DNA of 64,000 nucleotides from Canibacter zhuwentaonis (GTDB lineage: Bacteria; Actinomycetota; Actinomycetes; Actinomycetales; Microbacteriaceae). The notes under the pieces were generated by a model that did no database searches, was not told the DNA's origin, and saw only the letters and a program-made list of their open reading frames with translations. This document shows positions 1 through 64,000 of the stretch, in pieces. Made by a program: the position numbers and the translations under genes. Position 1 is the first letter of the stretch; every line of letters starts with the position of its first letter. The DNA lies in NCBI RefSeq assembly GCF_018531145.1, contig NZ_JAHDSZ010000002.1, positions 62,001-126,000 on the forward strand, read 5' to 3'.

Positions 1-2258
1 GCCAGATCGAGATCTGCGTTCGGGGTTACGATAATCGCGTTCTTGCCGCTTGTTTCGGCGAGAATTGGCAGATCCTGACGCATTTTACGGAACTTAACCG
101 CGGTTTCATACGAGCCGGTCAGAATTAGCCTGTCGATTTGTGGATCACTTACCAGCTCAGAGGCGAGGTTGTAGTTGCTAAACTGCACAAACTGCAGCAC
201 ATTGCGTGGCACGCCAGCCTCCCACAGCGCGGCAACGATCAGCGCGCCGGTGCGAGCCGCGTTACTTGCTGGCTTCACAATAACGGATGCGCCAGATGCC
301 AGACCCGCAAGAATACCGCCGGCAGTGATAGCGGCGGGAAAATTCCACGGCGGAATTACCGCAACGAGTTTTTGCGGCACAGTTTTTGCGCCGTCAACCC
401 GCTCTAGCTGCTGCCCGAGCATAGCGTAGTAGTTAGCAAAATCGATCGCCTCAGAGATTTCAGGGTCGCTCTGATCGATAGTTTTGCCGCACTCAGATCC
501 CATAACTTCGAGCAGCAGCGCGCGCTGCTGCTCGAGTATTTCACCGGCTTTGCACAGAATCTCGGCGCGCTTCTCCGCCCCTAGATTCTGCCATGAAGTT
601 GCGGCTTTAACGCCGTCTGCGAGGATTTTATTAAGGGCTTGCGAGTCTTTCACAAAGGCTTTTGCGACCAGGTCTTTGCCCAGCTCGGAGCTAACCATGC
701 GAGAGGCAATTTCACGCCCCCACTCGCGGTTTCCTGGCAGGTCAGGATCGGTGTCGGGGGTGTTGCTAAACTCGCCACGCTTGCCCGCCTCAACCTTGGC
801 TTTGACTCGAGCGGCAAGACCGTCGCTGTCGTAGCTGCGGCGATCCTGTTGGCGATTTGGAACCGGTACGCTGTAGTTCTCGGGGTTACCATCCGCTGTG
901 ATTTTTGCTAACTCAGCAAGAGACGCCAAGAAGCGGTCTTTTTCGCGCGCGAACAGCACACTGTTGCTGCTGATCTCAAATACCGCGCTCATAAAGTTTT
1001 CCTGGCTGGCGCCTTCTTCGAGGCGGCGGATCAGATAGGCGATTGCAACATCAAATTCCTGCGGTTTTACAACCGGAACGTACAGCAGCAGCGAGCCAAC
1101 CTCGCGTTTAATAACCTCGGCTTGTGCGGTTGCCATGCCGAGCAGCATTTCAAACTCGATACCGCTTACCGCGTTGCGTTTTTTAGCCAGCAGCCACGCC
1201 AGAGCGATGTCAAAGAGGTTGTGACCTGCAACACCGAGCCGTACGTTTTTAACGCGCTCAGGGTGCAGTGCGTAGTCGATAACTGCTTTGTAGCTGGTGT
1301 CTGACTCTTGTTTGGTGCTCCAGGTTGCGCTTTCCCAGCCGTGCAGGGTTGCGTCAACGATCTCCATGGGGAGGTTTGCGCCCTTCACAACGCGCACTTT
1401 AATTGGCGCGCCACCGTCAGTAACGCGCCGCTGCGCCCACTCTTGCAGCTCAATCATTGCGCTGAGAGCATCTGGCAGGTACGCCTGTAGCACAATACCT
1501 GCGGATAGCGACTTGAACTCGGGGCGTTCAAGAATCTTGGTGAAAACGGCGATGGTCAGGTCGAGATCTTTGTACTCTTCCATGTCAAGGTTGATGAACT
1601 TCTGCTTTGCCTGGTCTTTGATGGCCAGACGGTAGAGGGGGAGTAGCTCCTCTGTGATGTGCGCAACAGCTGCGTCGAATGCCCAGCGGTTGTGGGGGGC
1701 AACAGTTGCGGAAACCTTAATTGAAACATAGTCCACGTCGTCGCGAGCTAGAATCTCGGTTGTTCCCGCGAGTCGCCTGGTCGCCTCTTTCTGCCCGAGA
1801 ATAGCTTCTCCGAGGAGGTTGATGTTTAGACCTACTCCGCGCTGTTTGATTTTCGCGATTGCCCGCCCGAGTTTTGCGGGCGTTGCGTCAATAATCAGAT
1901 GGCTCACCATCTGGCGCAAAACCTTTTGTGCTATTGGCACAACAACCTGTGGTGCAAGAGGCGCAAGAGTGCCGCCCAGTTTCACTGCGCCGCGCAGTGG
2001 GGCGGGCAAAAACTGCGGCGTTATCGCCGATATTTCACGCATCTTAGCAGCTGCGGACCGCTTGTCTTCGGGGCGCACAACGCCGTCAACAAAGCCGATG
2101 GTGAAGTCGAGCCCGTGCGAATCCTGCAGCACTCCGGCAAGCTGTTTCGCAGAAGAATCGGTTGGCACGTGTTGCGCTTCGCTAAGCCAGCGCTTGACGA
2201 GCTTAATAGCCTCATCGCTTAAGTCTTGGGGGCGGATGTGGTGAGCGTCGGATGTCAT
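1..2258 (-). CDS. putA: Bifunctional proline dehydrogenase / delta-1-pyrroline-5-carboxylate dehydrogenase (PutA), C-terminus cut by window edge
   Basis: About 752 residues are visible from an ATG at 2256-2258 (MTSDAHHIRPQDL), and the frame is still open at base 1. The first ~470 residues match the proline dehydrogenase barrel, with the runs DVDYVSIKVSA, FINLDMEEYKDLDLT and IKVRVVKGAN. From about residue 520 an aldehyde dehydrogenase domain follows (VIPPWNFPAAI, LTGSYETAVKF, ETSGKNAIVV). The catalytic Cys lies beyond the window. There is no N-terminal DNA-binding domain, so this is the non-regulatory type that converts proline to glutamate using FAD and then NAD. No strong ribosome-binding site precedes the ATG. 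The aldehyde dehydrogenase just upstream lies on the same strand behind a hairpin, so the two are probably separate transcripts. Confidence 0.93.
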   Translation of the reverse strand, partial: MTSDAHHIRPQDLSDEAIKLVKRWLSEAQHVPTDSSAKQLAGVLQDSHGLDFTIGFVDGVVRPEDKRSAAAKMREISAITPQFLPAPLRGAVKLGGTLAPLAPQVVVPIAQKVLRQMVSHLIIDATPAKLGRAIAKIKQRGVGLNINLLGEAILGQKEATRRLAGTTEILARDDVDYVSIKVSATVAPHNRWAFDAAVAHITEELLPLYRLAIKDQAKQKFINLDMEEYKDLDLTIAVFTKILERPEFKSLSAGIVLQAYLPDALSAMIELQEWAQRRVTDGGAPIKVRVVKGANLPMEIVDATLHGWESATWSTKQESDTSYKAVIDYALHPERVKNVRLGVAGHNLFDIALAWLLAKKRNAVSGIEFEMLLGMATAQAEVIKREVGSLLLYVPVVKPQEFDVAIAYLIRRLEEGASQENFMSAVFEISSNSVLFAREKDRFLASLAELAKITADGNPENYSVPVPNRQQDRRSYDSDGLAARVKAKVEAGKRGEFSNTPDTDPDLPGNREWGREIASRMVSSELGKDLVAKAFVKDSQALNKILADGVKAATSWQNLGAEKRAEILCKAGEILEQQRALLLEVMGSECGKTIDQSDPEISEAIDFANYYAMLGQQLERVDGAKTVPQKLVAVIPPWNFPAAITAGGILAGLASGASVIVKPASNAARTGALIVAALWEAGVPRNVLQFVQFSNYNLASELVSDPQIDRLILTGSYETAVKFRKMRQDLPILAETSGKNAIIVTPNADLDL

Positions 2259-2342
2259 ACAGGCGAAGCCTTTCTGTTGTTCTGCGCGGATAATTGTGCT
2301 TTAAGTGAAACAGTTTTCGCGGGTGAAATATGTTATACAGGC

Positions 2343-2383
2343 GCAAGGGTGACGCTCGCTTTAGAAACGAACGTCACCCTTGC
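2343..2383 (-). terminator. Hairpin after the aldehyde dehydrogenase gene
   Basis: A perfect 12-bp inverted repeat, GCAAGGGTGACG (2343-2354) and CGTCACCCTTGC (2372-2383), with a 17-nt loop, lies between the stop at 2402 and the start of putA. It sits where a terminator for the minus-strand dehydrogenase would be. There is no good U-tract on the minus-strand side, so it may instead protect a 3' end or work with Rho. Confidence 0.6.
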
Positions 2384-2401
2384 TCATGCCTGAGCTATCG
2401 C

Positions 2402-3757
2402 TTATGCTGCGAAACGGTACAGTTTTTTGTTGGCAAACTCGTCGATACCGTATTTACCGATCTCGCGTCCGTAACCGGATTTCTTAACGCCGCCAAACGG
2501 CACATCAACACCCTCAAGCCCTGATGCGTTAATGAACACCATCCCAACATCCAACTGATCGCCTACTTTTTCAGCGCGCCTAACGTCGTCACACATAACA
2601 ACGCTGCCGAGACCGTATGGCGAGCTGTTAGCAAGCTTAATTGCCTCTTCGTCGCTGGATACGCGGTAGAGCTGCGCAACTGGACCGAAAAGCTCCTGCG
2701 AGTAAACATCCATCTCAGGGGTAACTCCTGCAATCACACTGGGAGTGTACCAGTTGCCCTCAGGTCTGTTGTCGCCCACGAGCAACTCAGCTCCCTGATC
2801 AAGCGCGTTCTGCACCTGTTTGGTGAGAGTCTCAGTCGCTTTGGCGCTGGAAAGCGGACCGTAATCACCGTTCTTTGAGCACTGCCCGACAATTTTTGCC
2901 TTGAACTTTTCAGCAAACTCGTCATACACGCTGTCAAGCACAACGATACGTTTTGATCCGTTACAGGCCTGCCCGGTGTTTTCCATGCGTCCTGCAACCG
3001 CGTACTCAACCGCAGAGTCGATGTCTTTCACATCGAGTACGATGAACACGTCAGATCCGCCAAGCTCGAGCACGCACTTTTTGAGCGCACGCCCTGCCTG
3101 CTCAGCAACGATTGCGCCTGCGCGCTCTGATCCGGTAAGGGAAACAGCCGCAATACGATCGTCTTTGATAATGTCAGAGATCTGATCGTGGCTTGCGAAC
3201 ACGTTCACATAAGCGCCCTCGGGGAAACCAGCTGCTTTAAAAAGTTCAGCCAGTGCGAGCGCGGTTTCTGGGCATTGCTCAGCGTGTTTGAGCACAACTG
3301 TGTTGCCAACTGCCAACACAGGAGCTGCGAAGCGCGCAACCTGGTAGAACGGGTAGTTCCAAGGCATAATACCGAGAATAACGCCGAGCCCATGTCGCTT
3401 AACAACGGTTTTAAGACCGTCTGCAACCGAGAGCACATCGTCTTTCAGCCATTCTTCTGCGTTATCAGCAAACGACTCGATAATGCCGGCGGAGAACTCA
3501 ACCTCGCCTTTACACTGCTCGAGCGGTTTGCCCATTTCGCGGTGGAAAATAGCCGCGAGTTCATCCTGCCTGTCAAGATGCAACTGGGCTAGTTTCTTGA
3601 GGAGTTTGGCACGCTCAGCAACGGTTGTTTTGCGTGCCCACTCGTGATAGCTCCTGTGAGCTTTTTCGAGCGCCTCCGATATTTCGGCGTCGGTAGCAAC
3701 GCCGTAGTCGGCGACTTTGTCGCCGGTTGCTGGGTTTATTACTGCGTAATTAGTCAT
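2402..3757 (-). CDS. gabD: NAD(P)-dependent succinate-semialdehyde-type aldehyde dehydrogenase
   Basis: Single-domain aldehyde dehydrogenase of about 451 residues that oxidises a small aldehyde, probably succinic semialdehyde, to the acid. The general-base Glu is in CVLELGGSD (about residue 231) and the catalytic Cys in GQACNGSKR (about 265). The nucleotide-binding runs MPWNYPF and LTGSERAG are present, and the C-terminal SGYGREIGKYGIDEF is typical of the GabD/YneI group. I chose the ATG at 3757 over an in-frame GTG nine bases upstream because AAAGG lies 9 nt before it. Length is normal. Substrate is inferred from family resemblance. Its neighbour putA also oxidises a semialdehyde, but the two do not form an obvious operon. 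Confidence 0.88.
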   Translation of the reverse strand: MTNYAVINPATGDKVADYGVATDAEISEALEKAHRSYHEWARKTTVAERAKLLKKLAQLHLDRQDELAAIFHREMGKPLEQCKGEVEFSAGIIESFADNAEEWLKDDVLSVADGLKTVVKRHGLGVILGIMPWNYPFYQVARFAAPVLAVGNTVVLKHAEQCPETALALAELFKAAGFPEGAYVNVFASHDQISDIIKDDRIAAVSLTGSERAGAIVAEQAGRALKKCVLELGGSDVFIVLDVKDIDSAVEYAVAGRMENTGQACNGSKRIVVLDSVYDEFAEKFKAKIVGQCSKNGDYGPLSSAKATETLTKQVQNALDQGAELLVGDNRPEGNWYTPSVIAGVTPEMDVYSQELFGPVAQLYRVSSDEEAIKLANSSPYGLGSVVMCDDVRRAEKVGDQLDVGMVFINASGLEGVDVPFGGVKKSGYGREIGKYGIDEFANKKLYRFAA

Positions 3758-3864
3758 AAAGATCACCCTTTCAGTGAACTACCGTGTCTACTGTCACGTA
3801 CTATTCTGGCACACTTTGTGTCGCTGAAGTTAGAAATTAACTGAATGCCGCACAAAATGACCCG

Positions 3865-5088
3865 TTATCCAATCGCGCGCGGCGGCTCAACCGTTGAGAT
3901 TTGCTCGGTATCGGGGATTGGGCTTGCGTCTTTGTTTTGCAGGTTGGGAACCACGCGGTTACCCAGCAGAGCTACTACGATTGCGCCGGTAACACTCACA
4001 AGCGCCACCAGGAACGCGCCGCGCGGACCGATCTGGTCAATGTAATACCCGGCCAGAGCCGCGCCAATTGCCGCGCCAACAAGCTGCCCTGTTGCTGTCC
4101 ACCCGAAAGCTTCCGCGGTCTCGGAAAATTTCACTGTGGAGCTGACTAGGCTTGCCAGTGCGGCGAATGTCGGGGCAGCTCCCAATCCGCCAACAAAAGC
4201 GGCAAAACAGAGCCAGATCGTGTCCAGCGAGACCAGGCACAGCGCGTTGCCAACGAGCACAATCGCCATTCTGGCGGGAATGCTCCAGCGGTTGAGGGCG
4301 CGATGCCCCACAATCACACCGCCAATTAGAGAGCCGCAAGCGTTAAGCCCCAGAATCAATCCGCCCTGTGCGCCTTCGTGCCCGTAGATAGCGACAACTC
4401 CCGCCTCAAGAGCCGCGAACGAGGCAATGTACAAAAATCCAACCAGGGTTGACAGCCGCACCGTTTTGTGCCCGAGCACAGCCCCCATTTTACGCCTGGC
4501 GGGCGGAATTGTAACCGAGCCAACGGTGGGCGCGGTGATGAGCAGAATGCCGCCAAAAATCGTGATCCCTGCGATGAACAACAGCGCGATTGCCGGGGTT
4601 GTTTGAATTGCTATCAAAACCGCGACCACCGGGCCGGCAACCCAGATTATTTCCTGCGCGCTTGCGTCTAGCGAATAGAGCCCCGAGAGTAGTTTGCCGG
4701 GTACCATTTTGGGGTATATTGTGCGGGTTGCCGAGGCGATCGGTGGCACTGTGACCCCTAGCACAAACGCGAGCGCAACATAAACGCTTATGGTTGAGTT
4801 GACGAGCGCGATGGCGGTCATCGTGGCGGTGTGGAGCAGGGTTGTGACGAGCAGCACGGGACGCATTCCCCAGCGCCCCAGCCAGCGGCTGGTGACGGGG
4901 CCTGTGATAGCCTGCCCGATGCAGATTGCGGCCAGCACAATTCCACCCGTGGCGTAGCTGTGAAACTTCAGCTCCATGTGCAGCAGCAGCACAAGCGTGA
5001 GCATACCTGCTGGCAGGCGCGCAATAAGCTGTGAAACCAGGACGCGCCAGATGCCGGGAATTTTGTGCAGCTGCTTGTAAATATTCAT
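3865..5088 (-). CDS. MFS transporter, probable drug or metabolite exporter
   Basis: About 407 residues with roughly twelve hydrophobic segments and an MFS layout: N-terminal LVSQLIARLPAGML, a loop with RWLGRWGMRP after the second helix, and a second half beginning after the basic stretch PPARRKMGAVLGHK. The tail is short and polar. The start is ATG 5088 or the adjacent GTG 5091; neither has a strong ribosome-binding site. It resembles DHA1-like exporters, but the substrate cannot be read. It is divergent from the anchored-repeat ABC operon across a 230-nt gap and could share its regulation, which is inference only. Confidence 0.85.
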   Translation of the reverse strand: MNIYKQLHKIPGIWRVLVSQLIARLPAGMLTLVLLLHMELKFHSYATGGIVLAAICIGQAITGPVTSRWLGRWGMRPVLLVTTLLHTATMTAIALVNSTISVYVALAFVLGVTVPPIASATRTIYPKMVPGKLLSGLYSLDASAQEIIWVAGPVVAVLIAIQTTPAIALLFIAGITIFGGILLITAPTVGSVTIPPARRKMGAVLGHKTVRLSTLVGFLYIASFAALEAGVVAIYGHEGAQGGLILGLNACGSLIGGVIVGHRALNRWSIPARMAIVLVGNALCLVSLDTIWLCFAAFVGGLGAAPTFAALASLVSSTVKFSETAEAFGWTATGQLVGAAIGAALAGYYIDQIGPRGAFLVALVSVTGAIVVALLGNRVVPNLQNKDASPIPDTEQISTVEPPRAIG

Positions 5089-5248
5089 CACTTTTTAGAC
5101 TATTAGAAAAAGTTTTTGTGCGCTACTTTGCGCAGGAGCACGGCGGATGCGGTTGATACGGCGTGCGCGGTGTGTGAGATGGCTGCGGATGCGGATACGG
5201 CGGATGCGCTGCTCGCGGCAGGGCGTAGTAAACGCCGCCGCTTGTGGT

Positions 5249-5299
5249 TTGCAGATGAGATTAATTCTTATACTATAATAATGATAATTAATATCAATT
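5249..5299 (+). promoter_or_regulatory. Promoter overlapped by a Fur-family-like 7-1-7 palindrome
   Basis: A perfect -10 hexamer TATAAT (5274-5279) lies 19 bp after a possible -35 TTGCAG (5249-5254). Just downstream, over the expected transcription start, is TGATAATTAATATCA (5282-5296), two 7-bp half sites around one base with one mismatch per arm. This is the geometry of Fur/Zur/Mur-type operators. The transcript would encode the ABC operon beginning at 5321, so metal-dependent repression is a reasonable inference. The gap 5092-5248 holds no gene that I can support; it is rich in GCGGAT. Confidence 0.65.
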
Positions 5300-5320
5300 A
5301 GAGCGTGAGTTGTGGAGGAT

Positions 5321-6919
5321 ATGCTTAGAAGAGACAAGCAGCTACTGCGCGGTGCGATCGCCCTCGTAGTGTGCTTTAGTCTAGGTGCGTGCTCACAGCA
5401 GGGCGCAGCCCCATCCGTTAATTCCAAGTTGCGAGTTGTTACAAGCACCCAGGTGCTACAGGATATTACTCGCAATATCGCTGGGGATAAAGCCGAAGTT
5501 ACTGCGGTTGTTCCGGCGGGGGGTGATCCGCAAAATTATGATCCCAGTATCCGCGATGTGAGGGCAATTAGCGGGGCGGATGTTGCGCTCACAAACTATG
5601 AGCAGTACGAGGATCCGCGGGTTAATGCCGCGCTCAAAACCCACTTGCGCGCCGGGGCTGCCCGCGTTGATTTAGTGGAGGAGTCGGTTAAGCACGCCGC
5701 AAACGTGATTCCGCTGATTGAGGATCAGAGCCTCGACACCGTTTGGCTCGGGCTCGCCTCACGCGGCGCATCCAAGAGCCTACCGCACGACGCGGTCACA
5801 GAAATACAGGTGAGGGGCGTTAAAGGCCCGGGGCGTGCGAGCGGATACATAACCGGCAGTTTTGGCAAGCCGGAACTGTTTTTCAATTCGGCAGACGGTT
5901 TTGATGAGGGTAGCGACTACGTTGCTGACACTGTGCGGCTGCCGGTAACAGCGCACACGCACATGAGCTGGGCTTTCACAGAGCCGGGCATTTACGAGCT
6001 TAATATTAACGCGCGCTTGCGCGAGAGCGCAGGTGCGCCGCCGCAGAAAATAGGCTCTGGGCGGCTTGTTTTTGCGGTGGGAGTGAGTCCGTATCAGGCC
6101 GTTAGCGAGACTCGCGAAACGATTATTGATGCCGGTCACGCAGATATTACAGCTGATTTGTCGATAATGAAACTGCGGCTGAGCGCGGAGGGTGGATCTA
6201 ATCACGCGCACTCGCAGGGCGATTCGCATGCGCACGACACCGCGGCAAAACTGCAGAATGCGGTGATTGCGGTGCCGAGCAAGACCCTGCACAGTGTGCC
6301 GCAGGATGAGGGGTATAGCTTCCTGGGTGAGCCTGGCGCGCAGGTGTATCAGCTGCCGCAGGCCGTTTTGGCGCGGCACAAGCACGGTGAAATAGATCCG
6401 CACCTGCTGCACAGCGCGCACAACGCTCGCAGTTATGTTGCGGCGATTCGTGATGCGCTGATCAAAGCTGATCCGCAAAATGCTGTGACATATCGCGTGA
6501 ATGCCGATAAGTACAGCGCGAGACTTGCCACGCTTGACGAGCAGATAACCACGCAACTGGCCGGCGTGCTTGAGTTGAAACGGGTGTTGATAACATCGCA
6601 GAACAGCCACGCATACTATGCGGCGGCGTATGGGTTGCAGGCAGCGGGTTATGTACGGCAGAGCCAGGGTGATGATCCATCGCTAAAAACCTATAAACAG
6701 CTTGTACAAACCGTTCGAGACAGCGGGGCGAACGCGGTTTTTGCGAGCACCCAGGTTGGGCGTGACGTGCAGGATGCTGAGCTGCTGGCCAGACAGGCTG
6801 GTATCACCGCGTGTGTGCTACGGGATCAGACCCTAGATGGCGAGATTCAGACTTATGAAGCGCTGATGTTGGACAATACTAAAAAAATTGTTGCGTGTTT
6901 AAATGGAGCTGGAGGATAG
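5321..6919 (+). CDS. Lipoprotein solute-binding protein of an anchored-repeat ABC transporter, with inserted surface domain
   Basis: 532 residues from ATG 5321 (GGAGG at 5314-5318; an in-frame GTG lies at 5312). The signal peptide ends in a lipobox LGAC with lipidated Cys24. Residues ~37-115 and ~355-532 form the two lobes of a cluster A-I (ZnuA/PsaA-like) binding protein: VTSTQVLQDITRNIAGD, GGDPQNYDPS, then EIDPHLLHSAHN and NSHAYYAAAYGL. Between them, ~128-348 is an insert related to the surface domains of the next genes (VRGVKGPG, HTHMSWAFTEPGIYEL, FLGEPGAQVYQLPQ), plus a His-rich loop (~293-306). This matches the architecture I know as the anchored-repeat ABC substrate-binding protein (TIGR03772-like). 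The His of the usual DPH(S/E)YEP motif is Gln here. A metal ligand is likely but unproven. Confidence 0.85.
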   Translation: MLRRDKQLLRGAIALVVCFSLGACSQQGAAPSVNSKLRVVTSTQVLQDITRNIAGDKAEVTAVVPAGGDPQNYDPSIRDVRAISGADVALTNYEQYEDPRVNAALKTHLRAGAARVDLVEESVKHAANVIPLIEDQSLDTVWLGLASRGASKSLPHDAVTEIQVRGVKGPGRASGYITGSFGKPELFFNSADGFDEGSDYVADTVRLPVTAHTHMSWAFTEPGIYELNINARLRESAGAPPQKIGSGRLVFAVGVSPYQAVSETRETIIDAGHADITADLSIMKLRLSAEGGSNHAHSQGDSHAHDTAAKLQNAVIAVPSKTLHSVPQDEGYSFLGEPGAQVYQLPQAVLARHKHGEIDPHLLHSAHNARSYVAAIRDALIKADPQNAVTYRVNADKYSARLATLDEQITTQLAGVLELKRVLITSQNSHAYYAAAYGLQAAGYVRQSQGDDPSLKTYKQLVQTVRDSGANAVFASTQVGRDVQDAELLARQAGITACVLRDQTLDGEIQTYEALMLDNTKKIVACLNGAGG

Positions 6920-6922
6920 CCT

Positions 6923-7915
6923 ATGTGGCATCGATACGGGCAGTATATACGTCAGGTAGCAGCCGCGATTGGGCTGTTGGCAACGCTTTTAATATCGCCG
7001 CTTGTGGCAGCTGGTGGGTTGTTTCACGCAGAGGATAACGATCCCGGGCTGGAGCAGGAGATCGACGCGGCTGAGCAGCTGGGCGATGGCAAAGTTGTGC
7101 GGGATGACGGGCACGTGGATTTTGGTCCCACAACCGGGCAGGGCGCGCCGCTACTGCTGATCCGCGATGATAGCGGGGATGCGCCACTGTGGCGTAAGCC
7201 AGAGGATGTTGTGCTGTACGCCAAAGATAATGCGAAGACTATGACTCCGAGTGATGCTGCATACAGCTTTATTGGTGCGGCCGCGGGCGAGCCGGTGTGG
7301 GTGTTGCCACAGACGCAACAGGTGGGCACTGTGTGGCCAGGTTGGAACACGCAGGAGCCGGCTCTGCTGGCAGTTCTTGGAGCGGGCGTGAAAATGGATG
7401 TTCTGGCGGTGCGCGGTCCGGGCGAGGTTAGTGTTTACCTGCAGTCTGGCAACTTTAGCGAGCCAGATTTGCTGTGGAGCACAACGCAAGAAAAGCTCAG
7501 CTCGGTGTGGATAGAAAAGAACTCTCATGTGCACGCGAACTGGGTTTTCACCAAGCCGGGCGCTTATGCAATAGATGTTGCCTTCCAAATGCAGATGGCT
7601 GACGGATCAACACAACAGGCAACTGGCACGCTACAGTTTGCTGTTGGCGATGAAACGGATCCGCTAACCGCGTTCACAGCAACCGGGCAGCCAGAACTGC
7701 CTGTCGCACAGCAGAGTGAGCCGGGCGCGCAGGATGCTCCGGCGCAGGCTGGTATACAGTCGCTTGTTGTTGTGCTGATTGCCGTTGTTGGCGCTGTTTT
7801 GCTGGGCGCGATTGTGCTTATTCTGGTTGTGCAGGCGCGCGCGAAAAAGCTCGCAAAAGCCGAGTTTGAAATCGGTGCGCAAACCGCCGTGGGAGGCGAT
7901 TTGAGTGCTAGTTGA
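6923..7915 (+). CDS. Membrane-anchored surface protein with one anchored-repeat domain
   Basis: 330 residues, starting 3 nt after the binding-protein stop. An N-terminal signal sequence (about 9-30, IRQVAAAIGLLATLLISPLV) is followed by one surface domain, ~60-245: GHVDFGP, YSFIGAAAGEPVWVLPQ, VWPGWNTQEP, VRGPGEVSVYL, HVHANWVFTKPGAYAIDV and a closing FAVGDE. After a Pro/Gln-rich linker comes a C-terminal membrane helix (~280-305) and a basic tail. There is no LPXTG sortase signal, so anchoring is by the helix. Family knowledge: such proteins are encoded next to anchored-repeat ABC transporters in actinobacteria, and their role is not established. I infer capture or presentation of the transporter's ligand at the surface. 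Confidence 0.8.
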   Translation: MWHRYGQYIRQVAAAIGLLATLLISPLVAAGGLFHAEDNDPGLEQEIDAAEQLGDGKVVRDDGHVDFGPTTGQGAPLLLIRDDSGDAPLWRKPEDVVLYAKDNAKTMTPSDAAYSFIGAAAGEPVWVLPQTQQVGTVWPGWNTQEPALLAVLGAGVKMDVLAVRGPGEVSVYLQSGNFSEPDLLWSTTQEKLSSVWIEKNSHVHANWVFTKPGAYAIDVAFQMQMADGSTQQATGTLQFAVGDETDPLTAFTATGQPELPVAQQSEPGAQDAPAQAGIQSLVVVLIAVVGAVLLGAIVLILVVQARAKKLAKAEFEIGAQTAVGGDLSAS

Positions 7916-8660
7916 GCTGCAAAAAGTAGCTGTTAGGCTCGCAGATCGCACGGTTTTGCACGATGTTAATATGCGCGCGGGCGCGGGTGATTATGTTGCT
8001 CTAATAGGCCCTAACGGCGCGGGCAAAACAACCCTGCTGCGCAGCATTTTAGGGCTGCAGAAAATAGCTGCGGGCAGCATTCTGTTCACGTCACAAAACG
8101 GCAAGCAGAGCACAAGACCCCACTCGGCAAAAATCGGTTACGTGCCGCAGCGGCATGATTTTGCGTGGGATTTTCCAATCAGCGTGAGCGAAACCGTGAT
8201 GACGGGGCTGTACGCGCAGCTCGGGTTTTTGCGCCGGGCAACTCAAGCGCATTACAAAAAAGTGTATGCGGCGCTGCAGCAGGCTGAGATCACAGATTTA
8301 GCGGATCGCCCGGTGGCAGAACTTTCCGGCGGGCAGCGGCAGCGCGTGCTGGTTGCACGCGCACTGGTCAGTGACCCTGAGCTGCTACTGCTTGACGAGC
8401 CTTTTACCGGGCTGGATATGCCCACGAGTGACGGGTTGCAAACACTGTTTGGCGAGCTAGCAAAAACCGGCAAAACGGTGATTATGACAACGCACGAGCT
8501 AATCGGCGCCAAAAACTCTTGTTCACACCTGTGTTTACTGCGTGGCACCGTGTACGCGATGGATACCCCTGCCGCGCTTGCCAACAACGCGCGAGCCTGG
8601 CAAGAAACGTTTGAAATTGCCAGAGAGCACCAGCTGTTGGCCGCGTTGGGAGTTAAATAG
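7905..8660 (+). CDS. ABC transporter ATPase of the anchored-repeat (ZnuC/MntB-like) system
   Basis: 251 residues with all ABC motifs: Walker A GPNGAGKTT (~36-44), Q-loop GYVPQRHDFAWDFP, signature LSGGQRQRVLVARAL, Walker B LLLLDEPFTGLD and the H-loop His in IMTTHEL. The GTG start at 7905 overlaps the preceding gene by 11 nt and has GGGAGG (7891-7896) 8 nt upstream. It energises uptake with the permease that starts in its stop codon. Its closest family resemblance is to the metal-type importers of cluster A-I. Confidence 0.93.
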   Translation: MLVELQKVAVRLADRTVLHDVNMRAGAGDYVALIGPNGAGKTTLLRSILGLQKIAAGSILFTSQNGKQSTRPHSAKIGYVPQRHDFAWDFPISVSETVMTGLYAQLGFLRRATQAHYKKVYAALQQAEITDLADRPVAELSGGQRQRVLVARALVSDPELLLLDEPFTGLDMPTSDGLQTLFGELAKTGKTVIMTTHELIGAKNSCSHLCLLRGTVYAMDTPAALANNARAWQETFEIAREHQLLAALGVK

Positions 8661-11419
8661 TGCCGTCAATTATTGATTTTATAGCGGATCTAACAAACAG
8701 TGATCTGCAGTTTTTAGCGCGCGCCCTGGCGGTTGCTGTTGCCTCGAGCATTGTGTGCGCGGTGCTGGGTTGCTACGTGGTTTTACGCGGTATGGCGTTT
8801 ATCGGTGACGCTGTTGCGCACGCGGTTTTTCCCGGGCTTGCAATAGCCTTTGTGTTGCAGGCTAATTTGCTTATTAGCGGAGCTCTCGCGGGAATTGTAA
8901 CCGCCGCTCTGGTGGCGCTTTTCTCGCAGCATCCGCGCCTTAAAAATGACACTGTGATCGGCGTGCTGTTTTCCTTCGCGTTCGGTTTGGGGGTTGTTAT
9001 TATCTCTTTCGCGCCGGGATACGCCGGCAGCCTGCAGCAGTTTTTGTTCGGCTCGATAACCTCCGTAACCCTGTCAGATGTGATTACGGTGGCGGCGATT
9101 GCGCTTGCGCTGTTGCTGCTGCTCGCGCTGATCCATCGCCCGCTCGTGCTTGCCACGCTCGATCGTGAGCTGGCGCTCGCTGCGGGTGTGCGCGTTGGTA
9201 CAATTGAGATTATTTTGCACGTTGCCGTTGCCGTTGCCGTTGTTATTTCCGTGCAGGCCATTGGCAACGTGCTGGTGCTGGCGCTGCTGATAACGCCAGC
9301 TGCAACCGCCCGATTACTAACCAGCAAATTTGGAGTTATGATGACAATCGCCCCTGTTTTCGGTATTTTTGCCGCCGTAACCGGAATGTATTTTTCTTGG
9401 GGGTATGGTCTGCCCGCGGGCGGATCAATAGTGCTCGTTGCCACCGCAATGTTCTTTATAGCATTTCTACTTGCGCCAAAACACGGTGTTTTGCGGGCGG
9501 CAGCAGCGCGGCGAAAGAACTTGAACCCCGGTGTTAAAAAGTCGTGCACCGCTGTTGTCGCGGGCGCGGTTGCGGTCTGTGTTTTTGCGATCGCAACAGT
9601 TGGTGGCGCGTTGTCGGCTGCTCCCGTGGCGGCACAAACGCGGGAGGATGAGATTAGGGTTATTGGCTCTGTGCACGCCGACGCGGTTTCGGCGTACGTT
9701 GATAAGGGTAAGCTCGTGTTGGCAGGCGCTGCCGATGTTGATACTGACGGCGATGGCGTTATTGACCGGGGATCTCGCTTAGATCCCGGCAAAACGGTTT
9801 TTCATCTGGCATCACAAGCCAAACAGGAGCTGCCAGATGACGCAGACTTCGAGTTTTTAGGAAAGCCGGGTGAAAATGTTTGGTTGGCGCCACAGCAGCA
9901 GGATCAGAGCCTTATCTGGTTGGGTTTTAACACCGAGGATGAGTCTGTTGTCACGGCCGTTGGCGAGGGCGCAATTGCGGTTAAGTTGAAGTCTGTGAAA
10001 GGTCCCGGAGCGCTTGAGATTTTCCAGCACGGTATAACCGGGCCGGATCGCCTGTTCAGTTCTGTAACCGAGCTGGTGCCGTGGCAGATGCACGCGCCGC
10101 AGCACGCGCACGCTAACTGGGCGTTTACTAAAGAGGGAGTTTACTACCTCACCTTTGAAATGAGTGCCAAGATTAAAGGTGAGCAGCAGAGTGCGAGCGC
10201 AAGCTACGTGTTCGTGGTTGGTGAGTTGCCCGATAACTTAGCTGATTTGTTTGTAGCGGATGGTGCGCCAAAGCCCGATAATGGTGGGGATGAATCCGGT
10301 GCTGATCCTGTTGTGCCGAACGTAGATCATGCAAATCATGATACTAGCCCGGCGCAGCCGGATCCGCTGCCAGAAAAACCGGCAGATGAGCAGCCGCAGG
10401 CATCAGTTCCGTCACCTGTGCAGCCGCAACCAACCGCGCCTGACGCGCAATCGCAGCTGCCCAGCGCAGTGGCAACTGAGGTGTGCTCTCCGAGTTCGGA
10501 CTTCACCCGTGGGCACATCGACCTGTTTAACGTCACGGCGGTCGGGCGGGTAGCAACTCTGCAGCTCAAAGAGGATGTTACAGGGCGTCACATTTTGCGC
10601 GAGCCTGAGGGAGTTGTTGTGAGCGTTGGCGAGCACGCGCGCACGAGCATTCCCGCTGGATCACCCGGAGCGGGCAGCGGATACGTACTGCCCGTGACGC
10701 AGCGTCACGATTTACCGTGGCCAGGGTGGGACACCAACGATACTCGCGGCAGCAGCTACACCGACGTGAAAATCAGTATTGAAAGCGTGCGTGGCCCGGG
10801 CAGTGTGCACCTTTTCACGCAGAACAGTTTTGGCGGGGTGCGCAGCCTGCTAACGCACGGCGGAACTGGCTTGCCGGGTGTTATTCACGAGCCGCGCCCT
10901 GCGCACACGCACGCGCAGTGGGTTTTTACGCACCAGGGAGTGTACCAGTTGCGCGCGAGCGCGCAGCTCACAGACCCCAGCACGGGAGCCACAATTCACA
11001 CGGCAACTCGGACTTACACCTTTAGGGTTGGTGATGTTTCGCTGGCGGATGCGTTGTGCGGCATTGACGGATCTGCCGGGACTGCTGATAGTAGGCGGGT
11101 TGCCAACGAGATTCCTGTTTATAACGAGACTGCGCAGCAGGTAAAGTCGGGCGCGCAGGCTAAAAAAAATAGCGTGGCTAAAAAAGCGGCTGCTGTGCAG
11201 CTTGGCGCAAAAGCTGCTGAGGCGCTTAAAAAACAGGGGATTAGTCCTGAGGAGTTTGCGCAGCTGAGCCCTGCCGAGCAGCAGGCTATTCTTGACCGGC
11301 TGAACGTGCAGACAGGGATTACAACTTGGCAGGCCGCCGGGTTGGGCGCGCTGGGGATGCTCATTATTGGCGGGATAGTTTATGGCACGGCGCAGATTCT
11401 TAAAAGGTATAGGGTGTAG
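8660..11419 (+). CDS. ABC-3 family permease fused to a two-domain anchored-repeat surface protein
   Basis: 919 residues from a GTG overlapping the ATPase stop (TAGTG). Residues 1-275 are a complete metal-type ABC permease (GMAFIGDAVAHAVFPGLA, DRELALAAGV, LLITPAATARLL). Residues ~293-325 resemble a signal peptide: KK, a hydrophobic helix, then SAAPVAAQ. After this come surface domain 1 (~335-530; GKPGENVWLAPQ, VKGPGALEIF, HAHANWAFTKEGVYYL), a Pro-rich linker (~545-605), surface domain 2 (~612-790; PWPGWDTND, VRGPGSVHLF, HTHAQWVFTHQGVYQL), a helical Lys/Ala-rich region, and a final membrane helix (~886-908) ending KRYRV. The frame is continuous, so I see no stop that would separate two genes. 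Family knowledge places permease and wall protein in separate genes; the fusion is the odd point. Confidence 0.85.
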   Translation: MPSIIDFIADLTNSDLQFLARALAVAVASSIVCAVLGCYVVLRGMAFIGDAVAHAVFPGLAIAFVLQANLLISGALAGIVTAALVALFSQHPRLKNDTVIGVLFSFAFGLGVVIISFAPGYAGSLQQFLFGSITSVTLSDVITVAAIALALLLLLALIHRPLVLATLDRELALAAGVRVGTIEIILHVAVAVAVVISVQAIGNVLVLALLITPAATARLLTSKFGVMMTIAPVFGIFAAVTGMYFSWGYGLPAGGSIVLVATAMFFIAFLLAPKHGVLRAAAARRKNLNPGVKKSCTAVVAGAVAVCVFAIATVGGALSAAPVAAQTREDEIRVIGSVHADAVSAYVDKGKLVLAGAADVDTDGDGVIDRGSRLDPGKTVFHLASQAKQELPDDADFEFLGKPGENVWLAPQQQDQSLIWLGFNTEDESVVTAVGEGAIAVKLKSVKGPGALEIFQHGITGPDRLFSSVTELVPWQMHAPQHAHANWAFTKEGVYYLTFEMSAKIKGEQQSASASYVFVVGELPDNLADLFVADGAPKPDNGGDESGADPVVPNVDHANHDTSPAQPDPLPEKPADEQPQASVPSPVQPQPTAPDAQSQLPSAVATEVCSPSSDFTRGHIDLFNVTAVGRVATLQLKEDVTGRHILREPEGVVVSVGEHARTSIPAGSPGAGSGYVLPVTQRHDLPWPGWDTNDTRGSSYTDVKISIESVRGPGSVHLFTQNSFGGVRSLLTHGGTGLPGVIHEPRPAHTHAQWVFTHQGVYQLRASAQLTDPSTGATIHTATRTYTFRVGDVSLADALCGIDGSAGTADSRRVANEIPVYNETAQQVKSGAQAKKNSVAKKAAAVQLGAKAAEALKKQGISPEEFAQLSPAEQQAILDRLNVQTGITTWQAAGLGALGMLIIGGIVYGTAQILKRYRV

Positions 11420-11512
11420 AGTCTGCCGGGTTTGCGCTGTCTGCGGGGCTTGCGCTAAGTCTAATCGGCGAGCATAATTAGCCCGCTTGTATAACTAACC
11501 AATGAGGAAAAT

Positions 11513-11635
11513 ATGGCTTTAGATAGCTTCAGTGTTGAGGTTAACCTGCGGGTTGGTCAGAGCAGCGACGCAAAAAGGTTGGCGCAGCCTGGGGCGTATG
11601 ATTTTGCTTGCCCTTGCAATAGACTTGCTGTATGA
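11513..11635 (+). CDS. Small ORF (40 aa) translationally coupled to the nuclease-helicase gene
   Basis: ATG 11513 is preceded by GAGGAAA (11504-11510). The 40-residue product begins MALDSFSVEVNLRVGQ and ends ACPCNRLAV. Its TGA (11633-11635) overlaps the ATG of the next gene as ATGA, the classical coupling arrangement. I do not recognise the protein. It could be a real small partner, a leader peptide that sets translation of the large gene, or a chance ORF. The next gene has no other obvious ribosome-binding site, which favours coupling. Confidence 0.45.
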   Translation: MALDSFSVEVNLRVGQSSDAKRLAQPGAYDFACPCNRLAV

Positions 11636-14600
11636 GGTATCAGCCTAATCGAGTTATTTTATCGCCGAGCGATATTAATAGTTTTATGCTGTGCGAGTTT
11701 GGGTTTTTGCGGCGCTTCGATAAATTGCTTGGGCGAGATGTTGAGATCCCCGCAGAGCCTCGTAACGAGGTGCTTGAGTACACCAGCAAGCTAGGCTTTA
11801 AGCATGAGGAAGAACAGCTGGCGGAGTATCGTAAGATCTACGACACGGTTGTTGATATTAGTGAAGAGTGCGGTGATGGGAAAGGCGAAGCTGATTTAGA
11901 GCTTGCACACGAAACGACCTTAGCTGCTCTTAAAAACGGGGCAGATGTTGTCTATCAGGCTGTTTTCTACGATTCAGCGGCGCAGGCGGATACGAAACCT
12001 GGGCGTCTAAGGTTTGGTTTTTTAGGCTACGGGGATTTTCTCGTGCGCCAGTCAGACGGTTCATATCAAGTGCAAGACACTAAATTTTCGCGTAAAGCCC
12101 GCGCGAGCGCACTGTTGCAGCTCGCAGCCTACGCTGAACAGCTAGCGCAAAACGATATCGCGGTGCATCCGCTGGTTGCGCTTTTGCACGGTGATAAGAG
12201 CGTTACAGAGCATAAGCTGTATGATATCAACGGCGTACTTGCACAGATGAAATCAAAAGCCTACGCCGTATTGCAGGAGCGCTATAACGCCTGTGATGCA
12301 AACGGCGCGCGGCGCGCGGCGCCTCCTGTTGATATTAGCAATCCCGCAATTAGAGCGTGTCTCGAGTGTGAGTTTTGTTTAGCGAAGATGCGTCTTAAAA
12401 ACGATATTGGATTAATTGCTGGAATTACGCACAGCCAGCGTAAAATCCTATTGCAGAATGGCTTTACAGATATTAACAAACTTGTTAGAACACAAGCAAA
12501 AGACGGCTCAGCTATTAAAACAGCGGAGGAAATAAGGGCTGCGTATCAGAAGATTGCGGGTAATATTAGCTATGCAGAGTTTGAGAGGTTGGTGTATCAG
12601 GGCTACGGGCAGAGTTTGCGTACCCCTGAAGGCGGGATTTTGTGGAAGCCTTTTTCAGACGCTATGGCAAATCTGATCGTGCCGCAAACGGTCGCAAAAG
12701 ATGTTTTTGTAACCTTTGGGCACAACGATCACCTTCCAATTTCAAACAGCGCAGGTGATCCTGTCGATGTGGGCATTACCTATTTTATGGCGATTAGTCA
12801 GGCGGATGCTGTAGCCCATAAACTAGAGTTTAAAACCGCGTGGGCTTTTGATTTTGAGCAAGAGAGAGAGCTTTTTTACTGGCTAATGAAGGCGCTAGAG
12901 GAGCAGCTTAGAAAATCCACTGAAAGCCGTGTTTTCTACTTCGGAGGCGATGTGCTCCGTAGACTAAAAGCTTTGAGCGAGCGCCACAAAATAGGAGAGA
13001 CGGAATTAAATAAATGGCTTGTTACGAACAAACTGGTAGATCTGAGAAAGATCGTTGTGAATACTTTTTATATAGGGGTTGAAAAATACGCTATTGAAAA
13101 TTTGAAAAATGTGTTTAATCCAGCGAACACTGCGGAGGTTATCGAGCCGCTGCAAATAACCCTGCCAAAGTTTAATAAACTTATTGAGCTGGAGGCGGGC
13201 AGCGCTGAGTATAACTCTCTGAGGCGCGAGCTGGAAAATGAACTGCTTGCAGAAAACAAAAGCCTGCTAGAACTGCATAATTGGTTACTGCAGGCAAAGC
13301 AGGGCGGCAGTGAAAATTGGCTCATTGACACGACTGCACAAGCAAACATTATGACGCCTGTGAAAACACTGATCCCTAAAACGGAGACTGATAAGACCGT
13401 TAGGCGTTATAGAGAGCGCGCATTAGAGACGAATTCGGCTGATGAAGCTATTGCTTTTGCAATGATTGCGGAGTCTTTTAAATTCTATTCCAGAGAAGAA
13501 GAAGCACAATCTATGCAGCGTCGCGAAATGCTTGAAACAGGGGTTGAAAACTGGTCTGAATCAAGCGATGCGATTGTAATTGATGAGGCTAAAACGCAGC
13601 AGAACGGGGCTGCTGCCGCGTCGTCGATTATAACAGTTTATTTTGATAAAAAAAGCAGTAAGTATAAAAAATACGGTGAGGGCAGGGATATCGATCTGGT
13701 TTATGATCAGCCAGTGCCGGGAGCAAACCAACACACACTCAACGGCAGATGTCTTAAGAGAGCGAAAATTAGTGCTATTGCGGAGGGTGTTGCTGAAATT
13801 AAAGTTCCTAGAGGCGACAAGATTCTATTTGCGCCGCGCGCAATTTTGCCAGCAGATAATATTCCCACAGTTATTCTCAGTAAAGCGGTGGATTCGTGGG
13901 CAGTTAATCTGAATGACAGCCTTGATAAGGGGGCTGTGCAAGATGCCGGATATGAGTTGTTGGTGAGAAATTTACCGCGCACTAAGGACAAAAAAGGTAT
14001 TGCACAGCAGGGAAGTGATGAGTATGCGCGTTTTGAACAGGGCGCAGATGATCCTAAAATTGCCGCCATCACGGATGCTGTTTTGCGCCTTGATAACTCA
14101 GTGTTGCCGGTGCAAGGACCCCCAGGAGCTGGCAAAACTTTTGTTTCGGCAAGGGTTATTAGAAACCTTGTGCTTAAACACGGTTGGTGTATTGGAGTTG
14201 TTGGGCAGTCGCACGCTGTTGTTGAAAACCTGCTAAACGGCGTTGTTTCTGCAGGTGTGCCGAGGGATCAAGTTCTCAAAAAGAGAGACGCTAAAACGTG
14301 TAAAGAGGCAAAGTTTAAGAATTTTAAAGACGAGAAGGATGACCTTGTGAAAGAGCTGCACTCGTTAAAAGATGCTGGGCGCGGATTCGTTGTTGGCGGA
14401 ACCGCATGGAATTTCGCGGGGCGGACGCTTTTTTCGGTTAAAGAACTTGATTTGTTGGTTGTTGACGAGGGCGGGCAGTTTGGTTTAATTTCGACTCTGG
14501 CGTGTTTGACCTCTGCTAAAAACCTGTTGCTCGTTGGCGATCCGCAACAATTGCCGCAGGTTTCTGTTGCTAAACATCCGCTATCAATTGAGCAGTCGGC

Positions 14601-15276
14601 GCTTGGCTGGTTGGTTAATAACGCGGATATAATTCCTCCTGAACGGGGCTACTTTTTGGACACTAGCTGGCGTATGAATGAGAAACTGTGTGACGTGGTT
14701 TCTCGCATTAGTTACGGCGGTAAGCTGAAGGCTGCTAAGCGTGCGGATCGCGCAGAAATTAGCGGCTGGTACGAGGCGGGGAGCTATTGGCATCCGGTTG
14801 AACACTCGGGAAACTCGGTTTCTTCTGTTGCAGAGGCCGAAGCTGTTGTGAGACTCTGCCAGGATGCCCTGCAAAAAGCGCGAGTGGTATCTGTAGAGGG
14901 TAACTCACAGGCGATTACCGAAGCTGATATTATTGTTGTCACCCCTTTCCGGGCGCAGGTTGATTTGGTGACAGAAAAGCTGATCGAGGCTGGTATTGAG
15001 AATATCAGAGTTAATACGGTGGATAAGTTTCAAGGGCAGGAGGCGCAGATTTCCATTGTGACAATGGCGGCGTCTGAGGTCTATGAAAACTCGCGCGGTA
15101 TCGGATTTTTGTTGAGCCGTAACAGGCTCAATGTTGCGCTCAGCCGTGCAAAATGGTCTGCGCACCTCATTAGCAGTCGCGAGCTGGGTAATACGCAACC
15201 GGTAACCGCCGAAGATATTGTTAATATATCCGGATATATTACTGCCCAAAGCAGTGCGAAGGAGGTTATTATTTAG
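11632..15276 (+). CDS. RecB-like nuclease fused to SF1 (Dna2/UPF1-like) helicase, TM0106-type
   Basis: 1214 residues. The N-terminal ~280 hold a PD-(D/E)XK nuclease signature: GYGDFLVRQSDG (~133-144), QVQDTKFS (~148-155) and QLAAYAEQL, followed by a Cys cluster CLECEFC (~243-249) that may hold an Fe-S cluster or zinc. After a long middle region, the helicase has Walker A GPPGAGKTF (~830), a Walker B-like VVDEGGQF (~943), GDPQQLPQV, VNTVDKFQGQEAQ (~1127) and NRLNVALSRAK (~1165). This order (nuclease, then SF1B helicase) is that of the TM0106 RecB-like family. It acts on DNA ends or branched DNA; its precise role is unknown. Codon use is more AT-rich than in neighbouring genes. Confidence 0.85.
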   Translation: MRYQPNRVILSPSDINSFMLCEFGFLRRFDKLLGRDVEIPAEPRNEVLEYTSKLGFKHEEEQLAEYRKIYDTVVDISEECGDGKGEADLELAHETTLAALKNGADVVYQAVFYDSAAQADTKPGRLRFGFLGYGDFLVRQSDGSYQVQDTKFSRKARASALLQLAAYAEQLAQNDIAVHPLVALLHGDKSVTEHKLYDINGVLAQMKSKAYAVLQERYNACDANGARRAAPPVDISNPAIRACLECEFCLAKMRLKNDIGLIAGITHSQRKILLQNGFTDINKLVRTQAKDGSAIKTAEEIRAAYQKIAGNISYAEFERLVYQGYGQSLRTPEGGILWKPFSDAMANLIVPQTVAKDVFVTFGHNDHLPISNSAGDPVDVGITYFMAISQADAVAHKLEFKTAWAFDFEQERELFYWLMKALEEQLRKSTESRVFYFGGDVLRRLKALSERHKIGETELNKWLVTNKLVDLRKIVVNTFYIGVEKYAIENLKNVFNPANTAEVIEPLQITLPKFNKLIELEAGSAEYNSLRRELENELLAENKSLLELHNWLLQAKQGGSENWLIDTTAQANIMTPVKTLIPKTETDKTVRRYRERALETNSADEAIAFAMIAESFKFYSREEEAQSMQRREMLETGVENWSESSDAIVIDEAKTQQNGAAAASSIITVYFDKKSSKYKKYGEGRDIDLVYDQPVPGANQHTLNGRCLKRAKISAIAEGVAEIKVPRGDKILFAPRAILPADNIPTVILSKAVDSWAVNLNDSLDKGAVQDAGYELLVRNLPRTKDKKGIAQQGSDEYARFEQGADDPKIAAITDAVLRLDNSVLPVQGPPGAGKTFVSARVIRNLVLKHGWCIGVVGQSHAVVENLLNGVVSAGVPRDQVLKKRDAKTCKEAKFKNFKDEKDDLVKELHSLKDAGRGFVVGGTAWNFAGRTLFSVKELDLLVVDEGGQFGLISTLACLTSAKNLLLVGDPQQLPQVSVAKHPLSIEQSALGWLVNNADIIPPERGYFLDTSWRMNEKLCDVVSRISYGGKLKAAKRADRAEISGWYEAGSYWHPVEHSGNSVSSVAEAEAVVRLCQDALQKARVVSVEGNSQAITEADIIVVTPFRAQVDLVTEKLIEAGIENIRVNTVDKFQGQEAQISIVTMAASEVYENSRGIGFLLSRNRLNVALSRAKWSAHLISSRELGNTQPVTAEDIVNISGYITAQSSAKEVII

Positions 15277-15319
15277 GGCTGTAGGCTATTTTCCGTTTAA
15301 AAGAACTCGTAGGAGATTG

Positions 15320-16897
15320 TTATTTAGAGTTATAAACTATTTCTCCGCTAACAATCGTGGTTAGCACGCGCAACTGCCAGAGCTCTGCGGCATCAACCCG
15401 GAAAGGATCCTGGTTAACGGCGATAAAGTCAGCAAGGTGGTTTTTGCTGAGGTAGCCGGAACGGTTTTCGATCCCAGCCGCATAGGCTGCTCCGTGGGTG
15501 TAGGCTTGCAGTGTTTGCAGTCTTGTTAACCGTTCGTGCGGTTCACGACCCCCTGCGGGAATCCCGTTTTGTTTGGTGCGTGTTACTGCGGCATGCACAC
15601 CGTGAAAAGGATCGGGTAGTCCGAGCGGGCTATCGGATCCCAAAGCGAGCGTTGCCCCGGTTTTCAGCAAACTCTGCCACGGGTAAAACAGAGTGTCCGC
15701 AGAATTAATAATTTCAATACTGCGCGGATAATCGCCGGTGCAGTGGGTCGGTTGCATAGACACACAAACCCCCAGTTCGGCGTAGCGTTTCAGGTCGCTT
15801 TCTTTTATAAGCTGTGCGTGTTCGATCCGGTTGCGCAGGTTAAAGCGCGTAGCAATTTCGCGCGTTTTCTCGAAAATATCAAGCACCAGAGTGTTTGCGC
15901 GATTTCCAATAGCGTGCACGCTAACAGCTAAACCGTGTTCGTTTGCGGTGATTACATCGCGTTCCAGTTCTTCACGGTTAAAGGTGAGCATACCGTGATT
16001 TGAGGGGTTATCCGCGTACGGTTCGTGCAGGTATGCGGTACGCGCGCCGAGCGTGCCATCCGCAAAAAACTTCACAGAAGCGGTGCTCAGCGTGTGGTCG
16101 CCGTCACCGGTTTCGCGCCCCTTAGCGAGCGCAATATTCATTTCATTGGCGCGCACAGACTTGTGCACGCGCAGCTTGAGCTGCTCCGCCAGATGCAGCT
16201 GTGTAAGCAACACACGAGTGTGCTCGGTATCAAAATCGGTGACGTGCGTGATGCCGAGCGCCAAAATCTGCTGCTGTACCCGGTCAAGCTCCGTAAGTAG
16301 CAGCTCGCGCAGCGCGGTGTCAGCCCGTTTAAGCAGCGGTGTTATCGCGTGTTCGAGCAGCTGCCCGGTTAGTTTGCCGTTTGCATCGCGGACAATTTTA
16401 CCGCCGGCGGGGTCTGGCGTGTCAGCGGTAATTTCGGCAGCTCTCAGGGCGGCAGAGTTTGCCCACCCGGTGTGCCCGTCAGCGCTTGTTATCAGAGCTG
16501 GTCTATTTCCAAAAATGCTGTCCAAAAAGGTGACATTAATAAGCTCGCGTCCTCGCTGGTTTTGCGGATCATAGTGCCCGCCTATAATCCACTCTTGGTT
16601 TTGGTGGGTGTTGTTGAACTTGCGCAGCACTTCGCTAACCTGTTCAATATCGGTGCAGGAAAAAAGGTTTGGTGCGAGCCTGTCTGATGCCATCATGCCA
16701 AGGTGAATATGCGAGTCGTGAAAAGCCGGTAAAACAGCCGCACCCGGCAGCTCAACAACTGCCGCGCCGCACCCGGCAACAAGCCTGGCGGTGTCAAAAT
16801 CACCGATAAACTCGATAAAGCCGGTCTCATTGCTCACAATTGCGCCGTCAATGGGGGTGTCGGTGTGGAGAGTGTATATGCGCGAGTGCTTGTACAC
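15320..16897 (-). CDS. YtcJ-like metal-dependent amidohydrolase
   Basis: 525 residues of the amidohydrolase superfamily. Metal-site and catalytic runs are all visible: HDSHIHLG near residue 60, SVKFFADGTLG, AVSVHAIGNRAN, RIEHAQLI, and GSDSPLGLPDPF near the C-terminus. The order and spacing are those of the YtcJ/exoenzyme-regulatory AepA group, whose substrates are mostly unknown. The start is GTG 16897 without a convincing ribosome-binding site. It lies 32 nt downstream of an Ala-rich hypothetical gene on the same strand and may be co-transcribed with it. Confidence 0.88.
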   Translation of the reverse strand: MYKHSRIYTLHTDTPIDGAIVSNETGFIEFIGDFDTARLVAGCGAAVVELPGAAVLPAFHDSHIHLGMMASDRLAPNLFSCTDIEQVSEVLRKFNNTHQNQEWIIGGHYDPQNQRGRELINVTFLDSIFGNRPALITSADGHTGWANSAALRAAEITADTPDPAGGKIVRDANGKLTGQLLEHAITPLLKRADTALRELLLTELDRVQQQILALGITHVTDFDTEHTRVLLTQLHLAEQLKLRVHKSVRANEMNIALAKGRETGDGDHTLSTASVKFFADGTLGARTAYLHEPYADNPSNHGMLTFNREELERDVITANEHGLAVSVHAIGNRANTLVLDIFEKTREIATRFNLRNRIEHAQLIKESDLKRYAELGVCVSMQPTHCTGDYPRSIEIINSADTLFYPWQSLLKTGATLALGSDSPLGLPDPFHGVHAAVTRTKQNGIPAGGREPHERLTRLQTLQAYTHGAAYAAGIENRSGYLSKNHLADFIAVNQDPFRVDAAELWQLRVLTTIVSGEIVYNSK

Positions 16898-16929
16898 GGT
16901 TTTTTGTTTTAAGATTGTTTGAATGGCGG

Positions 16930-17574
16930 TTACGCTCCTTTGGTTGCGACTACTGCGGGAGTTTTTGCGGCTAATCCCGCACGTTTTGTAAGCTCTGCTG
17001 TTGTTTCGTGTGCGGCGGATGTGTCACCTGAGGCGGGTGCTTCGACCGCAACTGATGTTGCGCCCGGGGCGGTCGCAACATCAGTTTTGTGGGTTGCGCT
17101 AATAAATCCGGCGGCGCTCATCGCACAGAGAAGCTCTTGCGGAGCTTCAAGGCGTGCTATTGAATCCACCATTTTATCGCCGAGTTCTGCAATAACGCGC
17201 GCTATCGCGGATCTGCACGCGCCGGCTGTGACCGCCGTGCTGCTTGCAGCGGCGCTCGCTGCATTGCCCATGGCTGCACTATCCGCTGTACCCCCTGGCG
17301 CATTGGCTTCTGGCACATTGCTTGCCGCGCCCGCAGGAGCGCTCGCTGGAGCTGTTGTGTTTGAAACTCCAGCTGTAAATTCGTAACTCTGCTTGGCGTA
17401 TGTAACGTCCGCGTCCGTCGCCACTGTCGCAACTATTGCAGCCGGAGTGACGCTCAAAATCAGTGAGAGTTCGGTTTTACCCGCGGAGGTTAAATTCATC
17501 ACAGAGGGCTTTTTTGCGGGCTTCTTATGCGCTGTTGCAGAATGTTCATTTTTGAACGTAAACTTTAACTCCAT
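16930..17574 (-). CDS. Hypothetical Ala-rich protein
   Basis: About 214 residues from ATG 17574 (MELKFTFKNEHSATAHKK); a TTG at 17583 is also in frame. I do not recognise a family. The N-terminus is basic, followed by a moderately hydrophobic stretch (LSLILSVTPAAIVATVAT, ~37-54), then low-complexity Ala/Thr/Ser/Val sequence with one more ordered segment (~120-155, SAIARVIAELGDKMVDSIARL). No ribosome-binding site is clear. An overlapping 155-residue ORF on the plus strand (16919-17386) is equally Ala-rich and probably a shadow. Its position 32 nt before the amidohydrolase favours the minus strand. Confidence 0.5.
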   Translation of the reverse strand: MELKFTFKNEHSATAHKKPAKKPSVMNLTSAGKTELSLILSVTPAAIVATVATDADVTYAKQSYEFTAGVSNTTAPASAPAGAASNVPEANAPGGTADSAAMGNAASAAASSTAVTAGACRSAIARVIAELGDKMVDSIARLEAPQELLCAMSAAGFISATHKTDVATAPGATSVAVEAPASGDTSAAHETTAELTKRAGLAAKTPAVVATKGA

Positions 17575-17727
17575 AATTAACAAGCATAGCGATTTTCAAG
17601 CGGAAAAGTAATATATTTGCGCGCCGCTGTAATCGTCGTGTAAGCTACGAGTTTTCTCAGCCGGGTCGCGTTTAGCTTTGGTAAAATTGATTCTTACCTC
17701 TTTGTATCTAAACCCCTAGGATTTTCT

Positions 17728-20592
17728 GTGATTGCAATGATAACAGCTTTTAGCGTTCTGTTTCTTGCGGTTTTGGTGTCCTATCCGCTGCTAAAAAGAG
17801 TTGGCACGGCGGCGTTTAGGTTTTTAGCTCTCGCGCCGGCAATCGCGTTTATTGCGCTGTTGCAGCTGCTCCCGCAAACTCTCGCGGGTGAGGTGATCGT
17901 TTGGCGCGGCGAGTGGATCCCGCAGTTCCACATCGGTTTTAGCTACTACATCGATCTGTTTGCTAACGCGCTCGCCCTGCTGGTGACAGGCGCTGGCGCG
18001 TTGATTCTGTGCTACTGTGCCCGATACTTCAGCGTCGATGACTCGAATGTGCCTCGTTTTGCGACGGTGTTTCTGCTTTTTACCGCGTCGATGCTCGGGC
18101 TTGTTGTGGCAGATAACGTCTTTCTGATGTTCATTTTCTGGGAAGCCACGACCGTGCTTTCCTTCCTGCTAATCGGTCACAACGGCACGCGTCGGGCGAG
18201 CCGCGCGGCAGCATCACAGGCAATTATCATCACAACCCTGGGCGGTTTGGCGATGATGGTGGGTCTGTTGCTCCTGGTAGATGCCAGCGGGCACAGCGAT
18301 TTGAGCGCGATTGTGGCGGATCCGCCAGCGGGTGCGGCTGTTACCTGCGCGGTATACCTGCTACTGGCCGGCGCGCTGTCCAAATCGGCGATTTTCCCGT
18401 TCCACTTCTGGCTGCCGCAGGCCATGGCCGCACCAACCCCGGTTAGTGCTTACTTGCACGCGGCGGCGATGGTTAAAGCGGGTATTTATTTAATTGCGCG
18501 GCTTGGTCCTGCGTTTGGGGATGTGCCCGGATACCGCGTAGCGCTTGTGACGCTCGGCGCGGTAACCATGATTCTGGGGGCTTTCCGCGCCCTGCGCCAG
18601 TATGATTTGAAGCTTGTGCTCGCCTTTGGCACCGTGAGTCAGCTGGGAATGCTCGTTATGCTCTACGGCGTGGCGGATCCCAATATTGACGCAGCCGCGA
18701 CGGCGCTCCTGTTTGCGCACGCGCTTGCAAAAGCGCCGCTGTTTTTGACCGTCGGTATTATTGAGCATCGCACGGGCACGCGCGATATGCGCAAAATATG
18801 CGGGCTTGCGCGGGTGTCGCCAGCGCTCGCGGTTATTGCATCTCTTGCCGGACTTTCTATGATGGGGGTAATCCCGCTGCTCGGCTTTGTTGCCAAAGAA
18901 GCCGCGCTAACAGAACTTTTTGCAGCGGATCTTACGGGCGTGCGTGCGCTCGCGCTCGCGGTGCTGGTTTTTGGGAGTATTCTTACCGCGGCCTACACTC
19001 TCAGATTTTTGTTGGGCGCTTTTGCCGATAAAAAACTTATGCCAGAAACAGACAAACCTGTTTCAAAGCAGCACCGCGATATTATGTTCGCGCCTGCCGT
19101 GTTCGCTATTCTAGTGCTTGGCGGTGGCGTTTTTGCCGGTAGCTTGGATCCTGTTTATCAGCGGATCCGCCCGGAATCGCACGCGGAACACCTCGCGCTC
19201 TGGCACGGTCTAACGCCCGCGTTTTACACGAGCCTGGCAGTTCTTGTGGTGTCGGTTGCGGTGACTTTTGCTGCGGGAATTAACCAGAGCAGGTTGATTC
19301 AGCTGGATAAAAAATACTCGGCAAGCTCGATGTATTTTGCCGCGATCCGCTGGCTTGACAGGGTTGCCGTGCAGATTACGGGGCTAACACAGCGCGGATC
19401 GCTGCCGTTCTACCTCGCGGTTATTCTAATCGTTGCCACGGTGGCGATTGGAGTGCCGCTCGCAGTTGGAAGGCAGCCGCTGTCGGCAACTGTGCTTGGC
19501 ACCCCGCAGCAGATCGCGATTGCGCTGGTTTTGATAGTCGCCGCGATCAGCACACTGTTTGCGAAAAAGCGCTTCCAGTCTGTTATTATGGTCGGGTTTA
19601 CCGGATACGCGATGACCGTTATGTTCGCGATCCACGGCGCGCCTGATCTCGCACTAACCCAGCTGTTGGTTGAGACCATTACACTGATTGCATTCGTGCT
19701 CGTGATCAGGCGACTGCCGCAGTATTTGGCTCGACATAATCGCACTGCGCTGAAGTTTGCGCACCTGACAATTGGTGCAGCAATCGCGCTCGCCATCGGC
19801 TGTTTAACACTCACCGCTATTGCGGCGCGCACGGCAGAGCGGGTGTCTGCTAACTTTTCAGATCTCGCGGTGCACGGCGGGCACGGCAAAAACATTGTCA
19901 ACGTGACGCTTGTTGACATCAGAGGCTGGGATACCTTCGGTGAGCTGGCTGTTGTTGTTGCCGCCGCCACCGGTATCGCCTCACTGGTGTTCTTATCCGC
20001 CAGAAGCGATAATTTACCTAAAATCAGCAGGCGCGACGCTAAACAGGACGTATGGCGGCATTTGCGGCGGGTTGCGGATCCGCAAGACCCGATCGATCGC
20101 GGTATTTGGATGATCGCGGGGCACGATATCAGCCCGGAAAAACGGTCAATAATTCTTGAGGTTGTTGTGCGGCTTATTTTCCATGCGCTAATAGTGCTCT
20201 CAATATATATGCTGCTTGCCGGGCACAATTCGCCCGGAGGCGGTTTTGCTGGCGGGCTTATTGGCGGTATCGCGCTGGTGGCGCGCTACCTTGCAGGAGG
20301 TCGCACAGAGCTTGGCGCAACCGTGCCGTTTGACGCGGGTAAAATTGTTGGCTCGGGCATGGCAATTGCGGTGCTTGCAGCTGCTGTGCCGCTGGTGTTT
20401 GGCAAACCGGCACTGTTTTCGAGCTGGGTTGATTTAGATCTGGGTATTTTTGGTGAGCTGCCACTTGTGAGCTCAACGGTTTTTGATGTCGGCGTGTACT
20501 TTATTGTGTTTGGGCTGGTGCTTGACGTGCTGCGCACCCTGGGAGCACAGATTGATGTGCACGTTGATGACGAGCGAGAGGGGAGAGCGTAA
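17728..20592 (+). CDS. mrpA: Mrp Na+/H+ antiporter subunit A (MrpA with fused MrpB domain)
   Basis: 954 residues, start GTG 17728. The N-terminal half is the complex I NuoL-like proton channel (YSYYIDLFANAL-type start near 70, VFLMFIFWEATT, FPFHFWLPQAM, PTPVSAYLHAAAMVKAG). The middle carries the MrpA-specific part, and residues ~790-945 form an MrpB domain (HNSPGGGFAGGLIGGIAL, VDLDLGIFGE). It is the main subunit of a six-gene heteromeric antiporter that expels Na+ in exchange for H+. A 5-9-5 inverted repeat (GGTAA 17680-17684, TTACC 17694-17698) lies in the short upstream region. Confidence 0.96.
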   Translation: MIAMITAFSVLFLAVLVSYPLLKRVGTAAFRFLALAPAIAFIALLQLLPQTLAGEVIVWRGEWIPQFHIGFSYYIDLFANALALLVTGAGALILCYCARYFSVDDSNVPRFATVFLLFTASMLGLVVADNVFLMFIFWEATTVLSFLLIGHNGTRRASRAAASQAIIITTLGGLAMMVGLLLLVDASGHSDLSAIVADPPAGAAVTCAVYLLLAGALSKSAIFPFHFWLPQAMAAPTPVSAYLHAAAMVKAGIYLIARLGPAFGDVPGYRVALVTLGAVTMILGAFRALRQYDLKLVLAFGTVSQLGMLVMLYGVADPNIDAAATALLFAHALAKAPLFLTVGIIEHRTGTRDMRKICGLARVSPALAVIASLAGLSMMGVIPLLGFVAKEAALTELFAADLTGVRALALAVLVFGSILTAAYTLRFLLGAFADKKLMPETDKPVSKQHRDIMFAPAVFAILVLGGGVFAGSLDPVYQRIRPESHAEHLALWHGLTPAFYTSLAVLVVSVAVTFAAGINQSRLIQLDKKYSASSMYFAAIRWLDRVAVQITGLTQRGSLPFYLAVILIVATVAIGVPLAVGRQPLSATVLGTPQQIAIALVLIVAAISTLFAKKRFQSVIMVGFTGYAMTVMFAIHGAPDLALTQLLVETITLIAFVLVIRRLPQYLARHNRTALKFAHLTIGAAIALAIGCLTLTAIAARTAERVSANFSDLAVHGGHGKNIVNVTLVDIRGWDTFGELAVVVAAATGIASLVFLSARSDNLPKISRRDAKQDVWRHLRRVADPQDPIDRGIWMIAGHDISPEKRSIILEVVVRLIFHALIVLSIYMLLAGHNSPGGGFAGGLIGGIALVARYLAGGRTELGATVPFDAGKIVGSGMAIAVLAAAVPLVFGKPALFSSWVDLDLGIFGELPLVSSTVFDVGVYFIVFGLVLDVLRTLGAQIDVHVDDEREGRA

Positions 20593-20594
20593 CT

Positions 20595-21113
20595 ATGGTA
20601 ACCAGTGTTTCTCTCGTGCTAATTTTGGCGATGGTTGTGCTGTACGCGGTTGGATTCACGCTGCTTTTGGATCGTGGTCTAACTAGAATTCTGCTCGGCT
20701 TTTTGCTGGTTGGCAACGCAACAAACCTGCTGCTCTTCATTATGAGCGGCAGTTTTGGTGCTGCCCCGATAGCGGGCGACGCTCCAGACAGCGAGATAAG
20801 TGATCCGCTGCCGCAGGCCTTTATTCTAACCGCGATTGTGATTACGTTCGCCGTTAGTGCATTCCTGCTGGCGCTGATTTATCGCTCGTTTAGACACGTT
20901 GACAACCAGGGCGACAGCGTGCGCGATGACGAAGAGGATCGCGATGTGGCACGTCTTGACAATGCAACCGAGCTTGTGAACGATGCCGAGCTTGATCAGG
21001 TGAGTGACTTTGATGCTGACGGTGACGGGCTGGACGACCGGGTGACAAGCCCACAGCCGGTTATCTCGGAGGCGGCTGCCGCGCGCAACAGGGACGATCG
21101 GAACGGGGTGTAG
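20595..21113 (+). CDS. mrpC: Mrp antiporter subunit C, with long acidic tail
   Basis: 172 residues starting 2 nt after mrpA. The first ~110 are a NuoK-like three-helix membrane subunit (LLDRGLTRILLGFLLVGNATNLLL, DPLPQAFILTAIVITFAVSAF). The remaining ~60 are hydrophilic and acidic (GDSVRDDEEDRD, DADGDGLDDR) and not typical of MrpC, which is usually near 115 residues. The tail should face the cytoplasm if topology is standard, and its role is unknown. Confidence 0.94.
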   Translation: MVTSVSLVLILAMVVLYAVGFTLLLDRGLTRILLGFLLVGNATNLLLFIMSGSFGAAPIAGDAPDSEISDPLPQAFILTAIVITFAVSAFLLALIYRSFRHVDNQGDSVRDDEEDRDVARLDNATELVNDAELDQVSDFDADGDGLDDRVTSPQPVISEAAAARNRDDRNGV

Positions 21114-21115
21114 CC

Positions 21116-22699
21116 GTGGGTTATGAAGTGCTAGTTCCGATGGTTGTGATGGTACCGCTTCTTGGTGCTGCCCTGGCTCTCGTGTTTAGCCGTAGACTGC
21201 GTGTGCAAGCGGCTATTACTGGTGGTGCGCTGCTAGCTGTGGCAATTATCGGCGCGGTGCTGATGTGGCAGGTTGATGTTAACGGCACCGTTGTAATGGC
21301 TGTTGGCGGATGGCAGGCTCCCGTGGGAATTGTGCTGATGGTTGACAGGGTTTCGGCGCTGCTACTCACGGTTTCTGCGGTTGTGCTGTTTGCGGTTTTG
21401 GTGTTCAGTATGGGGCAGCGCCTTGCGGACGGCGACGAAGAAGCCCCGGTTTCAATTTTCTATCCATGCTATCTGGTGCTGGGCGCGGGAGTTTTTGATG
21501 CCTTTATTGCGAACGACCTGTTTAACCTCTATGTCGCCTTTGAAATCCTGCTCGTGGCGAGTTATGTGCTGCTGACAATGGGAGGAACTGCCGCGCGGAT
21601 TCGCGCCGGGGTTACCTATATTGTGGTTTCCTTGGTTTCATCGATCCTGTTTTTGACCGCGATTGCGATGATCTACGGCGCAACGGGCACGGTTAGTATG
21701 GCGCAGCTATCTTCCAGAGTTGCTGATCTTGACCCCGGAATGCAGCTGATTCTAAACCTCACGCTGCTGATCGCGTTTGGTATTAAAGCGGCGATTTTCC
21801 CGCTTTCATTCTGGCTACCAGACTCGTACCCAACCGCGCCGGCTCCGGTTACCGCGGTTTTTGCGGGTCTGCTCACAAAAGTGGGTATTTACGCGATTCT
21901 GCGCTCACAAACCCTTATTTTTACGGATTCCGACATCAACACGCTGCTAATGTGGATCGCCGGAATCACGCTGCTTGTAGGCATTTTGGGCGCTATTTCA
22001 CAGCGCGATGTGAAGCGCCTGCTGTCGTTCACACTGATAAGCCACATCGGATATTTGTTGTTTGGTGTTTCGCTCAACACCGATCTTGGTTCAGCGGCAA
22101 CTGTTTACTACATTGTGCACCACATTATTTTGCAAACAACCATGTTCCTAATTGTGGGAATGATGGAGCGGATGAGCGGCACTACGAGCTTAGACGGGCT
22201 TGGCGGGCTTGCTCGCAAAGCACCTCTGCTTGCTGCGCTGGCGTTTGTAACGGCAATAAACCTGGGCGGAATCCCGCCGTTTTCAGGGTTTATCGGGAAA
22301 ATTGGGCTGCTCAGCGCTGCCGTTGAAGATCCTAATCCGCAGAAATATATTATTATCGGTGTCGGCACTCTGGTTTCGCTGCTAACGCTGCACGTGCTTA
22401 TTCGAATGTGGTCAATTTCGTTCTGGCGACCCAAAAACAAAGAAAACGAGCTGCTCGTGCCGGGCAGTATTCTGGATCGGCTGGTGCAGGCACCAAACCC
22501 TGAAATTGCGCGCGAATCGCGTTCGGTGCCGGCTTTGATGACGGCTTCTGCTGTTGGCATGGTTGCAATCACACTGCTTTTGACGGTGTTTGCCGGTCCG
22601 CTCGTAGCGTACGCCGAACGCGCGGGTAAGGTCTTGCAGGATCCTGCTGCGCAGGTAGATTGGTATTTCCAGCAGCACGAGGTTAAGGAGATGCCGTAG
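21116..22699 (+). CDS. mrpD: Mrp antiporter subunit D
   Basis: 527 residues, GTG start two bases after mrpC. It is a NuoN/L-like antiporter subunit with about fourteen membrane helices. Key runs are NDLFNLYVAFEILLVASYVLL with its buried Glu, AIFPLSFWLPDSYPTAPAPV, AVFAGLLTKVGIYAILR and GIPPFSGFIGK. It pairs with MrpA to form the proton-translocating core. The C-terminal tail is soluble. Confidence 0.95.
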   Translation: MGYEVLVPMVVMVPLLGAALALVFSRRLRVQAAITGGALLAVAIIGAVLMWQVDVNGTVVMAVGGWQAPVGIVLMVDRVSALLLTVSAVVLFAVLVFSMGQRLADGDEEAPVSIFYPCYLVLGAGVFDAFIANDLFNLYVAFEILLVASYVLLTMGGTAARIRAGVTYIVVSLVSSILFLTAIAMIYGATGTVSMAQLSSRVADLDPGMQLILNLTLLIAFGIKAAIFPLSFWLPDSYPTAPAPVTAVFAGLLTKVGIYAILRSQTLIFTDSDINTLLMWIAGITLLVGILGAISQRDVKRLLSFTLISHIGYLLFGVSLNTDLGSAATVYYIVHHIILQTTMFLIVGMMERMSGTTSLDGLGGLARKAPLLAALAFVTAINLGGIPPFSGFIGKIGLLSAAVEDPNPQKYIIIGVGTLVSLLTLHVLIRMWSISFWRPKNKENELLVPGSILDRLVQAPNPEIARESRSVPALMTASAVGMVAITLLLTVFAGPLVAYAERAGKVLQDPAAQVDWYFQQHEVKEMP

Positions 22700-22702
22700 C
22701 GG

Positions 22703-23296
22703 ATGAATAACAGAAAAGATGGTTTTACGCCGCAGCAGAAAGCCTTTGGGCGGAAGTCGGGCTATTACACCGGGTTGATTCTGAAGCAGGTATTGCTGCT
22801 GCTCTGGCTTACTTTTTTGTGGGTTATGCTCTGGCAGGAGCTCTCGTTGCTGTCAGTGCTATCTGGAATGCTCGTTTCGTTTTTGGTGATGCGGCTGTTC
22901 TTCCTGCCCCCGGTTGAGTTGTCGGGGCGCTGTAACGTGATTTACGCGCTAAAGTATCTCGTCGTGTTTGTTTGGGAGATGGTACTCGGATCGCTGCAGG
23001 TTGCCTTTGTTGCGTTTCGGTTTAGCAAAAAGCCGCAGACTGCTATACTAGGGGTGCAGCTGTACACCAGAAATGATTTTTTGCTCACTCTCACCGCGCT
23101 AACAGTTTCCCTGATTCCCGGCTCGGTTGTTGTTGATGTGGACAGGTTCAACTCGACCCTGTATCTGCACGTGCTCAACGCACCAAGCAAAGAGTCACAG
23201 CAGCGGGCGTACGCCTTTGTGCATCAGATAGAGAACCTGCTGATTAACGCTATTGGAAGCAAAGCTGAAATGGAGCGGATTCGTGTCTCTGCCTGA
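22703..23296 (+). CDS. mrpE: Mrp antiporter subunit E
   Basis: 197 residues, ATG 22703. It has two N-terminal membrane helices (~28-75) and a conserved soluble part with NDFLLTLTALTVSLIPGS, VDVDRFNSTLYLHVL and a C-terminal amphipathic segment. This is the usual MrpE layout, with about 20 extra N-terminal residues. Needed for assembly of the antiporter. Its end overlaps the start of mrpF by 14 nt. Confidence 0.93.
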   Translation: MNNRKDGFTPQQKAFGRKSGYYTGLILKQVLLLLWLTFLWVMLWQELSLLSVLSGMLVSFLVMRLFFLPPVELSGRCNVIYALKYLVVFVWEMVLGSLQVAFVAFRFSKKPQTAILGVQLYTRNDFLLTLTALTVSLIPGSVVVDVDRFNSTLYLHVLNAPSKESQQRAYAFVHQIENLLINAIGSKAEMERIRVSA

Positions 23297-23678
23297 AATG
23301 ATAATTGTTTACGGCGGCGGGTCGCTTTTTGTGACCGCCGGGTTGCTCACTCTTATCCGTGCGATTAAAGGTCCTACGGTGCTCGACAGAATAGTTGCTG
23401 CAGACGTGTTTTTGACGATAATAGTTTCTGTTATGGGAATTGAGCTGATAGTTAATCGGCACACGCACACGGTTGCTGTGATGGTTGGCGCAACCGCGAC
23501 GGCCGCGCTGGCAACAATTACGGTTGCGCGATTTGTGCGGCGTCGGGCAAAAGAAGCTGACGAGTTGCAGGGCGCGGGCAGCTACACGCAGATGATTGAC
23601 GTTTCGGGAGCTGCTGAAAACGACGACGTCGCGGCGCGTGGCGCAGTTCGCGAAAACACCGAGGGGAGCGGCAGATAG
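23283..23678 (+). CDS. mrpF: Mrp antiporter subunit F
   Basis: 131 residues from GTG 23283, chosen because GGAG lies about 8 nt upstream and the family starts close to the first helix. Three membrane helices span ~8-85, with RAIKGPTVLDRIVAADVF between helices 1 and 2. The hydrophilic C-terminal tail of ~45 residues is longer than usual. It overlaps mrpE by 14 nt and mrpG by one base. Confidence 0.92.
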   Translation: MSLPEMIIVYGGGSLFVTAGLLTLIRAIKGPTVLDRIVAADVFLTIIVSVMGIELIVNRHTHTVAVMVGATATAALATITVARFVRRRAKEADELQGAGSYTQMIDVSGAAENDDVAARGAVRENTEGSGR

Positions 23679-24112
23679 TGTCTCAGCAGCTTATTTTAGA
23701 GTACATTGCGGCGACCCTGGTGATCTGCTCCGGTCTGCTGTCCATTGCCGCGAGTGTTGGTCTGCTGCGGTTCACCGATACGCTAAGCAGACTGCATGCG
23801 GCCACTAAACCGCAGATTCTTGGTCTGCTGCTCATAATTTTTGCGGCAGCGTTCTACCACGGGTCAATAAAAGTTTTGTTTGTTCTAATTCCCGTCTTTA
23901 TTCTGCAGTCGCTAATAGCGCCCGTTTCCGCTCATATGGCTGCCCGCACCGCATACCGTGCAGGTCACATAGACGCAACAAATCTTGTTGTTGACGAGCT
24001 TGATCCGGTAATTCAAAAGGCAAACACTGGCGTGTTAAACCAGGCGGGGCTTTCACTGCCAGCGGAAGAATCAGCGGAGCTAATCGATCCGCACCGAATA
24101 CACAAAAAATAA
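23678..24112 (+). CDS. mrpG: Mrp antiporter subunit G
   Basis: 144 residues, GTG start inside the mrpF stop (TAGTG). Three membrane helices with the MrpG signature VGLLRFTDTLSRLHAATKPQ between helices 1 and 2, and SAHMAARTAYRAG after the third. The tail is hydrophilic. It completes the Mrp complex. Confidence 0.93.
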   Translation: MSQQLILEYIAATLVICSGLLSIAASVGLLRFTDTLSRLHAATKPQILGLLLIIFAAAFYHGSIKVLFVLIPVFILQSLIAPVSAHMAARTAYRAGHIDATNLVVDELDPVIQKANTGVLNQAGLSLPAEESAELIDPHRIHKK

Positions 24113-24127
24113 TCTGGCAGAGGGTGT

Positions 24128-24152
24128 AGTCTACTTAGACTGATATTATAAT
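24128..24152 (+). promoter_or_regulatory. garA promoter with 6-2-6 palindrome
   Basis: AGTCTA-CT-TAGACT (24128-24141) is a perfect inverted repeat. It ends 5 bp before a perfect -10 TATAAT (24147-24152), so it covers the region between -35 and -10. This is a likely binding site for a repressor or for one of the MerR-type regulators encoded just downstream. The binding protein is inferred, not shown. Confidence 0.55.
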
Positions 24153-24174
24153 TTTTAGCAAAGAGAGGTGTGAA

Positions 24175-24633
24175 ATGTGCGATAAAGATAACCTGTTTGA
24201 CAGCACTGAAGTGCGTGTAACAGATCAGTTCCAGGCTGATTTGGCGGCTATGATCGCCCATCGCACAACCGATCTGAGCATTGCAGAGAGCGCGGCAGTG
24301 GGGGCGCTGCCATCGGGAGCGGCGCTGCTAATTGTGCGTCGTGGGTCTGATCTGGGCGCGCGTTTTCTGCTGGATCAGGACATCACAACCGCGGGGCGTA
24401 ACCCCAAGGCGGATATTTTTCTTGACGATGTCACAGTTTCTCGGAGTCACGCGGAGTTTGTGCGCCGCGGCACAAAGTTCTCTGTGGTTGATAAGGGTTC
24501 ACTAAACGGTACCTACTGCAATTGTAAGCGGATCGAGTCGGAAATAGCGTTGCAAGACGGAGATGAAGTTCAGGTTGGTAAATACAGGTTCACCTTTTTT
24601 GCCTCACGGTTTGATATTGCGAAGGGAGCATAG
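24175..24633 (+). CDS. garA: FHA-domain regulator of TCA cycle/glutamate metabolism (GarA/OdhI)
   Basis: 152 residues with a forkhead-associated domain at ~62-145: AGRNPKADIFLDDVTVSRSH, FSVVDKGSLNGTYCN and QDGDEVQVGKYRFTFF. These are the phosphothreonine-binding Arg, Ser-His and Asn-Gly signatures. GarA/OdhI inhibits 2-oxoglutarate dehydrogenase and related enzymes until phosphorylated near its N-terminus. The known ETTS phosphosite aligns with VRVTDQF here, leaving one Thr (Thr16). GAGAGG precedes the ATG at a normal distance. The neighbouring ftsR matches the mycobacterial order. Confidence 0.93.
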   Translation: MCDKDNLFDSTEVRVTDQFQADLAAMIAHRTTDLSIAESAAVGALPSGAALLIVRRGSDLGARFLLDQDITTAGRNPKADIFLDDVTVSRSHAEFVRRGTKFSVVDKGSLNGTYCNCKRIESEIALQDGDEVQVGKYRFTFFASRFDIAKGA

Positions 24634-24635
24634 GG

Positions 24636-25325
24636 GTGCGTGCTTTAAACACCGCTGCGCTTAGCAGCAAAGCTAAAAACGCGCGCTTTAGTATCGGTCA
24701 GGTGCTGGAGGCACTGAGCGACAATTTCGCAGATCTTACGGCCTCTAAGATCCGCTTTCTAGAAGACCGCGGGCTGATTACGCCGGAGCGTTCCAACAGC
24801 GGGTATCGCAAGTACACGCAGGCGGATATCGAGCGCTTGCGTCTAATTCTGACGCTGCAGGCGGAACACTTCCTGCCCCTTAAAGCTATTCTGGAGCTGC
24901 TAAAAGACATTGACGCGGGCAAAGACCCGGTGATTCCGGGTGCTGCTGCGCCGCAGGATGCGGTCAGCATTTTCAGCCCGCACAAGGTTTTAACGCGCGA
25001 TGAGCTTGCCACCGCAACCGGGGTTAGTCAGGCTTTAATCCGCGATGCTATCCGTGCTGGAATTCTGCCGGGAGCTGAGGTTTTTCCTGCGGTGACGGTG
25101 AATCTTGTGAACGCGCTTGGCAGGCTTGCCGAGCACGGCATAACCCCGCGCCATCTGCAGAGCACTCGTGTTGCGGCGGAAAAGCAGGCGGCGGATATTT
25201 CTCACATTGTGCGTTCGCGCGGCGGTGTGAACGGCGTGCATGAGCACTACGAGCAGGCTCTGCAGATTGCGGAACTGTTTGAAACCGTGCGAATTAGCGT
25301 TGTGCGTAACGCGCTGCGCAGGTAG
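24636..25325 (+). CDS. ftsR: MerR-family regulator FtsR (Rv1828-type)
   Basis: 229 residues, GTG start 2 nt after garA. The N-terminal winged helix-turn-helix of MerR type reads FSIGQVLEALSDNFADLT, SKIRFLEDRGLITP and SGYRKYTQADIERLRLIL. A C-terminal region of about 120 residues matches the Rv1828 group rather than metal or drug sensors. In Corynebacterium the orthologue activates ftsZ. The ftsZ gene is in this window about 24 kb away, so cross-regulation is plausible but unproven. Confidence 0.88.
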   Translation: MRALNTAALSSKAKNARFSIGQVLEALSDNFADLTASKIRFLEDRGLITPERSNSGYRKYTQADIERLRLILTLQAEHFLPLKAILELLKDIDAGKDPVIPGAAAPQDAVSIFSPHKVLTRDELATATGVSQALIRDAIRAGILPGAEVFPAVTVNLVNALGRLAEHGITPRHLQSTRVAAEKQAADISHIVRSRGGVNGVHEHYEQALQIAELFETVRISVVRNALRR

Positions 25326-25406
25326 TAGTAGGCGACGCGCGGCAGGCTCGCAAATTACGCTGGTTTAGGGCATTATTGATAGTGGATGTTTTAGGAAGGA
25401 CCGTTA

Positions 25407-25961
25407 ATGAATTATAGTGAAATACCGCTCGAAATAGCACTTCGCGATGGAATGCTGTTTGACGACGGGCTTCCTACATACGACAGCAATAGCGGCTACA
25501 ACTCAAAGAGCGTGGCTCTTGTTGTGGGGATAACACTGCGGCAGGTCGATTACTGGACGAGCACAGGGCTTGTGCAGGCATCAGTGCAGGACGCACGCGG
25601 ATCCGGCTCGCAGCGCCTTTACAGCTTCCGCGATATTCTCGTTATGAAGGTTATTAAAAGCCTGCTCGACGTTGGTGTTTCGCTGCAGAAAATTCGCGGC
25701 GCGGTTGAGCAGCTGCACGAGGTTGGTGTGCACGATCTGGCGCAGGCGACGCTGATGAGCGACGGCAAGGGTGTTTATCTGTGCTCATCACACGACGAAA
25801 TAATTGACCTGTTAAACAAGGGTCAGGGAGTTTTTGGGCTGGTTGTTGGCAAGCTCGTGCACGAGGTTGAAGCTGAGCTAACAGATTTTGAACAGCATCG
25901 GGCTGAGAGCGTGACCGCGGTTAATGACGTTGTTGCGTTTAGAATTGCTAAAACCGGTTAG
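25407..25961 (+). CDS. MerR-family regulator (Rv1830-type)
   Basis: 184 residues; a MerR domain at ~28-100 (SKSVALVVGITLRQVDYWTS, YSFRDILVMKVIKSLLDVGVS) is followed by a dimerisation helix and a short effector-like region. AGGAAGG precedes the ATG. It resembles the second MerR gene of the mycobacterial garA locus. The nuclease-like gene (Rv1829 type) that lies between the two MerR genes in mycobacteria is absent here; only an 81-nt gap separates them. Target genes unknown. Confidence 0.85.
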   Translation: MNYSEIPLEIALRDGMLFDDGLPTYDSNSGYNSKSVALVVGITLRQVDYWTSTGLVQASVQDARGSGSQRLYSFRDILVMKVIKSLLDVGVSLQKIRGAVEQLHEVGVHDLAQATLMSDGKGVYLCSSHDEIIDLLNKGQGVFGLVVGKLVHEVEAELTDFEQHRAESVTAVNDVVAFRIAKTG

Positions 25962-25979
25962 ACTGAGGCTGAAATAATT

Positions 25980-26030
25980 AAAGTTGTGCGCGATCAATAA
26001 AGACGACCTCGCACAACTTTTAATTTTTTT
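25980..26030. terminator. Bidirectional terminator between MerR gene and parA
   Basis: A perfect 11-bp stem, AAAGTTGTGCG (25980-25990) and CGCACAACTTT (26010-26020), is followed by TAATTTTTTT on the plus strand. T-rich sequence also follows on the minus strand (complement of AATAATTA). It lies between two convergent genes and should stop transcription from both. Confidence 0.88.
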
Positions 26031-26031
26031 A

Positions 26032-26892
26032 TTAGAGGATAGTTTCGCCTGTTTCGTCTAAAATATCATCGGTGTTAAACAGCGGCGTGCTGTTTTGCGG
26101 GGCTGCTGGAATATTCATATTCATTGATTTTGCAGCAATGTCTAGCAGCGTATCGTAGCTTCCAGCGGCTTGTCTTGCGCCGTCGGTTGGCCACATATGA
26201 ATTGGTTTTGCTGAGCCCGTTGACTGCTGCACAGAAGAGCGCTCCATAAAAACGGGGTCGAGCACCATCGCCCCGAACATTTCGCGCATCTCACGAATCC
26301 GATATTTGTGCTCGGGGGATTTGGAGCGTGTGCGGTTAATAACTATGCCGAGCGGCGCGAGGCGGGAGCTGATTCCCGCGCGCACTTCATCAATTGCGCG
26401 GAGCGCCCGATCCGCCGCCGCAACCGAGAACAAACTCGGCTCGGTGACTATTAGCGTGCGGTCGCTGGCTGCCCAGCCGGTGCGGGTTAGCGCGTTGAGT
26501 GACGGCGGGCAGTCGATGATAACAAAGTCGTATTCTTTTTCGAGCGGCGCGATAGCGTCTTCAAGACGCCAAATATCACGCATCGAAGGGTGCGGCCCGT
26601 CGTGGTTAATCGCCGAGGGGCTGCCCAGAAGCAGGTCGATATGCCCGGCGTGATGTTTGTTCCACCCGCTTTTTACGATCGCGTCGCGCATCCGTGCGGG
26701 GTTGGCGAGCACATCGGCAATATTTGCCTGCCCGCTGGGGTCAACGTCAAGCCCGGTTGAAATATCTGACTGCGGATCAAGATCTATAACGAGTGTGCTT
26801 AACCCGCGAGAAAACGCGGCCGAGGCCAGCCCCAGCGCAATGGTGGTTTTACCAACGCCACCTTTTAAAGAACTCACACTTAATACCTTCAC
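26032..26892 (-). CDS. parA: ParA/Soj-family ATPase
   Basis: 286 residues from GTG 26892. Deviant Walker A KGGVGKTT (~10-17), LVIDLDPQSDISTGLDV for the A' motif and FVIIDCPPSLNALT for Walker B identify a ParA-type ATPase. No parB is adjacent and no parS-like site was noticed, so this is probably an orphan ParA for positioning a cellular cargo. The chromosomal soj/parB pair is usually elsewhere, near oriC. The C-terminal ~30 residues are unstructured in appearance. Confidence 0.85.
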   Translation of the reverse strand: MKVLSVSSLKGGVGKTTIALGLASAAFSRGLSTLVIDLDPQSDISTGLDVDPSGQANIADVLANPARMRDAIVKSGWNKHHAGHIDLLLGSPSAINHDGPHPSMRDIWRLEDAIAPLEKEYDFVIIDCPPSLNALTRTGWAASDRTLIVTEPSLFSVAAADRALRAIDEVRAGISSRLAPLGIVINRTRSKSPEHKYRIREMREMFGAMVLDPVFMERSSVQQSTGSAKPIHMWPTDGARQAAGSYDTLLDIAAKSMNMNIPAAPQNSTPLFNTDDILDETGETIL

Positions 26893-27036
26893 GCCTCTGA
26901 TTATACTTACTTAGGATGCAATATCGGCTGTGAGTGAGGCTGACGCGGCGCGCTTTTTGCTATGCTGGGTGTGCGTTTGCGGTGTGCGCGGGGCGGTGTG
27001 TTGCCGCAGCGGGCGTGCGGTGACCGGGTTTGCTGA

Positions 27037-27084
27037 GCGGATGTTTGTGCGGATGTTTGTGCGGATGTTTGTGCGGATGTTTGG
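27037..27084. repeat. Four tandem 12-bp repeats GCGGATGTTTGT
   Basis: Three exact copies of GCGGATGTTTGT (27037-27048, 27049-27060, 27061-27072) and a fourth with one change (27073-27084). They lie in the 293-nt gap between parA and def, in which I see no supported gene. Being a multiple of three, the repeat stays open in some frames and makes weak ORFs on both strands that I do not accept. Confidence 0.9.
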
Positions 27085-27185
27085 GTGTTCCTTGGGAGAA
27101 GCGCGCTCCGGGCGGGGTGTGTGGCTGCGGATAGCGCGAACGGCATCTTACGAATGTCTTGGATAGTGTTTAGGTTAGGAGTTTT

Positions 27186-27674
27186 ATGGCGATCCGTGCG
27201 ATTAGAACTTTTGGCGATCCTGTTTTGAGGCAGCGATGCACCACGGTGACAGATATTACCGACGGTGTGCGAGCGCACGTTACTGATCTTTTAGAAACCG
27301 TTGATATGGATGGCAGAGCGGGGCTTGCATCAACTCAAATAGGTAACACGATGCGCATTTTCAGTCTTAATATTTGTGGCAAAATCAGCTATATAATAAA
27401 CCCCGAGCTGGAAACTTTTGGTGAGCTGGAGCCTGTTCGAGAGGGGTGCTTGTCTGTGCCAGATTTAATGTTTCCTGTGCTCAGGTATCCGCGCGCGCGA
27501 GTTACAGGTGTTAACCTTGCCGGGCAAAAAATTTTGATTGAGGGTGATGGGCTGCTCGCGCAGGCACTGCAGCACGAGTGCGACCACTTGGAAGGCAAAC
27601 TGTATATTCAGCGCTTAGCACCTGAGTTGCGCCGCGAAGCGATGCGCCAAATCCGTGGTTCGAGCTGGTTTTAA
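27186..27674 (+). CDS. def: Peptide deformylase
   Basis: 162 residues, ATG 27186 with AGGAG 7 nt upstream. It removes the formyl group from nascent N-termini. All metal ligands are present: Cys88 in EGCLSVP, and His130 and His134 with the catalytic Glu131 in QHECDHLEG. Motif 1 reads GLASTQIG (46-53) in place of the common GLAAPQIG. Length is normal for a type I deformylase. A degraded copy of its 3' end lies just downstream. Confidence 0.94.
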   Translation: MAIRAIRTFGDPVLRQRCTTVTDITDGVRAHVTDLLETVDMDGRAGLASTQIGNTMRIFSLNICGKISYIINPELETFGELEPVREGCLSVPDLMFPVLRYPRARVTGVNLAGQKILIEGDGLLAQALQHECDHLEGKLYIQRLAPELRREAMRQIRGSSWF

Positions 27675-27714
27675 GCTTGCGTTGCAACGCGGCAGATTCG
27701 CGTTTTAAGCCTTA

Positions 27715-27759
27715 AGTAGCGCCGTGAAACGCAAGATTCGCAGCTCGGGCTGGTTTTGA
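27715..27759 (+). pseudogene. Decayed duplicate of the def 3' end
   Basis: Read in frame, 27715-27759 gives SSAVKRKIRSSGWF and a stop, closely matching the def C-terminus EAMRQIRGSSWF and its stop. A still weaker match, ending TTTTAAGC, lies between at about 27676-27710. I read this as remnants of a tandem duplication. The rest of the gap up to 27833 holds nothing else that I can support. Confidence 0.5.
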
Positions 27760-27833
27760 GTCTGCACCGCGGATGTGGCAGCGCGTGCAAGATGGCGCGC
27801 TTAAGAGAGCACGACACCATACATAGAGCGCAG

Positions 27834-29645
27834 CTATTGCTGCGGGGCTTCTCCGCCGTAGAGCGCGGTGATATCCGCTTCGAAATCACGCAAAATATTC
27901 TCTCGTTTAATGCTCAGCTTGGGTGTTAGATGCCCCGATGCCTCGGTAAACTCAAGCGGCAGAATCGTAAACTTACGGATCGACTCCGCGCGTGACACCG
28001 ACTTGTTGGCGCGGTCTATTGCGCGTTGCACGCCCGCTCGTACGGTCGGGTTTTGCGCCGCCTCCGCAAGCGACATCCCGGGGTCTTCGTCGTGGTTTTT
28101 AAGCCACAGCGGCAGCATTTCAGCATCGAGCGTGATTAGTGCGCCGATAAACGGGCGCTTCTCGCCAACAACAACCGCCTGCCCGATCACGGGGTGCGCG
28201 CGGAGCGGATCTTCAAGCACCGTCGGCGCAATGTTCTTGCCGCCGGCTGTGACGATAATCTCTTTTTTGCGCCCGGTTATTTTAATGTACCCGTCGCTGT
28301 CGATAACGGCATGGTCGCCGGTGTGGAAATATCCGTCACTGGTGAAAGATTTTGCCGTCAGCTCGGGGTCTCTCCAGTACTCTTTGAAAACCCCGATGCC
28401 CTTCACGAGCAGCTCGCCATCAGGCGCGATTCGCACGCTCGTACCCGGCAGTACCGGCCCAACGGTACCTATTTTGAACTTGTGCGGCAGGTTCACACTG
28501 AGCGGCGCGGTTGTTTCTGTGAGCCCGTACCCTTCGAGAATTTTAACACCCAGCGAACGGTAGAAGTGCCCCAGATACGAGCTGAGGGGAGCGGATCCGC
28601 TCACTGCGTACCGCACCCTGCCGCCGAGTAGTTTGCGCAGCTTTGAGAACACCAGGAAATCAAACAGCATAAACCTGAGCTTCATTAGGAACGGTACGTG
28701 ACCGTTATCAAGAGCTATGGAGTGTGAGACCGCGACGCGCGCGGCGGCTCGGAAGATTTTACCCTTGCTGGCGAGTTCAGCTTTTTGCTCTGCACCGTTG
28801 TAGATTTTTTCAAACACGCGCGGCACGGCCAGCAGGAACGTCGGCTTGAAAGTGCCCACGAGGGGCAGTAGCTTGCTCGGTGCGGCGTGCCCCACTCGCA
28901 CGCCGCCGTAAACGGCCAAGATCGATATTAGCCGCGCAAACACGTGCGCGAGAGTTATGAACAGCAGGGTTGCAGAACCCTGCTGGTCGATGATTTCAGG
29001 AATATCCACCCGAATATTACGGCACAGCCCAATAAAGTTGCGGTGCGTTAAAACACAGCCCTTCGGCTTGCCAAAGGAGCCGGAGGTGTAAATAATTGTC
29101 GCGGTGTCGTCCGCTCCCGCGCTGAGGCGGCGAGTTTCGAGCTCTTGATCGTGCACGCTCTGTCCAATTTCGACCAGCTCGGCGAGGGCATTTTTGTCCA
29201 TCTCCCACACCTGTTTAATGCTCGGCACAGCGTCTGCAACCTCCTGAAACTTTGCCTTGAGCGTATCGTTCTCGATAACAATCGCGCTCGCGCCGGAGTT
29301 ATTGAGAATCCACTCGATCTGTGATGCGCTGCTGGTTTCGTAGACGGGCACCATAATCGCACCGGCGTAAAAGAGCGCAAAATCAATGAGAGTCCACTCG
29401 TAGCGAGTTTTGCAGATGAACGCGATCCGCTCGCCGGGGCCGATGCCGGTTGCTATAAACCCCTTTGCCAGGCTCTTGACCTGGCCGTGAAAACTGGCGG
29501 CGGTTACGTGCTGCCAGCTGTTATCTTCCTGCGGAATGGAGAAAAGAATACGCTCGGGTGTTTGCGCGACGCGCTCTTCTAGCAGGTGTGTAATATTTTC
29601 AAATGCTGCAACTTCGATGCTTGCTGGCAGTGAGGTTGATTCCAA
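27834..29645 (-). CDS. Long-chain fatty acyl-CoA synthetase (FadD15-like)
   Basis: 603 residues of the adenylate-forming superfamily. The P-loop TIIYTSGSFGKPKG (~185), YGLTETTAPLS (~378), the hinge region GYFHTGDHAVIDSDGY and the catalytic Lys region near the C-terminus are present. It resembles the bacterial long-chain AMP-ligase group that activates fatty acids to CoA thioesters. Start ATG 29645 with a purine-rich AGGAGCT upstream. It is divergent from plsC across 164 nt; the two would supply and use acyl-CoA. Confidence 0.92.
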   Translation of the reverse strand: MESTSLPASIEVAAFENITHLLEERVAQTPERILFSIPQEDNSWQHVTAASFHGQVKSLAKGFIATGIGPGERIAFICKTRYEWTLIDFALFYAGAIMVPVYETSSASQIEWILNNSGASAIVIENDTLKAKFQEVADAVPSIKQVWEMDKNALAELVEIGQSVHDQELETRRLSAGADDTATIIYTSGSFGKPKGCVLTHRNFIGLCRNIRVDIPEIIDQQGSATLLFITLAHVFARLISILAVYGGVRVGHAAPSKLLPLVGTFKPTFLLAVPRVFEKIYNGAEQKAELASKGKIFRAAARVAVSHSIALDNGHVPFLMKLRFMLFDFLVFSKLRKLLGGRVRYAVSGSAPLSSYLGHFYRSLGVKILEGYGLTETTAPLSVNLPHKFKIGTVGPVLPGTSVRIAPDGELLVKGIGVFKEYWRDPELTAKSFTSDGYFHTGDHAVIDSDGYIKITGRKKEIIVTAGGKNIAPTVLEDPLRAHPVIGQAVVVGEKRPFIGALITLDAEMLPLWLKNHDEDPGMSLAEAAQNPTVRAGVQRAIDRANKSVSRAESIRKFTILPLEFTEASGHLTPKLSIKRENILRDFEADITALYGGEAPQQ

Positions 29646-29809
29646 ATCTTTCAGCTCCTTGTTTAGAATTAAAGAGAATATTTCTGGTGTTTCTAGTTAG
29701 CGAAAGTTTAGCGGTTGAAGGTTATAAAACAGTTATATTCAGGCAAAACTGAGATAAATATATCTCGCGTTGTATTCTTGATAAGGGCGCTAAAGAGAGG
29801 AAAGTTAGG

Positions 29810-30505
29810 GTGCTTTACTGGTTTCTAAAACACATGGTATTGGGTCCGTTGCTACGGGCGATTTATCGACCCTGGGTTGAGGGTGCGGATAATATCCCCG
29901 AGTCCGGTCCGGTTATTATCGTGGGCAACCACCTCTCGGTGATCGATTCCTTCTTTCTGCCGTTGATGATTAAAAGGCGCGTCTATTACCTGGCTAAAAG
30001 TGACTACTTCACAGGTAAGGGTGTGAAGGGCGCGTTCGTGCGCAATTTTATGCTGGGAGTCGGACAGCTGCCAATTGACCGCTCGGGTGGTAAAGCCAGC
30101 GAGGCATCACTCAACACGGGTTTGCAGCTGCTCAAAGAGGGTAAGGTTCTTGGTATCTACCCGGAGGGCACGCGCAGCCCCGACGGTAATCTCTACCGGG
30201 GGCGCACGGGCGTGGCGCGGCTAATTCTCGAGTCCGGCGCAAAAGTGGTTCCCGCGATTATGGTTGACACCGACAAGGCAATGCCGATAGGTGTGAAGAT
30301 CCCTAGAATCAAGCGGATCGGCACTATTATTGGTGAGCCACTTGATTTCAGCAGGTTTAAGTCGCTCGCAGCGGATCGTTTCGTGTTGCGCAGCATCACA
30401 GACGAGATTATGTTTGAGATCCAACGCTTGAGCGAGCAGAATTACGTTGACGTGTACGCAACGACGGTAAAGGCGCGATTAGCTCGTGAGGCAAAGGGCG
30501 AGTAG
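29810..30505 (+). CDS. plsC: 1-acyl-sn-glycerol-3-phosphate acyltransferase
   Basis: 231 residues from GTG 29810 (GAGAGGAAAG upstream). The acyltransferase motifs are in order: NHLSVIDSFF (HX4D, ~43-52), FMLGVGQLPIDR, and YPEGTRSPDG (~113-122). It makes phosphatidic acid for membrane lipids at the inner face of the membrane; a hydrophobic N-terminal segment could anchor it. GTG is preferred because the conserved start lies close to the first motif. Confidence 0.93.
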   Translation: MLYWFLKHMVLGPLLRAIYRPWVEGADNIPESGPVIIVGNHLSVIDSFFLPLMIKRRVYYLAKSDYFTGKGVKGAFVRNFMLGVGQLPIDRSGGKASEASLNTGLQLLKEGKVLGIYPEGTRSPDGNLYRGRTGVARLILESGAKVVPAIMVDTDKAMPIGVKIPRIKRIGTIIGEPLDFSRFKSLAADRFVLRSITDEIMFEIQRLSEQNYVDVYATTVKARLAREAKGE

Positions 30506-30571
30506 CAATAGGACGCTGTATAATAGGGTATTCTGTTTTAGGATCTTAAAAATTATAGAGGTAGCAGACAG

Positions 30572-31933
30572 ATGACCGTTAATTTTGCGCACACCGCGCT
30601 GTTAAAAGAGCTTGACGAGTATGTCAATTTAACCGCTAAACAGCAGCCGCACTGGGAAGATAAAACCGAGCTAGAGCGAGTTAAAAAACAGCTCGCCTCA
30701 CAGCCGCCGCTTGTTTTCGCGGGGGAAGCGGATAGTTTGCGCAGGCAGCTGGCTGATGTTGCAGCCGGTAAGGCGTTCCTGCTACAGGGCGGCGACTGCG
30801 CCGAAACCTTTGCTGGGGCGACGGCTGATAAGATCCGCGACAGGGTTAAAACGGTTTTGCAGATGGCGCTTGTTTTAACCTATGGCGGTCTGCTTCCCGT
30901 GGTTAAAGTTGGTAGAATGGCTGGGCAGTTTGCGAAGCCGCGTTCGAGCGATGTTGAAACTCGCTGCGGTGTGACACTGCCGGCTTTTCGTGGGGAGCTG
31001 GTGAACGGGTTTGAGTTCACTGAGCGGGCGCGCCGCGCTGATCCGGAGCGGCTGCTGCAGGGCTACAATGTTGCGGCGTCGACGTTAAATTTGATCCGCG
31101 CTTTTACGCAGGGCGGGTTTGCGGATCTGCGCAAAGTGCACACCTGGAATCAGGGTTTTGCTGAGAACCCGGCTAACGGGCGATATCGTGAACTTGCGGC
31201 GGAGATTGATCGTGCCGTGCGATTTATGGACGCCTGCGGGGCTGGCAACAGCGAGATGTCGCGCACCGATTTTTTTGTGGGGCACGAGGCTCTGCTGCTC
31301 GACTATGAACGCCCGCTGACGAGGGTTGATTCAATCTCGGGCAAAATATACGACACATCCGCGCATTTTTTGTGGATCGGTGAGCGCACGCGCGATTTAG
31401 ACGGCGCGCACGTTGATTATCTGTCAAAGGTGGCAAACCCTATTGGTGTGAAACTCGGCCCAACAACCACGGTTGATGATGCGCTGGCTCTGATTGATAA
31501 GCTCGATCCGGAGCGGATTCCTGGCAGACTTACCTTTATTACACGTATGGGCGCGGGCAAGATTCGTGATTTACTACCGCCATTATTGGGTGCTCTGCAA
31601 GACGCGGAGGTAACTCCCGTGTGGGTTACTGACCCAATGCATGGCAACGGGATAACAACCGCGACGGGATATAAAACCAGGCGTTTTGATGACGTGATGG
31701 ACGAGGTGCAGGGATTCTTTGAGGCGCATCGCGAGGTTGGTACGGTTCCCGGCGGTGTGCACGTTGAGCTGACGGGCGATGATGTCACAGAGTGTCTGGG
31801 CGGTGCTGCAAAGATTGACGAGGCAACGCTTGCAACGCGCTATGAGTCGGTTTGCGATCCGCGCTTAAATCATATGCAGTCGCTCGAACTTGCCTTTTTA
31901 GTTGCTGAGCAGCTGCGCCAGGAGCAGTTCTAG
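30572..31933 (+). CDS. aroG: Class II 3-deoxy-D-arabino-heptulosonate 7-phosphate synthase
   Basis: 453 residues of the plant-like (class II) DAHP synthase. Characteristic runs include LLQGGDCAETF (metal-binding Cys, ~72), VVKVGRMAGQFAKPRSS, SAHFLWIGERTRDLDGAHV, VTDPMHGNGI and GGVHVELTGDDVTECLGG. It catalyses the first step of aromatic amino acid synthesis from phosphoenolpyruvate and erythrose 4-phosphate. It is convergent with the kinase gene, as aroG and pknL are neighbours in mycobacteria. The 150-nt gap to the kinase holds only a weak GAGCG/CGCTC hairpin. Confidence 0.96.
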   Translation: MTVNFAHTALLKELDEYVNLTAKQQPHWEDKTELERVKKQLASQPPLVFAGEADSLRRQLADVAAGKAFLLQGGDCAETFAGATADKIRDRVKTVLQMALVLTYGGLLPVVKVGRMAGQFAKPRSSDVETRCGVTLPAFRGELVNGFEFTERARRADPERLLQGYNVAASTLNLIRAFTQGGFADLRKVHTWNQGFAENPANGRYRELAAEIDRAVRFMDACGAGNSEMSRTDFFVGHEALLLDYERPLTRVDSISGKIYDTSAHFLWIGERTRDLDGAHVDYLSKVANPIGVKLGPTTTVDDALALIDKLDPERIPGRLTFITRMGAGKIRDLLPPLLGALQDAEVTPVWVTDPMHGNGITTATGYKTRRFDDVMDEVQGFFEAHREVGTVPGGVHVELTGDDVTECLGGAAKIDEATLATRYESVCDPRLNHMQSLELAFLVAEQLRQEQF

Positions 31934-32083
31934 GCTGCTTTTGTGCGGCGGATGCCGAGCGCTTTGCTTGCGCTCACCTGCTTTGCCGATGGCGTGCCTT
32001 TTTGTTGCTGGCGAGTGTTTTGCCGTTGACGTGTACCGTTTGAGCGTGTACGCCCTGTGCCACACAGGCGGTGGGGTTAAGCG

Positions 32084-34048
32084 CTACAGCTCAAAGCCGA
32101 GGTTGATATCACTGCCGAGTGGCACTTCTGTGCCTGCGGCGGGGTCGGTGTCCTTCACGCGCACCGCGTTGCGCAGCAGCGGCGGCACCGCAGTTTTCGG
32201 CTTAAAACCTGAGTTCTCTAGAATCTCAATCGCCTCACTCATGCGCTTACCAATAACGTTTGGCACCTCGCGCAGTTGCGGACCTTTAGAAACCACAAGC
32301 GTCACAGTGTCACCCGTGTTCACAGATTCGTCCGTTTCAAGACGGATCACCTTACCCTTGGCAACATCATCGCTGAACTCTGATTGAGCCTTCTCAGAAT
32401 TAGCGTGCAGCCGAGCAGACTGCAGAGTTTTAACCGCGTCAGCGGGGGTCATACCGGCAACGTTGGGAAGCGCGCCAGCAGAGACAACAAAGTTAATTTT
32501 GCCCTGTTCGCGGTATGTTTCGGTGATTTGATTGCCGTCGGGGTCAAGCGCTGCAACAACAGTGCCGGCAACCTCGCCATCAAAGGTTTCACGCACAACT
32601 TCACCGGCATTAAAACCAGCAGACTGCGCTGTTTTCTTGGCCTCGTCAAGGGTTGCACCAATGAGCTGCGGCACAGGGAGTATTTTAGGTCCGATTGACA
32701 CGCAAATTTCAACCTGTGTCTCCGGCTTGGCGCGGCTGCCCGCGCCCGGTTTTGTTTGCACAATCTTGCCCGGCTCAATATCCGGGCTGGTGCACTCGGT
32801 TTCAACCGTGTTAAAACCTGCGCTTGAGATTTCCTGTTGCGCTTCGGCTGTGGCCAGTCCGCTCACATTGGGAATTGCTCTGAGAGATCCCGGACCGCGC
32901 AAAAACCACCACGATCCGCCTCCGAGCGCGAGCACCAGCGTAACAATCAGCAGAGCGCTTATTTTCCCCCTGCGTTGCCGTTTTGCCGCAGCGCTTTGCG
33001 CACGCTCGAGCGCCGCTGGCTGGGCGGTTTCGCCATCCGCTTGATTTCCTGTGGGCAGCAGCTGCGTTGTGGCGTGCTGGGTTGATGATAGCGCTGCTGT
33101 TGTTGCGTATGCCGTGTCGGCCAGTACGCGCGTGCTGTTTTGGGTTTGCTCCAGCGGTGTCGTGCTGTTGGGCTGGGCAACTAATGCTTTGAGCCTGGCG
33201 AGCACGATTGCCGCGTTTGCGGGGCGCTGCGCCACATCGCGGATTGTGCACCAGCGCACGATCTCGTCGAGGGCATCGGTGGCCTCCGCCGAGATTAGTG
33301 ACGGCGCGGGCACGTTTTCGTTCATGTGCTTGTAGGTTATTTGCGCGGCGTTTTCACCCCGGTACGGCTGCACACCCGTGAGCATTTCATACAGCATAAT
33401 GCCGAAGCTGTAAATATCGCTCGCGCATCCCGCGGTTTCGCCTTTAATCAGCTCTGGCGACATATAGGGGATCGTCGCCATTACCTCAGAGCTGGCGGTG
33501 GTGTTATTGTTTGCACCGCGTGTGAGACCAAAATCGCCGATTTTAATCCGCCCGTCATCGGCGATTAGCACGTTTTCCGGTTTTACATCGCGATGCACAA
33601 AGCCTGCGTTGTGAGCCGCTGCCAGACCCGAGAGCACTGCGATACTGATTTTAATGGTCTGTGAGGTTGTGAGGCGTTTTCGTCGTTCTATCATGTGGCG
33701 GAGCGTGATGCCATCCATGTACTCCATAACCAGAAACGGAATATCCTCGTGATCGTGGCTCTGGTCAAAAACGTTTACAACGTTTGGGTGACTCAGGCTT
33801 GCGGCGATCCGCGCTTCACGGTCAAAGCGGCGCACAGACTCCTGTTTGCGGGCTTCTTGCAGGTGCATTGATTTAACTGCAACCAGGCGGTTAAGCCGCA
33901 GGTCGCGGGCGCGGTAAACAGCGCCCATGCCACCACGGGCAATGGGCTGCTCAACAAGATAGCGCCCTTCAAGAGTGCAACCGACTAGGCGGTAACCGCG
34001 TTCTGAATCCACAACTATAGAGTTTACGCCGGTAAGTTTATAGATCAC
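32084..34048 (-). CDS. pknL: PASTA-domain serine/threonine protein kinase (PknL-type locus)
   Basis: 654 residues. The kinase domain spans ~28-290: glycine loop ARGGMGAVYRA, VAVKSM Lys, catalytic HRDVKPENVL, GDFGLTRG and the activation-segment MSPE. A single membrane helix (~370-390, ISALLIVTLVLALGGGSWWFL) is followed by four extracellular PASTA repeats (starting near 395, 460, 530 and 592), which bind peptidoglycan fragments. The gene order with aroG, an Rv2175c-like gene and a prenyl synthase is that of PknL; corynebacterial PknL has PASTA repeats, while mycobacterial PknL lacks them. Start GTG 34048 is uncertain; GTG 34012 fits family length as well. Its neighbour is a likely substrate. 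Confidence 0.92.
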   Translation of the reverse strand: MIYKLTGVNSIVVDSERGYRLVGCTLEGRYLVEQPIARGGMGAVYRARDLRLNRLVAVKSMHLQEARKQESVRRFDREARIAASLSHPNVVNVFDQSHDHEDIPFLVMEYMDGITLRHMIERRKRLTTSQTIKISIAVLSGLAAAHNAGFVHRDVKPENVLIADDGRIKIGDFGLTRGANNNTTASSEVMATIPYMSPELIKGETAGCASDIYSFGIMLYEMLTGVQPYRGENAAQITYKHMNENVPAPSLISAEATDALDEIVRWCTIRDVAQRPANAAIVLARLKALVAQPNSTTPLEQTQNSTRVLADTAYATTAALSSTQHATTQLLPTGNQADGETAQPAALERAQSAAAKRQRRGKISALLIVTLVLALGGGSWWFLRGPGSLRAIPNVSGLATAEAQQEISSAGFNTVETECTSPDIEPGKIVQTKPGAGSRAKPETQVEICVSIGPKILPVPQLIGATLDEAKKTAQSAGFNAGEVVRETFDGEVAGTVVAALDPDGNQITETYREQGKINFVVSAGALPNVAGMTPADAVKTLQSARLHANSEKAQSEFSDDVAKGKVIRLETDESVNTGDTVTLVVSKGPQLREVPNVIGKRMSEAIEILENSGFKPKTAVPPLLRNAVRVKDTDPAAGTEVPLGSDINLGFEL

Positions 34049-34208
34049 CTAAAATGGCGCGCGAGCGGATCGGTGAGTGCGGATGTGACGCTGGCAGGGC
34101 GGGGTGTTAAGGGGGGCGACCGGAGGCGCATTATCGGGGCAGTGCGCTGATTAACACCGCGGGCACTGCAAGCAGTAACTGTCAGACAGCTGTGGCAAAG
34201 TTGATGTT

Positions 34209-34544
34209 ATGGAAAATATTGCAACCTATTCTATTGAGGAAACCGCCGAAATTATCGGACTGAGCCAGAGCAAAGTGCGGCGGATGCTGCAAGATAACGA
34301 GCTTGCAGCCATTAAAGCGGATGGTGAGGTGCGCGTGCCACAGGAGTTTCTGCTCGATGGGACACCGCTAGCAACCCTGCAGGGCACGCTCACAGTGCTC
34401 GCCGACGCGGGAATTAAGGGCGAAGCGGCAGTGCAGTGGCTGTTTACCGCAAACGAACAGCTAGACAATCTCGCCCCTGTGACAGCGCTGCGTGAAGGTC
34501 GCAAAAAACCGGTGCGCGCCGTGGCGGCTCTGCTTGCGCTTTAA
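34209..34544 (+). CDS. Rv2175c-like DNA-binding protein
   Basis: 111 residues. An N-terminal helix-turn-helix, SIEETAEIIGLSQSKVRRMLQ (split as SIEETAEIIG and LSQSKVRRML), is followed by a wing (IKADGEVRVPQEFL) and a C-terminal helical region LADAGIKGEAAVQWLFTANE. Both parts match the Rv2175c family, whose mycobacterial member is phosphorylated by PknL near its N-terminus and thereby loses DNA binding. The Thr/Ser near residues 6-8 are candidate sites. It is divergent from the kinase and overlaps the prenyl synthase end by 4 nt. Confidence 0.88.
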   Translation: MENIATYSIEETAEIIGLSQSKVRRMLQDNELAAIKADGEVRVPQEFLLDGTPLATLQGTLTVLADAGIKGEAAVQWLFTANEQLDNLAPVTALREGRKKPVRAVAALLAL

Positions 34545-35674
34545 ATCTCGCGATACGCTAGCTTTTTGGCGAGTATAACCAGCGATTCTGAAACAGCTGC
34601 GGTGAACTCTGCTGACCTGGCGTATGTGCTAGCCTTGGCAACGCTGCTTTCGATTATTCTCTCAACCTCTGCAACCGCCCCTGTCTGTTTGATTAGCTGG
34701 CGCAGCATCTCCACTGTTTGCTCGTTAATGTCGCGGCTGCCAAAAACCTCGTCAAAAAACTGCAGCTCGCGCCCAATGAGTCGCTCGCGCGCGAGCGTTG
34801 CGAGCACTGTCCGCTTGCCCTCGATTAGATCGTCGCCGGCTGGCTTGCCGGTGCGCTCGCTGTCGCCAAAAACCCCTAAAATATCGTCGCGCAGCTGAAA
34901 CGCCATACCCGCAGGAATCCCGTACCCGGAGAGATCCGCCATGGTTTTTTCGCTGGCGTTCGCAAGAGCCGCGCCTATTAAAAGCGGCTCAGCAACTGTG
35001 TATTTCGCTGATTTGTAGAGCAACACCCGGGTGGCGCGTTGCAGCTGCGCGTCTTTCGGGCTGAACTCGGGGTACTGCTCTTCTAAAACGTCGAGGTACT
35101 GGCCGAGCACAATTTCCGTGCGCATCCTGTTGAATCTGGCGTGCGTGCGCTGCGCCGTTGCCGTGGGAAGCTCGGCTGTGGCTTCCTGCATCAGCATATC
35201 CGCCCATGATTGCAGCAGGTCACCGAGCAGAATTGCTGCGGTCGTGCCGAAGTGGGAAGCGGATCCGCGCCACCCGCGATCTTGATGGTGTTGCGCCATA
35301 CTGGCGTGCGCGGACGCTGCGCCCCTACGAGTTTCGGAGCGATCTATAACATCGTCGTGAATTAGCGCCGCCGCATGAAAAACCTCGAGCGCGCTGGCCG
35401 CGGTTATCACCCGCGCTGTGGCGTCATCGAGCGGCTGGGTGAAGTTGAGCGGGGCTGTTGTTTGATATCCAAGCACGGTTGCGTAGGCGCGGAAGCGTTT
35501 ACCGCCGCGCATAAAATCGCTCGCCCGCTGCAGTAGTAAATCGGTGTCCGCGCCGAGCGGCTCGAGTGCTGTGCGTTGGCTGGCTACAAAGGTATTAATA
35601 CGCTGTTGCACAAGTTTGGCAAGTTGCGATGAAAGATTCTGCACACTAATTAGCTTAGCTTCAGAATCGCACAT
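34541..35674 (-). CDS. idsA: Polyprenyl (geranylgeranyl-type) diphosphate synthase
   Basis: 377 residues with both Asp-rich motifs: ALIHDDVIDRSETRRG (~109) and FQLRDDILGVFGD (~258), plus the GGKRFRAY substrate site near 58. It condenses isopentenyl diphosphate with allylic diphosphates to make C15-C20 chains for quinones or carotenoids. ATG 35674 leaves only 30 bp to the divergent DUF3040 gene and has no ribosome-binding site; GTG 35644 (followed by QNLSSQLAKLV) is a good alternative start. Chain length cannot be read reliably. Confidence 0.92.
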   Translation of the reverse strand: MCDSEAKLISVQNLSSQLAKLVQQRINTFVASQRTALEPLGADTDLLLQRASDFMRGGKRFRAYATVLGYQTTAPLNFTQPLDDATARVITAASALEVFHAAALIHDDVIDRSETRRGAASAHASMAQHHQDRGWRGSASHFGTTAAILLGDLLQSWADMLMQEATAELPTATAQRTHARFNRMRTEIVLGQYLDVLEEQYPEFSPKDAQLQRATRVLLYKSAKYTVAEPLLIGAALANASEKTMADLSGYGIPAGMAFQLRDDILGVFGDSERTGKPAGDDLIEGKRTVLATLARERLIGRELQFFDEVFGSRDINEQTVEMLRQLIKQTGAVAEVERIIESSVAKASTYARSAEFTAAVSESLVILAKKLAYREI

Positions 35675-35704
35675 TAAACTTATGGCAGGCGTAAAGGAGT
35701 TGAA

Positions 35705-36094
35705 ATGTCTTTTTCAGATGATGAGCGCGAGCTTCTAGAGAATCTCGAGCGCGATTTTTATGCGTCCAAAATCGATGTTGAAATTCCGCGGGCGCAGTCG
35801 AGTCAGGTTAGCTTCCGGTCACTTGTTTACGGTGTTTTGCTGGGTATCGCCGGCGTTGCGCTGATGCTTTTTGGCGCCAGCACGGAGCAGATTTTGCTTG
35901 GTGTGCTCGGGTTTATTGTGATGGTTGCGGCAGTTTTGCTTGCAACCAAACCGCGCAAGGGTGATGTTAGTGCGGCGCAAAAAGCGGGCGTGCCGTCTGC
36001 TCCCGGGTATAAATCTGCCAAGAAATCTGCCGGTACAGGCTTCGCGCAGCGGATGCAGAATCGCTGGGATCGGCGGATGCGCGGCGATCTTTAA
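35705..36094 (+). CDS. DUF3040 small membrane protein
   Basis: 129 residues, ATG 35705 with AAAGGAG at good distance. The start MSFSDDERELLENLERDFYA is typical of DUF3040, followed by two membrane helices (~42-85) and a basic Lys/Arg-rich tail (RMQNRWDRRMRG). Family function is unknown. It is conserved just before mraZ in actinobacteria (Rv2169c position). Confidence 0.9.
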   Translation: MSFSDDERELLENLERDFYASKIDVEIPRAQSSQVSFRSLVYGVLLGIAGVALMLFGASTEQILLGVLGFIVMVAAVLLATKPRKGDVSAAQKAGVPSAPGYKSAKKSAGTGFAQRMQNRWDRRMRGDL

Positions 36095-36111
36095 CGCAGC
36101 TCTGTTTTTCT

Positions 36112-36146
36112 AGTCGCTCACCGCTGTTGCGGGGAGCGACTTTTTG
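36112..36146 (+). terminator. Terminator after the DUF3040 gene
   Basis: AGTCGCTC (36112-36119) and GAGCGACT (36134-36141) form a perfect 8-bp stem with a 14-nt loop, followed by TTTTG. It starts 17 nt after the stop codon and separates DUF3040 from the dcw operon. Confidence 0.85.
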
Positions 36147-36174
36147 TGCGCGATTATGTATTTTCCCGGCGCGC

Positions 36175-36326
36175 AGCATCAAGCGGGGCGGATTTTCTGC
36201 GTTTGCTGAAGATTTTAAGGTGTAGCATCTGGCTGGGGCGGATTTTACACACTTCTTGGGGTTTCTAAGGCGTGCAGCATCTAGCGGAGCAGATTTCGTG
36301 CGTCACTAGGGGTTTTCTAAGCACAC
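36175..36326. repeat. Three degenerate ~50-bp tandem repeats upstream of mraZ
   Basis: Units start with AGCATC at 36175, 36224 and 36276. Each continues with G(C/G)GGGC(G/A)GATTT and ends near CTAAGG or CTAAGC followed by G(T/C)G(T/C). Period is 49-52 bp with clear divergence between copies. They fill most of the gap between the DUF3040 terminator and the mraZ control region (424-nt gap in total). No coding potential seen. Confidence 0.7.
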
Positions 36327-36392
36327 CCCGTGCCCAGCAGCCAGCTTTCCAACTGTGCATCTTGCTCAACAGGGAGCACTGCGCCATTTATG

Positions 36393-36499
36393 CTCCACTT
36401 TTCTCCACACCTTTGTTTGTTTGGTAATAAGCACGTTTCCTGAGTGTTTTTTGCAACCCTGAGAGTGCAAAATAAGCAAAGGTGGAGTAAAGTGGAGTG
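36393..36499 (+). promoter_or_regulatory. Paired, inverted MraZ-type boxes around the mra promoter
   Basis: Two GTGGAG direct repeats 10 bp apart lie at 36482-36487 and 36492-36497, following CAAAG. A near-exact inverted copy, CTCCAC twice (36393-36398, 36403-36408) followed by CACCTTTG, lies about 65 bp upstream. MraZ family proteins bind short direct repeats one helical turn apart before their own gene, so I read both as operators. The AT-rich stretch between them probably holds the promoter (TTGCAA at 36451-36456 is a possible -35), but no clean -10 was found. Confidence 0.7.
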
Positions 36500-36524
36500 A
36501 AATGTTTCGTGGCGGGAGGTGAAA

Positions 36525-36956
36525 ATGTTTTTAGGCACGTTTAATCCGAAACTTGACGATAAAGGGCGACTTATTTTACCCTCCAAGTTTCGTGCTGAAT
36601 TTGCGAGCGGACTCGTGATTACACGGGGTCAAGAACGCTGCCTATATGTTTTCACAATGCAAGATTTTGAACAGATGCACGAGCGTATTCGATCCGCACC
36701 GCTCGCCTCCAAACAGGCGCGAGACTATATGCGCGTGCTGCTTTCTGGTGCGCACGACGAGATTCCCGACAAACAAAATCGCGTCACCATCCCGCCGCAG
36801 TTGCGCGAATACGCCTCGCTCACAAGGGAGCTTGCGGTGATCGGCTCGGGTGCGCGCGCGGAAATTTGGGATGCGCAGCTGTGGCAGAAGTACCTTGCCG
36901 AGCAGGAACAGAAGTTCTCAGAGGTTGCTGAGGAGGTGATTCCGGGGCTGTTTTAG
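36525..36956 (+). CDS. mraZ: Transcriptional regulator MraZ
   Basis: 143 residues from ATG 36525 (GGGAGGTG upstream; an in-frame GTG at 36519 is part of that site). Two SpoVT/AbrB-like halves are seen, with the paired signatures [16 protein letters not shown] (~8-23) and [17 protein letters not shown] (~83-99). It autoregulates the dcw operon in many bacteria. It is the first gene of the cluster and begins 25 bp after the downstream GTGGAG box. Confidence 0.96.
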
Positions 36957-36967
36957 CCACGTACCGT

Positions 36968-37936
36968 ATGAATACAAGCGACACAAAAACTTTACACACG
37001 CCGGTTATGCTGCAGCGGTGTCTGGAGCTGCTCACAACCGAGCAGGCAGAGCGCGGCGCAATTATTGTTGACGCAACGCTCGGGCTGGGGGGGCACGCGC
37101 AGCACATTCTGGAGCGCTTTAAGCGCAGCACCGTGATTGGGCTGGATCGCGACCCGGCTGCCCTAACGCGCGCGAGCGAGCGGCTTGCCAGCTACAAAAA
37201 CAGATTTTTTGGTGTGTACGCCGTTTACGATGAGCTGCCGGAGGTGCTCGAGCAGATCCGCGAGCGAGAGGGCATTACGCTGCCGTTTGCTGGGGTGCTG
37301 TTTGACCTCGGAGTCTCTTCTATGCAGCTCGATTTTGCCGCGCGCGGCTTCTCATACGCGCAAAACGCGCCATTAGATATGCGGATGGATCAGTCACGCG
37401 GCAAAACCGCCGCTCAGCTACTAGCACAGCTGAGCGGCGGCGAGCTGGCGACCCTGTTTCGCCGATACAGCGACGAGCCGCTGGCGATGCGATACGCAGC
37501 CGCGATTGTTAGCGCGCGTGAAGAGGGCGCAATAACAGAGAGCGCGCAGCTGGTGGAGATTTTGCAGCGGGCAACTCCGATGAAACTGAAACAGCAGCGG
37601 CACCCCGCCAAGCGCGTGTTTCAAGCCCTGCGCGTTGCTGTTAATGATGAGCTGACAGTTCTTGAGCGCGCAATTCCATCCGCTATGAACAGCCTCGCTG
37701 TGGGCGGGCGCGTAGTTGTTATGTCGTACCAGTCACAAGAGGATCGCATCGTGAAAAAAGAGTTTGCGCAGCGGGTCCGCGACAACACGCCACCCGGCTT
37801 GCCGCAGCAGCTGCCAGAGCACGCGCCAGAATACCGCCTGCTAACCCGTGGGGCTGAGCAGGCTGGCGCGCAGGAGCAGGAAACAAATCCCAGGTCAAAA
37901 CCGGTTAAATTACGCGCCGCCGAGAAGGTGAGATGA
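36968..37936 (+). CDS. rsmH: 16S rRNA m4C1402 methyltransferase
   Basis: 322 residues; HTPVMLQRCLELL at the start, the SAM-binding run VDATLGLGGHAQHIL (~30-44), the DLGVSSMQLD motif (~114) and the C-terminal RVVVMSYQSQEDRIVKK. It methylates N4 of C1402 in 16S rRNA. It starts 11 nt after mraZ, and its stop overlaps the ftsL start (ATGA). Confidence 0.96.
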   Translation: MNTSDTKTLHTPVMLQRCLELLTTEQAERGAIIVDATLGLGGHAQHILERFKRSTVIGLDRDPAALTRASERLASYKNRFFGVYAVYDELPEVLEQIREREGITLPFAGVLFDLGVSSMQLDFAARGFSYAQNAPLDMRMDQSRGKTAAQLLAQLSGGELATLFRRYSDEPLAMRYAAAIVSAREEGAITESAQLVEILQRATPMKLKQQRHPAKRVFQALRVAVNDELTVLERAIPSAMNSLAVGGRVVVMSYQSQEDRIVKKEFAQRVRDNTPPGLPQQLPEHAPEYRLLTRGAEQAGAQEQETNPRSKPVKLRAAEKVR

Positions 37937-38520
37937 AAATGAGCAATACAGTAGCGGTTGTAAAACAGCAGCAGAGCGTTGTGCGGGTCGTTCCCACGAC
38001 ACTGGCGCAGCCGAAACGTGAGCGGATGGGGCAGCTGTGGTATTTGCCAGCCGCAGCGGCCTCGCCAAAGCAGCACCCGATAGTTTGGGTAGTTGCAAGC
38101 CTTGTGCTGTTTGCGATGATAGTTGCGGTGAATATTGCAGTTTTCGTGTCAACCGCGCAGGACGCACACCGACTGTCGGAGATAACCGTGCAGCAGGTTA
38201 ATGCCGAGCGCACTGTGAAGGTGCTGGAGCGGAATATGCTGACGCTGAACTCGCCGCAAAACCTTGCCGTTAAAGCGCAAGAGCTGGGAATGGTGCAAAA
38301 CACTTCGCCTGCGTATTTGCGGCTCAGTGACGGTGTGATTATGGGATCGCCAAACGCGGCAACCGAGCTGGTTAGTGGTAATACCGTGCAGAATGATGCG
38401 CTGGCGCATCTTGAAGCCACTAACGAAAAACCCGCCGGTCAGGTGGGGGTTGCTGCGGTATCCGCTGCGCAGCCGGTGACAACCTGGGAAGGGCTCTTGC
38501 CTGTTCCGCAAACACACTAA
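37933..38520 (+). CDS. ftsL: FtsL-like cell-division membrane protein
   Basis: 195 residues: a basic N-terminus (~50), one membrane helix (HPIVWVVASLVLFAMIVAVN, ~53-75), then a coiled-coil segment (RLSEITVQQVNAERTVKVLERN) and the FtsL/DivIC-like run NSPQNLAVKAQELGMV. The C-terminal ~60 residues are low complexity. Position between rsmH and ftsI supports the assignment, as the family has little sequence conservation. It recruits FtsW/FtsI to the septum with FtsQ. Confidence 0.85.
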   Translation: MKMSNTVAVVKQQQSVVRVVPTTLAQPKRERMGQLWYLPAAAASPKQHPIVWVVASLVLFAMIVAVNIAVFVSTAQDAHRLSEITVQQVNAERTVKVLERNMLTLNSPQNLAVKAQELGMVQNTSPAYLRLSDGVIMGSPNAATELVSGNTVQNDALAHLEATNEKPAGQVGVAAVSAAQPVTTWEGLLPVPQTH

Positions 38521-38573
38521 AATATGGCAGAATTACGTGTTTTAACGGGCATAACAGACGAGGAGCGCAGTGG

Positions 38574-40358
38574 GTGATTAAAAAGCTTGTTGATAGGCGA
38601 CGCCTGCTCGCTTTCACGCTTGTTGTCGTCGTTATTGCGGTGTTTGCCGGGCGGCTGTTTTCGCTGCAGGTTGTGCAGGCTGAGCAGCTGACGGCCGAGG
38701 CTCAGGGGCAAATCGGGGTGGAGAGTGTGCTGCAGGCGGTGCGCGGAGATATTGTGGATCGTAACGGCAGTGTGCTAGCAACAACTCGTGAACTCTACGA
38801 CGCTAAGTTGTCACCTAAAAACACGCGCGAAAACAAGGGTATTTTCTACCGTTTTAACCAAAGCACAGGAAACCGCGAAAAGGTCACAACAGAGGCCGCA
38901 CTAACTGAAATTGCGGCGATTGTTGACAGACCGGCTGAAGAGCTGATCAAAGCGGTTAATGACGAGCTGGCAGAAAATCCGAAATCTGATTTTATGTACG
39001 TAAAGCGCGGCATTGATCTGGGACAGCTGCGCCAGCTAAAAGAACTCGGTGTGCCGTGGATGACGTACGAGTCGGTTTTTGACAGATCGTATCCAAACGG
39101 CGCGGTTGCCGGTAATCTGCTTGGCTATCAGTGGGAGGATAACGGCCCCAAATTTGCCGGAATTGAGCGTTCACAAAACGAGTGTTTAACCGGTGAAGAC
39201 GGTTTTGAAACCTATGAGAGATCAGCGGATGGGATGGCGCTGCCAGGAAGCCGGGTTGAGGTTAAAAAACGCACAAACGGCGGTAAAGTTGCGCTCACAA
39301 TAGATCGTGACTTGCAGTATCAGGTGCAGCAGATTGTTAATTTAGCGCGTGAAAAAACCGGCGCTGAATGGGCTATGCACGTTGTTATGAACGCAAAAAC
39401 GGGTGAACTTTTGGCAGTTGCCGAAGACAACTCTGTTGATCCTAATAACACTGCCGCATCAGATCCAAGCCGGCTGGGTTCGCGCGCTTTTTCAAGCCCT
39501 TACGAGCCTGGCTCGTCTTTTAAGGCGCTAACAGCCGCGATGGCAATTAACGAGGGCAAAGCAACGGCAATAACGCAAAGTAGCACCCCGTACGAGTGGC
39601 GCCCCGAGCCGGGAGTTGTTTTTAGTGACGCGTATCCGCACCCCGAAACAAGATGGACACTCGCGGGTATTCTCGCTGTTTCATCCAACGTTGGCACAAC
39701 CATGATTGGCGGTCGCGTAGACAAAAACGTGCGGTACGAGTATTTGAAAAAGTTTGGACTGGGTCAGGCGACCGAGGCGGGAATGCCGTACGAGGAATCC
39801 GGGCTGCTGTACCCCGCAGCGGAGTGGGACGCGCAGAGCAGCTACAATATTATGTTCGGGCAGGGTGTTTCTTCAACTATTATTCAAACTGCGGGAGCCT
39901 ATCAGGCGCTCGCCAATAAGGGTCTGCGCATCCCTCCGAGCCTGGTTAAATCCTGCACCTCTGACAACGGCGAGGTGACCGAGTTTAACCACGGCGAGCC
40001 GGTGCGGGTTGTGAGTGAGCAGACGGCAGCTGAGGTTACAGACATTCTTGAGAACGTGGCTAACTACGGCACGGTTTATGACCGTGTGCATATAGACGGT
40101 TACCGCGTTGTCGGTAAAACCGCGACCGCTGAGCAGTCTGATGGGCGGGGCGGATACAGGAGCGACTACATCAACAGTTTTGCCGGGTATTTTCCAGCCG
40201 ATGATCCGCAGTATGTTGTTGTGAGCTCAATTGCGTTCCCGCAGCGTTCAAGCAGTGTCGCCGGAACTTCCTGGCGTGATACTGTGCGGGCAACGATCCG
40301 CCATTTCCAAGTGCCGCCATCGCAGGGCGAATATCGCAAGCTCCCGCTCGAGTATTAA
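38574..40358 (+). CDS. ftsI: Septal class B penicillin-binding protein (FtsI/PBP3)
   Basis: 594 residues from GTG 38574 (GAGGAG upstream). A membrane helix (~14-33) is followed by the PBP dimer domain with RGDIVDRNGSVLA, then the transpeptidase domain: catalytic Ser in EPGSSFKAL (~311-319) and SSNVGTTMIG (~368). The third motif is GKTATAEQ (~515), where almost all relatives have KTGT. It crosslinks septal peptidoglycan with FtsW. The extracellular region also holds a single Cys pair (ENCL-type Cys and SCTS). The 53-nt gap before it carries no separate feature. Confidence 0.95.
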   Translation: MIKKLVDRRRLLAFTLVVVVIAVFAGRLFSLQVVQAEQLTAEAQGQIGVESVLQAVRGDIVDRNGSVLATTRELYDAKLSPKNTRENKGIFYRFNQSTGNREKVTTEAALTEIAAIVDRPAEELIKAVNDELAENPKSDFMYVKRGIDLGQLRQLKELGVPWMTYESVFDRSYPNGAVAGNLLGYQWEDNGPKFAGIERSQNECLTGEDGFETYERSADGMALPGSRVEVKKRTNGGKVALTIDRDLQYQVQQIVNLAREKTGAEWAMHVVMNAKTGELLAVAEDNSVDPNNTAASDPSRLGSRAFSSPYEPGSSFKALTAAMAINEGKATAITQSSTPYEWRPEPGVVFSDAYPHPETRWTLAGILAVSSNVGTTMIGGRVDKNVRYEYLKKFGLGQATEAGMPYEESGLLYPAAEWDAQSSYNIMFGQGVSSTIIQTAGAYQALANKGLRIPPSLVKSCTSDNGEVTEFNHGEPVRVVSEQTAAEVTDILENVANYGTVYDRVHIDGYRVVGKTATAEQSDGRGGYRSDYINSFAGYFPADDPQYVVVSSIAFPQRSSSVAGTSWRDTVRATIRHFQVPPSQGEYRKLPLEY

Positions 40359-40397
40359 GTTTTTAGCGCGTAGAATAAACGGTGAAACCAGGATTAT

Positions 40398-41810
40398 ATG
40401 ATTGATTTAACGCTTAGAGAAATAGCTGAAGTTACCGGTGGTAAGCTGTTTTTAGATACCGCCGCAGTCACTCCCGAAACGGTTCTTAGCGGTCTTGTGC
40501 AAACTGATTCGCGCGAGCTTGAGCCGGGGCAGATTTTCGTTGCCAGGCGCGGTGACACGCAAGACGGATACGACTATATTGACGCGGCGGTGCGCGCGGG
40601 CGCGGCGCTGGTTATTTGCGAGCAACCGTCGCAGGCCTCGGTTGCGCAGGTTATTGTTGCGGATGCAACCGCTGCGCTGGGCGAACTTGCGGGCGCGGTG
40701 ATTGCGCGACTGAAGCAGCTCGGACGCCTAAAGGTTATTGCAATAACGGGTTCTAACGGTAAAACAACAACCAAAAATCTGCTTGCTAAAATGCTCTCCT
40801 GCGCGGGTAACACCGTGGCGGCTGAAAAATCTTTTAATAACGAGGTTGGCGGGCCGCTCACAATGCTGCGCGCGCAGGAAGATACCGACTTTTTGGTGCT
40901 TGAAATTGGCGCGAGCGCTCCCGGAGAAATTGCAAACCTGGTGCGTTTAGCGCAGCCCGATTATGGCGTTGTGCTGATGGTCGGGCTTGCGCACGCGGGC
41001 TGCTTTGGCAGCATCGAGGCAACTGCGCAAGCGAAGCAGGAGATGGTTGCTATGCTGCGAGAAAATGCCGTTGCAGTTTTGAATGCGGCGGATGCGCGAG
41101 TTAAACAAATGGCGGCGCACACTGCTGCGCGCACCTTGTATTTTGGTGACACAACAGGCTCTGCCTACGCGAGCAATATTGAGGTTACCGCGCAGGGCAC
41201 AGTGTTTAACCTGCATTTAGGAGCGCACGAGGAGCGGGTCTTGTTTCAGGTGCTCGGCGCGCACCACGTTAATAACGCGCTGGCTGCCGCCGCGGTTGCG
41301 AGCGAGTGCGGGGTTGATTTCAATTCGATACTGCGGGTTTTAAGCAGCAGTTCGCGGGCTGCTAAGTGGCGCATGGAGGTTACTAAACTTCCCGGCGGAA
41401 TCACGCTTATTAATGATGCTTACAACGCGAGCCCCGACTCTATGGAGGCGGCTTTAAAAACCTTGGCGCAGGTTAGCGATCTGCAGGGGCGCAGCATCGC
41501 AGTGCTCGGCGAGATGAGCGAGCTGGGCGAGTTTGCGAGTCCCGCTTACGATAAACTTGGAGTTTTGGCGGTGCGGTTGCGTATTTCGCAGCTTATTGCT
41601 GTTGGCACGAACGTGCGTAGAATGTATATTTCCGCCGTTAATGAGGGAGCCTGGGATGGTGTCGCCGCGCACCATTTTGAAACCCAGGATGAGGCTTTTG
41701 CGTATTTGAAGGCAGAGCTGCGTGAAGGGGATACTGTGTTAGTAAAATCTTCTAACGTGGCTAAACTGAGATTCTTAGGCGACAAGTTGAAAGAGGAGCT
41801 AGCGTCGTGA
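40398..41810 (+). CDS. murF: UDP-MurNAc-tripeptide:D-Ala-D-Ala ligase
   Basis: 470 residues, ATG 40398. N-terminal UDP-binding domain ([17 protein letters not shown]), central ATPase domain with [13 protein letters not shown] (~117-129), [11 protein letters not shown] (~336) and a C-terminal Rossmann-like domain ([11 protein letters not shown]-like). It adds D-Ala-D-Ala in cytoplasmic peptidoglycan precursor synthesis. No murE is present before it; in many actinobacteria murE lies between ftsI and murF. Its end overlaps mraY by 4 nt. Confidence 0.96.
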
Positions 41811-42895
41811 TCGCCGTGCTTTTGTCGGGCATTATTGCGCTTGCTTTTTCGCTGTTTTTAACGCCCCTGTTTGTAAAAATATTTAGGCGTTTGCAGTGGG
41901 GACAGTTTATCCGTGAGGACGGTCCTGAATCTCACTATGCTAAGCGCGGCACGCCCACAATGGGTGGTATTGTGTTCTTAATCGGCGCCCCCATCGCCTA
42001 TTTTACTGCGGAGCTTATCACCGACGGCACGCCAACCGCGTCCGCTCTGCTGGTTATTGGGCTGGCCTGGGGTTGTGGACTAATTGGGTTTATTGACGAC
42101 TACGTAAAAACCCGCAAACAGCAGTCGCTCGGGCTGGGCGGCTGGGCGAAAATATTCGGGCAGGTTGTTGCTGCCTCCGTGTTCGGGTTTTTAGCACTGA
42201 AATTTCCAGACGAGCATGGAATCACACCGGCCACAACTGCAGTTTCGCTGTTTCGTGACACTGAAATAGATTTTTTGGCGCTCGGCAAATGGGTCGGGCT
42301 GATTCTTTTTATGCTCTGGGTTATTTTAATAACCACAGCAACTTCTAACGCGGTAAATCTTACTGACGGGCTTGACGGTCTTGCCGCGGGCGCTTCTATT
42401 ATGGTGTTCATGGCGTATATTCTGATCAGCTTTTGGCAGTTTTCGCAGAGTTGCGTGCTCGAAGATTACGCGGTTGGGTGCTACACGGTGCGCGATCCGC
42501 TCGATCTTGTTGCTGTTGCGGCAGCATTTACCGGCGCGCTAATTGGTTTTCTGTGGTGGAATACCTCGCCCGCGCTGCTGTATATGGGAGACACCGGCTC
42601 AATGGGTATCGGCGGCGCAATTGCAGCGCTTGCAGTGCTCACGCGCACGGAGTTGCTGCTGATTATGGTTGGCGGGCTGTTCCTGATCGAGGCAGGATCG
42701 GTTATTCTGCAGCGCGCTTATTTCAAAGCAACAGGGGGCAAGCGGATCTTCCTGATGAGCCCCATTCATCACCATTTTGAGCTTAAAGGTTGGGCAGAGG
42801 TTACAGTTGTTGTGCGTTTTTGGATTGTTGCGGGCGCGCTGGCAGTGCTCGGGGTTGCGATGTTCTACGGCGAGTGGGTTTTGCTAAATGGCTAG
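41807..42895 (+). CDS. mraY: Phospho-MurNAc-pentapeptide translocase
   Basis: 362 residues, GTG start in a GTGA overlap with murF. About ten membrane helices. MraY signatures [13 protein letters not shown] (~49), GFIDDYVK (~91, Asp pair), [10 protein letters not shown] (~183) and [13 protein letters not shown] (~316) are present. It transfers phospho-MurNAc-pentapeptide to undecaprenyl phosphate, making lipid I. Confidence 0.97.
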
Positions 42896-44393
42896 GTTAG
42901 ATCCCGCGCTGCTCGCGCAGTTAAACAGCTGGTACGCGCCGTGGCGCGGTATTCGCGCCTGTGTGCTGGGGCTCGGGGTAGCTGGGTTTGCGGCGGCGGA
43001 TGTGCTCGCAGAGCTTGGGGTTACAACACGGGTTTTTGCGCAGCGCGGTGACGTGGAAAAAGAGAAGATTTTATCCGTGCTGGATGTTACAAGCTGCATT
43101 GGTGATAATGAAGCGCAGTTAGCGGCGCTGCGGGAGTTCGATCCGCAATTAATTATTGTATCCCCCGGGTATCGCCCCTATAATCCGCTGCTGCTTTGGG
43201 CCGCGCAAGCGGGAATTACAGTGTGGGGCGATATTGAGTTTGCCTGGCGCGTGCGAGACAAAGTATACACCGCCGAGTGGCTCTGTATCACCGGTACTAA
43301 CGGGAAAACAACCACGGCACAGCTGACCGCAACTATGCTCGTGTCAAGCGGTGCGAAGGCCGCTCCCGTGGGTAATATAGGGGTGCCTGTGCTAGACGCG
43401 ATTCGGGATCCTGAAGGGTTTGACGCGCTGGTTGTGGAGCTTTCGAGTTTCCAGCTACACTGGCTTGATACGGTGCGACCGTACGCCAGCTGTGTGCTCA
43501 ATATTGCCCGCGATCACCTTGACTGGCACGGCAGTTACGAGGCTTATATTGCGGCAAAGGCGAAGATTTTTGAGCGCACAAAAACCGCGTGCGTTTACAA
43601 TCGGCACGAAGAAATAATAGAAACTTTGCTGATGCAGGCCGATGTGCAGGAGGGGGCGCGAGCTGTCGGGTTTGGGCTTGACACGCCGGCGCGATCTGAG
43701 CTGGGAGTTGTTGAAGGCATTCTGGTTGATCGCGGCTATCACGCAGCGCGCGGCACAACGGCGCTTGAGCTGGTAACGCTGAGCGAGTTGCACGAAGCAG
43801 GTTTGGCGCAGCCGCACACCGTCGCCAATGTTTTAGCTGCCGCTGCCCTCGCAAGAGCTTACGGAGTTGCCCCGACCGATATTAAACGCGCAGTGCTCGG
43901 TTTTGTGCCCGACAAACACCGGGTTGAGCCCGTTGCTAAGCAAAACGGGGTGCTCTGGGTTGATGATTCAAAAGCGACCAATTCGCACGCGGCGGATGCG
44001 GCGCTGTCTGCGGTTGCTAGCACGGTGTGGATTATGGGCGGCGATTTTAAGGGCACAGATATTGTGCCGCTGCTAACAAAGCACGTAAAAAAGCTGCGGG
44101 CGGTTGTTGTTATCGGCGCAAACTCGCAGGAAACTGCGGGCTTGGTGCGGCGAGTTTGCCCTGAACTTACGGTTGCGCAGGTTGCGGCGGAAGATGCTGA
44201 GGGCGCTAAACTCACAGGAGATGCCGTTATGGAGCGTGCTGTTGTATCCGCCGCGAACTATGCGCTCGCCGGCGACACGGTATTGCTCGCACCGGCGGCG
44301 GCGAGCATCGATCAGTTTGGCGGATACGCTGAGCGCGGGCTTGCGTTTGCGCGCGCGGTGCAGCAGCTTTTGGGGGTGCCAGGTGAGCAGTAA
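42888..44393 (+). CDS. murD: UDP-MurNAc-L-alanine:D-glutamate ligase
   Basis: 501 residues, ATG 42888 overlapping mraY by 8 nt. [15 protein letters not shown] for the N-terminal nucleotide fold, [11 protein letters not shown] (~137) for ATP binding, and [23 protein letters not shown] (split KHRVEP and VDDSKATN) are diagnostic. Adds D-Glu to the growing precursor. It is longer than E. coli MurD by about 60 residues, mostly in loops. Confidence 0.96.
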
Positions 44394-45615
44394 ATTAACC
44401 GGCGCGCGTATAGATGCCACAGTTGCCGCAGTGAGTGGCATTAAAAAACGCCCTCTGAACAGGGGAATTATCGCAATTTGGGCGGTTGCTGTGCCGCTGA
44501 TGATGCTGGGTGCTTTGATGGTGACATCCGCGTCCGCAACTCAGGCGGAGGGTGCTTTTGCCTCTGGCGCGAGGCATTTTCTGTACGCGCTTGTGGCAAT
44601 AGTTTTAATGGGTCTTGTGGCGATGTTTGTGACGATCACGCTGCTCCGCAAAATTGCCCCGTGGTTTGCGCTGCTCGCGGTGATTTTGCAGCTGCTGGTG
44701 CTGTTTTCGCCACTGGGTGTGACAATCGGTGGTAACCGTAACTGGCTAGCGCTGGGACCCGTTACAGTGCAGCCCTCTGAGTTCTTGAAACTTGCCCTGA
44801 TTATACTGCTGTCGCTAAGCATTTATCAGTCGCACAGAAATAAAACCGTGGTGCAAAACAACGCGCCAATTTGGATTGTTTCTTTCGCTCTAATAATTAT
44901 GATTGTGATCGGTCACGACCAGGGAACTGCCAGCGTGCTCGGGCTGATCGTTATCGGGTGTCTGTATTTCACTGGTGCGAGCGGCAAGCGCGTGGCGAGT
45001 TTTATTGGCGTCGGCGCGGCAGCGGCGGTGCTGGGCGTGTTAACCAGCTCTAACAGGCTCGATCGTATTAAGAGCCTGTTTATTACCGATAACTCGGTCG
45101 ACTACGCGACGCTCAACTGGCAGCCAACCCACGCGATTTGGGCGATTGCAAACGGCGGGGTTAACGGCACTGGAATCGGCAACTCAATTGTTAAATGGGC
45201 CTGGCTGCCGGCTTCTGAAAACGACTATATTTTTGCAATTATTGCCGAGGAGCTGGGGCTAATCGGCGCGATCTGTGTGTTGCTAGGTTACGGCGTGTTG
45301 GCCTGGGCTTTGATCTGGATTTTAGGAACCGTGCGCGATAATTTCAGCAGGGGTATTATCGGCGGTGTGCTGGTGTGGATCATTGGGCAGGCGATTGTGA
45401 ACATCGCTGTTGTGCTGCGTATTCTACCGGTGTTGGGAGTGCCGCTGCCCCTAATTAGCGCGGGCGGTAGTGCGCTTTTGGCGTGCGCTCTGGCGCTCGG
45501 GGTGGTACTCGTGTGCGCGCATGAAGCGGAGACGCGCATCCGTAAAGAACGTTTGCCGACGCAAAAAGTGGGCGATGCGAGTTTGCCGAAGCTGAACAAG
45601 CGAGGTGTTGTGTGA
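44383..45615 (+). CDS. ftsW: Septal peptidoglycan polymerase FtsW
   Basis: 410 residues from GTG 44383, chosen because the SEDS fold begins soon after and GGGGGTG lies upstream; the open frame itself extends far into murD. About ten membrane helices with SEDS signatures GGNRNWLALGPVTVQPSEFLK (split GGNRNWLALG and VQPSEFLK), the catalytic Asp region IVIGHDQGTASV, NDYIFAIIAEELGL and PLPLISAGGSAL. Polymerises lipid II at the septum together with FtsI. Overlaps murD by 11 nt and murG by 4. Confidence 0.95.
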   Translation: MSSKLTGARIDATVAAVSGIKKRPLNRGIIAIWAVAVPLMMLGALMVTSASATQAEGAFASGARHFLYALVAIVLMGLVAMFVTITLLRKIAPWFALLAVILQLLVLFSPLGVTIGGNRNWLALGPVTVQPSEFLKLALIILLSLSIYQSHRNKTVVQNNAPIWIVSFALIIMIVIGHDQGTASVLGLIVIGCLYFTGASGKRVASFIGVGAAAAVLGVLTSSNRLDRIKSLFITDNSVDYATLNWQPTHAIWAIANGGVNGTGIGNSIVKWAWLPASENDYIFAIIAEELGLIGAICVLLGYGVLAWALIWILGTVRDNFSRGIIGGVLVWIIGQAIVNIAVVLRILPVLGVPLPLISAGGSALLACALALGVVLVCAHEAETRIRKERLPTQKVGDASLPKLNKRGVV

Positions 45616-46682
45616 GATATTTACTTGCCGGAGGAGGCACTGCCGGGCACGTAAACCCGTTGTTGGCGCTCGCAGAAATGATCACCGCACAGGAGGCAAA
45701 TACCGAAATTGTTGTGCTCGGAACTTGCGAGGGGCTGGAGTCGCGGCTCGTGCCAGAGCGCGGTTTTGAGCTGTTCACAATTGCTAAACTGCCTTTTCCA
45801 CGCACCCTAAACCTGTACGCCTTAGGATTTGCCCCGCGCTTTATTAAAGCAGTTGTGCGCACCGTAAAACTAATGCGCAGTCGCCGTATTGACGCGGTTG
45901 TGGGATTTGGCGGGTACGCATCCGCGCCCGCTTATGCGGCTGCAAAACTGCTCGGTGTGCCGTATGTGATTCACGAAGCAAACGCGCTGCCGGGTATAGC
46001 CAACAGGGCAGGAGCGCTCGGCACGGAGTGGGTCGGCGTGACCTTTGCGAACACCCCCATTCGCGGCGCAAAAGTGATTGGAATGCCGCTGCGCAAAGAG
46101 ATCGCAGAGCTTGACCGTGCAGCTCAGAGAGCTAGCGCCGCGCAGTTTTTCGGGCTTGACGCAAATCGCAAAACCCTGCTTGTAACCGGCGGATCGCTTG
46201 GTGCGCGCGGAATTAATGAGGGCATTGCGGCAGGTGCCGCGCAGTTTGCCGCCGCAGGAGTGCAGGTGCTGCACATTTGGGGCGAGCAAACAGAATCTAC
46301 TGCGGTGACAGTTGCCGGGTATAAAATACTGCCGTACTGTGATCGCATGGAGCTGGCATTTAGCCTGGCGGATTTTGTGATCTCGCGTGCCGGGGCAACA
46401 ACAGTGAGCGAAATCGCCGGTCTTAGCCTGCCAGCGGTGTTTGTGCCCTACCGGCATGGCAACGGCGAGCAGGCGCGCAATTGCGCCGAGGTTGTGAATG
46501 CGGGTGGCGCGCTGTTGGCAGAAGACGCTGAAATCACCCCGGAGTGGGTTAAAACGCAGCTTTTGCCGCTGCTGCAGAACGATTACGAACTGCGGCTAAT
46601 GAGCGAGCGAGCGGGGCGATCCGCTTGCCTAAACGGCACAGAGCAGCTTTACGAGATGGTGCGGCGGGCGCTGCGGGCGTAG
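45612..46682 (+). CDS. murG: UDP-GlcNAc:lipid I N-acetylglucosaminyltransferase
   Basis: 356 residues, GTG start overlapping ftsW. GT-B fold with the N-terminal LLAGGGTAGHVNPLLAL (~3-19), GFGGYASAPAYAAAKLL, HEANALPGIANR, GGSLGARGIN (~188) and the UDP-binding SRAGATTVSEIAGL (~257). It makes lipid II from lipid I on the cytoplasmic face. Confidence 0.97.
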   Translation: MRYLLAGGGTAGHVNPLLALAEMITAQEANTEIVVLGTCEGLESRLVPERGFELFTIAKLPFPRTLNLYALGFAPRFIKAVVRTVKLMRSRRIDAVVGFGGYASAPAYAAAKLLGVPYVIHEANALPGIANRAGALGTEWVGVTFANTPIRGAKVIGMPLRKEIAELDRAAQRASAAQFFGLDANRKTLLVTGGSLGARGINEGIAAGAAQFAAAGVQVLHIWGEQTESTAVTVAGYKILPYCDRMELAFSLADFVISRAGATTVSEIAGLSLPAVFVPYRHGNGEQARNCAEVVNAGGALLAEDAEITPEWVKTQLLPLLQNDYELRLMSERAGRSACLNGTEQLYEMVRRALRA

Positions 46683-46713
46683 CGCCCGGGTTACAATAGG
46701 AGGGCGTAAGCAG

Positions 46714-48165
46714 ATGATTTATCCAGATTTAGAGCAGAGCGTGGGCGCAGATTTGGGACGCGTACACTTTGTCGGCATTGGCGGATCGGGAATGCACGGA
46801 ATTGCGCGCATGATGCTCAGCCGCGGGCACGTTGTAACCGGCTCAGACAGGGCGCTGAACGCTAACACTGCGGCTTTGCAGCAGCTCGGGGTGAAAGTTT
46901 ATGAGGGGCATCGTGCCGAGAACGCGCACGGCGCTGACACACTGGTAATAACGGGCGCGCTCTGGCCCAACAACCCGGAATACCTGTACGCAAAAGAGAA
47001 CAACCTGCAGCTTCTGCACAGATCGCAGGCGCTGGCTTGGCTAACGCGCAACAGGCGGCTGGTGGCAGTTGCCGGGGCGCACGGCAAAACCACCTCAACG
47101 GGAATGCTGGTGACGGGGCTGCTGGGCAGCGGAGCCGATCCGTCTTTTGTGAACGGCGGCGTTATTGAGCGGCTCGGGGTGAGCGCGCGCGAGGGTGCTG
47201 ATGAGCTGTTCGTGATCGAAGCCGACGAGTCAGATCGCTCATTTTTGCTTTACGAAACGGCCGTTGCGCTAATCACCAATGTTGACCCGGAGCACCTTGA
47301 TTTTTACGGCTCGCGCGAGGCATTTATGCGCGCCTTTGTCGATTTTGCCACCGCTGCTAAAGAACTAGTGGTTATTTCAGCGGATGATCCGGGCGCTCTC
47401 GAGGTGCGCGAAATGCTGCCGCGTAGCACTTGTGTTGTGACCTTCGGAACGGCGGCAACAGCGGATGTGCGAGTGCACAACATAGATCTTTCTGGGGAGG
47501 TTAGTTTTGATGTGAGCTGCGGCGCTGAGACTGCGCGCGTGCAATTGAACGTGTTTGGTTCTCATAACGCTCTGAATGCGGCGGGCGCAATTGCTGTGCT
47601 GTTGCACCTGGGCAGTGATCTGCAAACCGCGGCTGCGGCGGTTGCTGATTTTGGCGGCACAAAACGCCGTTTTGAGTTTCACGCTGAGGTTGCCAGCGTG
47701 CGCGTTTATGATGATTACGCGCATCACCACACTGAGGTTGCGGCGCTGCTGAAATCGGTTAAGCCTGTTGTGGGCGCTGCGGGGCGCGTTATCGCGCTGC
47801 ACCAGCCGCACCTGTTCAGTCGCACAGCAACTTTTTATGCGCAGTTTGCCGCAGCCCTTGAAAACAACGCTGACTACACGATTGTGCTGCCCGTTGATGG
47901 TGCGCGAGAGGATCCTGTGCCCGGGGTTACTGGCGAGTTGGTGGCAAACGCCTTTACCGACCAGGCGCGGGTTGCCTATTTTGATAACTGGGCTGATGTT
48001 GTGGCGCACGCCGCCGCAGTTGCCCGCCCCGGTGACGTTTTTATCACCATGAGCTGCGGCACGGCGTACCAGATTATCCCGGATTTTGTGGCGGCTCTTA
48101 TCGCTCGTTTCGGTGATACGGAGTGCCGTTTCGCGGCGGATTTTAAGCTCCCCGCAGGAGGTTAG
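46714..48165 (+). CDS. murC: UDP-MurNAc:L-alanine ligase
   Basis: 483 residues, ATG 46714 with AGGAGGG upstream. VHFVGIGGSGMHGIARM (~19-35), GAHGKTTSTGML (~125), EADESDRSFL (~171) and YDDYAHHHTEV (~330, MurC-specific) are present. It catalyses the first amino acid addition in precursor synthesis. Separate ribosome-binding site, 31 nt after murG. Confidence 0.97.
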   Translation: MIYPDLEQSVGADLGRVHFVGIGGSGMHGIARMMLSRGHVVTGSDRALNANTAALQQLGVKVYEGHRAENAHGADTLVITGALWPNNPEYLYAKENNLQLLHRSQALAWLTRNRRLVAVAGAHGKTTSTGMLVTGLLGSGADPSFVNGGVIERLGVSAREGADELFVIEADESDRSFLLYETAVALITNVDPEHLDFYGSREAFMRAFVDFATAAKELVVISADDPGALEVREMLPRSTCVVTFGTAATADVRVHNIDLSGEVSFDVSCGAETARVQLNVFGSHNALNAAGAIAVLLHLGSDLQTAAAAVADFGGTKRRFEFHAEVASVRVYDDYAHHHTEVAALLKSVKPVVGAAGRVIALHQPHLFSRTATFYAQFAAALENNADYTIVLPVDGAREDPVPGVTGELVANAFTDQARVAYFDNWADVVAHAAAVARPGDVFITMSCGTAYQIIPDFVAALIARFGDTECRFAADFKLPAGG

Positions 48166-48171
48166 CTGAAG

Positions 48172-49554
48172 ATGAAGCGCCCCACCGGATTTGATCTACC
48201 AGAGCCTGGCGAATCCGCTCAGAACACACCGAAAACTGAGGTGTTCGACGAGAAACTGCGCAGCAGGCTTTTTAAGCCTTTACGTTCGCAGCTTACGTCA
48301 CGGCGGGAGTATCTGGATTCTGTGCGCGCTTCTGTTGCCGAGGTTGAACGGGAGCTCTCTGTGTGGGATGCGGATCATCCCGAGGAAATTGAGGCTGTGC
48401 CTTCTGTTGCGAGTGAGCGGGCGGAATCCGTTAAAAAACCGCGTTTTTTTGCCGCTAAGAGAGTTGTCAAGCAGCGCGCTCAAAAAAACGAGGAATTGCT
48501 GTCACAAGAAGGCGGGGAATTACCCGCAATAAAGGCAGGAAAGTCACGATTTCTGGGCGTAAAGAGTGTTAAAAATAGGGGCATTCAAGAGGCAGCAGAT
48601 TTGCGAGCGCAAAAGACTGCAGAGCTGAGTGCTCAAAATACTGCCGCGCCCGAGAAAACAACCGCGCAGCGGCTCGCCAAAACAGCTGCGCAACCGTTTA
48701 CCGGAAAGACAAAGGAGGCGCGTCGCAAACAAACGTTTGATGTGCGGTGCGTGATTGCTGAGATAGGTTCCTCTGCCGAGGTTAAACGCGCCCGGCAGGA
48801 GCTTAAAAACGCCCGCAAACAGAGCCGTAACGCAACTAAAAAAGCGGTTAAAAAACGCTCTGTGCGCGAGCTATCTTTTGCGCAAAAAATTACTGCGAGC
48901 ATTTGCGCAACGGTTGCGATTGTTGCGTTCGCGGTTGTGATTATTGTGATTTCGCCGCTAATGAGCGTACGTCAGATCACCCTTGAGGGTGCTTCTGAGC
49001 AGCTCGCCCCGGAGGTAACCGAGGCTTTGCAAGAGCTGCGCGGCGAGCCGCTCGCGCTGATTGGCGACAAAGAGCTGTATCGGGTGCTCTCGCCGTTTAA
49101 GCGCATTCAGCGCTACAGCTACGAAACTGTGCCCCCTGATTTGTTACTGGTGCGCGTGCATGAGCGCGTGCCGGTGATCGCGGTCGCTGTTGGTGAGCGG
49201 TATCGGGTGCTCGACGCGGCGGGTGTATCGCTCGCCGAGGGTATCACAGAGCTGCCCGACAATATGCCAGTGGCGACGGGATTGGCGGCGGATGTACGCA
49301 CCGACGCTTTTACCGCAGCAACCGCCGTGTTGCGTAATATCACGCCTGAGCTGCGATCCGAAGTGCAAGAGGTGCAGGCAACAGGGGCGCAGGATGTGAC
49401 CTTTATTATGCGCGGCGGCTTGCGTGTAAACTGGGGAAACGCGCAGGATGTGCCGCTCAAAATGGCAATTTTTGAGCGGATGCGCGCCTCTCTAGCAGAC
49501 AGGAATATATCGGTTATCGATGTTTCTTCAACGCAAGCGCCAGTTTTTCGATAG
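48172..49554 (+). CDS. ftsQ: FtsQ/DivIB divisome protein with very long cytoplasmic N-terminus
   Basis: 460 residues, ATG 48172. The first ~235 residues are charged, Lys/Ala/Glu-rich and low complexity. They are followed by one membrane helix (~243-265, ASICATVAIVAFAVVIIVI), a POTRA domain (MSVRQITLEGASEQLAPEV onwards), and the FtsQ-type beta domain (VRVHERVPVIAV, YRVLDAAGVSLAE). FtsQ proteins are usually 250-330 residues, so the N-terminal extension is unusual. Links FtsL/FtsB-like proteins in the divisome. Confidence 0.92.
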   Translation: MKRPTGFDLPEPGESAQNTPKTEVFDEKLRSRLFKPLRSQLTSRREYLDSVRASVAEVERELSVWDADHPEEIEAVPSVASERAESVKKPRFFAAKRVVKQRAQKNEELLSQEGGELPAIKAGKSRFLGVKSVKNRGIQEAADLRAQKTAELSAQNTAAPEKTTAQRLAKTAAQPFTGKTKEARRKQTFDVRCVIAEIGSSAEVKRARQELKNARKQSRNATKKAVKKRSVRELSFAQKITASICATVAIVAFAVVIIVISPLMSVRQITLEGASEQLAPEVTEALQELRGEPLALIGDKELYRVLSPFKRIQRYSYETVPPDLLLVRVHERVPVIAVAVGERYRVLDAAGVSLAEGITELPDNMPVATGLAADVRTDAFTAATAVLRNITPELRSEVQEVQATGAQDVTFIMRGGLRVNWGNAQDVPLKMAIFERMRASLADRNISVIDVSSTQAPVFR

Positions 49555-49664
49555 AATTCGGTGTGTCACACTAATTTTTACGTATCCGGCGGGTACGGTC
49601 ATAGACATACATAATTATATGGTATAACCTTCTGGTTTAACTTGAAAGTTTAAGGTGGTTGTTT

Positions 49665-50873
49665 ATGAACTCGTACAGTCCTTCGCTTGCGGTAATTAAA
49701 GTGGTTGGCGTTGGCGGCGGTGGTGTTAATGCCGTTAACCGCATGATTCAAATGGGGATGCAGGGCGTTGAGTTTATCGCAATAAACACTGACCAGCAGG
49801 CGCTGGCGTTGAGCGAAGCCGATGTTAAACTGGATATCGGGCGCGAAAAAACCCGCGGTCTTGGCGCGGGAGCGGATCCGGAAGTGGGGAGGCAGGCTGC
49901 CGAAGCTCAAGTAGAAGAGATCGAGGCGGTAATCGCGGGAGCAGATATGGTGTTTATCACCGCAGGAGAAGGCGGCGGTACGGGCACGGGAGCAGCTCCT
50001 GTTGTAGCTAAAATCGCGAAGTCTATCGGTGCTTTAACAATCGGTGTTGTAACCCGCCCGTTCGGATTCGAAGGTAAGCGTCGCGCATCACAGGCTGATC
50101 TTGGTGTGCACCGGTTACGAGAAGAGGTTGACGCGCTGATCGTGGTGCCAAACGATCGCCTGCTTGAAATTGCAGAGCCGGGCATCACCATGACCGACGC
50201 TTTCGCACAGGCGGACAGTGTGCTGGTGTCTGGTGTGCGCGGTATTAGCGACCTGATTTCAGGAGCCGGCATTATTAATGTTGATTTTGCGGATGTGGAA
50301 ACCGTGTTGCAGGGTGCTGGCACAGCGCTGATGGGAATCGGTGTTGCGCGCGGCGCGGATCGCGCTATTAAAGCGGCAGAGCTGGCTACCAGCTCGCCGT
50401 TGCTTGAAGCGGCTATTGACGGCGCGCACGCAGCGCTGGTGTACGTACAGGGCTCAAGCGATCTTGGAATGCACGAGCTTGCTGAAGCGTGCACTCTGAT
50501 TGAAGCGGTTCTGCACCCTGAGGCTAACTCGATTGTGGGCATGGGTATTGATCAAGACCTTGGTGATGATATCAAGGTTACGGTTATTGCGGCCGGTTTT
50601 GACAGTATTCAGAGTGTTGATAAAGAAAAAACGCAGTCACGCCCGCGCCGTGGCGTGTTAGAAGATGGCACGTCGCTGACAATGTCAGCCAACAGCGGCA
50701 GTAGCTACGGTCGGGGCGTTAACGGAACGGGTCCTGTTGAAACTCCCGGTGCTAACTCGTTAAACTCAAATTTTAATGACACGATTTCTAATCCGCCGCT
50801 CGAAAACCAGCTTAAAGACCCGGCTTTCGACGCGGACGATGACGATCTTGACATCCCGGATTTTCTGAAATAA
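49665..50873 (+). CDS. ftsZ: Cell-division GTPase FtsZ
   Basis: 402 residues from ATG 49665 (AAGGTGG upstream; a TTG at 49659 is less likely). The tubulin signature [10 protein letters not shown] (~104-113), [13 protein letters not shown] near the start, the T7 loop NVDFADVE and NDRLLEI are all present. The C-terminal linker is followed by the conserved tail [10 protein letters not shown], which binds SepF and other partners. It forms the Z ring. A 110-nt gap upstream, with possible -35 TAGACA (49602-49607) and -10 TATAAC (49623-49628), suggests its own promoter. Confidence 0.97.
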
Positions 50874-50953
50874 ATAACCGTTATTTCGTTCAGTAATTTT
50901 TATATTGAGGCTACTATTCTGGAGCATCAAAGGCGCTAGGTACGAGGAGTAAC

Positions 50954-51481
50954 ATGGCAGAAGAAACAGGCAAAGGTAAGGGTTTTGTGAGCAAAAGCCT
51001 GGGCAAGCTCGGGTTGGATACGCTTTTTTACAGTTCTGATGCTGATGAGCTTGAGAGCTATGACTACAAGCCAACAGAGCCCACGCGGAAGGTTACCTCT
51101 GCCGCGCCCGAGACGCAGGAGTATGCGCGGGTTACACCGCTGCGCAAGAGTGTGCCAACGCACGCCCCAATAAACAGCGATTTCACAGAAATCGAAACCC
51201 TGCGCCCGAGTAGCTTTAGCGAGGCACCGCGCATCGCTGAGCTGCTCTGCAGCGGGATTCCGATCGTGCTTGATCTATCCGGTATCGCTGATGCACAGGG
51301 GCAGCGAATCCTTGATTTTGCGAGCGGCGTTGTGCTGGGAGTAAACGGGCATTTGAAGCGGATCACGGGCAAGGTTTTTATAATAACCCCCGAGGCTATC
51401 AGCATCTCTGAGGGCGAGGCTAAAGAAGCGCGCGTGGGGTATTCTGATAGCGGATCATTTTACGTCGCGCCCAAAGAGTAG
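50954..51481 (+). CDS. sepF: Z-ring membrane anchor SepF
   Basis: 175 residues, ATG 50954 (ACGAGGAG upstream). The C-terminal DUF552 domain (~75-165) has RPSSFSEAPRIAELL, VLDLSGIADAQGQRILDFASG and KVFIITPEAI. The N-terminal ~20 residues are amphipathic, and a charged linker follows. It tethers FtsZ to the membrane in actinobacteria, which lack FtsA. The yggS and yfiH genes often found between ftsZ and sepF are missing here. Confidence 0.93.
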   Translation: MAEETGKGKGFVSKSLGKLGLDTLFYSSDADELESYDYKPTEPTRKVTSAAPETQEYARVTPLRKSVPTHAPINSDFTEIETLRPSSFSEAPRIAELLCSGIPIVLDLSGIADAQGQRILDFASGVVLGVNGHLKRITGKVFIITPEAISISEGEAKEARVGYSDSGSFYVAPKE

Positions 51482-51501
51482 CGGGAAAGAAGCTATTACA
51501 G

Positions 51502-51813
51502 GTGGCAACAGTATTTCTTTGGGTATCCAATATCGTAAACTTCTATCTGGCTATACTCTGGTGTCGTCTTGTCTTGGAATGGGTGCGGGTGCTAATCCCC
51601 AGAGATTTTCGCACCCCTAAGATATTGGTAATTCTGTTTGAACTGGTTTATATTGTCACTGATCCGCCGGTGAATTTTGTGCGCAGGCGTATAAAGCCTG
51701 TTAGGCTCGGTCCGGTTTTGCTTGACCTGTCATTGATGATTGTAATAGTTGCCCTCTGGCTATTGATGTATGCACTGACTTTTACGTATTGGTTGTCCCG
51801 TGCTGTAAGCTAG
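51502..51813 (+). CDS. YggT-family membrane protein
   Basis: 103 residues from GTG 51502. Two membrane segments flank the conserved YggT run FELVYIVTDPPVNFVRRRIKPVRLG (visible as VYIVTDPPVNFVRR) and the final LDLSLMIVIVALWLL helix. It is conserved between sepF and divIVA in actinobacteria. Role is not settled; associations with division and osmotic tolerance are reported for the family. Confidence 0.92.
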   Translation: MATVFLWVSNIVNFYLAILWCRLVLEWVRVLIPRDFRTPKILVILFELVYIVTDPPVNFVRRRIKPVRLGPVLLDLSLMIVIVALWLLMYALTFTYWLSRAVS

Positions 51814-51890
51814 TTACACATCTTTTACATATACATTTGCTACCGTATTAGATAGATAAGTAGTTTGTTGCTCGATCGAAAAGAGAGAAA

Positions 51891-52472
51891 ATGGCTTTAA
51901 CTCCAGAACACGTAAAAACCAAGACTTTCACCATTACGAAGTTTCGTGACGGTTACGAACCAGACCAGGTTGATGATTTCCTTGATGAGATTGTTGCTGA
52001 TCTCGACGCTCGTGACGCAGAGCGTGAGCAACTACAGAAGCGGGTTGCCGAGCTAACAGCAGAGCTTGAGGCAGCTCGCGCAGGTAAAGCTGAGAGCGCT
52101 GCTGGGTCGAAGCAGACTGCAGCTCCTATTGCTGCGTCAGTTTCCGGTACGGATATGGATGTACAGAAGTCTAGCGCTATGCTGAAGCTCGCGCTGGAGT
52201 TGCACGATAAGCACATTAATGAGGGCAAGACTAAGCGTGCACAGCTTATTAGCGAGGGCGAAGCTGAGGCTAGCCGCATCGTAAGCGAAGCAACTGCGAA
52301 GCGTGAAGAGCAGTTGCGCCGTCTGACGGCAGAAAGCTTTAATCTTGAAACAAAGATTGAAGAGCTTAAAGGATTTGAGAAAGAATACCGCGCAACCCTT
52401 AAGTCTTACATTGAGTCACAGTTGAAGGGTCTTAATGAGGGGCTTAGCGTATCTGGCGGGTCTGCTCGCTAG
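51891..52472 (+). CDS. divIVA: Polar growth/septum protein DivIVA (Wag31)
   Basis: 193 residues, ATG 51891. The membrane-binding N-terminal domain TPEHVKTKTFTITKFRDGYEPDQVDDFLDE (split as LTPEHVKTKTFT and YEPDQVDDFLDE) is followed by coiled coil (~40-60) and a second coiled coil (~90-185), with an Ala/Ser-rich linker between. It directs polar cell-wall growth and is a Ser/Thr kinase target in mycobacteria. A possible promoter (TTTACA 51824-51829, TATTAG 51846-51851) lies in the 77-nt gap. Confidence 0.95.
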   Translation: MALTPEHVKTKTFTITKFRDGYEPDQVDDFLDEIVADLDARDAEREQLQKRVAELTAELEAARAGKAESAAGSKQTAAPIAASVSGTDMDVQKSSAMLKLALELHDKHINEGKTKRAQLISEGEAEASRIVSEATAKREEQLRRLTAESFNLETKIEELKGFEKEYRATLKSYIESQLKGLNEGLSVSGGSAR

Positions 52473-52482
52473 ATAGCAGTTT

Positions 52483-53052
52483 ATGCGGGCATACTACGCT
52501 AAGGGTCTTCCCGAAAAGGGTGAACGTCGGCTAGCAATTTTTCTGCTGGTCGGCGTTGCTCTTTGCTGGGCTGTTTTAGATCAGGGTGTTAAGCACTGGG
52601 CTGAAACAACCCTTACCCTGCGCGATCCCGTGCCCGTGGTGGGGGAAACTCTGCAGTGGTATTTGGTGTACAACTCCGGCGCTGCGTTTTCGATTTTGAG
52701 CGATAAAACCTGGGTTTTTACCGTTTTAGCAGCCGTTGTTATTGGCGTGATTTTGTGGCACATTCCCAAAATAAATTCGCTGCGCTGGGCTGCGGCTATT
52801 GGGCTAATGCTGGGCGGCACGCTCGGTAATCTCTACGACAGGCTCTTTCGCGCCCCGGGCTTTGCTGTTGGACACGTGGTTGACATGATTTCCACGCCGT
52901 GGCTGGTGCCAGCGGTGTATAACGTCGCCGATATCGGGCTTGTTGGCGCCGTTATCGTGATGATTATTTTAACCCTGCTGAATGTGCGAGCAGAGCGTAA
53001 AAAACCTAAGGAGGGGCGATCCGCCGCGGCTGAAACGGTGCGCGATGCCTGA
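52483..53052 (+). CDS. lspA: Lipoprotein signal peptidase
   Basis: 189 residues, ATG 52483. Four membrane helices. The two catalytic Asp are in GGTLGNLYDRL (~115) and VYNVADIGLVGA (~146), and the early DQGVKHW (~27) is typical. It cleaves prolipoproteins such as the two lipoproteins predicted in this window. C-terminal ~20 residues are charged. Confidence 0.95.
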   Translation: MRAYYAKGLPEKGERRLAIFLLVGVALCWAVLDQGVKHWAETTLTLRDPVPVVGETLQWYLVYNSGAAFSILSDKTWVFTVLAAVVIGVILWHIPKINSLRWAAAIGLMLGGTLGNLYDRLFRAPGFAVGHVVDMISTPWLVPAVYNVADIGLVGAVIVMIILTLLNVRAERKKPKEGRSAAAETVRDA

Positions 53053-53962
53053 GTTGAATATTACCGTGCCGGCCGAACTTGACGGGGTGCGAGCGGATGC
53101 CGCAATTGCCGAGCTCACAGCTCAGCCGCGCAGTTGGATAGTTGAAATTATTGTTGCCGGTGGTGCAACGCAGGATGCAAAGCCGCTGCGCAAAAGCGAC
53201 CGCTTGCGCGAGGGAGCGCACCTGCTGGCACACTGGATGCCTAAACCCGAACCGGAAGTAATTCCCGAGGAAATTCCCGAGATGCGGATTTTGCATGATG
53301 ACGAGCATCTTGTTGTTGTGCAGAAACCCGCGGGAGTTGCCGCGCATCCATCGCACGGCTGGAACGGGCACACAGTGCTGGGCGGGCTGGCCGCTAAAGG
53401 CTATCGCATCGCCACAAGTGGCGCTCCCGAGCGGCAAGGGATTGTTCACCGGCTCGATCAGGGCACAAGCGGTGTTATGGTCGTGTGCAAAAGCGAGTAT
53501 GCCTATGCCGAGCTAAAGCGGCAGTTTAAGTATCGCGAGGTGCGTAAAATATATCACGCGCTGGTGCAGGGGCATCCGGATCCGTTTTATGGCACAATAG
53601 ATGCGCCGATCGGGCGCCATCCCGGTGCTGAGTGGAAGTTTGCGGTAATTGGCGATGGTAAAAACGCGGTGACCCACTATGATACGCTCGAAGCCCTGCC
53701 GCACGCAACACTGCTGGAGATTGCGATTGAGACCGGGCGTACCCACCAAATCAGGGTGCACATGGCCGCGCACAAGCACCCCTGCGTGGGCGATATTATG
53801 TACGGTGCGGATCCTAAAATGGCTGTTAAACTGGGGCTTAACCGGCAGTGGTTGCACGCTCGCGAGCTTGAAATAACGCACCCGGTATCCACTGAGCGGA
53901 TGCTTTTTCAGAGCGACTACACGCCCGAGCTTGTTGCCGCGTTAAACGCGTTAAGCTATTAA
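53045..53962 (+). CDS. rluD: RluD-family 23S rRNA pseudouridine synthase
   Basis: 305 residues from ATG 53045 (overlaps lspA by 8 nt). An N-terminal S4-like region (ADAAIAELTAQPRSWIVEII) is followed by the catalytic domain: VVVQKPAGVAAHPSHG, HRLDQGTSGVMV with the catalytic Asp (~139), GRTHQIRVHMAA and RQWLHARELEITHP. The position after lspA is the usual one. It isomerises uridines in 23S rRNA helix 69, by family. Confidence 0.93.
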   Translation: MPELNITVPAELDGVRADAAIAELTAQPRSWIVEIIVAGGATQDAKPLRKSDRLREGAHLLAHWMPKPEPEVIPEEIPEMRILHDDEHLVVVQKPAGVAAHPSHGWNGHTVLGGLAAKGYRIATSGAPERQGIVHRLDQGTSGVMVVCKSEYAYAELKRQFKYREVRKIYHALVQGHPDPFYGTIDAPIGRHPGAEWKFAVIGDGKNAVTHYDTLEALPHATLLEIAIETGRTHQIRVHMAAHKHPCVGDIMYGADPKMAVKLGLNRQWLHARELEITHPVSTERMLFQSDYTPELVAALNALSY

Positions 53963-54014
53963 CCCAAGAATCGGGTGGGCTGTTAAGATGGCATACTAGG
54001 CAGTGGGAGTGGTT

Positions 54015-57000
54015 GTGTCTAAAACGAATTTTGTGCATTTGCACGTGCACACCGAGTATTCAATGCTCGACGGGGCGGCACGTATTGGTGAGCTCGTTGA
54101 CAGTGTTGCGGCGCAGGGTATGCCGGCTATTGCGATGACGGATCACGGCAATGTGTTTGGCGCTTTCGAGTTTTGGCGGCGGGCTAAATCCGCCGGAGTG
54201 AAGCCGATTATCGGCACAGAGGCCTATTTAACTCCTGGCACTCACCGCAGTGACCGCACACGGGTGCGCTGGGCAAGCGGCGGCGGTGACGACGTGTCCG
54301 GCGGCGGCGCGTACACGCACATGACCCTGCTCGCGCAGAGCACAGGGGGAATGCACAACCTGTTCAGGCTCTCCAGCAGGGCATCTATTGAGGGCTACTA
54401 TTTTAAGCCGCGCATGGATCGCGAGATTCTTGCGGAGCATGCGAACGGGCTAATCGCAACAACCGGCTGCCCCTCTGGTGAGGTGCAAACCAGGTTGCGT
54501 CTGGGGCAGTACGCGGAGGCAAAACAGGCGGCCGCGGAGTTTCAAGATATTTTCGGCAAAGAAAACTTTTTTTGCGAGCTGATGGACCACGGGCTTGAAA
54601 TTGAGCGGCGGATCACCAAAGACCTGCTGCGCCTGGCATCAGAACTGCAGATCCCGCTCGTTGCCACCAACGATTTGCACTATGTAAATGCGGCGGATGC
54701 GACCGCCCACGATGCGCTGCTGTGTGTGCAGGCGGGATCGCGAATTGATGACACTAACCGATTTAAGTTTGACGGAACAAGCTACTACCTAAAAACTCCC
54801 GTCGAGATGCGGCACCTGTTTCGGGAATTCCCCGAAGCTTGCGACAACACCCTGCTTATTGCGGAGCGGTGCGAGGCAGAGTTTGACACCACGGCTAACT
54901 ATATGCCGAGGTTTCCCGTGCCGGAGGGGGAAACAGAAGATAGCTGGCTGGTGCAGGAGGTTAAGCGCGGGCTTGCCTACAGGTATCCCGACGGGCACAG
55001 CACTGCCGTACAAGAGCGCGCAGAGTATGAGCTTTCGGTGATTACGCAGATGGGTTTTGCCGGGTACTTTTTAGTGGTTGCCGACTTTATTAACTGGGCT
55101 AAAAATAACGGGATCAGGGTTGGCCCGGGGCGCGGTTCCGGTGCTGGGTCAATGGTTGCGTACCTGCTTAGAATCACAGATCTTGATCCGCTTGTGCATA
55201 GCCTCTTTTTTGAGCGGTTTCTAAATCCTGACAGGGTTAGTATGCCCGACTTTGATGTTGATTTTGATGATCGCAGGCGTGGCGAGGTTATTAACTACGT
55301 AACCGAAAAATACGGGGACGCGCGTGTTGCGCAGATTGTCACCTACGGCACGATTAAATCAAAGCAGGCGTTGAAAGACTCCGCGCGGGTGCTCGGTTAC
55401 CCCTATATTGTCGGCGAGAAGCTAACAAAAGCGATGCCGCCGGCGGTTATGGGCAAGGATATTCCGCTGTCGGGTATTTTTGATGAAAAGCATCCGCGCT
55501 ATCGCGAGGCGATCGATATTCGCACGCTGATAGAAACGGATCCCGAGGCGCAAAAAGTTTTTGAAGTGGCGCGTGGTCTTGAGGGGCTAAAAAGACAGTG
55601 GGGCGTGCACGCCGCGGGCGTGATTATGTCGAGCGAGCCGCTGCTCGGTATTATCCCGCTAATGAAGCGTGAAGCGGACGGGCAGATTATCACCCAGTTT
55701 GATTACCCCAGCTGTGAGAGCCTGGGGCTGATCAAAATGGATTTTCTGGGCTTGCGCAACCTCACAATTGTTTCTGATGCGCTCGAAAACATTAAAGCAA
55801 ACCGCGGTATTGAAATTGACTTGGAATCTCTAGAGTTAACGGATAAAGCCTCTTACGATTTGCTCGCGCGCGGCGATACGCTCGGGGTTTTTCAGCTTGA
55901 TGGTGACGCGATGAGATCGCTGCTGCGGCTTATGAAGCCGGATAATTTCGAGGATATTTCTGCGGTTTTGGCGCTTTACAGACCAGGGCCCATGGGCGCT
56001 GATTCGCACACTAATTACGCGCTGCGCAAAAATAAGCGGCAGGAAATTGTGTCGATCCACCCGGAATTAGCGGAGCCGCTCGCGGATATCCTAGACACCA
56101 CCTATGGGCTGATTGTTTATCAAGAGCAGGTTATGACAATCGCGCAGCGGGTTGCGGGTTATTCACTCGGACAAGCGGATATTTTGCGCCGGGTTATGGG
56201 CAAAAAGAAAAAATCTGAGCTTGATGAACAGTTTGTTTTCTTTTCTGCTGGTATGCGCGAGCGAGGATACTCGGAAGAAGCCATTAAACGGCTCTGGGAT
56301 ATTATGGTGCCGTTCGCCGATTATGCTTTTAACAAGGCACACTCGGCAGCTTACGGCGTTATTAGCTACTGGACGGCGTATCTGAAAGCTCACTATCCCG
56401 CAGAATATATGGCGGCGCTGCTCACGGGCGTTGGTGGCAAAGACAAAGACAAGCTGGCGCTCTATCTTAACGAGTGCCGCAAAATGAAAATTGAGGTGTT
56501 GCCGCCCGATGTTAATGAGTCGGTGGATAATTTCGCCGCCGTTGGTGACGACATCCGCTTCGGGCTTGGCGCTGTGCGCAACGTTGGGCATAACGTTGTG
56601 AGCTCGATTATCGCCGGTCGCAAAGACGGTAAATACGTAAATTTTGGCGACTTTATAAAGACTATGCCAACGCAGGTGCTGAACAAACGTACAATTGAAT
56701 CGCTTATTAAGGCCGGTGCTTTTGATTCGCTCGGGCACACCCGCCGCGCGCTTATGAATGTTTACGAGGATCTGATAGATCACGGCATGAAAGCAAAGCG
56801 CGATGCTGATCACGGTAAAATCGGTTTCGATTTTGATGAGCTGTTCGCGCAGGATCCGCTGGCTGATGAGCAGGCGCAGCATGGCTCGATGCAGATTCCA
56901 GAGATGCCAGAATATCACAAGCGCGACAAGCTTGCGTTTGAGCGCGAGATGATTGGGTTGTACGTTTCTGATCATCCGCTAAAAGGGCTTGAGAGTTTGC

Positions 57001-57551
57001 TGGCGCGGGAAGCCAGTCACAGTGCGGGGCAGGTTGTGAACTCTGAAAACTCTGATGGCGATCGGGTCACGGTTGCTGGGCTGTTAACGCGAGCGGATCA
57101 TCTCACCGCAAAATCTGGTAACGCTTATGGCAAAGCTGTTCTCGAGGATTTCACCGGCGAGGTGCAGCTGATATTTACCGGGCAGGTTTATGGCGAGTGC
57201 AGCAGCCAGCTCGTTGCTGATCAGGTTGTTGCGGTTTCCGGGCAGATTAACGCGCGTGATGACGGCATAATAGTCCGCGGATACAGCGTGCGGCAGCTGA
57301 ACGCGAGCAGTGTGCGAGAGCAGAGCGATTTGAACCTGCGCATGACTAGTGAGCAGGCAACACGGCCGACGTGTGAAGAGCTGCTGGCGATATTCAAACG
57401 GCACGCGGGCACAACAGGGGTGCAGCTGCACCTGAGCAGTAACGACTGGATTCGCGTTTACGATCTTGAAATGACGGTGCGCGTGAGCGGTGATTTGTAT
57501 GCCGAGCTGAAGGTTTTGCTCGGTCCGCACTGCGTTGATATAGGCAGTTAG
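54015..57551 (+). CDS. dnaE: DNA polymerase III alpha subunit (DnaE1)
   Basis: 1178 residues from GTG 54015 (GGGAG 5 nt upstream). The N-terminal PHP domain has FVHLHVHTEYSMLDG and MTDHGNVFG. The polymerase core carries VGPGRGSGAGSM (~375) and the catalytic MPDFDVDFDD (~410). Further on are PGPMGADSH, GLIVYQEQVM, the YAFNKAHSAAYG run, an HhH region and a C-terminal OB fold (VTVAGLLTRADHLTA). It is the replicative polymerase. The PHP metal-binding residues look intact, so proofreading activity is possible, as in mycobacterial DnaE1. Confidence 0.97.
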   Translation: MSKTNFVHLHVHTEYSMLDGAARIGELVDSVAAQGMPAIAMTDHGNVFGAFEFWRRAKSAGVKPIIGTEAYLTPGTHRSDRTRVRWASGGGDDVSGGGAYTHMTLLAQSTGGMHNLFRLSSRASIEGYYFKPRMDREILAEHANGLIATTGCPSGEVQTRLRLGQYAEAKQAAAEFQDIFGKENFFCELMDHGLEIERRITKDLLRLASELQIPLVATNDLHYVNAADATAHDALLCVQAGSRIDDTNRFKFDGTSYYLKTPVEMRHLFREFPEACDNTLLIAERCEAEFDTTANYMPRFPVPEGETEDSWLVQEVKRGLAYRYPDGHSTAVQERAEYELSVITQMGFAGYFLVVADFINWAKNNGIRVGPGRGSGAGSMVAYLLRITDLDPLVHSLFFERFLNPDRVSMPDFDVDFDDRRRGEVINYVTEKYGDARVAQIVTYGTIKSKQALKDSARVLGYPYIVGEKLTKAMPPAVMGKDIPLSGIFDEKHPRYREAIDIRTLIETDPEAQKVFEVARGLEGLKRQWGVHAAGVIMSSEPLLGIIPLMKREADGQIITQFDYPSCESLGLIKMDFLGLRNLTIVSDALENIKANRGIEIDLESLELTDKASYDLLARGDTLGVFQLDGDAMRSLLRLMKPDNFEDISAVLALYRPGPMGADSHTNYALRKNKRQEIVSIHPELAEPLADILDTTYGLIVYQEQVMTIAQRVAGYSLGQADILRRVMGKKKKSELDEQFVFFSAGMRERGYSEEAIKRLWDIMVPFADYAFNKAHSAAYGVISYWTAYLKAHYPAEYMAALLTGVGGKDKDKLALYLNECRKMKIEVLPPDVNESVDNFAAVGDDIRFGLGAVRNVGHNVVSSIIAGRKDGKYVNFGDFIKTMPTQVLNKRTIESLIKAGAFDSLGHTRRALMNVYEDLIDHGMKAKRDADHGKIGFDFDELFAQDPLADEQAQHGSMQIPEMPEYHKRDKLAFEREMIGLYVSDHPLKGLESLLAREASHSAGQVVNSENSDGDRVTVAGLLTRADHLTAKSGNAYGKAVLEDFTGEVQLIFTGQVYGECSSQLVADQVVAVSGQINARDDGIIVRGYSVRQLNASSVREQSDLNLRMTSEQATRPTCEELLAIFKRHAGTTGVQLHLSSNDWIRVYDLEMTVRVSGDLYAELKVLLGPHCVDIGS

Positions 57552-57575
57552 CGCAGCTGCGTAGGAGGAGTAAAA

Positions 57576-58427
57576 GTGGTTTCACAGGGCAGTTTGCGGG
57601 CGCAGATTATTGCGGAGCTGGGCGTGCGGCGGCGGATCGATCCGCCCCAGGAAGTGTGCAGACGGGTGCAGTTTTTGCAGGATTACCTGCTACAAACGGG
57701 CGCTCGTGGCTATGTTTTGGGTATTTCTGGCGGGCAGGATTCGACGCTCGCTGGTCGGCTTGCGCAGCTCGCGGTTGCGCAGCTGCGTGAAACAACTGGA
57801 GCTGACTACTGTTTTTATGCGGTGCGCCTGCCGTACGGTAGGCAGTTTGACGAGGTCGACGCGCGTTTAGCACTTGAGTTTATTGCGCCAGATCGTGTGC
57901 TCACAGTTGATATTAAACCCGGTGTTGACGCGCTCGCGCAGGGCGTGGCAGGCAGTTTGCAGGCCTCTGGCGTTGGTGCTCCTGTCACTGATTTTAACCG
58001 GGGCAATATCAAAGCGCGCGCGCGAATGGTTGCGCAGTACGCGATAGCGGCGGCGCACAGGCTGCTCGTGATTGGCACGGATCATGCTGCGGAGGCGGTG
58101 ACCGGGTTTTTCACCAAATACGGTGATGGTGCGGCTGATCTAATGCCGTTGCACGGGCTTACCAAATCGCAGGGGGCGCAGCTTTTGCGTGAGCTGGGCG
58201 CGCCCGATCGCACCTGGTTAAAAGCTCCGACAGCTGATTTGCTGGATGATAATCCCGGGCAGCTTGACGAAGACAGCCTGGGTGTTAGCTACACTGAAAT
58301 TGACGCCTATTTAATGGGTGAAGAGGTTGCTCAGCGTGTTATCGATACAATCGAAGGTAAGTTTATATCGAGCAGACACAAGCGCAACAGCGCGGCGCAT
58401 CCTGATAATGATTGGTGGTTACAGTGA
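57576..58427 (+). CDS. nadE: Ammonia-dependent NAD synthetase
   Basis: 283 residues, GTG 57576 with AGGAGG upstream. PP-loop ATP-binding [17 protein letters not shown] (~47-63), the NAD-adenylate region [34 protein letters not shown] and [16 protein letters not shown] are typical of the E. coli-like NH3-dependent NadE. There is no glutaminase domain. Makes NAD from nicotinate adenine dinucleotide. Its end overlaps msrA by 4 nt (GTGA). Confidence 0.95.
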
Positions 58428-58987
58428 ACACAACAGCAGAGGCAGTTGCTGCAGCAGATACTAAATTAACATCGTTCGTGCTCGGTGGCGGGTGTTTTTG
58501 GTGTCTTGACGCGGCATACAAGGTTTTGCGCGGAGTCGCGTCTGTTGAGTGCGGATACGCTGGTGGGCAGGCAGATACAGCACAGTATAAGCGGGTTTGC
58601 GATGGTGACACCGGGCACGCTGAGGTTGTGCGCATAACTTTTGATGAGCGCGAGATTCCGGCGAGCGTAATTTTGGATGCGTATTTTACAATGCACGACC
58701 CGCGCCAGTTGAACGGGCAGGGTAACGACATCGGCACACAGTACCGCTCGGTTATGTTTTACAGTGACGAAGACCAGAAAACACAGTTTTTGGCGGCGGC
58801 TGAGCGTGCCGCAAACCTGTGGGACGGTGAAATTGTGACCGCTTTTGAAGAGCTCGAAGAGTTTTTTATCGCCGAGGAATATCACCAGGATTATTTTGCT
58901 AAAAACCCGAGCCAGGGCTACTGCCTTGCTGTTGCCGTGCCGAAGGTGAACAAGGTGCGCGCAAAGTTTATGGAGTACGCACGGTAG
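58424..58987 (+). CDS. msrA: Peptide-methionine (S)-S-oxide reductase MsrA
   Basis: 187 residues from GTG 58424, which overlaps the nadE stop. The active site reads [13 protein letters not shown] (~24-36); most MsrA have GCFWG or GCFWCLE, so it belongs to the CFWC subgroup. [16 protein letters not shown] and [15 protein letters not shown], which holds a further Cys near the C-terminus, are also present. Repairs oxidised methionine, using thioredoxin. Confidence 0.94.
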
Positions 58988-59083
58988 TTTTAAGGAGTGT
59001 GCGCGTTAGTTTACGGGGTTTTGGCGGATTCTGTTTCTGCGCGGAGTGTGCCGTGCGGGGTGTTGCGGGCGGTAATCCGCTCG

Positions 59084-59117
59084 CGCGTTGCTGTGCATTA
59101 ATCCCGCAGCGCGTTTT
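59084..59117 (+). terminator. Probable terminator after msrA
   Basis: CGCGTTGC (59084-59091) can pair with GCAGCGCG (59106-59113; one G-U pair), followed by TTTT. It lies about 100 nt after the msrA stop. The remainder of 58988-59131 shows nothing else that I can support. Confidence 0.5.
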
Positions 59118-59131
59118 AACTTGCGAATTGT

Positions 59132-59161
59132 TTGTCACAGCACTGGTATTAACAGTGTTAT
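59132..59161 (+). promoter_or_regulatory. Probable ssb promoter
   Basis: TTGTCA (59132-59137) and TGTTAT (59156-59161) are separated by 18 bp. CACTG/CAGTG forms a small inverted repeat between them. This predicts a transcript with a leader of about 130 nt before the ssb ATG. Confidence 0.5.
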
Positions 59162-59207
59162 GCACGGGGTTGTGAATTTTTCTAAAATTAGCGGTAAGCG
59201 TGCCCGA

Positions 59208-59280
59208 AAATAGTTTCACAGGGTCGATGGGAGTTGCGGCACGACGCCTATTGACCCTGTTGTTCACACTAAAACTATTT
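59208..59280 (+). promoter_or_regulatory. Structured leader hairpin upstream of ssb
   Basis: Two nested perfect inverted repeats: AAATAGTTT (59208-59216) with AAACTATTT (59272-59280), and ACAGGGTC (59218-59225) with GACCCTGT (59253-59260). A smaller GGC/GCC stem is possible in the loop. The structure ends 3 nt before the ribosome-binding site GAGGGGAG (59284-59291). It could control ssb translation or be a protein-binding site. I do not recognise a known riboswitch. Confidence 0.6.
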
Positions 59281-59296
59281 ATTGAGGGGAGCTATT

Positions 59297-59977
59297 ATGA
59301 GCGCTCAGATTACAGTTATCGGCACGGTTGCGACCGATCCGCGCATTATCCAGTTTGATAACGGGGGTGCTAAATGCACTTTTCGGCTTGCAGAAAATGA
59401 TCGCAGATACGATCGCACAACCGGGCAGTGGGTTGAAACCGAGACTAGTTGGTACACGGTAAACAGCAACAACTCGCTGGGCAATAACGCTGCGGTTTCT
59501 ATTGCTAAAGGGCAGCGCGTGATAGTCACGGGCAGAATGCGCGTGCGTAACTGGAGCAAAAGTGACGGCAGGTCGGGCACGGTTGCTGAGCTTGACGCGG
59601 ACGGTCTGGGTCACGATCTGCGCTTTGGAATCACGAAGTACGAGCGCACTGCGTTCGCTAAAAACAGCGAAGCAAAATCTGCAGACGATGCTAATAGTGA
59701 GCTTGTGACAGGCGCTGCAGCAGTGGGTAACAAGACCGTGGCGGGCGGATCTGGCAGTGTGTCTAGCGCAGATCAGCTCGGCGGTGATTCTGTCTGGAAA
59801 ACCGCAGGGTCTAACAAAGAGCTACAAACGGTCGGCAGCGCGTGGGGGATTGCGGTGGAATCAGTGGCTAAACAGGAGGCAGGCGGAGGTCCCTCTGTAG
59901 CTGCTGGCGCGGTCGACAAATCTGCGCGAAGTGGGGCTGTGAAACCCGATGCTAAGCAAAGTCTTGTGCCAGCTTAG
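59297..59977 (+). CDS. ssb: Single-stranded DNA-binding protein paralogue
   Basis: 226 residues from ATG 59297 (GAGGGGAG upstream). The OB fold occupies ~1-115: ITVIGTVATDPRIIQFDNGG, CTFRLAENDRRYDRTTGQWV, WYTVNSNNSLGNNAAVSIAKG and RVIVTGRMRVRNW. The C-terminal ~110 residues are Ala/Ser/Gly-rich and end KQSLVPA, without the acidic DDxPF tip that SSB uses to recruit partners. The location before ettA matches the Rv2478c position in mycobacteria, so this is probably the accessory SSB; the main ssb is normally next to rpsF and rpsR. Confidence 0.9.
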   Translation: MSAQITVIGTVATDPRIIQFDNGGAKCTFRLAENDRRYDRTTGQWVETETSWYTVNSNNSLGNNAAVSIAKGQRVIVTGRMRVRNWSKSDGRSGTVAELDADGLGHDLRFGITKYERTAFAKNSEAKSADDANSELVTGAAAVGNKTVAGGSGSVSSADQLGGDSVWKTAGSNKELQTVGSAWGIAVESVAKQEAGGGPSVAAGAVDKSARSGAVKPDAKQSLVPA

Positions 59978-60014
59978 GCGCAACTGCGCAGTATTTCTGC
60001 TTACTGTTGCGGAT

Positions 60015-60056
60015 CAAACTGCGCTCATTCCCGTTACACGGGGTGGGCGCAGTTTG
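60015..60056. terminator. Hairpin after ssb
   Basis: CAAACTGCGC (60015-60024) and GCGCAGTTTG (60047-60056) form a perfect 10-bp stem, with an inner CCCG/CGGG pairing. No U-tract follows on the plus strand. It lies 37 nt after the ssb stop and probably terminates or stabilises its transcript. Confidence 0.55.
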
Positions 60057-60075
60057 TCGCGCTAAAATTGTGCTT

Positions 60076-60582
60076 ATGTTTTTGTGTTTACGCAATAGGT
60101 TTAACTCGCGCGGGGTGAAAAAAGTTGTAGCCGCTGCTGCTCTTGTTGTTTTAATGGGCGTTGGCGGGTGCAGCAGCATTTCCGTTAAAGTTTTAGAGCC
60201 CGAGCAGCCTGAGCGGCAGAGCATTAAACCTGCTGAAAAGACGGTTGAGTATCAGCCAGGTGCATCAGCTGCGGTTAACGAGGCTTTTTTTGCTAAGGTC
60301 ACAAAGGAATACGCAGAATCAGAATCTCCTCTTGAGGGGGAACCGCTCGTTAATTACTATGCTGAACGCGGATTTGATAAGGGTGCTATGCAGGTCACCG
60401 GCGATAGAACTAAAATCAATCTTGAGGTTGATTCAATGTTTATTGCCGTGCGTATCGAGCATGAGTGTTTGATCGCGCAATTTGAGACGGGAGACCGCAG
60501 CTATCAGGTGGCACGAATTGCAACCGTTGGCCCCAATAAAGATCTTTGTTTAATCGGCAACACCCGCTATATTGACTGGTAG
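60076..60582 (+). CDS. Putative lipoprotein of unknown function (DUF6993-like)
   Basis: 168 residues from ATG 60076, or 155 from GTG 60115 (VKKVVAAAAL). The signal sequence ends in VGGC, a lipobox. The mature part has FAKVTKEYAE, YYAERGFDKGAMQVTGDRTK, IEHECLIAQF and a terminal DLCLIGNTRYIDW. This pattern recalls DUF6993 proteins seen in Microbacteriaceae; I rely on memory for that. Two conserved-looking Cys near the end could form a disulphide. Function unknown; surface location inferred. It sits between ssb and ettA. Confidence 0.75.
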   Translation: MFLCLRNRFNSRGVKKVVAAAALVVLMGVGGCSSISVKVLEPEQPERQSIKPAEKTVEYQPGASAAVNEAFFAKVTKEYAESESPLEGEPLVNYYAERGFDKGAMQVTGDRTKINLEVDSMFIAVRIEHECLIAQFETGDRSYQVARIATVGPNKDLCLIGNTRYIDW

Positions 60583-60644
60583 AGTGGCATAGTTAAAGTT
60601 TTGTTTAGAGACCGGAGTAACGAGAGGAATTTAGCGTAAAGTAA

Positions 60645-62327
60645 ATGGCTGAATATATTTATCAAATGGTGCGTGCGCGCAAAGCTCACGGAGATAAAGT
60701 GATCCTTGACGATGTGACGATGTCATTTTTCCCCGGCGCAAAAATTGGCATGGTTGGTCCTAACGGAGCCGGTAAGTCGACTATTCTGAAAATAATGGCG
60801 GGGCTTGACACTCCTTCTAACGGCGAGGCTAAACTGACCCCGGGATTCTCCGTGGGTATTCTAATGCAGGAGCCGGAGCTTGACGAAGATAAAACCGTGC
60901 TTGAAAACGTGCAGCTGGCCGTTGCTGAAACAAAGGCTAAAATCGACCGTTTTAATGAGATCAGCGCAGAGCTTGCTAATCCTGATGCTGATTACGACGC
61001 GCTCTTGCCCGAGATGGGCGAGCTGCAAGAGCAGATTGACGCGCTTGATGCCTGGGATCTTGACAATCAGCTGGAGCAGGCGATGGATGCCCTGCGGTGT
61101 CCGCCCTCAGAAGAAAAAGTTAGTGTGCTATCAGGCGGCGAAAAACGCCGTGTTGCGTTGTGTAAACTGCTGCTAGAAAAACCGGATCTGCTCCTGCTTG
61201 ACGAGCCCACTAATCACCTTGACGCGGAGAGTGTGCTCTGGTTAGAGCAGCACCTGCAAAAATATCCGGGCGCAATTATTGCGATCACACACGACAGGTA
61301 CTTCCTGGATCATGTTGCCGAGTGGATTGCCGAAGTGGATCGTGGTCGTCTTTATCCTTACGAGGGTAACTATTCAACCTATCTGGAAAAGAAAGCGGAA
61401 CGCCTTGAGGTGCAGGGGCGTAAAGACGTTAAACTGCACAAGCGTTTGAAAGATGAGCTGGAATGGGTGCGGTCTAACTCTAAGGGACGGCAGGCTAAAT
61501 CAAAAGCTCGTCTGGCGCGTTACGAAGAAATGGCTGTGGAGGCTGAGCGCACTCGGAAGCTAGACTTTGAAGAGATTCAGATTCCGCCAGGACCGCGTCT
61601 TGGCGGAATTGTGCTCGAGGCAAACAACCTACAAAAAGGTTTTGGAGAGCGTACGCTGATTGACGGGCTGAGTTTCTCTCTGCCGCGCAACGGCATTGTG
61701 GGCATTATTGGCCCTAACGGCGTTGGTAAAACGACTCTTTTTAAAACGATTGTGGGCATTGAGGAACTCGACGGCGGCGAGCTGAAAATCGGTGAAACCG
61801 TGAAACTCAGTTACGTGGATCAGAGCCGTGCCGGAATTGATCCTAAAAAAACAGTGTGGGAGGTTGTTTCAGACGGTCTTGATTATATTCAGGTTGGAAA
61901 TGTTGAAATTCCATCCCGCGCGTATGTCTCAAGTTTTGGTTTTAAAGGGCCTGACCAGCAGAAACCATCGGGTGTGTTATCAGGAGGTGAGCGTAACAGG
62001 CTAAACCTTGCGCTTACTCTGAAGCAGGGCGGTAACCTGCTGTTGCTTGACGAGCCGACTAACGACCTTGACGTTGAAACGCTTGCAAGCCTTGAGAACG
62101 CTCTTTTGGAGTTCCCCGGCTGTGCTGTGGTTATCACACACGACAGGTGGTTTCTAGACAGAATAGCGACGCACATTCTCGCCTATGAGGGCACCCTCGA
62201 AAACCCAGCATCCTGGTACTGGTACGAGGGTAACTTTGAAGGCTACGAGAAGAATAAGATCGAACGTCTTGGTGCCGATGCTGCTAAACCATCACGCATG
62301 ACATACCGCAAACTCACGCGCGATTAA
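60645..62327 (+). CDS. ettA: ABC-F translational throttle EttA
   Basis: 560 residues with two ABC domains. Domain 1 has GPNGAGKST (~39), LSGGEKRRVALCKLL and DEPTNHLD. Domain 2 has GPNGVGKTT (~358), LSGGERNRLNLALTL and DEPTNDLD. Between them are the P-site tRNA interaction linker (LEWVRSNSKGRQAKSKARLARYEE) and, inside domain 1, an arm with ISAELANPDADYDALLPEM. There are no membrane helices. It gates elongation on the ribosome according to energy state, by family. Length matches EttA. Confidence 0.96.
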   Translation: MAEYIYQMVRARKAHGDKVILDDVTMSFFPGAKIGMVGPNGAGKSTILKIMAGLDTPSNGEAKLTPGFSVGILMQEPELDEDKTVLENVQLAVAETKAKIDRFNEISAELANPDADYDALLPEMGELQEQIDALDAWDLDNQLEQAMDALRCPPSEEKVSVLSGGEKRRVALCKLLLEKPDLLLLDEPTNHLDAESVLWLEQHLQKYPGAIIAITHDRYFLDHVAEWIAEVDRGRLYPYEGNYSTYLEKKAERLEVQGRKDVKLHKRLKDELEWVRSNSKGRQAKSKARLARYEEMAVEAERTRKLDFEEIQIPPGPRLGGIVLEANNLQKGFGERTLIDGLSFSLPRNGIVGIIGPNGVGKTTLFKTIVGIEELDGGELKIGETVKLSYVDQSRAGIDPKKTVWEVVSDGLDYIQVGNVEIPSRAYVSSFGFKGPDQQKPSGVLSGGERNRLNLALTLKQGGNLLLLDEPTNDLDVETLASLENALLEFPGCAVVITHDRWFLDRIATHILAYEGTLENPASWYWYEGNFEGYEKNKIERLGADAAKPSRMTYRKLTRD

Positions 62328-62386
62328 TGGATGTTGATCGCACGCTGGCAGGTTGCGTAAGCTAGACGCTAAAGAATAGCGCGCAC

Positions 62387-62468
62387 CGATTTTAATGCGG
62401 TAAGGCGTATTAAAACCGGGCTGTAAAACTGGGTTGTTGTAGTTTAATAATACAGCTTACCAGTTTTA
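62387..62468. terminator. Convergent terminator region between ettA and hydrolase
   Basis: Two hairpins fill the gap. CCGATTTTAAT (62387-62397 region) pairs with ATTAAAACCGG (62409-62419 region) with one mismatch. TAAAACTGG (62424-62432) pairs with CCAGTTTTA (62460-62468), with GCTGTA/TACAGC as an alternative inside. Probably ends both convergent genes. Confidence 0.6.
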
Positions 62469-62476
62469 TATTGCGG

Positions 62477-63307
62477 CTAGTTACTGTTTGCATTGATGTG
62501 TTCGTGGATTAGGCGGTCAAACTCTGTGGGGTTGTCAGCGTGTACCCAGTGTCCAGCATTCGGAACTGTAACGGACACAGTGTTAGGAAAAAGAAGCTGC
62601 ATAACGTTAAAATCATCGGGTTTAATATAGTTCGATTTTTCCCCCGCAAGCCACAGCACAGGGCCGTTAAAAACAGCCCCTGCTGGCGCATTAAAGCCCA
62701 TAATCGAGTCAAGATTATCTCGCAGCAATTGCAAGTTTGCCTGCCAATAAAAACCGTTGCCAGTTTTTCGCGCCAGGTTCTGCAGCAGAAAAGTGCGCAC
62801 CGCAGCATCTGGAATACCGACCTGTAGCAGCTGATCCGCTGCAGCACGACTCTCTAGAGACGCCAGGTCTAGAGCCAGCAGTTTATCAATGAGCCGCACG
62901 AAATAATTCTCACTATTGGGGCGGTGCGTGGGCGCAATATCAACAATGATCAGTGATTTAATAAGCTCAGGGTGCAGCAGCGCAATAAACATTGCAGCCT
63001 TACCGCCCATCGAGTGCCCGAGCATATGGATTTTGCCGCGAGCCGCCTCAAAAGCCGGGTGTTCTTTAACGGCCGCAACTATTAGCTCGGCTGTTTCCAG
63101 ATAGCTAAACTCGCTTGTCCAGCTCGACTCGGCGTGGTTGGGCATATCGATCAGGAGTGAGTTTGAGAGCGATCTGAGCTCTTTTGCGTGCTGCATAAAG
63201 TTGCGTCCTCGCCCCAGCAGACCGTGCACAAAAACTGTTAGCTCTGCGCGCTCCCCCGCGATAAAAGTTGTTTTCACCCCGGTTTTATTGCTTGTGTTTG
63301 CCAACAT
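62477..63307 (-). CDS. Alpha/beta-hydrolase (YbfF-like esterase)
   Basis: 276 residues from ATG 63307 (AGAAGGAAAA upstream; the in-frame ATG or equivalent at 63328 lies before it). The oxyanion-hole run FVHGLLGRGRNF (~24-35), nucleophile elbow LGHSMGGKAAM (Ser ~98), DIAPTHR and the terminal PNAGHWVHADNP with the catalytic His are present. It resembles YbfF/PHA-type acyl esterases. Substrate unknown. It lies 23 nt downstream of the thioesterase gene on the same strand, suggesting an operon for acyl-thioester or ester hydrolysis. Confidence 0.88.
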   Translation of the reverse strand: MLANTSNKTGVKTTFIAGERAELTVFVHGLLGRGRNFMQHAKELRSLSNSLLIDMPNHAESSWTSEFSYLETAELIVAAVKEHPAFEAARGKIHMLGHSMGGKAAMFIALLHPELIKSLIIVDIAPTHRPNSENYFVRLIDKLLALDLASLESRAAADQLLQVGIPDAAVRTFLLQNLARKTGNGFYWQANLQLLRDNLDSIMGFNAPAGAVFNGPVLWLAGEKSNYIKPDDFNVMQLLFPNTVSVTVPNAGHWVHADNPTEFDRLIHEHINANSN

Positions 63308-63330
63308 CGATTTTCCTTCTGTAGCCAAGC

Positions 63331-64000
63331 CTACGGCAGGCGCAGCATTACTTCCTGCGCGGCTGAGGCAACCAGGACGCCCTGCTCGTTATAAAACTTA
63401 CCCTGCGTGAGAGCCCTGCCGTGCCCGGCATTCACGGTGTGCAACTCGTACAGCAACCACTCATTAACGTTGAAATCGGAGTGAAACCACACTGCAAAAT
63501 CTAGGCTCGCGCATTTCATTCCGGGGGTGAGCCACGATCTACCAAATCCGCGCAGCGCGGGTTCCATGAACAGGTAGTCGCTAACATAAATGAGTGCAGC
63601 CCGATGCAGCAGGGCGCTCTCTGGCAGTGCTGCTATTGTTTTAATCCACACGTGCTGTGTTGTTTGCTGCTTGGGCACAGACTGCATAACATCGCCTTCA
63701 ACATAGCGAAAATCAAAGGGGCGCGTGAGTATATCCGCGCCTGCGGGCAGGTGGGATAGGTGTCGGTAGGTGTCGCGCAGCGATGGTATCTCGGTGGGCG
63801 CAGTAAGCGTGCTCAAATCAAAACTGTCACTGAATGATTCGCCATCTGTTGGGCGTTGGTGCGACGCGATCATTGACATAATCGGCACATCACCCTGATA
63901 CCCCTGGGCGCGCCGGGTAGCAAAAGTGCCGCCGGTGAAAATTTCTTCCACGTTAAACGCGGTCTGTTTTGAAGCGTCACCGGGGCGCATAAAATAGCCG
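63331..64000 (-). CDS. tesB: Acyl-CoA thioesterase II (TesB-like), N-terminus beyond window
   Basis: The visible part starts inside the protein at GYFMRPGD and runs 222 residues to the stop. It holds the end of the first hotdog domain (TGGTFATRRAQGYQGD) and the second hotdog domain: AALIYVSDYLFMEPALR with the catalytic Asp, LDFAVWFHSDFNVNEWLLYE, GHGRALTQGKFYNEQGVLVASAAQE. All are TesB hallmarks. It hydrolyses medium- and long-chain acyl-CoA. About 70-80 residues are missing to the right. Confidence 0.93.
   Translation of the reverse strand, partial: GYFMRPGDASKQTAFNVEEIFTGGTFATRRAQGYQGDVPIMSMIASHQRPTDGESFSDSFDLSTLTAPTEIPSLRDTYRHLSHLPAGADILTRPFDFRYVEGDVMQSVPKQQTTQHVWIKTIAALPESALLHRAALIYVSDYLFMEPALRGFGRSWLTPGMKCASLDFAVWFHSDFNVNEWLLYELHTVNAGHGRALTQGKFYNEQGVLVASAAQEVMLRLP

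Follow-up and report, generated by a model that had tools for sequence, protein, structure and literature searches.

Sequence profiles and structure prediction support a circularly permuted surface domain inserted in a ZnuA-like substrate-binding protein

Introduction

The locus analysed here raises the question of how the substrate-binding protein (SBP) of an ABC importer can carry the two halves of a surface domain in the order opposite to that in the surface proteins of the same operon, and of what this arrangement means for metal uptake. The window (the whole stretch of DNA analysed, 64,000 nucleotides from Canibacter zhuwentaonis) carries on its + strand a four-gene operon for a 532-aa SBP, a 330-aa protein, an ATPase, and a 919-aa permease fusion. 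According to the original prediction, made from the sequence of the window, the SBP contains the surface domain in circularly permuted form, with the lobes of the binding protein acting as the joint. The motifs that gave rise to this prediction lie where it placed them, in aa 126-350 of the 532-aa protein, corresponding to positions 5696-6370.

An orthologous cluster in C. diphtheriae is repressed by zinc and by Zur, with an SBP gene named 'anchored repeat ABC transporter, substrate-binding protein' (PMC6711530). The C. diphtheriae cluster, znuAECB-znuFG, resembles the operon of the window in having the order SBP, ZnuE-like protein, ATPase, permease, and its ZnuA resembles the window SBP in having the HxD and HxH motifs reversed (PMC12445094). 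At low zinc in C. diphtheriae, deletion of znuE has a severe effect, deletion of znuA has a modest effect, and ZnuE with three His residues changed to Ala fails to complement (PMC12445094). The His-to-Ala mutants still give zinc-dependent thermal shifts, so the motif is not proven to be a zinc site (PMC12445094). For C. diphtheriae ZnuA, a 2025 paper describes only the reversal of the motif, with 45 residues between its two parts, and the main text of that paper contains neither 'permut' nor 'insert' (PMC12445094). In the open PMC literature we found no paper on the permutation itself.

Results

The operon encodes a ZnuA-like SBP with a large insert between its lobes

The NCBIfam families of the four products are, in operon order, TIGR03772, NF038134, TIGR03771, and TIGR03770 (Table 1). 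The SBP scores 480.4 bits with TIGR03772 (anch_rpt_subst), for which the curated cut-off is 350.45, and the SBP of a genus-mate (locus L096 of genome G396) scores 387.3 bits. The gene neighbourhood is that of a TIGR03772 operon, with a TIGR03771 ATPase, a TIGR03770 permease, and surface-domain proteins adjoining. Pfam recognises two stretches of the SBP, both as ZnuA and as nothing else, and gives no match in the 330-aa protein. From a lipobox we take the SBP to be a lipoprotein. All 50 rows listed in a fold search with the window SBP are metal SBPs of cluster A-I type, with Z of 25.5-30.2; the best two rows have Z of 30.2, with rmsd of 2.3 and 2.2 over 265 and 255 aligned residues. The lobes thus have the two-lobed cluster A-I (ZnuA/TroA) fold, matching at Z 30 despite an insert of ~210 residues between them.

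Table 1. Coordinates of the operon, the insert, and the cleft-ligand positions in the window
Feature	Position	Strand	Basis
TGATAATTAATATCA, candidate 7-1-7 inverted repeat of Fur/Zur type, upstream of operon	5282..5296	+	read from sequence; exact TGATAATNNNNATCA match
Substrate-binding lipoprotein (presumed; SBP), ZnuA-like, 532 aa	5321..6919	+	TIGR03772; PF01297 in 2 stretches
N-lobe, ~residues 36-131	5426..5713	+	model and fold search
Residue 71, Q (first cleft ligand, H in 102/104 rows)	5531..5533	+	alignment
Second half of surface domain, placed first, residues 139-254	5735..6082	+	profiles, predicted secondary structure
HxH motif, HTH (H212, H214)	5954..5962	+	both His in 104/104 rows
Joint of old C end to old N end of domain, ~residues 255-266	6083..6118	+	secondary-structure pairing, junction measurement
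First half of surface domain, placed second, residues 267-348	6119..6364	+	profiles, predicted secondary structure
HxD motif, HAD (H273, D275)	6137..6145	+	both residues in 104/104 rows
His-rich loop HAHSQGDSHAH, residues 295-305	6203..6235	+	predicted disordered, pLDDT <50 at 291-306
C-lobe, ~residues 359-530	6395..6910	+	model and fold search
Residue 361, H (only cleft ligand kept; 104/104 rows)	6401..6403	+	alignment
Residue 427, Q (third ligand, H in 102/104 rows)	6599..6601	+	alignment
Residue 503, Q (fourth ligand, D in 102/104 rows)	6827..6829	+	alignment
ZnuE-like membrane-anchored protein, 330 aa, one unpermuted domain at aa ~56-245 (H64/D66, H202/H204)	6923..7915	+	NF038134, 184.7 bits
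ABC ATPase	7905..8660	+	TIGR03771, 283.4 bits vs cut-off 268.8
Permease (TIGR03770/PF00950) fused to two unpermuted domains (9662-10219, 10505-11029)	8660..11419	+	NCBIfam/Pfam

Sequence profiles match the insert as one rotated domain

We used a profile of 392 unpermuted domain rows, of which 391 come from 290 non-SBP ORFs in the window and the related loci and one, the ZnuE-like copy of the window, is the reference. Unrotated, the profile matches the window SBP in two pieces, columns 71-184 at residues 135-257 with 68.3 bits and columns 3-74 at residues 272-351 with 31.5 bits (file numbering, +3 relative to the 532-aa protein), and the two pieces overlap little on the profile. The second half precedes the first in 103 of 104 SBP rows by an automatic criterion, with the opposite order in 0 of 104; in the remaining row, L010, the halves are swapped too, as judged by eye, giving 104/104 (102 different sequences and 2 copies of others). 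An extra first-half piece that would make L010 an intermediate was rejected, its alignment falling in ordinary N-lobe sequence.

Rotation of the profile in 6-column steps, applied to 92 SBP rows and to 297-298 non-SBP proteins with matches, separates the two groups. With the SBPs, the mean best single-domain score rises from 67.5 bits unrotated to 104.7 bits with a start at reference residue 81; the best starts are reference residues 75-87, with means of 103.2-104.7 bits, and with starts at 75-81 a single match takes in 175-177 of 185 columns. With the non-SBP domain proteins, the score peaks unrotated, at a mean of 208.5 bits. The window insert goes from 68.3 bits for its best unrotated piece to 97-99 bits in one rotated match, with 97.4 bits in the 6-column series, and one rotated match of at least 150 of 185 columns covers 99 of 104 SBPs. 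In a control with 1000 shuffled SBP sequences, the rotated profile gives 10 matches with a maximum of 7.2 bits, vs. 98.6 bits for the window, and two SBPs of this genome that lack the insert give no match to the profile. Among 295 non-SBP domain proteins, 1 scores >10 bits better rotated, but was set aside as a candidate for a permuted domain standing alone: the match is partial (columns 55-184), and this protein carries domains in tandem, separated by a very short junction.

The TIGR03772 model itself carries the swapped order: its positions 123-225 are matched by the second half of the domain in the 330-aa protein, and its positions 231-305 by the first half of a permease-fused domain. NF038134 (choice-of-anchor M), run over the whole window SBP, gives 94.0 bits against a cut-off of 55, in two stretches that stand in reverse order. 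With the domain of the 330-aa protein as single query, the orthologous SBPs among the matches listed match its second half (~residues 73-187) first, and the first half, where found, ends at 76; some SBPs among the matches listed match the second half only.

Predicted structure has the same rotated order

AlphaFold2 models were made from 81-row alignments for the window SBP (pLDDT 78.6, pTM 0.57) and for the 330-aa protein (pLDDT 86.1, pTM 0.68, with ten-residue blocks of the domain at 88-98), and were compared by the order of secondary-structure elements, not by superposition. The domain of the 330-aa protein has 18 elements at residues 58-241; the SBP insert has 17, which were matched to them one to one by eye, with the second-half group first, and a short helix, 146-151, is the sole element without a counterpart of at least four residues. 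With the permuted pairing, secondary structure agrees at 149 of 180 residues, as compared to 51.7% for the best other rotation and 41.5% (sd 4.8) for the mean, and sequence identity between the window insert and the ZnuE-like domain is 53/180. In the SBP model, pLDDT falls below 50 in most of the first 33 residues, in the hinges at 132-137 and 348-358, in the loop at 291-306, and at 447-451; the placing of the inserted domain against the lobes is not fixed by the model, since its pTM is only 0.57. For the domain by itself, a PDB sequence search gave no worthwhile match (best E 0.63), a fold search gave a best Z of 6.0 with none at 8 or above and hence no firm fold relative, and Foldseek gave one row with E <0.001 (PAD1), with TM at most 0.25.

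We conclude that sequence profiles and the rotated order of predicted strands support the circular permutation that had been proposed, the insert being one whole NF038134 HxD/HxH domain. The proposal that the lobes act as the joint did not hold. The old N and C ends join inside the insert. The lobes are connected to it at the new cut, which lies in the domain loop after LPQ, between residues 131 and 135 of the 330-aa protein, and makes SBP residues 139 and 348 the new ends.

Both motifs of the HxD/HxH zinc-associated domain (PMC12445094) are present in the window insert, as H273/D275 and H212/H214. The insertion site lies directly before the second cleft ligand, H361. An SBP on contig C27 of the same genome has a His/Asp/Glu-rich stretch at the equivalent place, and in AdcA a His-rich loop, 120-136, precedes His140 at the same place as the insert (PMC7858048). 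The exit hinge, 6377-6403, reads HxHGEIDPH and adjoins the sole cleft ligand that is kept; its H355 is present in 104/104 rows and its H353 in 102/104, and this segment could provide metal with a stepping stone. We also considered, and rejected, microhomology at the site of insertion: the N-lobe strand 119-133 is the best lobe match to columns 60-74, yet its score is -0.5 (lobe mean -18.9, sd 6.3).

All sampled SBPs of the family carry the permutation

The rotated order in 104/104 sampled rows indicates that the permutation is family-wide, a standing architecture of an SBP family that already has a name, and is peculiar neither to the window protein nor to this genome. Among 396 sampled genomes of the phylum, 4 have the domain, of which 3 also have the SBP and 1 (G226) has the native-order domain alone, and none has the SBP alone; the pattern fits native order as the older state, in what is a thin sample of genomes. 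Tandem arrays of the domain are common: we measured 102 domain-domain junctions, most of them long (median 63 residues), and two of them, in Tessaracoccus and Propionibacterium loci, very short, extending 1-2 residues beyond the profile ends.

Three of four cleft ligands are lost in the lineage of the window

The cleft set at residues 71/361/427/503 reads HHHD in 102 of 104 rows, QHQQ in the window SBP, and QHTQ in genus-mate L096. The window SBP accordingly lacks the four-ligand set of cluster A-I, and what is new in the alignment is that in 2 of 104 rows three of the four canonical ligands of the cleft are gone (H71Q, H427Q/T, D503Q). Both of these SBPs keep H, H, H, and D at insert positions 212, 214, 273, and 275, and C498 and C526 are kept in 104/104 SBP rows. 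Four of five genomes sampled from the genus have the SBP, and two of these four retain the canonical ligand set. The SBPs of the window and L096 are 43% identical; Q71, Y96, H108, H125, L363, N428, D482, and Q503 are replacements common to both, and several cleft positions differ between them. A tree, used solely for this purpose, pairs the two with support of 100, both on very long branches, with a warning from the program about long rows.

Among positions at least 90% conserved in the other rows, the window SBP has changed 14/38 in the N-lobe, 31/76 in the C-lobe, and 8/57 in the insert, and L096 has changed 18/38, 35/76, and 13/57. In the other rows, the corresponding changed fractions have means of 0.047, 0.032, and 0.025 and maxima of 0.333, 0.308, and 0.207. 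The insert is also faster in this lineage (0.140 in the window and 0.228 in L096; other rows, mean 0.025, maximum 0.207), so the lobes are merely the more changed part. Upstream aldehyde dehydrogenase and MFS genes are common to the window, L102 (G396), and L103 (Leucobacter sp. OH1287), the latter two loci having been recognised by eye from sequence ends; the ligand change therefore most likely happened in place.

The operon partners are conserved, with changes in the permease

By a stricter count, over positions at least 95% conserved rather than the 90% used for the SBP, the window partners have changed 3/77 positions in the ATPase, 2/42 in the ZnuE-like protein, and 18/127 in the permease, where the changes include E96N, D222S, and D250G. 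These changes suggest that the whole importer, permease included, may have shifted substrate. A single reading frame at 8660-11419 encodes the permease, the two surface domains fused to it, and a membrane anchor at the C terminus. Elsewhere in the table of loci, the same permease-domain fusion is found only in Leucobacter sp. OH1287 (L012 and L103 being one locus); genus-mate L102 has lost ligands as the window has, but its permease is unfused. Downstream of the operon, 11632-15276 encodes a 1214-aa protein with matches to AAA/helicase-type domains.

A candidate Zur-type box and two further importers in the genome

The pattern TGATAATNNNNATCA, with at most one mismatch, has 40 matches in the genome vs. 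14 for the pattern read backwards. Three matches are exact: the one upstream of the operon, one 7 bases before the start of a gene for a 1068-aa choice-of-anchor M protein, and one at C4:1859-1873 (genome G000). A relative of the box with four mismatches precedes the C27 SBP gene, and upstream of the SBP genes in L102 and L103 the nearest box-like sequences carry four and five mismatches. We infer shared Zur-type control in this genome. The 1068-aa protein (L126:820-4026, C12 of G000) has two unpermuted domains followed by repeats, with a match to S-layer SlpA at 90 bits, below the cut-off; the repeats look to us like cell-wall-binding repeats.

The genome (1.41 Mb in 28 contigs) encodes two further ABC importers of the same class, each with SBP, ATPase, and two permeases, and their SBPs have canonical ligands. 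The importer on C27 adjoins the only Fur-family match of the genome, and the importer on C18 adjoins a gene resembling DtxR/MntR regulators, which we take to be an MntR-like regulator. Besides the operon of the window, the genome has another importer, which is probably for zinc.

Discussion

The explanation that we favour, to which as a whole we give a probability of about 0.8, has four parts: a permuted domain in an SBP loop, an origin of that domain in an array, a zinc relay, and a dismantled cleft. It starts from what is observed, namely the permutation and its spread, the ligand loss, the conservation of HxH/HxD and of the partners, and the shared upstream box. According to this explanation, the permuted domain occupies the loop of the ZnuA-type SBP that is His-rich in other zinc SBPs. 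A cut in one inter-strand loop, with the former ends of the domain linked to each other, would bring both new ends to the SBP loop, so that the domain would hang off the SBP with the two-lobed fold unbroken. The insert most likely arose from a repeat-long piece of a tandem array starting mid-repeat, with the second half of one copy followed by the first half of the next, a step against which the long median of tandem junctions counts. The operon would be a Zur-type-controlled part of a zinc-limited uptake system whose metal handling rests on HxD/HxH domains. With zinc as the presumed substrate, the HxD/HxH domains of the surface proteins, the ZnuE-like protein, the fused permease, and the SBP would relay zinc to the permease. 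In the lineage of the window, where the cleft site of the SBP has been taken apart, zinc handling would fall to the inserted domain and its ZnuE-like partner, the lobes being retained as a docking body for the permease.

Three other accounts of the insert were weighed, all of them improbable. Two separate inserts, or partial domains merely sharing motifs with the surface domain, would be compatible with an identity to the ZnuE-like domain of only 53/180 and with a first half that by itself scores just 31.5 bits; but the two window pieces adjoin each other on the profile and hardly overlap (71-184 and 3-74), a single rotated profile spans on average 175 of 185 columns, and the secondary-structure elements, 17 of 18 as matched by eye, follow in rotated order, and we regard this account as the least probable of all, with hardly any chance of being right. 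It is nearly as improbable that the halves pair in trans with halves of neighbouring domains, for example those of ZnuE, in the manner of a domain swap: partners would be at hand, as a ZnuE-like match of >170 residues is present in 80/80 related loci, but the monomer model folds the insert, with pLDDT <50 inside it only at 291-306 and otherwise at the hinges 132-137 and 348-358. A somewhat better, though still poor, chance attaches to the permuted order being ancestral and the order of the surface proteins derived. Every sampled SBP row has the permutation, as that would require; against it, G226 has the native-order domain alone and none of the 396 genomes has the SBP alone, and one rearrangement in one SBP family is simpler than many in surface proteins.

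The ligand-poor cleft leaves more room, since sequence by itself does not settle whether it means takeover by the insert, a new ligand, or decay. That the cleft has been rebuilt for another ligand rather than lost is a real possibility, although we would not bet on it: the replacements common to the window and L096 look more like a new site than like free decay, and the permease has changed as well, but common descent alone would give common residues, and the two SBPs are only 43% identical and differ at several cleft positions. We consider it unlikely that the SBP is decaying because other metal importers are present in the genome (on C27 by the Fur/Zur gene and on C18 by the MntR-like gene). 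Both of those systems do keep canonical SBP ligands and the full set of SBP, ATPase, and two permeases; however, the 532-codon frame is open, C498 and C526 (104/104) and HxH/HxD are kept, the partners are conserved, and a second species is in the same state. The specific proposal that the importer has given up its Venus-flytrap cleft, with the lobes docking and the permuted insert presenting metal together with the ZnuE-like and permease-fused copies, is itself tentative; on its own we hold it to be rather doubtful, if a little more credible than decay.

Comparison with known systems places the window SBP near several of them and apart from each. C. diphtheriae ZnuA keeps a canonical zinc site (H63, H317, H383), whereas the window SBP has lost three of four ligands (PMC12445094). 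The nearest functional parallel is AdcA of Streptococcus pneumoniae, which combines a cluster A-I zinc SBP with a covalently linked second zinc-binding domain that, as the authors speculate, may hand zinc to the cleft; the second domain of AdcA, however, is ZinT-like and C-terminal, neither inserted nor permuted, and its cleft domain is necessary and sufficient (PMC7858048). Circular permutation is also found in an ABC-transporter binding protein of Treponema pallidum, MglB-2 (Tp0684), where the SBP itself is permuted (PMC4990184); in the window protein it is the inserted domain, within an SBP of normal fold. The PsaA changes E205Q and D280N are amide replacements of cleft ligands comparable to D503Q of the window (PDB titles; PMC6450668), but are single laboratory changes, whereas in the window three ligands are gone. 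One cleft-ligand change need not kill transport, since D280N made PsaBC permissive for zinc import (PMC6450668).

The family provides a clean natural case of a whole domain circularly permuted to fit within another protein. In the lineage with the dismantled cleft, nature has set up an experiment on what the work in C. diphtheriae leads one to ask, namely why ZnuE outweighs the SBP for growth at low zinc and whether an HxD/HxH domain can feed the permease without a cleft site.
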